IMG/VR virus record: IMGVR_UViG_3300042691_003232
Location: 1-22,754 of that record
Length of the DNA stretch: 22,754 nt
From: a virus
Reading direction: 5' to 3' (one strand)
Shown here: in pieces, positions 1-22,754 of the stretch
How the letters are laid out: each line of letters begins with the position of its first letter
Position numbering within the stretch: position 1 is the first letter of the stretch
The notes under the pieces: model-generated
What the model was told of the DNA's origin: nothing
Seen by the model: the letters and a program-made list of their open reading frames with translations, nothing else
The model's database searches: none
Program-made: the position numbers and the translations under genes

Positions 1-515
1 GAAGTATGGTCTTGCGTACAAACGGTTTAACTTTGCACGGAGCTTTAACTAAAGGTGAGTTTGTAAAGCAGTTAAACACGTTAAAGAAAATGCCAAGCAA
101 AGCAACTCTAGTTGCAGGCTCTATTGACATACGGCACCATGTAGGCCGTCAGCCAGACTCAGGTAAAGCCATAGAAAGCTTGTGCGAACGTTACTGTGAA
201 GTAATTGAGTTCATAAAAAATGAATTTGAAATAGCTATAGAAATAGCAGCACCTGTTCCTGTCGAGTATGAGGCGCGTAGGCTGCCACAGACCGGTTACT
301 ACAAAGACAAACCTTTTTGCGGTTCAATAGAATCCAGGCGAGACTGGACTAGCTACTTTATAGACCTCATGTCTTGTGAAAACAAAGTGGTTAGACCTCC
401 TGAAGAATGGTACTCTATGGACGGTGAAGAGTACGCCAAGAAATACATGGAGCTAAGTTCATCTGTTCACATTGCACCTATCAACTATCGTCGTTTTAAC
501 TGGGGCAACTCATGA
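1..515 (+). CDS. SGNH/GDSL hydrolase-like protein, 5' end cut by window edge
   Basis: The frame is open to the left edge. The first ATG is at 6, but the protein then begins in the middle of the fold, so the true start, with the block I GDS-type serine motif, is probably outside the window. From the ATG at 6 there are 169 residues. GSIDIRHH (residues 38-45) resembles the block III GEIDCR-type motif of phage and glycan-locus SGNH proteins. SSVHIAPINYR (residues 152-162) resembles the C-terminal block V with the catalytic His. Family members are esterases or O-acyltransferases. The stop overlaps the start of the PLP enzyme gene by 4 bases (ATGA), so the two are very likely co-translated. I infer a role in base or nucleotide modification from context only; the substrate is unknown. 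Family assignment is by motif memory, without a profile search. Confidence 0.6.
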   Translation, partial: SMVLRTNGLTLHGALTKGEFVKQLNTLKKMPSKATLVAGSIDIRHHVGRQPDSGKAIESLCERYCEVIEFIKNEFEIAIEIAAPVPVEYEARRLPQTGYYKDKPFCGSIESRRDWTSYFIDLMSCENKVVRPPEEWYSMDGEEYAKKYMELSSSVHIAPINYRRFNWGNS

Positions 516-1438
516 GTCTTTTTACTATTACTGAAGACAAGTCTAACAAAGACATTCCTCAAGGTATGACTGCCTTAGAAGCACGTAGTCACTATCATGC
601 AATGAGCGATGGCTTTGTGTCTAAGCTATCAAAGCCTGTGGTTCAAACCCACGGAGATAGATACGTTTTTAGAGGCGATGCTAGTCAGTCAAGTTTAAAA
701 GGCTATGGTGCAGAGCAGCTAGTTGCAGAATGCAAAGAAGATGTTTTGGTTTATTGTGCACCTCGAGTAGGTATGGCCATGGATGCAATTGCAACCTTAG
801 CTCAGATGTATGGCAAAAAGTGTGTGTTCTTTTGTCCTGCCTCTGGTGCACCTTCTAAACATCAGAAAGCATTGCTAGCTTATGGCGCAGACTTGCGGTT
901 CATAAAGATTGCAGCAATGCCTACACTTAACAGCTATGCTAAGAAATGGGCAGAGCAGAATGGCGCAAAGTACTTGCCTTTTGGTTTGGCAAAAACTCCA
1001 TTGGTAACAGCAGGAATTGTCAAACTAGGAGCTCAAATTGCAGAGCAGCTTGATGAAGAGCCTACTGAGATTTGGATGTCGGTCTCTACAGGCACAGCCA
1101 TTAGAGCTTTGCAGATTGCATGGCCAGAAGCTTTGTGTAAGGGCATGGTTGTTGCTAGGAACATGCACGATGGTGAGATAGGCCATGCTAACCTTTGGTC
1201 TGCATCACAGCCATTCTTAAAAGATGTGCCATTAAGTAAACGCCCGCCCTTTCCATCTACGGCAAACTATGATGCCAAGTGCTGGGAAGACTTTGATAAT
1301 TTTGCTGCAAAAGGTTCAATCTTCATCAATGTAGGAACAGATGATAAGGTAGACAAGTTCTATGACCAAGTCAAAGACATACCTTTAGATAGTCAAAGAG
1401 CATGGCATGACATGCGTGACCTGGAGCGTGGACTATGA
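512..1438 (+). CDS. Fold-type-II PLP-dependent enzyme, likely for thymine hypermodification
   Basis: 308 residues. The layout is that of threonine synthase/tryptophan synthase beta type PLP enzymes. VFRGDASQSSLKGYG (52-66) places Lys63 as the probable Schiff-base lysine. YCAPRVGMAMDAIATLA (81-97) corresponds to the substrate/cofactor loop and helix that follow in this fold. VSTGT (191-195) is a glycine/serine-rich phosphate-binding loop. PLP enzymes of this kind act in phage thymidine hypermodification, converting an amino acid already joined to 5-methylene-dU (for example by decarboxylation or rearrangement). The gene overlaps both neighbours by 4 bases (ATGA), one being the putative amino acid:DNA transferase, which supports a shared pathway. 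The PLP fold is fairly secure. The reaction and substrate are inferred from the neighbour. A metabolic enzyme such as a threonine-synthase-like protein is the alternative. Confidence 0.72.
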   Translation: MSLFTITEDKSNKDIPQGMTALEARSHYHAMSDGFVSKLSKPVVQTHGDRYVFRGDASQSSLKGYGAEQLVAECKEDVLVYCAPRVGMAMDAIATLAQMYGKKCVFFCPASGAPSKHQKALLAYGADLRFIKIAAMPTLNSYAKKWAEQNGAKYLPFGLAKTPLVTAGIVKLGAQIAEQLDEEPTEIWMSVSTGTAIRALQIAWPEALCKGMVVARNMHDGEIGHANLWSASQPFLKDVPLSKRPPFPSTANYDAKCWEDFDNFAAKGSIFINVGTDDKVDKFYDQVKDIPLDSQRAWHDMRDLERGL

Positions 1439-2568
1439 GAATCGAAACAACTGCTTACTACGATGAAATGGTTCGCTATGCTGCAATGGCTAAGACGCAG
1501 CAAGCAGAATGCAACCTAGGAACTATACCGCACTTAAAAGGGTCTGTTAGAGATGATTTGATGATGCACGTTGAGTTGTATGACGTTGCTAACCGTAAGT
1601 ATGCAGGCTTTACACAAATTGTTTTAGATCTTTTCTACAACACGACGCCTGATCACCCTTATGCGCACAAGCTGCATGATGTGCGCAAACCTATTTGCAA
1701 GTCGTTTGAAGGTGTTGAAGCATCATGGGGTTTGGCTGAGTGGCTTTATGTGTTTATAGTTCATCGGGTTACAGGCAGCGGCATTAACTACGCTAAAAAA
1801 CCTAGTGGCTACAACAACACAATTTTGCCAAAGTTTTGGTCATGTGACACGATTGAGCAAATGGCTCAAGTTATTGTCAGCAGAGAGTCAACAATTTACA
1901 CATCTGTTGGTTACCAGTTTCCTGCATTTCCAAAGCCCACTAGTGACTACAAGCTTGGCGGTGATTATTTCTTATGCTGCTACGCACCTAAGCTAGCTAG
2001 GGATCTTGCAGAATGGCTTGAATCAAAAGGCAAACGTGATTTGCGTGACATTGGCGAGTGGATGTTTGCTTGGAACAAGCAGCAAGGACTGCGTGCATAT
2101 AAATTCCAGTACGCTGCAGTCGTTAGTGACATAGCAGACTTCTTCTCACAATACGTCAATAAAAATAGCCCGTTCTTTTATGGCAGCAATGCAGTCGAGT
2201 GCTTAAAGTACGCAGCCAACCCTTTGAGTAAAGGCAATGAGCAAGATTTTCTAGATGAAGTCACAATGAAGTTTTGCAAAGACATTGGCTCTACTGCGTA
2301 TGACGGTGAGGATATTTTCTGTGATGGAATCCGTTGGATAGAAAACTATGTCAGGCCTGGCTATGACTACGACCATCTTGACCGTGACAAAATCTGGAAC
2401 AGCAGCACAATCATTGACCATCCATATGGTCGTCAAAAAGCAATGCTTGAACACGGCTTGATTGAGTCATTTAACTCTTTAACTGTCCATCCTTCTGATG
2501 ACCATGTGCTTAAGTTAGCAGGCATGAGCAAAGGTGAATACCTACTAAAAGTTCATGGGCTTGATTAA
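1435..2568 (+). CDS. Putative amino acid:DNA transferase (aGPT-Pplase/ADDT-like)
   Basis: 377 residues, predicted mostly helical. Features that recall the alpha-glutamyl/putrescinyl thymine pyrophosphorylase family, now called amino acid:DNA transferases, are LYVFIVHRVTGSGINY (104-119), the KPSGYNNT stretch (122-129), TSVGYQFPAFPKP (156-168) and FQYAAVVSDIADFF (224-237). In characterised phages these enzymes replace the pyrophosphate on 5-hydroxymethyl-dU in DNA with an amino acid, giving 5-aminoacyl-methyl-dU. The kinase that makes the pyrophosphorylated base is not in this window and would have to lie to the left. The gene starts inside the PLP enzyme gene (ATGA overlap) and is followed by the promoter-like repeat and dCMP deaminase. 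I recognise the family from memory, so a profile search against ADDT/aGPT-Pplase models is decisive. It could otherwise be an uncharacterised relative of the 5-hmdU kinase helical domain. Confidence 0.62.
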   Translation: MRIETTAYYDEMVRYAAMAKTQQAECNLGTIPHLKGSVRDDLMMHVELYDVANRKYAGFTQIVLDLFYNTTPDHPYAHKLHDVRKPICKSFEGVEASWGLAEWLYVFIVHRVTGSGINYAKKPSGYNNTILPKFWSCDTIEQMAQVIVSRESTIYTSVGYQFPAFPKPTSDYKLGGDYFLCCYAPKLARDLAEWLESKGKRDLRDIGEWMFAWNKQQGLRAYKFQYAAVVSDIADFFSQYVNKNSPFFYGSNAVECLKYAANPLSKGNEQDFLDEVTMKFCKDIGSTAYDGEDIFCDGIRWIENYVRPGYDYDHLDRDKIWNSSTIIDHPYGRQKAMLEHGLIESFNSLTVHPSDDHVLKLAGMSKGEYLLKVHGLD

Positions 2569-2571
2569 AAT

Positions 2572-2588
2572 GTTGTACAATTAAAATT
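2572..2588 (+). promoter_or_regulatory. Promoter-like repeat copy 1 (GTTGTACAATTAAA)
   Basis: GTTGTACAATTAAA at 2572-2585 is repeated exactly at 4819-4832, each time in a short gap before a new gene group. It contains the 8-base palindrome TTGTACAA and the -10-like hexamer TACAAT (2576-2581). No convincing -35 is seen at 16-18 bases upstream. Only seven bases separate TACAAT from the ATG at 2589, so transcription started here would give a leaderless or nearly leaderless deaminase mRNA. It could instead be a repressor or activator site. Function is inferred from recurrence and position. Confidence 0.4.
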
Positions 2589-3017
2589 ATGATAAGACCA
2601 ACACTAGATCAAACTTATATGGACATTGCACGTGCATTTGCTAAGCGTGCAACTTGTTCACGCAGACAAGTCGGTGCTGTAATAACCGGCAATGGTTACA
2701 TCTTATCTTCAGGATACAACGGTTCTTTTCCTGGTTCTCAGCATTGCATTGACGAGCCTTGCCCTGGCGCAACACTGCCTAGCGGGACAGGCCTTGACTT
2801 GTGTAAGTCTGCCCATGCTGAACAAAATGCAATTGCCAGATTAAAAGAAGTTGATACAGCAGACACGCTTTACTGCACAACAGCTCCATGCATTAGCTGC
2901 ACAAAGTTAGTGTTGTGCACAGGCATTAAAAGGATTGTTGCAGACCAAGACTACGTGTCTAGTGGCAAAGATTTATGGCTAAGCAGCGGGCGTGTTTGGA
3001 GCAACTATGTCGAGTAG
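2589..3017 (+). CDS. dCMP deaminase (zinc-dependent)
   Basis: 142 residues, normal length for phage deoxycytidylate deaminases. It converts dCMP to dUMP, the substrate for thymidylate synthase or for a dUMP hydroxymethylase. The zinc site is complete: His76-Ala-Glu78 (SAHAEQNAI) and PCISC with Cys101 and Cys104. The N-terminal helix with RRQVGAVI and the SSGYNG loop (40-45) fit the family. An extra His/Cys cluster (QHC, EPC, residues 51-58) may bind a second, structural zinc, as in T4-type enzymes. No Shine-Dalgarno is visible before the ATG; the 14-base promoter-like repeat lies directly upstream, so the message may be leaderless. The end overlaps the polymerase start region by 11 bases. Together with the three genes to its left it fits a dUMP/hmdUMP-based modified DNA synthesis pathway (inference). 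Confidence 0.92.
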   Translation: MIRPTLDQTYMDIARAFAKRATCSRRQVGAVITGNGYILSSGYNGSFPGSQHCIDEPCPGATLPSGTGLDLCKSAHAEQNAIARLKEVDTADTLYCTTAPCISCTKLVLCTGIKRIVADQDYVSSGKDLWLSSGRVWSNYVE

Positions 3018-4791
3018 AACAAAAGCAGTGCTTGACATTGAGTGCTACACAAACTACTTTTTGATTGCCATTAAGTCTATGGCCAATGACAAGGTTGTGA
3101 CCTTTGAGCGTTCTGATTGGTCAGACTTTGATGCAGAGCAGCTTAACAGCGTGTTGCGCAAATACACAATCATCACTTTTAATGGCAATAGATATGACTT
3201 GCTGCTTTTAAAAGGCTCCATTGCAGGCTTTGATGCTTCAAAGTTAAAGGTCATGTCAGATGACATCATTGTCAATAACGTCAGAGCTTGGGACACAGAG
3301 TCTAAGTACAACCTGCCTCAATGCAAATACATAGACCACATTGACTTGATTGATGTTGCACCTGGCAAAGCCAGTCTAAAAATCTATGGTGGCCGTTTAC
3401 ATAGTAAGCGTATGCAAGACTTGCCAATTGAACCTAGTGCAATCATCAAGCTAGATGAACGTGAGCTCTTGACTAGCTATTGCATTAATGATCTTGACAC
3501 AACTATTGACTTGTTTAATAAGCTAAGCAGCCAGATTGATTTGCGTGAAAAGATGGGCGAAGAGTTAGGCATGGATTTACGTTCAAAGTCAGATGCTCAG
3601 ATTGCAGAGGCTGTGATTAAGAAGCAGATTGAGGCAATTAAAGGAACCAAGATTTATAGGCCTGACTTGCCTAATGGTTTTTCATTTAACTATGTGCCTC
3701 CTAAGTTCATTAAGTTTAAGCACCCTGAGTTGGTCAATGCTCTTGAAGTCTTTAAGAGTGAGGCTTTTACACTTAATGAAAAAGGCGATGCTGCTGAACC
3801 TGAAAAAGTAGGCAAGCTTAAAGTCAAGATTAACCAGACGGTTTATCAGTTAGGCATTGGCGGCATTCATTCTTGTGAGAAAACAGTCAACTACATTGCA
3901 GGCAATGACTACATCCTAGTTGACCGTGATGTGACTAGCTATTACCCTAACATCATTCTTAACCAAAGGCTTTATCCTAAGCATATTGGCATTGAGTTCT
4001 TGACTGCATATAAGTCAATCGTTGAGAAGAGAGTCCATGCTAAAAGGGCAGGTGACAAAGTCACTGATGCTTCTTTGAAGATTGTCATCAATTCAAGCTT
4101 TGGTAAGTTTGGCAACAAATGGTCAGCTCTGTACAGCCCTGATTTGTTGATCCAAACCACGGTTACAGGGCAATTGGCCTTGTTGATGCTGATAGAGGCT
4201 CTTGAAGGCTCTGGCATACAGGTTGTGAGTGCTAATACTGATGGCATAGTGATCTATTGCCACAAGCGCAACCAAGCGGCCTTATTTTCCATAATTGCAG
4301 CCTGGGAAGAGACAACTGGCTTTAATACCGAAGAAACGGCTTACACCGCTCTGTACTCTAGGGACATTAACAATTACGTTGCTTTTAAGCCTTCAGGCTC
4401 TTATAAAGCAAAAGGTGCATATGCTGATGCTGAGTTGTCTAAAACACCGACTGCTCAGGTTTGTGTGCAAGCCGTGGTTGATCATCTTCAGCTAGACATA
4501 CCTATTGAAACAACTATTAGGTCATGCCAAGATACCAGGATGTTTGTGTCGGTCAGGTCTGTGACAGGCGGTGCAGTTAAAGGTGATACTTACTTAGGCA
4601 AAGCTGTACGTTGGTACTATGCACTTGGAGAGACAGGTTCAATCAACTATAAAAAGAATGGGAATAAAGTTGCCATGACTGATGGTGCCAAGCCTTTGAT
4701 GCTGCTGCCAGCCAAGCCGCCTAAAGACATTGACCGTCAATGGTATATCACAAAAGCTTATGCCATTTTGGCAGATTTAGGCATTAAGTAA
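3007..4791 (+). CDS. DNA polymerase, family B type, with 3'-5' exonuclease domain
   Basis: 594 residues from the ATG at 3007, chosen over an in-frame GTG at 2992 because GGAG (2998-3001) lies five bases before it. Exonuclease motifs: LDIECY with Asp10 and Glu12 (Exo I), TFNGNRYD (57-64, Exo II) and YCINDLDTT (Y158/D162, Exo III). Polymerase motif A is DVTSYYPNII (Asp308), motif B is KIVINSSFGKFG (Lys358, Asn362), and motif C is SANTDGIVIY (Asp412). Motif C reads NTDG in place of the usual DTDS, so the first Asp is Asn. The protein is short for a family B enzyme, so it is a compact phage type. No TPR2-type insertion of protein-primed polymerases is obvious, but I cannot exclude one. It is presumably the replicative polymerase. 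It shares 11 bases with the deaminase gene, so the two are translated from one message. Confidence 0.88.
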   Translation: MSSRTKAVLDIECYTNYFLIAIKSMANDKVVTFERSDWSDFDAEQLNSVLRKYTIITFNGNRYDLLLLKGSIAGFDASKLKVMSDDIIVNNVRAWDTESKYNLPQCKYIDHIDLIDVAPGKASLKIYGGRLHSKRMQDLPIEPSAIIKLDERELLTSYCINDLDTTIDLFNKLSSQIDLREKMGEELGMDLRSKSDAQIAEAVIKKQIEAIKGTKIYRPDLPNGFSFNYVPPKFIKFKHPELVNALEVFKSEAFTLNEKGDAAEPEKVGKLKVKINQTVYQLGIGGIHSCEKTVNYIAGNDYILVDRDVTSYYPNIILNQRLYPKHIGIEFLTAYKSIVEKRVHAKRAGDKVTDASLKIVINSSFGKFGNKWSALYSPDLLIQTTVTGQLALLMLIEALEGSGIQVVSANTDGIVIYCHKRNQAALFSIIAAWEETTGFNTEETAYTALYSRDINNYVAFKPSGSYKAKGAYADAELSKTPTAQVCVQAVVDHLQLDIPIETTIRSCQDTRMFVSVRSVTGGAVKGDTYLGKAVRWYYALGETGSINYKKNGNKVAMTDGAKPLMLLPAKPPKDIDRQWYITKAYAILADLGIK

Positions 4792-4797
4792 AAATAG

Positions 4798-4832
4798 TTG
4801 TACGGTACCCAAAAAAAGGTTGTACAATTAAA
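4798..4832 (+). promoter_or_regulatory. Promoter-like repeat copy 2 before the small-gene group
   Basis: GTTGTACAATTAAA (4819-4832) matches 2572-2585 exactly. The -10-like TACAAT is at 4823-4828. TTGTAC at 4798-4803 could serve as a weak -35 with a long 19-base spacer. GTTGTAC occurs twice here, at 4797-4803 and 4819-4825, 22 bases (about two helical turns) apart, which also fits binding of a dimeric regulator. A start about seven bases beyond TACAAT would fall at the foot of the hairpin at 4835-4850. Two exact copies in the only two gaps of this block are what make it notable. Confidence 0.45.
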
Positions 4833-4834
4833 CC

Positions 4835-4850
4835 ACGGCAAAGTCGCCGT
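4835..4850 (+). promoter_or_regulatory. Small hairpin in the 5' leader
   Basis: ACGGC (4835-4839) pairs with GCCGT (4846-4850) around a six-base loop. It lies just downstream of the putative -10 and 23 bases before the next start codon, so it would sit at the extreme 5' end of a transcript from copy 2. Phage messages often carry such a stem, which protects the 5' end. There is no following T run, so it is not a terminator. Confidence 0.3.
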
Positions 4851-4873
4851 CTCAATGTTGTAAAGGAAGATAA

Positions 4874-4957
4874 ATGAATAAATTACTTGACATCTTAACT
4901 GCAGTTGTCATAGGTGTAGGCTTAGCATTTTTATTGGCAGCTTGGTGGTCATCTTAA
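4874..4957 (+). CDS. 27-residue membrane peptide
   Basis: A very short ORF with a good ribosome site (AAAGGAAG, 4862-4869) ahead of ATG 4874. The product begins MNKLLDILTAVVIGVG and continues LAFLLAAWWSS: one hydrophobic stretch from about residue 4 to 25, enough for a single membrane helix, with one Lys and one Asp near the N-terminus. It is the first gene after the promoter-like repeat and leader hairpin. The next gene follows 13 bases later with its own AAGGAG. I recognise no family. It may insert into the host inner membrane during early infection; this is inferred only from hydrophobicity. Confidence 0.55.
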   Translation: MNKLLDILTAVVIGVGLAFLLAAWWSS

Positions 4958-4970
4958 TTAAGGAGAAATC

Positions 4971-5240
4971 ATGTCTAAAAAAATGCAAGAAGAACTAAGT
5001 CTTTTAGTTGAAAAATTTACACCTCCGATGGATGTTGTTGGTGGTTTTTTAAGCCGCAAAGACTTTAAAAAATTTGCCGATAAAGTTGTCAATGAAGGAG
5101 CTTTAATCGGTTGGGTGCACGCCGAGAAAATGACTAGGCAGCGTATGGAAAAGAAGATTGACTTGCTTGAGCAAGAAGCCATCATCTTGCGCGAGCGTGT
5201 AAAAGAAGTTGAACTTGAACTTCTAGCAGCTCAAGGATAA
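4971..5240 (+). CDS. Small coiled-coil protein, unknown function
   Basis: 89 residues, preceded by AAGGAG (4960-4965). The N-terminal half (SLLVEKFTPPMDVVGGFLSR) looks like a small folded segment. From about residue 53 the sequence is strongly heptad-like and charged (KMTRQRMEKKIDLLEQEA, then ILRERVKEVELELLAAQG), which predicts a coiled coil and hence oligomer formation. It lies in a run of small genes with tight spacing: the 27-residue peptide ends 13 bases upstream and the next ATG is four bases downstream. No family recognised. Confidence 0.7.
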   Translation: MSKKMQEELSLLVEKFTPPMDVVGGFLSRKDFKKFADKVVNEGALIGWVHAEKMTRQRMEKKIDLLEQEAIILRERVKEVELELLAAQG

Positions 5241-5244
5241 CATT

Positions 5245-5463
5245 ATGAACTTTAGAGAAACAACGGTCAAATACATAAAAGACATTCTTAGACCAAAGAC
5301 TATTTCTGAGGTAATTTATACAGAATTGCAAGAGGCACATCTACGTAAACTTGAAGCTGAGACTGCAGCTGAGTATGCATATGCAGCCATGCAGTACAAC
5401 GAAGAGCGCATTGCTAGGCTTGAGAAGCGATTGACGCAGCACAAGGAGGACAAACATGATTGA
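5245..5463 (+). CDS. Small helical protein, unknown function
   Basis: 72 residues, start supported by AAGGA (5233-5237). Nearly all helical: residues 24-66 carry an extended charged amphipathic helix (YTELQEAHLRKLEAETAAEY and NEERIARLEKRL), a probable coiled coil. The 3' end contains the strong ribosome site AAGGAGG for the next gene and overlaps it by eight bases. Phages often carry such short coiled-coil proteins in early regions. No function can be assigned. Confidence 0.65.
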   Translation: MNFRETTVKYIKDILRPKTISEVIYTELQEAHLRKLEAETAAEYAYAAMQYNEERIARLEKRLTQHKEDKHD

Positions 5464-5650
5464 TCGAATCATCATCAGTGCTGTGCTAGGAACTGTGGGG
5501 TTCAATGGTTTATTTCCAGAACCACCACCAACATTGACGCTAAAACAAAAAGCAAAAGAGAGATCTATCAGTGCTATGTGCGACAGAAAACAAAAGAGTA
5601 AGGCAGTAAAAGATCTATGCAAGCGTTGGAAGGAACAACAAAATGCTTGA
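5456..5650 (+). CDS. Small basic protein with hydrophobic N-terminus, unknown function
   Basis: 64 residues with a near-perfect Shine-Dalgarno AAGGAGG (5443-5449) six bases before the ATG, the best ribosome site in this block, so it may be well expressed. The N-terminal 19 residues (MIDRIIISAVLGTVGFNGL) are hydrophobic. A proline run (PEPPPTLTL) follows, then a Lys/Arg-rich C-terminal half with two cysteines (about residues 42 and 54). A membrane anchor or signal-like segment with a basic tail is possible. The last codons overlap the next ATG (5643-5650). Confidence 0.6.
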   Translation: MIDRIIISAVLGTVGFNGLFPEPPPTLTLKQKAKERSISAMCDRKQKSKAVKDLCKRWKEQQNA

Positions 5651-5849
5651 ACGCATACGCACATTCTTTGGGAGAACCAAAGGGATACACCAGGACAAAG
5701 AAACTATTGTTTCTCAAGGGTCAGCGTGGTACTGCACAGAGTGTAAGTTGGTATTTATAACTGAGTCTGCCGGCAACCAGCATAGTTGTGAGTATAGGCT
5801 TCAAGACGTAATTGTGAAGATGAGAAAAGATGCTGAAATCAAAACGTGA
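5643..5849 (+). CDS. Small zinc-finger-like protein
   Basis: 68 residues. Cys31-x2-Cys34 (WYCTEC) and His47-x-Cys49 (QHSC) give a C2HC set of ligands spaced like a small zinc finger or zinc ribbon, flanked by a basic N-terminal helix (MLERIRTFFGRTK). The ribosome site is weak (GGAAGGAAC about seven bases upstream), and translation is probably coupled to the overlapping upstream gene (eight-base overlap). Nucleic-acid or protein binding is a reasonable guess, but nothing more specific can be said. The ORF overlaps the next small gene by about 20 bases if that one begins at 5830. Confidence 0.6.
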   Translation: MLERIRTFFGRTKGIHQDKETIVSQGSAWYCTECKLVFITESAGNQHSCEYRLQDVIVKMRKDAEIKT

Positions 5850-5985
5850 GATGACCAAGAACGGAAGAAGTGTTAGCGTTAAATTAACACAGAGTGAATA
5901 TGAAGAATGGGTCAAGCTTGGCAAAGGCAAGTGGCTAAGAGCATTTTTAAAAGACAGTAGGTTTGAGAGGAAAAAAACATGTTAG
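5830..5985 (+). CDS. Ribbon-helix-helix-like small protein
   Basis: 51 residues (MLKSKREMTK...), ending in TAG at 5983-5985. An alternative ATG at 5851 would give 44 residues beginning MTKNGRSVSVKL; neither has a strong ribosome site. GRSVSVKLTQSEYEEW reads as a beta strand followed by helix A, and LGKGKWLRAFLKDSR as the turn and helix B. This is the plan of ribbon-helix-helix DNA-binding proteins such as Arc/MetJ/CopG-type repressors. If correct, it is the only candidate transcription regulator in the window and could act on the TTGTACAA element; that link is speculation. The 3' end overlaps the next gene by seven bases. Confidence 0.5.
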   Translation: MLKSKREMTKNGRSVSVKLTQSEYEEWVKLGKGKWLRAFLKDSRFERKKTC

Positions 5986-6110
5986 AAATGATTACCGGCA
6001 TTTTTGTAATGGCTGCAATGTTGGCCTTAGGCTCTATTCTCTTTGTGTTTGTATGTGCCATGATTGGTTGGATGATTTATACAACACAGAATGGAGGCGA
6101 TGATGACTGA
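5979..6110 (+). CDS. 43-residue single-pass membrane protein
   Basis: ATG 5979 follows GAGAGG (5966-5970) at a good distance. The product has one long hydrophobic segment from about residue 5 to 34 (ITGIFVMAAMLALGSILFVF, then VCAMIGWMIY), then a short acidic tail TTQNGGDDD. It starts inside the preceding RHH-like gene (seven-base overlap). The last codons hold a GGAGG site serving the downstream 11-codon ORF. No homologous family recognised. Together with the 27-residue peptide at 4874 it makes two tiny membrane proteins in the same early group. Confidence 0.55.
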   Translation: MLEMITGIFVMAAMLALGSILFVFVCAMIGWMIYTTQNGGDDD

Positions 6111-6138
6111 AGAAGCGTTCAACGAGAAAAACACATGA
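6103..6138 (+). CDS. 11-codon minigene, possible leader peptide
   Basis: ATG 6103 lies five bases after a strong GGAGG (6093-6097) and encodes MTEEAFNEKNT, with its TGA (6136-6138) overlapping the ATG (6135) of the 210-residue gene. The larger gene has only a weak GAGAA upstream, so re-initiation from this mini-ORF may drive its translation. It overlaps the end of the membrane-protein gene by eight bases. It may not be a functional peptide; the case rests on the ribosome site and the ATGA junction. Confidence 0.35.
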   Translation: MTEEAFNEKNT

Positions 6139-6767
6139 GTTACATAATTGCATCTTTGCCGCCTACTAAGTGTTTTGTTCGACGCGAATTTTTGTACAAC
6201 GACCACAAAGGCCATGGTGAATTAGAGCCTGCCATTTGGGTAAGTCTTAAAGCTTTGCGTGGTCAAGTTTTCCGCATTGAGTCGTTACTGCCAGCGTACG
6301 GCGCGCTATATGACAAGCTGCCTATCCATGCTTATGTGTGGAAAGAAGACCATGGTGATTTGCCAATTGATACCTTGCAGCTTTGGGACTGCATGGGCTA
6401 CAAGTTTACTATTCTTGAAAAAATTGGTCTACGCAACCTTGGCGTGAAGTTCTTAGGCAAAGACAAGCAGTGGCATTTTGGTCGCTACTTGTTTACTGTC
6501 GACTTCTGCGCTGATGGAATGGACCTAGATACAGGCTTTACAGAGCAGGCAGAAGAACACAAATCTTTTAACTGGATCATGTTAGACAATGGCCAGTTTG
6601 CTTGTCAACCAAACAACCGATGCTTGTGGTACGACCAGTCTTTGATTCCTTCAGAGACAAAATTCCCTGACTTTCAAGCTGCTCAAAGACTATGGACAGT
6701 AGATGGAACGCGTAAGTGGTCAGCAGGTGATGACTGGTTTTACGACATCAATGAGAAGAAGGATTAA
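6135..6767 (+). CDS. Conserved-looking phage protein, unknown function
   Basis: 210 residues. A soluble, aromatic-rich, mixed alpha/beta sequence with no signal peptide or membrane segment. Notable stretches are EPAIWVSLKALRGQVFRIES (31-50), YVWKEDHGDLPIDTLQLWDC, and several Trp and His residues towards the C-terminus (KQWHFGRYLFTVDFCADG; NNRCLWYDQS). The codon pattern matches its neighbours. I do not recognise a family and find no catalytic motif. Start chosen at the ATG overlapping the minigene stop; there is no other in-frame ATG close by. It is followed two bases later by the last gene of the block. Confidence 0.75.
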   Translation: MSYIIASLPPTKCFVRREFLYNDHKGHGELEPAIWVSLKALRGQVFRIESLLPAYGALYDKLPIHAYVWKEDHGDLPIDTLQLWDCMGYKFTILEKIGLRNLGVKFLGKDKQWHFGRYLFTVDFCADGMDLDTGFTEQAEEHKSFNWIMLDNGQFACQPNNRCLWYDQSLIPSETKFPDFQAAQRLWTVDGTRKWSAGDDWFYDINEKKD

Positions 6768-6769
6768 TC

Positions 6770-6952
6770 ATGGAAAAGTTTGAGCCAAGCTGCCCTTGGC
6801 ACGTTCAAGTAGAGGACTTGTTTATTGCACCTGGCAGAGTGCCTAACCAAGGAACTATCTGGATTGGAGACATAGAAAGTGGGCAAGGCGGGGAGTTTAG
6901 AACTCAAGACCTACATGAAGTACTACGCAAGTTTTATGATGAGAACTTTTAA
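6770..6952 (+). CDS. Small acidic protein, unknown function, last gene of the plus-strand block
   Basis: 60 residues, start supported by AAGGA (6759-6763). Sequence begins MEKFEPSCPWHVQVEDLFIA and includes GTIWIGDIESGQGGEF; it looks like a small beta-rich domain followed by a short helix (DLHEVLRKFYDENF). No recognised family. Its stop lies six bases before the terminator hairpin stem, so the plus-strand transcript ends near here unless it reads through. The hairpin lacks a T run in the plus direction. Confidence 0.65.
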   Translation: MEKFEPSCPWHVQVEDLFIAPGRVPNQGTIWIGDIESGQGGEFRTQDLHEVLRKFYDENF

Positions 6953-6977
6953 AAAAGAACCCCGCCGAAGCGGGGTT
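6951..6977 (-). terminator. Intrinsic terminator for the minus-strand late block
   Basis: A perfect eight-base-pair stem (AACCCCGC 6958-6965 with GCGGGGTT 6970-6977). On the minus strand the loop is TTCG closed by C-G, the very stable UUCG tetraloop, and six T residues follow (plus-strand A 6951-6956). On the plus strand the hairpin is followed by AAAAG, so it would terminate that direction poorly. It sits 39 bases beyond the stop of the last structural gene. Confidence 0.85.
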
Positions 6978-7016
6978 AAAAGTTGGCAACTGCTCGTAAG
7001 AGACAGTGACTAAATT

Positions 7017-9074
7017 TTACTTCATTTTCTTCATGTCTGCTTCAATGTCGTCTTCAATGTTAGGCCCCATCATTTGAAAGCCTGGGTAGAAAGATTCTTG
7101 CTCTTTGTCTATATCAGCTTCAATGCTTGGAGGTTTAGCCTCAGGGTCAACTGGAGAAGGCGATGATGCTATGGTTGATCCCATAATCACTCCTGTTTCG
7201 CCTCGATTGAGCTTTGTAACAGCCTGTTGGCCTTTAGCTGCATTGCGTTCTAAGATCTTTACGGCTGCCGCAACTTCTGCAGGATTAGAAGAAGAAAGAA
7301 GTTTTGCAACCTTGGCAGCAACTTCATCGCTGATGCCTGATTTTGTTGCTGCAGTTGCAGCCATGTTCATTAAAGAATTAACCCAACCACCGGTTATGGA
7401 ATTGCCGACAAAGGCATTGATTGCACTTTCACCTTCATCAAAAGCTTCAATGCCAGCTTGCCTTCTAGCCGTAGGCGAACCTGACAAAATTTTATTTGCT
7501 TGCTGGAATAGTTGATTTTCACGCTGCAATGCAGCCTCAAACATGTCAAACTTTGCTTGACTTGGAAACAATGCCTTTAGTCTATCTCTAGCTTCTGGAG
7601 AACCAATGACACGCTGAGCAGCGTTAATGTTGCCACTAGGGTCCATCACCGTGGCATATACATTGCGGATAGCGCCTGTTTTAAAAGCTTCTTTTTCTGC
7701 TGTGCTGAAATTTTTCATCATCATGATGACTTGTTCAGGGTCTAACTTTTTAAAGTCAGCCATGCCTGTGCGCAGAGCCTCTAGAACTTCTGCATCGCCT
7801 GCATATTGGCCCCTAGCTGTCTTATAGGCAGAAACACCATTAACTTCTGTGGCTTTATCCAAAGCAGAGACCATAGACTTCTTTAAGTCTTTTAAGCTAT
7901 TAGCTTCTGCGCTGCTCATACCTTCGCCTCTGTAACCTTTATCGATCACAGCGTCCATGCCACGCTTGATATAGTCAAGAGTGCGTACATCAGGCAGTTT
8001 TGACAAAGTAATATTGCCAACTTCGTCAGCAATAAAAATGTCGTCTAGTACGTACTTAGCAGGATTCTCTCCACGCAATTCTGCTGCAAGCTTTTCATTG
8101 TCTGCAATCTTTTTGGCTTCGTCAAAGAATGATTTAAACCGTGGATTTTGTAACACTCGGTTAATTGTAGGATCATTGACAGTGCCAAATTTGTAAGCCT
8201 CGTCATATAAAGTATTTGCATTGGCACGCAAGTTCTGAAGCATGTCTTGTTCTTGCTGGTAAAAGTTGCCTTGGTTTCCAACGCCTCGTTGTGTCTGCCC
8301 GACTACGCGTTCTCTAATTCCTGACTTATTAGCTTCAAGTATATTGGCAAGCGTGTCGCCTGCTCTTTCGCTTTTAGCTGTCACAATCTCTGCAAGGCCA
8401 ACTGTTGGCTTAGTAACGTTTGCCAATGTAGAAGGCACTCCTGCGGCTCTGTCTAATGAGATTAAAGTTTCCGCTTCTTTTGGAGTGATTCCTGAACGTT
8501 CTAATGCTGCATTGACTTTTGCGGCGGCTCGGTTTTCAATGTAACTAGGGTTGCTACTCAATCTGTCTTTTAAGAATCTTGCAGCACTTTGCCCACTGCG
8601 AATAACCACAGGAGCACCGCCTCCAAGCACAGTGCCAACAGTCCCTCCAATAACTGCACCAGAAGTGCGGTCACCTGGTTGCGCAGAACCTGCACCTGAA
8701 ACAACGCCTGTGCCCATACCGGTTGCTGCACCTCTTGCTAAAGGATTGGTCATTAAACGTGACAAAGCTCCTGCGGTGCGAGCACTTGCAGCAACAGCCG
8801 CTGGAGCGGCAGCGCCGCCTGTAACAGGAGTAGCTAACATTGCAGCTAGAGCAGGTGCAGCGCCTCCTGTAAATTCTAGGGCAGGAGCTACAAATGGATT
8901 TTCTTTAGAATACTGAGCATATTCTTTATTGATCTTGGCAAGTTCTGCTTCATAGCCAGGGCTTTTATCAAGCTTAGAACGAAGCCATGCTTCTGCTTCG
9001 TCACCCCAACCCATGCCAAGACCTTGGCCTATAGCAGCTCGAGCCCCTCCAACGTAAGGATTAGATGTAGCCAT
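7017..9074 (-). CDS. Large structural protein, probable internal virion/ejection protein
   Basis: 685 residues, last gene of the late block. The N-terminal region (WGDEAEAWLRSKLDKSPGYE, about 23-42) precedes a long Ala/Gly-rich hydrophobic zone (about 65-165, with APALAAMLATPVTGGAAAPA and SGAVIGGTVGTVLGGGAP), which could insert into membrane. The remainder is mostly helical and charged, and it ends in a Pro-rich then acidic/lysine tail (DDIEADMKKMK). This layout is familiar from podovirus internal virion proteins that form the DNA-ejection channel. The family itself has no named function I can cite. A strong GGAGGGA lies upstream of the ATG, and the start overlaps the previous stop as TAATG. 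Assigned from composition and position after three other large structural genes. Confidence 0.68.
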   Translation of the reverse strand: MATSNPYVGGARAAIGQGLGMGWGDEAEAWLRSKLDKSPGYEAELAKINKEYAQYSKENPFVAPALEFTGGAAPALAAMLATPVTGGAAAPAAVAASARTAGALSRLMTNPLARGAATGMGTGVVSGAGSAQPGDRTSGAVIGGTVGTVLGGGAPVVIRSGQSAARFLKDRLSSNPSYIENRAAAKVNAALERSGITPKEAETLISLDRAAGVPSTLANVTKPTVGLAEIVTAKSERAGDTLANILEANKSGIRERVVGQTQRGVGNQGNFYQQEQDMLQNLRANANTLYDEAYKFGTVNDPTINRVLQNPRFKSFFDEAKKIADNEKLAAELRGENPAKYVLDDIFIADEVGNITLSKLPDVRTLDYIKRGMDAVIDKGYRGEGMSSAEANSLKDLKKSMVSALDKATEVNGVSAYKTARGQYAGDAEVLEALRTGMADFKKLDPEQVIMMMKNFSTAEKEAFKTGAIRNVYATVMDPSGNINAAQRVIGSPEARDRLKALFPSQAKFDMFEAALQRENQLFQQANKILSGSPTARRQAGIEAFDEGESAINAFVGNSITGGWVNSLMNMAATAATKSGISDEVAAKVAKLLSSSNPAEVAAAVKILERNAAKGQQAVTKLNRGETGVIMGSTIASSPSPVDPEAKPPSIEADIDKEQESFYPGFQMMGPNIEDDIEADMKKMK

Positions 9075-12000
9075 TAGTCAGTCCCTCCTTCAATAGGAGC
9101 AGTGTCACGATAGATACCTTGATTGATTTCACTCAAGCGCCTACGATGGCGTTCAGACACTGATTTAAGCGCCGTGAACGCATTCTTCATGATGACTGCA
9201 CGTTCGGTTTTGCTCTTGGCATCTAGGCCTTGAACGGCATCCAGAGCGGCGCGTTCATCGTTAGAGATTGCCCCTGGGAAGGTTGCTTTCAACTGTGACA
9301 ATGAAGCTTTCTTAAGCAGGTTTTCAAGCTCACGAGTAGCAACCACTTTAGGATCTTTAGACCCAGATTGTTCATAAAGTTTGCGCTGAGCAACATCAAG
9401 CAATGATCCATCAAACGTGTTGGGATTTAAAGAATAAGCTTTCTTTAAATTAGTCATTGCTTGCTCAGTTTGAGCCAGCGTATCTTCAGCATCAACTTTA
9501 AGTTTAACTTCGCCTGGACTTAACTTAGCTTGTTGATTCTTTTGATTTTCGAGTCTTTCACGATCCAGATCTAATCTAGCTTGAGCCACAGTAAGATTGG
9601 CAGATTGAGTGGTTACTCCTGACAATGCACCTGCTATTTGCGCCATTTTAGCTTCAATATTCAAATTGCCAATCTCAGCAACACGTGCTTGATAAGCAGG
9701 AGTGCCAGGTACTAGACCTTCATCAAGAGCTTGCTTACCTGCTGCAGACTGAGGTTTGCCAGAATTTATGTACTCTTTGATGAGTTCAGTTGCAATGGCT
9801 CGCTTGTCTTTCATCTCTTCAGCAGACAAGGCACGCAACGTGTTCAAGTCTTCTTTTGAAGAGGCCATCTTTAATTTCTGAACTTCAAGACCAAGTAGCT
9901 GTTTTTCTCTGGCAGTAGCTCGTTTGCCTTTGGCGTATTCGCCTAGCTCTTTACCAACCATGCCAAGATTCTCGCTGAACTGACCTGTCTTAGTAGGTGC
10001 GCCAAACGCCGCCGCTAAGCGGAAATATATTTCTGCTTTAGAGTTTTGAGCATCCTCAGGTGATTTCATAGTATCAGTGAGCATTTTAGTAAATGCATTG
10101 CTGTCTGCAGTAGCACGATCACGAGCTATTTTTAAATCTGCCGCATACGCACTATCTTTTGGACCATATGTAGCAAGAAGGGCTTGGATACCGGCTAAGT
10201 TGTCATTGCCAGGCAGCACTGCCGCTTTAGGTGCTACCGCTACCGGTGCAGGAACTACAGCAACAGGTGCAGGTGCAGCATTAATATTCTTGGCAGCAAT
10301 CTCAGCCAATACGGGCCTAGGCTCTGAAACTGACTGTACGGCTACAGGAGGCATCATATCTATTTGCTGTTTATCAGGTACTACATTAGTAGGATTAACT
10401 ACAGCAAGAGATGGGGGAGTGCGTCGAAGAAAATCTTGTTCTTCCTCAGGGCTTACGTAGTCATGTTTATACCTGACAGCGCCAGCTGTTTGATAGTGAG
10501 TCTTGACTGGACCGCCATCTTCAAATCTAAACTTTTTTGCTATGTTTTTTACGGCGCCTGATACGCCACCGGTTAAGCCTGACACAAGATTTCCTGCAGC
10601 CGATCCAATATCGCCTTTCAATAAACTATTTGCAGCATTAGCATAATCATATGTTGGGCCTATAGCATATGATAATGCTGCATTAATTGCGGCTTTTTCT
10701 AGTTTGTCTTTAGTGGTACTGCCACCGCCGCCCCCGCTACTAATGCTAGGCGTAGAGGCAGGAGTACGAGCCGCTATTTCAGGTTGAGCGGCTTGTGTAA
10801 ACAAATTCATTTCATCAGCGTCAACTTCGTTGCCAAATCGATTCTGCCAATATGCAGCACCGCCTACATCAGGGGCACGACCTAGAACACTTTGATACAA
10901 GTTTGCAATATGAGGAGGCATAAATCTTTGGACTTGCTTTGTGTATTTGTCTTCTGGGTTATTGGCCATGTATTGGTCAGTAGCGCTGCTAAAAGCACCC
11001 CTAAAATTTTCTGGCTTAATTGCACCAGAAGCTAATTGGCTTTTCCAATAATCTAAACCGCCTTGGTCAATGTTGTTTGCTTCCGTACCAATGCCTGTAC
11101 GCCCCTGCAAAGTGCCATAAGCATCTTGGACTATTTTGTCGTAATCCGGTGGATTAAGAACAGAACCGCCAATGGCATATTTAGCAGCAAGATCATGGAC
11201 AGAACCGCCGTACGCGCGGCGTTGTACTCCTTGATGGTCTTCTAGTTGGTTAGTAAAATAATCTGTATTTAATTGTTCTGTTGTGAGTAATGCATCAGCA
11301 GCCGCGTTGCCCGTGCTGTTTTTATTGACTACAATTGGAGCAGCACTGGGGTAAACACCATAAATCGGGTTTTTAAGCTGGTTGCCGTAATAGCTCCCAG
11401 TAGCATTCATCAAATTTTGATTGCCTAAGTTTCTATATAACAGCTCAGCTTGAGCTTCGTCTAGAAAGTTAGGTCTAGTGCTTGCAGCCGCAGACCCAGG
11501 AATGCCGGCTTCAGGCTCTCTTCCTAAATACATTCTGTATAAGTCGGCAACGGTTTTAGCCCCTGGTTGTGTAGACTGTTGTAGTGGTTGTAATATTGTT
11601 TTTGGTATTGTTTGCTGCGTTGGTAGCGTTGGTTTTGCATAGCTACCGCCACCTGCGTCATACAAAGCTTTAACTTTGTCGTATCCGCCGTATCTATCAA
11701 ACTCAGAAGTTGGAGCACCAGTCGTCATTGACCTGTGCATTAAATTTGTTGCAATGTCAGGCGTTAATATATTACTGGATAAGTCTGGTTGCCCTGCTTG
11801 TGCGGCAGGGGTAAAAGGAACTGTTTGAAACTGAAGATCAGAATACATTGGCGTGTTTTGTAGCCTATTCTGGTAATTAGTTTTGTACTTATCATAGGCC
11901 TCTTTATCAATATTGTACTTACGCATTTGCTCATTTAAAGCATTTGGGTCTGCAGTGTAAGCATTGAAATCAGCAAGCTGCTTGTCATAAGCGGCTTGAG

Positions 12001-12316
12001 CACTAGCAGCAGAGCCAGTGCCTCCAGGCCGATCACCTAAAGGCCGTGTTGGGGCTGTAAATGGCTTTGGATTTGTGCCCATATGACCCATACTTATTTT
12101 GTAAATATGCGGGTCTGCAATGTAATTATTGTAGTTAGTCAGTTGTTGATCATAAACTTGTTGACGGTCTGTAAGGTCAGCGTCTCCAACATCATCTGCA
12201 GGCCTACTACCTGTAGGAGCTGTTGGAGCCGAAGGAACTGGCGCGCCAGTGTATGGAGCCATAGTAGGCGTGCTTACGCCGTACTGCTTCATAATTCGAT
12301 TAAGTTCATATCCCAT
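9074..12316 (-). CDS. Large internal virion-like protein with DUF4214-like motifs
   Basis: 1080 residues, the largest gene here. The N-terminal part is Pro/Thr-rich with a near-repeat: VYDQQLTNYNNYIADP (54-69) and AYDKQLADFNAYTADP (109-124). Three segments recall DUF4214 repeats: LYRMYLGREPEAGIPG (259-274), YGTLQGRTGIG through GGLDYWKSQL (400-428), and LYQSVLGRAPDVGGAAYW (473-490). Short GGSV/GGPV motifs (AYGGSVHDLA, YAIGGSV, FEDGGPVKTHY) are typical of phage internal virion proteins. After a Gly-rich linker (about 526-533) and a second Pro/Ala/Val-rich stretch, the C-terminal third is helical with coiled-coil character. GGAG precedes the ATG nine bases after the previous stop. DUF4214 is otherwise known from bacterial surface and secreted proteins. 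Likely role: ejection channel or tail-associated structural protein (inference). Confidence 0.68.
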   Translation of the reverse strand: MGYELNRIMKQYGVSTPTMAPYTGAPVPSAPTAPTGSRPADDVGDADLTDRQQVYDQQLTNYNNYIADPHIYKISMGHMGTNPKPFTAPTRPLGDRPGGTGSAASAQAAYDKQLADFNAYTADPNALNEQMRKYNIDKEAYDKYKTNYQNRLQNTPMYSDLQFQTVPFTPAAQAGQPDLSSNILTPDIATNLMHRSMTTGAPTSEFDRYGGYDKVKALYDAGGGSYAKPTLPTQQTIPKTILQPLQQSTQPGAKTVADLYRMYLGREPEAGIPGSAAASTRPNFLDEAQAELLYRNLGNQNLMNATGSYYGNQLKNPIYGVYPSAAPIVVNKNSTGNAAADALLTTEQLNTDYFTNQLEDHQGVQRRAYGGSVHDLAAKYAIGGSVLNPPDYDKIVQDAYGTLQGRTGIGTEANNIDQGGLDYWKSQLASGAIKPENFRGAFSSATDQYMANNPEDKYTKQVQRFMPPHIANLYQSVLGRAPDVGGAAYWQNRFGNEVDADEMNLFTQAAQPEIAARTPASTPSISSGGGGGSTTKDKLEKAAINAALSYAIGPTYDYANAANSLLKGDIGSAAGNLVSGLTGGVSGAVKNIAKKFRFEDGGPVKTHYQTAGAVRYKHDYVSPEEEQDFLRRTPPSLAVVNPTNVVPDKQQIDMMPPVAVQSVSEPRPVLAEIAAKNINAAPAPVAVVPAPVAVAPKAAVLPGNDNLAGIQALLATYGPKDSAYAADLKIARDRATADSNAFTKMLTDTMKSPEDAQNSKAEIYFRLAAAFGAPTKTGQFSENLGMVGKELGEYAKGKRATAREKQLLGLEVQKLKMASSKEDLNTLRALSAEEMKDKRAIATELIKEYINSGKPQSAAGKQALDEGLVPGTPAYQARVAEIGNLNIEAKMAQIAGALSGVTTQSANLTVAQARLDLDRERLENQKNQQAKLSPGEVKLKVDAEDTLAQTEQAMTNLKKAYSLNPNTFDGSLLDVAQRKLYEQSGSKDPKVVATRELENLLKKASLSQLKATFPGAISNDERAALDAVQGLDAKSKTERAVIMKNAFTALKSVSERHRRRLSEINQGIYRDTAPIEGGTD

Positions 12317-12325
12317 GTCTACTCC

Positions 12326-13669
12326 TTAACCTAAAGCGTTTAGACCTTTGTACGTATACAAGCCAGTCGCCAACTGAGACAAGGGCGAAGCTGAATACGT
12401 AGCGCCGGTTGAACCGCCTGACTGCGTTTGTATTTGCGGTGTGATTGGAGCCATACCGCGTATCTGCGTGCTGAGAAAGTCCGCTTGCTGTCTAGGATAC
12501 AACTGCTCATTCATGAACTGTTGCTCCGCAGCGCTAAGTTCTCGTTGCTTCTGACCTTGCTGAGCAGCACCTGCACTTTCAAGAGCTGCCACATCAGCTG
12601 AGCGCATAGCTTGTTCTTGCTGTTGCATATTGGCAAACTGGCTAAGAGCAGACATTTGGCGCTGATAATCAGCTGCTTGTGCTTGTTGCTGACTTTGAGC
12701 TGCAGTCAAACCAAATTGCTGTTGAGCTTGGCCTGCGCCTGTTTGTGCTTGGCCTAAAGAAGTCATACCTTGCATTTGTTGTGCAGTCAAACCACCTGCT
12801 GTTGAAGCTAAGTTTTGGTATTGACCTGCGCCTTGCAATACACGAGAAAGGTCTGCACCAGAAATGCTGCCAACTGTACCTGCCAACTGAGCTTGACGTG
12901 CAAGGTCTGCTTGAGAAGCGCTAAGCGCTTGACCGTAACCTTGGTTAGCCAATTGAGCTTGTTGATTAAGTACGGACTCTTGAGTATCACGAAGTGCTCG
13001 TGAACCAAATTCGCCCATTCGAGTACCGCCAAATTGACCGGCTTTGATAAAAGCATCAGACACACCGGGTAGTAAGTTCTCACTTAAGTTACGAGCACCT
13101 TGTTTAGCAATTACATCCATGACTCCTGTTTGATACGGAGTCATGTATTTGTCAACGTCTGTGTATGAGCTTTTACCAGCGGCTGTTAAATAAGGATTAG
13201 CCGCTGTCAATGCTTTTGTAGCTAATGCGTCTGCGGTTGTAGTGTTAGCGCTTGTTAAATAACTTGATCCGGCAGCAGGAATGTCTAGGCCGCCTGCTTT
13301 AGTAAAATAACCCTGGCCCGAAGTCAACTGGCCTAAGGCCGTTGCAGGAGCTTGTAGGTATTTGTTCTGCGCGGTTTGAAGATCTGTAGCAGTACCTTTA
13401 CTACCAAAGTCGTACATACCAGTCTGGGCTTTATCAATGTCTCCCTGATAAAAACCCTGGTTATTTTGTACGTTTGCATACGCTTTTTGTTGCAGCGGAG
13501 ACAGCTCTGCAACAGTTGGCATGTCATAAGACTGATACGGTTTGTTAGCTATGTTTTGTGCAATTTGAATTTGGTTGTAAATTGCATCCTGCATCCACTT
13601 CGGTGTCTCAGTGGATGATGTTGCATAAGAAGTTGCGGTCTGAGGAGACCCTTGGAATAAGCTACCCAT
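12326..13669 (-). CDS. Gln/Ala-rich structural protein, probable internal virion/ejection protein
   Basis: 447 residues. Starts MGSLFQGSPQTATSYATSST and has a central region of long low-complexity helices rich in Ala, Gln, Ser and Gly (about 225-375, e.g. QAQTGAGQAQQQFGLTAAQS and SQQQAQAADYQRQMSALSQF), which suggests an extended coiled coil. The C-terminus turns Ser/Thr/Gly-rich (TQSGGSTGATYSASPLSQLA). Such proteins are common beside the other ejection proteins in podoviruses. Its ATG overlaps the stop of the upstream 574-residue gene as TAATG, so expression is coupled. No enzymatic motif is seen. The name follows composition and order and is not a confirmed homology. Confidence 0.65.
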   Translation of the reverse strand: MGSLFQGSPQTATSYATSSTETPKWMQDAIYNQIQIAQNIANKPYQSYDMPTVAELSPLQQKAYANVQNNQGFYQGDIDKAQTGMYDFGSKGTATDLQTAQNKYLQAPATALGQLTSGQGYFTKAGGLDIPAAGSSYLTSANTTTADALATKALTAANPYLTAAGKSSYTDVDKYMTPYQTGVMDVIAKQGARNLSENLLPGVSDAFIKAGQFGGTRMGEFGSRALRDTQESVLNQQAQLANQGYGQALSASQADLARQAQLAGTVGSISGADLSRVLQGAGQYQNLASTAGGLTAQQMQGMTSLGQAQTGAGQAQQQFGLTAAQSQQQAQAADYQRQMSALSQFANMQQQEQAMRSADVAALESAGAAQQGQKQRELSAAEQQFMNEQLYPRQQADFLSTQIRGMAPITPQIQTQSGGSTGATYSASPLSQLATGLYTYKGLNALG

Positions 13670-15393
13670 TATGCAAACTCCTTCAAATAGGCCAAGGCAG
13701 ACTTAGCGTTAGGGCTAATTTTGCCCTTTGCTAAATTTTTACCTTTGTGAGAACGAATGTTTTGGCGCATAGCGTCAAGGCGTTTAGCTCCCTCTTTATT
13801 AGAGCCGTCACCTAGCATTGCAACTGTTTCTGCATCAATCACATATTCACCATCTGAAAGTTTAGCGTCAATGGTGTCTGCTCGACCAGAACCGGCGCCT
13901 TGAGCAAACCGAGCAACAGCTGACAGAGCGCCACCTTGTGCTTTACCGACGGGCGCTTGAGGGTAATTATAAGCCCCTTGTTGAGCGCCAGGGTTGCCAG
14001 ATGCGTAACCTGTAATTCTTGGCCAGTTAGAAGCCATAAATTGGTCAAGACTCATGTTGGCTGCATTAGCGTCGGTTTGCATTTTATTCCAATCCCAAGA
14101 GACTGAAGGGCGGTTAAAATACTCTTGCTGTTCAGGAGACAGCTTTCTAATAGCTTCTTGAGCAGCAACAGGTGGTTTTTGTAAAGCGCTTATAAGGCTT
14201 AAACCGCTTAATACCTTGGTTCCTAAACTTCCTTCAGTTTTAGCACCTGGGGTAGTTGTTGAAGTTGTATCAAGCGGACCGCCTTTAAATACTTTGTCAA
14301 AAAATCCAGGTTCTGCAGTTTTAACAGTAGTGCCATACGCTAATGGGGCCGTTTTAGCATCGCTTGTCTTAAGATCATTGACCACAGCATCAGAAGGTTT
14401 TGCTGTACCTACCTGAAAACCCTTGGAAAGACCTGAAGCTATTGCAACCTGAGCTGCTGTTTTAGGGTCATAACCGGTAGTTATGGCATTACCAAAGCTT
14501 GTACCTGCGCTATTAACACTTTGCTCAAAAGGAGTTAAACCAGCCACGCCGCCTGCAAGTTGGCCTACAGAGCCCCCAACAACACCTTTGCCTGCACCTT
14601 TTAAAAACCCGTCTCCTGTAGCTAAACCGGACACACCTCCAACCACTCCACTACCGACAATGCTTTGAAGCGCTGGAGAAAGTCCAGGAGCAATAAACTC
14701 ACCTACAGTGCCACCTAGACCTCCACCCAAACCGCCCATTAGAGCGCCTTTAAAAACATCACCTCCTGTTAAAGCAGAAGAAAGACCTCCAATAACAGCG
14801 CTTCCAAGCATGCCTGTAGCTAAGGCACTTGCACCTGTTCCAAGAATAGCAGAGCCAATAGCTGTCCCAAGACCAGGAGCAATAAAAGTTAAAGCAATAG
14901 GTAAGACTGCGGATAAAAAGTCGCCATCATCTTTGTATTCACGCAAACCTGTATTTGGGTTGATAGTACCTGAACCGCCCATGCGTTTAAGCATTTCAGC
15001 TTCACGTGGATTGACGTGAGCCAATTGGCTATCACCTCCACGGCCTGCTGCTGCAACGCGTCTAGCTGCAACAGCCAAACCGCCACGCGCATAACCTTGC
15101 GTTTTTAACCGGTCTTGCAAGCCATAAAGTGCAATAAGCAAAGAAACAACAAACACCTGGTCAAACTGATCAGGCACCATTTGCGCATCAATGATGCCGT
15201 CTTTGACTGCGGCGTCACGAACCTCTTGGTACTTATCAGGATTTTGAAGAACAAATTCTAATAAACCAATGGCTTTATCAAGATCTTCAGGAACAATAGG
15301 CCTACGCGCTAGCTGAGCCTCCATTGCGTCAACAGCTTGCGCATACTGAGGGTCTTGCTCAGCCATTTGTGTAATAACGGTTCTAATGTCCAT
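13669..15393 (-). CDS. Gly-rich internal virion-like protein with SDGEYVIDAETV motif
   Basis: 574 residues. The N-terminal helical domain (1-100) is followed by YARGGLAVAARR and SQLAHVNPREAEMLKRMGG (122-140) then SGTINPNTGLREY. A strongly hydrophobic Gly/Ala region (about 158-290) of glycine-zipper character (GALMGGLGGGLGGTVGEFIA) could insert into membrane. The C-terminus holds GRADTIDAKLSDGEYVIDAE (503-522) and TVAMLGDGSN. The LAHVNPxEA, GGSGTINPxTG and SDGEYVIDAETVAMLG phrases recur, in my memory, in podovirus internal virion proteins annotated only as structural. It overlaps the GNAT gene by 11 bases and the next gene by one (TAATG). A tape-measure-like role is the alternative, but the neighbouring genes favour an ejection protein. 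Confidence 0.7.
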   Translation of the reverse strand: MDIRTVITQMAEQDPQYAQAVDAMEAQLARRPIVPEDLDKAIGLLEFVLQNPDKYQEVRDAAVKDGIIDAQMVPDQFDQVFVVSLLIALYGLQDRLKTQGYARGGLAVAARRVAAAGRGGDSQLAHVNPREAEMLKRMGGSGTINPNTGLREYKDDGDFLSAVLPIALTFIAPGLGTAIGSAILGTGASALATGMLGSAVIGGLSSALTGGDVFKGALMGGLGGGLGGTVGEFIAPGLSPALQSIVGSGVVGGVSGLATGDGFLKGAGKGVVGGSVGQLAGGVAGLTPFEQSVNSAGTSFGNAITTGYDPKTAAQVAIASGLSKGFQVGTAKPSDAVVNDLKTSDAKTAPLAYGTTVKTAEPGFFDKVFKGGPLDTTSTTTPGAKTEGSLGTKVLSGLSLISALQKPPVAAQEAIRKLSPEQQEYFNRPSVSWDWNKMQTDANAANMSLDQFMASNWPRITGYASGNPGAQQGAYNYPQAPVGKAQGGALSAVARFAQGAGSGRADTIDAKLSDGEYVIDAETVAMLGDGSNKEGAKRLDAMRQNIRSHKGKNLAKGKISPNAKSALAYLKEFA

Positions 15394-15829
15394 GTTGACC
15401 TCTGTACCAGACGTGTGAATAATAATCCTCAGCTAGAAAACCGTAAACATGTAAATCGTCATCAACAAACGCTTTACGCATCACGCCTTCTAACTTAAAC
15501 CCAAAATGTTCATTAAGCCTTTTAGATCTTCTGTTTTTACCACGCAGCAAACCAGTTACTCTAGCTGCCTTTAGTTTTTCAAACACAAAGCTAAAAACTT
15601 CATTGAACATTGCAATCGTGCCTTTCGGCGTTACTTTTTTGCTGTCAATCACAATGCTAAGATCAATGTTGCGCTGTGTGAAATTAGTCATCACTACTAC
15701 GCACACAAACTCATCATTCTCATCAACAGCTGACATTGTCCTAAAAAACTCAGGCGCATCTTCAAGCTCAAGTTTTGCACGCGCCCAAGCTTCTGCTTCA
15801 TCTTCACGTTCAAAACCAATAAACCGCAT
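15383..15829 (-). CDS. GNAT-family acetyltransferase-like virion-module protein
   Basis: 148 residues. The C-terminal half reads like the end of a GNAT fold: RVTGLLRGKNRRSKRLNEHF (94-113) then GFKLEGVMRKAF matches the usual pattern of strand, N-R-S helix, then GFxxEGxxR. The canonical acetyl-CoA loop (Q/RxxGxG/A) is not obvious; PKGTIAMFNEVFSFVFEKL occupies its place, so activity may be lost. GNAT-like proteins are found among podovirus internal virion genes, sometimes annotated as gp13-like. The ATG overlaps the previous stop as TAATG, and the stop lies inside the next gene. Position between tail tube and ejection proteins suggests a virion role. Fold assignment moderate, activity uncertain. 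Confidence 0.62.
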   Translation of the reverse strand: MRFIGFEREDEAEAWARAKLELEDAPEFFRTMSAVDENDEFVCVVVMTNFTQRNIDLSIVIDSKKVTPKGTIAMFNEVFSFVFEKLKAARVTGLLRGKNRRSKRLNEHFGFKLEGVMRKAFVDDDLHVYGFLAEDYYSHVWYRGQHGH

Positions 15830-16062
15830 TACTCAGCCGTTTGACAGAACCTCTCGGCCCAGTCACGCCAGTCATCAAAGTCGTAAGGCAGAGGAAAGTT
15901 TCTACCTAACGTCGTGTTGTTTAAAAATTGCATTGCCCAGTTCTGCCAATTCTCAACATCATCTAACCGACCAAACGCTCCATAATTGTCCAAGTCAAGC
16001 GCAACTTGGTCAGCCCAGTCACGCAGTCCCATGCCAGTTGGCAAAGTAATACGTACTGTCAT
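15829..16062 (-). CDS. Small Trp/Asp-rich virion-module protein, unknown function
   Basis: 77 residues, acidic and aromatic-rich: LRDWADQVALDLDNYGAFGR, ENWQNWAMQFLNNTTLGRNF and FDDWRDWAERFCQTAE. The recurring W-x2-W/WA units (DWADQ, NWQNWAMQF, DWRDWAERF) look like three short amphipathic helices that repeat a theme. It is coupled on both sides: ATGA overlap with the tail tube gene and TAATG with the GNAT-like gene. I recall similar short proteins at the same place in other podovirus-like genomes, without known function. A small tail or neck component is the best guess. Confidence 0.68.
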   Translation of the reverse strand: MTVRITLPTGMGLRDWADQVALDLDNYGAFGRLDDVENWQNWAMQFLNNTTLGRNFPLPYDFDDWRDWAERFCQTAE

Positions 16063-18197
16063 CCAAGCACCGTCTTGTCACCTGAATCTATGTGGCCAAT
16101 AATCTGGCCCATCTGATAATCACCGCCTACAGCATTTGACTCAAAACGTAAACGCAACTCTCGGCGCTGTTCTTTAAGCATCACAATCTGCTGATAAGGC
16201 TCTGTTGCTGTTTCAGGGAATGAAAAAATACTGCTGTAAACTTCAGGGGCTCTTGCATTAGCTCTACCTGTAACTTGCACAGTCATTGGCCCATTTTGAA
16301 CAAAATCAGGCTCAATCTCAGTGATTCTTAAATACTCGTTCTTACCTTGTGGCAATGTAGACAAATCTGCTGTTTCAAAATAAGACTCTATGGGGTAAGC
16401 AAATTGACCTTCAATTTCGTCAACGCCTTGCTCATGAATCCAAACTCTGTAACCACTTGTTGTAGGAATACAGTCTGTCAGCAATGGTGCGGCAAAGCCG
16501 TTGTTATACCCACCAGAAGCGCGCCCTGACTCAGGAAGAGCAGTGTCATACCAAGTATTCTCACGCACGTTGTAAATGATGGCATGGGTGCATTCTGTAG
16601 CATCATCTCTTGGATAGCACCACCAGATTTCGCCAAAGTGAGGGACTTTAAATGCAAAGACTTTTGCTCTTTGACTTTCATTGATGTTGTCAAAGAAGTA
16701 GTTTAAGTTGAGCTGGTTAGGTACTTCACGCACAACACCGTTGAACATTAAGAACCGGTCAACACCGCACCAGAAAAACACACCGTCATAGTCTATGACG
16801 CAGTCAGGAGACATGATAGACGTGTCTGTAGCAATCACATCAAATTGGAATACTGTTGCACCGCCTGTAAAAGTAGCGCGGATCACAGCGTCATACGCCC
16901 AAAATATACCAGCTGGTGCTGATCCTGAGCCTGCACGCAGCGGCATACCTTTGACAATCTTTTGACCCCAGACTCTTGCAATGCCTGAACCTGAGCCGCT
17001 CAAATCAGTAAAAGTGCCTGGAACAGACCAACCCACAATACCGGCAGTGCCAAAATAAAATAGGTAAGGAAACAGCATCACAATGCCGCCTGTGGCATTT
17101 GCACCAGCTGGCAATGGAATCTCTCTTAACGCGGCAGTTCCAAGCACATCGCCATAGAAAATCTGACCACCTGTATCATTACAAACACATTGTAAGTTAG
17201 GAGCTACGTGAGCAATGATAGAGTTAGCGGTTGTTGATGCGTCATACGCTGTTTGAAACATCCACTGGTTGTAAGCATTAACAGCCAAAGCATTCAAACC
17301 GCCAGCCATGTTTGTTGTTGTGGCTGTGATTGTTGTTGTGCTAGCCACAACAACAAAGCCATTAGTGCCTTGGCCTGTAGTTGAGGCTGTAATAGTGATC
17401 ACAGCACCAACCGCTACAGCAGAGTAGTTTGGCGTAGATGTAAAAGCAGTGATGTTTGCCGCAACTGCAGTTGCTGTTGTAGACAAGTCGGTTGTAAATG
17501 AAACAGAGCCTGACGTAATAGTCACGCCGTTGACTGTGATGCTGTTAACTGATCCAGAGCCGCCACCTGCCATATTGGTCGTACTGCCGGTAAGCGTCGT
17601 GTACGTTGCCGCAACCACAAATCCGTTTGGGCCAGCTCCGCTTGTTACAGCGGTAATTGTGATCGTTGTGCCAACAGCAACAGCGGTGTAATCAGGCACC
17701 GAAGTGTGTGCATTAATGTTGGCCGCAAGGGCTGTTGCTGTTGCGGACAAGCTAGTGACGTAGCTTACGGCGCCACTAATAATTGAGACCCCATTAACTG
17801 TCAGCGTGTCAATTGATCCTGCAGCTCCGGTTGACAAAGTAATAGTACCGGTAGCTGATGTTGAAGCACCTGTTAAGGTGGCTGTACCTGTTGCAGCTAC
17901 GGCTACTGGAGTTCTAGAGCTGATGACAGAGCTATTTTTAGTTGCGTCGATCGTAAAACGCTCAACAGTTGAAGACCCAGCTGAGTGACAGTACTGCAAG
18001 CTTTGTTGAGTAAAACTATTAAAACCCCTAGAGATTTCAGTCAGGTATTTGTTGATTGAGCGGTAACCGGCAATCTTTCTAGGCAGTCCACGCTGAAACC
18101 TGACCCACTGGCCATCAATGTAAAAGTCACCGTCGTACTTAGTACCATCTCGCTTGATACCAGCAAGGGACTTAAGGACTATGGTGGATTCTGGCAT
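16059..18197 (-). CDS. Tail tube/nozzle-like protein (P22 gp10/T7 gp12-like) with two inserted repeats
   Basis: 712 residues. The N-terminal segment IVLKSLAGIKRDGTKYDGDF (6-25), VDGQWVRFQRGLPRKIAGYR-type sequence (28-46), and the later beta-rich body (SIMSPDCVIDYDGVFFWCGV, IIYNVRENTWYDTALPESGR) recall podovirus tail proteins placed with P22 gp10, the packaged-DNA stabilisation or nozzle protein. Between them lie two tandem Thr/Val/Ala-rich repeats, residues 127-212 and 215-300, each starting with GS(I/V)(D/N)xxTVNGV and ending with NMAGG. The repeats resemble the Ig-like or adhesin-like beta domains used as decoration in phage structural proteins. The gene is one-base coupled (TAATG) to the tail fibre gene upstream and ATGA-coupled downstream. 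Role by family and position: distal tube through which DNA leaves the capsid. Family assignment is from memory of the motif pattern. Confidence 0.65.
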   Translation of the reverse strand: MPESTIVLKSLAGIKRDGTKYDGDFYIDGQWVRFQRGLPRKIAGYRSINKYLTEISRGFNSFTQQSLQYCHSAGSSTVERFTIDATKNSSVISSRTPVAVAATGTATLTGASTSATGTITLSTGAAGSIDTLTVNGVSIISGAVSYVTSLSATATALAANINAHTSVPDYTAVAVGTTITITAVTSGAGPNGFVVAATYTTLTGSTTNMAGGGSGSVNSITVNGVTITSGSVSFTTDLSTTATAVAANITAFTSTPNYSAVAVGAVITITASTTGQGTNGFVVVASTTTITATTTNMAGGLNALAVNAYNQWMFQTAYDASTTANSIIAHVAPNLQCVCNDTGGQIFYGDVLGTAALREIPLPAGANATGGIVMLFPYLFYFGTAGIVGWSVPGTFTDLSGSGSGIARVWGQKIVKGMPLRAGSGSAPAGIFWAYDAVIRATFTGGATVFQFDVIATDTSIMSPDCVIDYDGVFFWCGVDRFLMFNGVVREVPNQLNLNYFFDNINESQRAKVFAFKVPHFGEIWWCYPRDDATECTHAIIYNVRENTWYDTALPESGRASGGYNNGFAAPLLTDCIPTTSGYRVWIHEQGVDEIEGQFAYPIESYFETADLSTLPQGKNEYLRITEIEPDFVQNGPMTVQVTGRANARAPEVYSSIFSFPETATEPYQQIVMLKEQRRELRLRFESNAVGGDYQMGQIIGHIDSGDKTVLG
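17298..17555 (-). repeat. Protein-level tandem repeat, unit 2 (residues 215-300)
   Basis: Second unit of the pair. It begins GSVNSITVNGVTITSG, mirroring GSIDTLTVNGVSIISG of unit 1, and ends TTTNMAGG like STTNMAGG. Substitutions are mostly Ser/Thr/Val/Ala exchanges, as expected of beta-strand surface domains. Confidence 0.85.
17562..17819 (-). repeat. Protein-level tandem repeat, unit 1 (residues 127-212)
   Basis: Codes for the first of two 86-residue units in the tail tube-like protein. Shared landmarks with unit 2 are TVNGV, LSxTATAxAANI, YxAVAVG, ITIT and NMAGG. The units follow in the same frame with a repeat distance of 88 residues (264 bases), so they arose by duplication or repeated insertion and have since diverged. 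Confidence 0.85.
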
Positions 18198-19402
18198 TAG
18201 TAAGTACCACCATTAACCACGCCTGATGGAGCAACTCCTAAAGCAGTCCAAGCTGCTTGCTGAGTTGCTGCTGTAAAAACAGCAATACCTACAGATGTAC
18301 CGCCAAGGTTAATCAGCGCTCCACCTGCCGTAGTAGCTCCTGTACCGCCGTCAGCAATAGAAATAGGCGTAGCAACTGTGGATGTATCTGCATCAACAAC
18401 GTTGGTGCCATCACAATAAAATATTGCTCTAGACCCTTGAGCAACGGCTACGCCTGTTCCTGCTGAAGTTTTTACAGTCAGCGTAAAAGAGCCTGTTGTG
18501 GCATTGCTTACCCAATACTGCTGCACTGTAGCAGGAACAATAATGACCCTGTTACCTGTCAAAACGCCGGTAAAGTTATAAGCAATACGATTTAATTCAG
18601 AACCAGTTAGCGTGTAGTTGCCTGTACCTGCAACTGCAATTGACGTGTAGTCAAAAACAAATGTTGAAGCCTGACCAAAACCTAATGTGTAAAAGTTTGT
18701 GCCGTCACTGATGATTACAGAAGATTCAGTAGGCTGATAGGCTTTTGTTGACAAGCCATCAATTGTATTAATGCCTACAGGTGTCAATGTAACTTGACCG
18801 CCACCTGAGTTGCGCAAGTACATAAACCAGTTATTGCCTACAACAGCCGCGCTTGGCAAAGTCAATACCCCTGCGCCGGTGCCTGTCCACAAATACATCT
18901 TAGCTCTATCTGTATCGCCTGCCGTGTAGTTTGAGTTGAACTGAGTAATAGGCACAGACTGCGACAATAGTGTGCCCACAGCCACAATGCCTGTACCTGC
19001 AAGCGCTGATGCATTTGCAGTAGAGACTGTAGCTCCAAACTGAAGCGATTCCCATAAACCATTTGTAGTGGTGTTGTCTGTTAAATAAACTTGCCAAACA
19101 GTGCCTGTAGGAATTGAAACGACTTGCGTGCCGCCAGCATTTTTAACTACAAAAGTTTGAGAGCCTTGATTGTTAAACAGGATTGTGTTGCCAACGCCAC
19201 TCTTTTTAGCATCTGGTAAAAAGATTGACCGACTTGCCGTATTAGCTACTACATCAATGATGCGGGTTGCAAGATTGGTGCTAGTGCTAGTTTCCTCTGG
19301 CCAACTTAGCGTTACATCCGTGGTCGTTAGCGTTATCTCGCTGTAGCTAATCTCACTTGGGTAAATGTTTGCGCCACCAAAGACGTCTGTATAGATAGGC
19401 AT
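18197..19402 (-). CDS. Tail fibre/appendage protein
   Basis: 401 residues, Thr/Ser/Gly/Asn/Val-rich and almost Lys-free, as in beta-structured phage fibres. The N-terminal part (MPIYTDVFGGANIYPSEISY) may attach the fibre to the tail. The middle has repeated beta units (TILFNNQGSQTFVVKNAGGT; NNWFMYLRNSGGGQVTLTPV; GTNFYTLGFGQAS). Near the C-terminus is ADGGTGATTAGGALINLGG (350-368), the well-known tail-fibre repeat GGTGATTxxxAxxNLG, followed by AAWTALGVAPSGVVNGGTY. It probably binds the host surface, so this is a candidate host-range gene. The start overlaps the adaptor stop as TAATG, and its own stop overlaps the next ATG the same way. Fibre identity is well supported by the C-terminal motif; the receptor is unknown. 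Confidence 0.8.
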   Translation of the reverse strand: MPIYTDVFGGANIYPSEISYSEITLTTTDVTLSWPEETSTSTNLATRIIDVVANTASRSIFLPDAKKSGVGNTILFNNQGSQTFVVKNAGGTQVVSIPTGTVWQVYLTDNTTTNGLWESLQFGATVSTANASALAGTGIVAVGTLLSQSVPITQFNSNYTAGDTDRAKMYLWTGTGAGVLTLPSAAVVGNNWFMYLRNSGGGQVTLTPVGINTIDGLSTKAYQPTESSVIISDGTNFYTLGFGQASTFVFDYTSIAVAGTGNYTLTGSELNRIAYNFTGVLTGNRVIIVPATVQQYWVSNATTGSFTLTVKTSAGTGVAVAQGSRAIFYCDGTNVVDADTSTVATPISIADGGTGATTAGGALINLGGTSVGIAVFTAATQQAAWTALGVAPSGVVNGGTY

Positions 19403-20034
19403 TACGCTTCACTCCTATTTGCTGAGCGGTCCATGATGCGCTTGAGGTCTTCTCCGTTGAGAGCCTGAGCAGCACGGTCGTACATTCCTTGCCACACTTG
19501 AATACGCTCGTCTTTTTTAAGGAATGGAGCAGCCTCAAGAAGAGTTGCATATAACAACACATCTGGGGCGTATTCAGTAAGATAATTGGTTTGTAAGTCA
19601 TCGCCCAAAAGGGCTGGTTGTTCGTAGTACAAAATTTCAAGAGTTTGTACTGTAGAAGGCGATGGCGTTATCAGCCAGTTCTGATAGTCATAGTCTGCAT
19701 AAAACTGCGGAGCCGCTGTCTGAGCCTCGTTAGGCCAGTAGCTACGGCAATACTCATATGACCTGGCAAAGATAGGCGAACCATTGACAGTCATGCTAAT
19801 TGTGTCACGCCAGCGGTCAGGTTTGAGATAAACAGCCACGCCAATAGATAAAGGAGTACTCACAGCTCGAATAAACCCTTGGATTTTAAGCTCTCGGGCA
19901 ATGCGACGCTCGCCTAGTGTAACTAAGCGAGGAAGCTGGTCATAAACAATTTGATCACTCTCTTGCGTGAAACCACGCTCAAGATAGCGTCGCACATCTA
20001 CCAGCAGACTGTCGTACGTCATGCTATAGCTCAT
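19402..20034 (-). CDS. Head-to-tail adaptor-like protein
   Basis: 210 residues from the ATG at 20034, preferred to an in-frame GTG at 20040 because GGAG lies five bases before the ATG. Helical N-terminus with SLLVDVRRYLERGFTQESDQ and LPRLVTLGERRIARELKIQG, then a beta region (AVYLKPDRWRDTISMTVNGS; LEILYYEQPALLGDD) and C-terminal helices (LTEYAPDVLLYATLLEAAPF). This resembles the adaptor proteins of podovirus-like phages (SU10 adaptor type, functionally equivalent to P22 gp4 or T7 gp11) that join portal and tail. It is the first gene after the lysis genes and starts the tail module. A possible minus-strand promoter lies about 50-80 bases upstream. The family call is from pattern memory. Confidence 0.65.
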   Translation of the reverse strand: MSYSMTYDSLLVDVRRYLERGFTQESDQIVYDQLPRLVTLGERRIARELKIQGFIRAVSTPLSIGVAVYLKPDRWRDTISMTVNGSPIFARSYEYCRSYWPNEAQTAAPQFYADYDYQNWLITPSPSTVQTLEILYYEQPALLGDDLQTNYLTEYAPDVLLYATLLEAAPFLKKDERIQVWQGMYDRAAQALNGEDLKRIMDRSANRSEA

Positions 20035-20084
20035 ATACACTCCATGGGTATTAGCCGCTGATTCAGCATGCGCCGTTTAGACGA

Positions 20085-20114
20085 ATTATAACCTTTAACC
20101 AACATTGCGTTCAA
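20085..20114 (-). promoter_or_regulatory. Possible sigma70-like promoter for the tail module
   Basis: On the minus strand TTGAAC (20114-20109) and a perfect TATAAT (20090-20085) are separated by 18 bases. Transcription would begin about 20078 and run through a 40-base leader, with an inverted repeat GCTGA-T-TCAGC at 20057-20067, into the adaptor gene. It overlaps the last codons and stop of the endolysin gene, in one of the few gaps (20035-20094) of the late block. One hexamer pair in AT-rich DNA is weak evidence. Confidence 0.35.
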
Positions 20115-20436
20115 AATGAGGGCAGTCAACAAGTGACTTAAAGTTGCCTCCCCAGCGGTTTTTTGGATGCAAGGTTTCCCAATACGCGCCCAGAGGAGCA
20201 AGGATTGCTTTATCCCAAATGATTTTGCCATCCTTGAAAAAATTCAGGTCTATGGCACAACGTTTTAAATGGATGGAATTCATTGTCTTAGATCTACCGG
20301 TTTTAAAGTAGATTGCTTGTTGTTCAGGCGTACGAGCTAATTCGCCACCAGTGACTACAAAACCCTGGTCTGTAGAGTACTGGATTAGCTTACACATGTC
20401 CAGTAAAAATGCAGCTTGTTCGGTGCTTAAACTCAT
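20095..20436 (-). CDS. Endolysin, M15-family peptidase (L-Ala-D-Glu/D-Ala carboxypeptidase type)
   Basis: 113 residues, compact as for phage M15 endolysins. It cleaves peptide crosslinks or stems in peptidoglycan at the end of infection. Zinc ligands are visible: His56 in SIHLKRCAID, Asp63 in AIDLNFF and His107 in DCPHFE, with Asp104 the likely catalytic residue by analogy with T5 endolysin. GFVVTGGELARTPEQQAIYF (25-44) contains the family's substrate-side segment. There is no signal peptide, so export relies on the holin, whose gene immediately precedes it with an ATGA overlap (20433-20436). The last bases lie beside a possible promoter for the tail genes. Confidence 0.9.
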   Translation of the reverse strand: MSLSTEQAAFLLDMCKLIQYSTDQGFVVTGGELARTPEQQAIYFKTGRSKTMNSIHLKRCAIDLNFFKDGKIIWDKAILAPLGAYWETLHPKNRWGGNFKSLVDCPHFERNVG

Positions 20437-20945
20437 TTTTTGCCTTTCATATCAGCTAGTTTCTCAATGGTTCTGCCGCCAAAGTAAGCACCCATAATCA
20501 GCATTCCCCAGTTACCTAGCAAGGTGACATAGGACTCATTGGCGTTGTAGCCATAGGCAGACATCATTGCAAATAAGAAGTAGCCTAGAAAAATGGCAAT
20601 TAGGCTCATGGGACGGATGTTCTTGGACAACCAAGAATCGCTGTTCATGTCTGATTTCCAACGATCTGTGACGTTGTCGTCTTCGTTCTGAGCAGCTTTG
20701 GCAAACATTTCTAGTTCAGCTAACTCCAGCTTGGCCTTCTCAATACCCAGTTCAAGGAGCTTTTCTTCATGCTCAAACTGAAGCTGGCGCAAGTTGCTGA
20801 CATCTTCTGCGGTTGGGTCATCAGGAATCTTTACGCCAAGAGTTTTCTCTACCACCTCTTTGCCCTTGGCTTGGATGGCGCTAGAAAGCAGGGTAAGGCC
20901 GTTTTGGGCTAAGCTACCGAGGAGGGAGGCTACGATAGGTAACAT
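20433..20945 (-). CDS. Holin, 3-TM (gene-transfer-agent release type)
   Basis: 170 residues. The N-terminal hydrophobic stretch (MLPIVASLLGSLAQNGLTLL) is followed by a charged helical region (about 52-90) and two clear membrane helices: RPMSLIAIFLGYFLFAMMSA (111-130) and TLLGNWGMLIMGAYFGG (141-157), then a short basic tail RTIEKLADMKGKK. NIRPMSL and GAYFGGRTIEK are characteristic of the 3TM holin family (Pfam holin_3TM, first described in gene transfer agents). It forms inner-membrane lesions that let the endolysin reach the wall. GGAG lies ten bases upstream of the ATG, inside the end of the preceding small gene (32-base overlap). The endolysin ATG overlaps its stop. Confidence 0.85.
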   Translation of the reverse strand: MLPIVASLLGSLAQNGLTLLSSAIQAKGKEVVEKTLGVKIPDDPTAEDVSNLRQLQFEHEEKLLELGIEKAKLELAELEMFAKAAQNEDDNVTDRWKSDMNSDSWLSKNIRPMSLIAIFLGYFLFAMMSAYGYNANESYVTLLGNWGMLIMGAYFGGRTIEKLADMKGKK

Positions 20946-21138
20946 CTGATTTTTTCTCCAAGTTAATTTTTACATCTACACAAATTGCTTCAACCGTTCT
21001 GCCTTGCTTAATAAGTTCACTTTTCTGTTGTGCAATTTCTTGCTCGCACTTTTGCTCGTTTAGCGTGTAAACCTCTGACTGAAAAAATGCGCAGTCCAGT
21101 CCAATGCAAATATACAGCACGGGGATATAAATCATCAT
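20914..21138 (-). CDS. Small protein of the lysis region, unknown function
   Basis: 74 residues, MMIYIPVLYICIGLDCAFFQ at the N-terminus followed by a helical charged part (NEQKCEQEIAQQKSELIKQG) and VEAICVDVKINLEKKS. Four cysteines (residues 11, 16, 31 and 53). The first 20 residues are hydrophobic enough for a signal or anchor, but no canonical lipobox is present (the residue before each Cys is Ile or Asp), so it is not a clear o-spanin. I recall similar short proteins with VEAICVDVK in other phages, always unnamed. It overlaps the TM/coiled-coil gene by four bases (ATGA) and the holin by 32. A second ATG three bases in could be the real start. Confidence 0.6.
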   Translation of the reverse strand: MMIYIPVLYICIGLDCAFFQSEVYTLNEQKCEQEIAQQKSELIKQGRTVEAICVDVKINLEKKSDVTYRSLPPR

Positions 21139-21422
21139 TTTCTATCCTCACGTTTTTCCTTTTCAATGTCTCTACGCAGTTTTTCCATCTTTTCAATCTG
21201 CTGTTTGGCCTCGTGCTTTGTTTCCAGCACATCCAAGTACAACATCCCAAGGAGCGGGAGCAACATTACTACAAGCAAACAAGCGGCAATCCAACCCACA
21301 ACTATCTCCCAATCCTGTGCAAGAGGCCGAGGAGCAACCACATATATAGGAGGAATAGGATAGTCGCCAGCAGATACGCCTGCCTTTCTTTTAGGAGCCG
21401 CTCCTCCTCTTTGCGTTGCCAT
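21135..21422 (-). CDS. TM plus coiled-coil protein, possible i-spanin-like
   Basis: 95 residues. A basic Gly/Ala/Pro-rich N-terminus (MATQRGGAAPKRKAGVSAGD, then IPPIYVVAPRP) precedes a single membrane helix (about 39-63, EIVVGWIAACLLVVMLLPLL) and a charged coiled coil (EAKQQIEKMEKLRRDIEKEK). With a positive N-terminus the helix should place the coiled coil in the periplasm, the topology of inner-membrane spanins. It begins 121 bases before the end of the upstream membrane-protein gene in another frame, and its stop overlaps the next ATG. The ribosome site is weak (GATGAG). Spanin identity is a guess from topology and location two genes before the holin; no homology recognised. Confidence 0.55.
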   Translation of the reverse strand: MATQRGGAAPKRKAGVSAGDYPIPPIYVVAPRPLAQDWEIVVGWIAACLLVVMLLPLLGMLYLDVLETKHEAKQQIEKMEKLRRDIEKEKREDRK

Positions 21423-21967
21423 GACTCATCATCCCGTTTCTTCCTTGCCCTGTCTTGCTCTATCTTGATGACATCGCGCATATCAAACACTCTTGAGTAC
21501 AAGGCCCCCATTTCTTTAGGGGCGCCATACACCATTGCTTCTCTTATCTCAACTTCCAGCAGCGCCATTTGGTCTTGAGCCATAACTCGTTTTAGGGCGG
21601 CTTCCATCAGGTTGGCGTCAGGGTCGTAGATAGTTTTGCTTTTCTCTTCCTCTTCCCTTATGTGGTCAGCAAGCTGTTCTTGCAGCTTAAAGAACTGGGA
21701 CAACTGAGTAACAATGTCAGCCATGACCTGGGTTTCGTCAACGGCTACATAGGTTTCCTTCTTTTTCGCCACAGGCTTTGGCGCGTCTTGTTTTGTTCCA
21801 AAGAGCTTAGACCAGAACCCACGGACTTCGTTTGCGACACCAACAACGTCATTGACGGCTGATTTGATTTCCATGAAAGACGTTTTAGCGTCTTTATAGA
21901 GTTTGCATCCTTGCTTGATGGCGGTAACACAAGCGTTAGCGGCAAAGAGGATGCTGAGCGGGTCAAT
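21302..21967 (-). CDS. Phage membrane protein, probable rare ATT start
   Basis: The annotated-looking ATG at 21874 gives 190 residues, but the frame stays open for 31 more codons upstream to an ATT (21967-21965) directly after an in-frame TAA. The extra segment reads IDPLSILFAANACVTAIKQG then CKLYKDAKTSF, which looks like real protein and matches my memory of homologues starting MDPLSILFAANACV. There is no ATG, GTG or TTG in those 31 codons, so ATT would be the start, giving 221 residues. GGGG lies six bases before ATT, a modest ribosome site. The rest is helical and charged (KTIYDPDANLMEAALKRVMA; VEIREAMVYGAPKEMGALYS) and ends with one membrane helix (about 197-217, LATILFLLYMWLLLGLL). Function unknown; it lies just upstream of the lysis genes. 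If ATT is not used, the gene is 21302-21874. Confidence 0.6.
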   Translation of the reverse strand: MDPLSILFAANACVTAIKQGCKLYKDAKTSFMEIKSAVNDVVGVANEVRGFWSKLFGTKQDAPKPVAKKKETYVAVDETQVMADIVTQLSQFFKLQEQLADHIREEEEKSKTIYDPDANLMEAALKRVMAQDQMALLEVEIREAMVYGAPKEMGALYSRVFDMRDVIKIEQDRARKKRDDESWQRKEEERLLKERQAYLLATILFLLYMWLLLGLLHRIGR

Positions 21968-21997
21968 TTACAGCCCCAGAAGTTGCTTGAGTATCTT

Positions 21998-22186
21998 TTA
22001 CGCCAGCGCTTGAATTTGGGCTGACAACGCGTTGAGTTGCGCAAGCAGTTGTTCTTTGGTTGGGGCTGGGGCTGGCGTTGGATTAGCTTGCTGGGCCAAC
22101 ACTGCGGCTTCTTGCGCGTCTCTTTCCGCTTCTTCTTCTGCGGTGAATGGCACTGGACCTTCCGCTGTCATGTGATGTCTAGACAT
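21998..22186 (-). CDS. Small acidic coiled-coil protein, tail-fibre associated
   Basis: 62 residues, start supported by AAGGAAA about six bases before the ATG. The sequence begins MSRHHMTAEGPVPFTAEEEA, a segment I associate with small proteins and N-termini encoded after tail fibre genes (PVPFTAEEEAERDAQEAAV is familiar from DUF4376-type or fibre-assembly proteins). It then has an Ala/Pro linker (ANPTPAPAPT) and a final helix (KEQLLAQLNALSAQIQALA) of coiled-coil type. The upstream neighbour is a tail/appendage protein, which fits. It could be a chaperone or a truncated relative. No function can be proved. Confidence 0.6.
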   Translation of the reverse strand: MSRHHMTAEGPVPFTAEEEAERDAQEAAVLAQQANPTPAPAPTKEQLLAQLNALSAQIQALA

Positions 22187-22195
22187 AATTTTTCC

Positions 22196-22754
22196 TTATG
22201 AGTTGGCAATACCGTAAAGACGGGCAACGCCGCTTGTAATGTTTCCAGAAGCCATAACAAAACGAACGCCAGTTAATGCCGCAGTATTGGTATTGCAACC
22301 GATACCCTGTATGTACCTAACCTGATTGGCGTTTGTAAGACCAACCCCCAAAAAGTAATAAAGTTTTTGAAGAGTTGTGCTTGATGGATTTGAAATATAC
22401 AAATCAAAAGTAGCGTTTTCGCCACCAACATTTCCAAGAATAGAATGAACCGAAACAAAAGTGCCGGGAGAAGCAAAAGAATCATTAGTTCCAGCAAAAG
22501 TTGACGTTGAACTTTGTGTTCTGTTTTCAAAAGTTACATACGTTGATGTTGTTACATATGTGCCGCCAATTTTAAGCAGCATTTGCAATTGCTGGCCGTC
22601 CGTTTGACAAACCAAGCCGGTCACACTAATAAGATATTTATCATAGGTACTGCTAAATGTAGTTTCAATATCCATCGTTGCCGAATTAGAAGCGGTAACG
22701 GTAGACAGCAAAACTAATGCTCCAGCGCTTGGAGTAGCAAAACTCAACGCGCCT
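22196..22754 (-). CDS. Tail/appendage structural protein, 5' end cut by window edge
   Basis: At least 183 residues. The frame is open to the right edge; the first possible start inside the window is a TTG at 22747, so the protein probably begins beyond it. The sequence is Thr/Ser/Val-rich beta structure: GALVLLSTVTASNSATMDIE, FSSTYDKYLISVTGLVCQTD, ISNPSSTTLQKLYYFLGVGL, and it ends FVMASGNITSGVARLYGIANS. This recalls a C-terminal domain found in tail fibre or appendage proteins of environmental phages, with the TASxSATxDFxxxxSTYDxY pattern and the final SGxxxRLYGI. A host-binding or decoration role is likely (inference). Its stop is nine bases before the next ATG. Confidence 0.6.
   Translation of the reverse strand, partial: GALSFATPSAGALVLLSTVTASNSATMDIETTFSSTYDKYLISVTGLVCQTDGQQLQMLLKIGGTYVTTSTYVTFENRTQSSTSTFAGTNDSFASPGTFVSVHSILGNVGGENATFDLYISNPSSTTLQKLYYFLGVGLTNANQVRYIQGIGCNTNTAALTGVRFVMASGNITSGVARLYGIANS

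Follow-up and report, generated by a model that had tools for sequence, protein, structure and literature searches.

A conserved phage gene cassette that probably hypermodifies 5-hydroxymethylcytosine

What are three overlapping genes at the cut end of a virus contig for? The window that we analysed is a 22,754-base virus contig whose left end falls inside a gene. An original prediction read the genes at this end as a cassette that replaces part of the phage thymine with an amino-acid-derived base, possibly of a new type. The layout is as it had described: the plus-strand frames at 3-515 (open at the left edge), 512-1438 and 1435-2568 are locked together, with an ATGA common to each neighbouring pair. 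Our analysis of the genes and their relatives points to a related but different answer, namely that the operon probably makes an amino-acid-derived hypermodification of 5-hydroxymethylcytosine (5hmC).

Layout and conservation of the cassette

The features of this end of the window are as follows.

3 to 515, + strand: SGNH-fold protein, the C-terminal 170 aa of a protein of ~320 aa (phrog_13881, 3e-34; phrog_17781, 7e-12); 5′ end cut by the edge
Within 3 to 515, + strand: landmarks of the SGNH-fold protein, GSIDIRHH (GSID from 117) and the conserved SVH histidine (468-470)
512 to 1438, + strand: fold-type II PLP-dependent enzyme, 308 aa (Pfam PF00291, 2.9e-10, 40.4 bits; phrog_7093, 1.6e-47)
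698 to 700, + strand: putative Schiff-base lysine K63 of the PLP enzyme, assigned by its invariance
1435 to 2568, + strand: 377-aa helical protein (c0), candidate amino acid:DNA transferase or other enzyme acting on DNA bases (AlphaFold and Foldseek)
1762 to 1782 and 1909 to 1938, + strand: c0 motifs HRVTGSG (residues 110-116) and GYQFPAFPKP (residues 159-168)
2589 to 3017, + strand: dCMP deaminase, a nucleotide-pool gene directly downstream of c0 (Pfam PF00383, 3.1e-21; phrog_174, 7e-38)
2992 to 4791, + strand: family-B-type phage DNA polymerase, context outside the modification step (phrog_1252, 5e-196)

The polymerase is 45-49% identical to those of Alteromonas phage R7M, Acinetobacter phage Loki and similar phage records. 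The 170 aa of the first gene correspond to residues 151-320 of a 320-aa protein in a near relative, L015. Because the window copy begins at residue 151, the ATG at position 6 falls within the gene, and the block with the GDSH nucleophile sits beyond the contig end.

A scan of IMG/VR with the c0 family listed 599 candidate stretches. At least 577 of them encode a c0 relative, so the three-gene stretch is a conserved block and not a chance arrangement; the cassette recurs hundreds of times in phage contigs from the environment. ORF clustering of 89 loci gave the recurrent partners: besides c0 itself (89), these were SGNH (64), PLP (61), c3, a second protein without an assigned family (56), and a thymidylate-synthase (TS)-fold protein (43). 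Among the 33 loci whose flanks reach 4 kb or more on each side, SGNH lies within 5 kb of c0 in 26, PLP in 24 and the TS-fold gene in 19, and a dCMP deaminase is found near the cassette in 12. The TS-fold gene, which is of the T4 gp42 type as described below, shares a 4-base overlap with SGNH in 8/9 junctions, and PLP does so with c0 in 8/11. DUF1599 ("nucleotide modification associated domain 1") is a frequent neighbour.

The cassette also has variants. Some contigs of up to 101 kb, most of them fragments, carry SGNH, PLP and c0, and no TS-fold or C5-methyltransferase gene was found in them. Another branch, in which c0 and c3 accompany an HhH glycosylase-like protein, lacks nearby SGNH, PLP and gp42 genes; a 174-kb example of this branch gave no thymidylate-synthase family match. 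Because of these, c0 is not strictly tied to gp42. A C5-methyltransferase was considered as the hydroxymethyl source in gp42-less cassettes, and none was found. Outside IMG/VR, c0 has no match among 50,697 phage records and no DNA match in plasmids; the GTDB collection holds it on five MAG contigs, with one of these matches spanning just 30 residues.

The hydroxymethylase gene and the target base

The gene to the left of SGNH bears on which base is modified. In 9/9 close relatives whose sequence extends far enough leftwards (L002-L007, L015, L017 and L018), a TS-fold gene stands immediately left of SGNH, and the L015 copy is ~50% identical to T4-group gp42. When a member of this family was compared with the PDB, T4 dCMP hydroxymethylase (1b49) matched with an E value of 4e-93, whereas thymidylate synthases reached only ~4e-9. 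Position 177 of E. coli ThyA decides the preference for dUMP or dCMP. At this position all 41 neighbouring hydroxymethylases have Asp, together with Thr at 147, and the same pair is found in the gp42 of the T4 group and of Aeromonas phages. In the dUMP hydroxymethylases of the thymine-hypermodifying phages M6 and phiW-14 both positions are Asn, and the Asn177 signature of thymidine hypermodification appears in 0/41 of the neighbouring enzymes. By sequence class and by the Asp at its base-recognition site, the gene left of SGNH in the relatives is a T4 gp42-type dCMP hydroxymethylase. Positions 177 and 147 were also the top separators of modified-cytosine phage contigs from others in a metagenomic screen, where MazG-type and dCMP-deaminase domains were the co-occurring partners (PMC8670742); both domains adjoin our cassette.

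With a gp42-type enzyme carrying D177/T147 beside SGNH in the relatives, the likely substrate is therefore 5hmC. Positions 1-2568 most likely cover the right-hand three of the four genes in a widespread operon that reads dCMP hydroxymethylase, SGNH, PLP enzyme and c0, the first of which is predicted from the relatives to lie off the left edge. On these sequence signatures we consider it likely that cytosine, rather than thymine, is the modified base. The prediction of a hypermodification cassette, possibly of a new type, is very probably right, but its thymine target is not supported by hydroxymethylases that are of dCMP type in 41/41 cases.

The cassette enzymes and the appended group

Full-length relatives of the SGNH protein conserve GDSH, G[NS]ID and the SVH histidine; of the usual DxxH, the Asp is not evident in the family. 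An AlphaFold model of a full-length homologue from L002 (pLDDT 91.5) has SGNH esterases as its best PDB fold matches (prob 1.00, E 4.5e-5). Conserved motifs and fold place the protein in the SGNH hydrolase/acyltransferase superfamily, in agreement with the SGNH-like first gene of the original prediction.

The company that this family keeps elsewhere is informative. In 19 Aeromonas phages SGNH is fused to a C-terminal domain that matches the 5-hmdU DNA kinase helical domain (HMUDK_hel, PF18723; E 8.5e-4). A second, SGNH-centred scan gave 46 loci without c0, of which 37 have a stand-alone HMUDK_hel-like domain and 44 a myo-inositol-1-phosphate-synthase-like protein. One sampled member of the stand-alone domain matched HMUDK_hel at 2.7e-15, and the family alignment aligns to the M6 helical domain with an E value of 2.6e-5, better than 50/50 shuffles. 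From the Aeromonas fusions and these stand-alone neighbours, SGNH is therefore a recurrent partner of an HMUDK_hel-type helical domain.

The second gene exceeds the cut-off of the Pfam PALP profile (40.4 bits against 35), and 20 diverse copies all keep K63, the putative PLP lysine. With this profile match and Schiff-base lysine it is a fold-type II PLP enzyme, as had been proposed. Its C-terminal signature, FPx4YDxKxW, is present in 56/59 members of the family and in the PLP enzyme of phage M6, and is absent from that of ViI. When whole proteins are compared, however, the family profile gives the M6 enzyme 17.0 bits and metabolic cysteine synthases 18.3, so the kinship with M6 is not the stronger one. 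Erythrobacter and Microcystis phages have closer relatives, either joined in one protein with an N4/N6-type DNA methylase or encoded next to one.

These partners bear on the nature of the appended group. 5hmC might carry a group other than an amino acid, such as an acyl, a sugar or a cyclitol. SGNH would then be either the principal transferase or an esterase that trims, and PLP and c0 would supply or place the donor. The SGNH family does occur with inositol-phosphate-synthase-like, HAD-like and HMUDK_hel genes, in some cases next to gp42: in L200, L209, L230 and L239 the SGNH/helical/inositol-type genes come after gp42 and dCMP deaminase. In Aeromonas phage 25, SGNH lies near a UDP-galactopyranose mutase gene. 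Against this, a PLP gene regularly accompanies our cassette (24/33 wide-flank loci), and the usual substrates of PLP enzymes are amino acids or amines. We regard a non-amino-acid group as unlikely, and on balance we favour an amino-acid origin.

The third protein, c0, is the least familiar of the three. H110, R111, G114, S115, G159-P163 and F165-K167 do not vary among 30 diverse homologues, so both motifs singled out by the original prediction, HRVTGSG and GYQFPAFPKP, are present and conserved; the likeness to amino acid:DNA transferases (ADDT, PF18724) that they were said to carry is not seen in the ADDT sequences of M6 or phiW-14. No match at a meaningful score was found for c0 in Pfam, PHROGs or NCBIfam. 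The ADDT profile matched neither the window protein nor any of 13 whole records, and 0/30 diverse c0 members matched ADDT or HMUDK_hel in Pfam at E values up to 10, while the ADDT positive controls were recovered at 1.4e-46 (M6) and 1.1e-10 (phiW-14). HHalign of c0 against M6-seeded ADDT and HMUDK_hel alignments, with column-shuffle controls, gave no link. These searches do not support membership of c0 in either family by profile, and fold comparison alone points there. The partner c3 was also considered as a candidate ADDT and gave no profile match.

The AlphaFold model of c0 is a confident one (pLDDT 87.8, pTM 0.88). In a Foldseek search of viral models, the first match after its own family was an ADDT-domain protein (prob 1.00, E 1.7e-3, TM 0.37-0.42), and the SP10 5-hmdU DNA kinase (prob 0.93) and the phiW-14 HMUDK helical protein (0.94) also appeared, with TM of 0.28-0.48 and E of ~0.2. 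A search of the PDB with the model returned nothing significant. The closest viral-model entry, at 54% identity, is named "Amino acid:DNA transferase domain-containing protein" in UniProt, but the match behind this name could not be reproduced. The modelled kinship of c0 to ADDT and to 5-hmdU-kinase helical proteins thus appears remote, at the level of fold. Because there is no profile match and the fold likeness is remote, ADDT is a plausible function for c0 and not a demonstrated membership; we treat c0 as a candidate amino acid:DNA transferase, a predicted function. The GYQFPAFPKP loop, invariant in sequence, has little order in the model (below 50 at residues 157-161), a pattern compatible with a mobile loop in the active site.

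The same fold likeness could be read in favour of thymine hypermodification of the M6, ViI and SP10 kind, in which 5-hmdU would receive an amino acid and the PLP enzyme would rework it. A PALP-family gene does follow the ADDT gene directly in M6 and occurs elsewhere in the ViI genome. This pathway would, however, call for a dUMP hydroxymethylase and a 5-hmdU kinase, both of which had been expected upstream. The relatives instead have the dCMP-type enzyme, with a D177/T147 pair unlike M6 and phiW-14, and HMUDK_hel was found in 0/14 cassette-carrying records, mostly fragments, as was ADDT in 0/13. The HMUDK_hel search recovered its controls in M6, phiW-14 and ViI and, weakly, in 44RR; in M6 this helical domain comes after the N-terminal part of the kinase protein. 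We therefore consider a thymine target improbable. An auxiliary metabolic operon, in which the three genes act on small molecules of amino-acid or acyl metabolism, is more improbable still: SGNH hydrolases and PALP enzymes are common in metabolism and are carried by phages, but here the gene order places them with a dCMP hydroxymethylase and genes of the nucleotide pool, the SGNH family occurs fused with the kinase helical domain or next to it, and PLP relatives are fused to or found beside DNA methylases.

A proposed pathway and its place among known systems

We return, then, to DNA hypermodification, which is very probably the role of the cassette, and to 5hmC as its substrate. In M6, ViI and SP10 thymidine hypermodification, a P-loop kinase gives the activation, and PLP enzymes are held to rework the side chain. 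From the gene content we infer an analogous route. The gp42-type enzyme would make 5-hydroxymethyl-dCMP, an upstream MazG-like nucleotidase would help to remove unmodified dNTPs, and the polymerase would incorporate 5hmC into DNA. After replication, c0 would recognise the modified base and attach an amino acid, or a group resembling one, to the hydroxymethyl carbon. The SGNH protein might supply the activation done elsewhere by the kinase, for example by O-acylation of the hydroxymethyl group; this part as a kinase substitute we propose tentatively. The PLP enzyme would then rework the side chain, as in the thymidine pathways.

The cassette resembles the M6 pathway in combining a TS-fold hydroxymethylase, a helical and presumably DNA-acting protein and a fold-II PLP enzyme with FPx4YDxKxW, which in M6 occur together or in the same genome. 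It differs from the pathway of M6, ViI, SP10 and phiW-14 in that the relatives' hydroxymethylase is of dCMP and not dUMP type, there is an additional SGNH protein, the 14 records searched gave no 5-hmdU kinase helical domain, and the helical protein has no ADDT or HMUDK_hel profile match. With the 5hmC system of T4 (gp42, gp56 dCTPase and glucosyltransferases) it shares a gp42-type enzyme of ~50% identity in the relatives, with a MazG-like nucleotidase and a dCMP deaminase nearby; SGNH, PLP and c0, however, stand in place of the T-even glucosyltransferases, and the cassette is not a glucosylation module. Like the 5hmC carbamoyltransferase systems found by MetaGPA (PMC8670742), it would derivatise 5hmC after synthesis and has TS-fold, MazG-type and dCMP-deaminase partners, but the transferring enzymes are different and we identified no carbamoyltransferase cluster around it. 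Gene 42 is present in Aeromonas phages 44RR, 31 and 25 and glucosyltransferases are not, and whether their hmC carries another decoration was open in 2010 (PMC2993671). ORF233c of Aeromonas phage 44RR2.8t, an SGNH and HMUDK_hel-like fusion, has an SGNH domain homologous to that of the cassette (HHalign probability 100, E 3e-66), but 44RR has no PALP match and, as in the rest of the phage collection, none to c0.

A wider possibility, which we put forward as speculation and with some doubt, is that these loci represent a widespread and undescribed class of phage base: a kinase-free 5hmC with an amino-acid side chain, activated in the manner of an SGNH acyltransferase and built with interchangeable donor modules, PLP and an amino acid here and inositol-phosphate synthase elsewhere. 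To our knowledge, amino-acid-derived hypermodification has been described for thymine only, and the cytosine decorations described in the literature that we surveyed are sugars, carbamoyl groups and carboxymethyl amides. If our reading is true, an amino-acid-decorated cytosine would be a modified DNA base of a new kind, and a 5hmC route through SGNH, PLP and a protein of ADDT-like fold would widen viral DNA chemistry. It would add new enzymes that write on 5hmC and give phages a further route around restriction and CRISPR. SGNH-based activation of 5hmC would also explain hmC decoration in Aeromonas T4-like phages such as 44RR, and the old question of that decoration in 44RR, 31 and 25 would become testable in culturable phages.

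Genes near the cassette

In the window, a gene at 6135-6767, with the polymerase region on one side and the minus-strand genes on the other, belongs to a phage protein family annotated as ferredoxin (phrog_3704, 3e-73); it is possibly an auxiliary gene. In the near relatives of the window, the gene ahead of that for gp42, the T4-type dCMP hydroxymethylase (L015:6741-7475 for this preceding gene), encodes a fusion protein that combines a MazG-type pyrophosphohydrolase with the N-terminal domain of a dATP/dGTP diphosphohydrolase (PF18909, 1e-27).

Relatives of c0 and of the PLP enzyme

The gene for c0, the 377-aa helical protein, is often immediately preceded by one for a 141-aa protein (L049:9589-10014 and similar), with weak, below-cut-off similarity to the uracil-DNA-glycosylase superfamily (PF03167, E 0.0018). 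Another c0 branch (L089:9128-12644, L072, L057, L065, and others) has no SGNH, PLP enzyme, or gp42 gene near c0. It contains the following:

an HhH-GPD glycosylase-like protein
c0 and an uncharacterized protein of ~165-186 aa
c3, an uncharacterized protein of ~335 aa

The 174-kb L089 record gave no match to the thymidylate synthase family or to C5-methyltransferases.

Close relatives of the window PLP enzyme occur in Erythrobacter phage R6L gp1 (L094:7771-10203), as a fused part of a protein that also carries an N4/N6 DNA methylase domain, and in Microcystis phage Mae-JY30 (L095:7396-9714), immediately following a methylase gene and a ParB-annotated gene. Possibly, these arrangements represent a different DNA modification that draws on the same PLP family.

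SGNH proteins in other settings

ORF233c of Aeromonas phage 44RR2.8t (L093:9001-11388), an hmC phage without glucosyltransferases, encodes 795 aa, with SGNH fused to an HMUDK_hel-like domain (the helical domain of 5-hmdU DNA kinases). Its neighbor is a sodium:solute symporter gene (PF00474; L093:7408-8931). This locus is a candidate source of hmC decoration in such phages.

A second SGNH-centered cassette was found at L200:3218-9020, L209, L230, L239, and about 40 more SGNH loci (L167-L238), with these products:

a myo-inositol-1-phosphate-synthase-like protein (PF01658, 2e-24)
a HAD-like protein
an FkbM-type methyltransferase, often present
a protein matching HMUDK_hel (PF18723, 2.7e-15)

At some of these loci, gp42 (with the cytosine-type Asp177) and dCMP deaminase immediately precede it. 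This cassette suggests an inositol-type modification of 5hmC.
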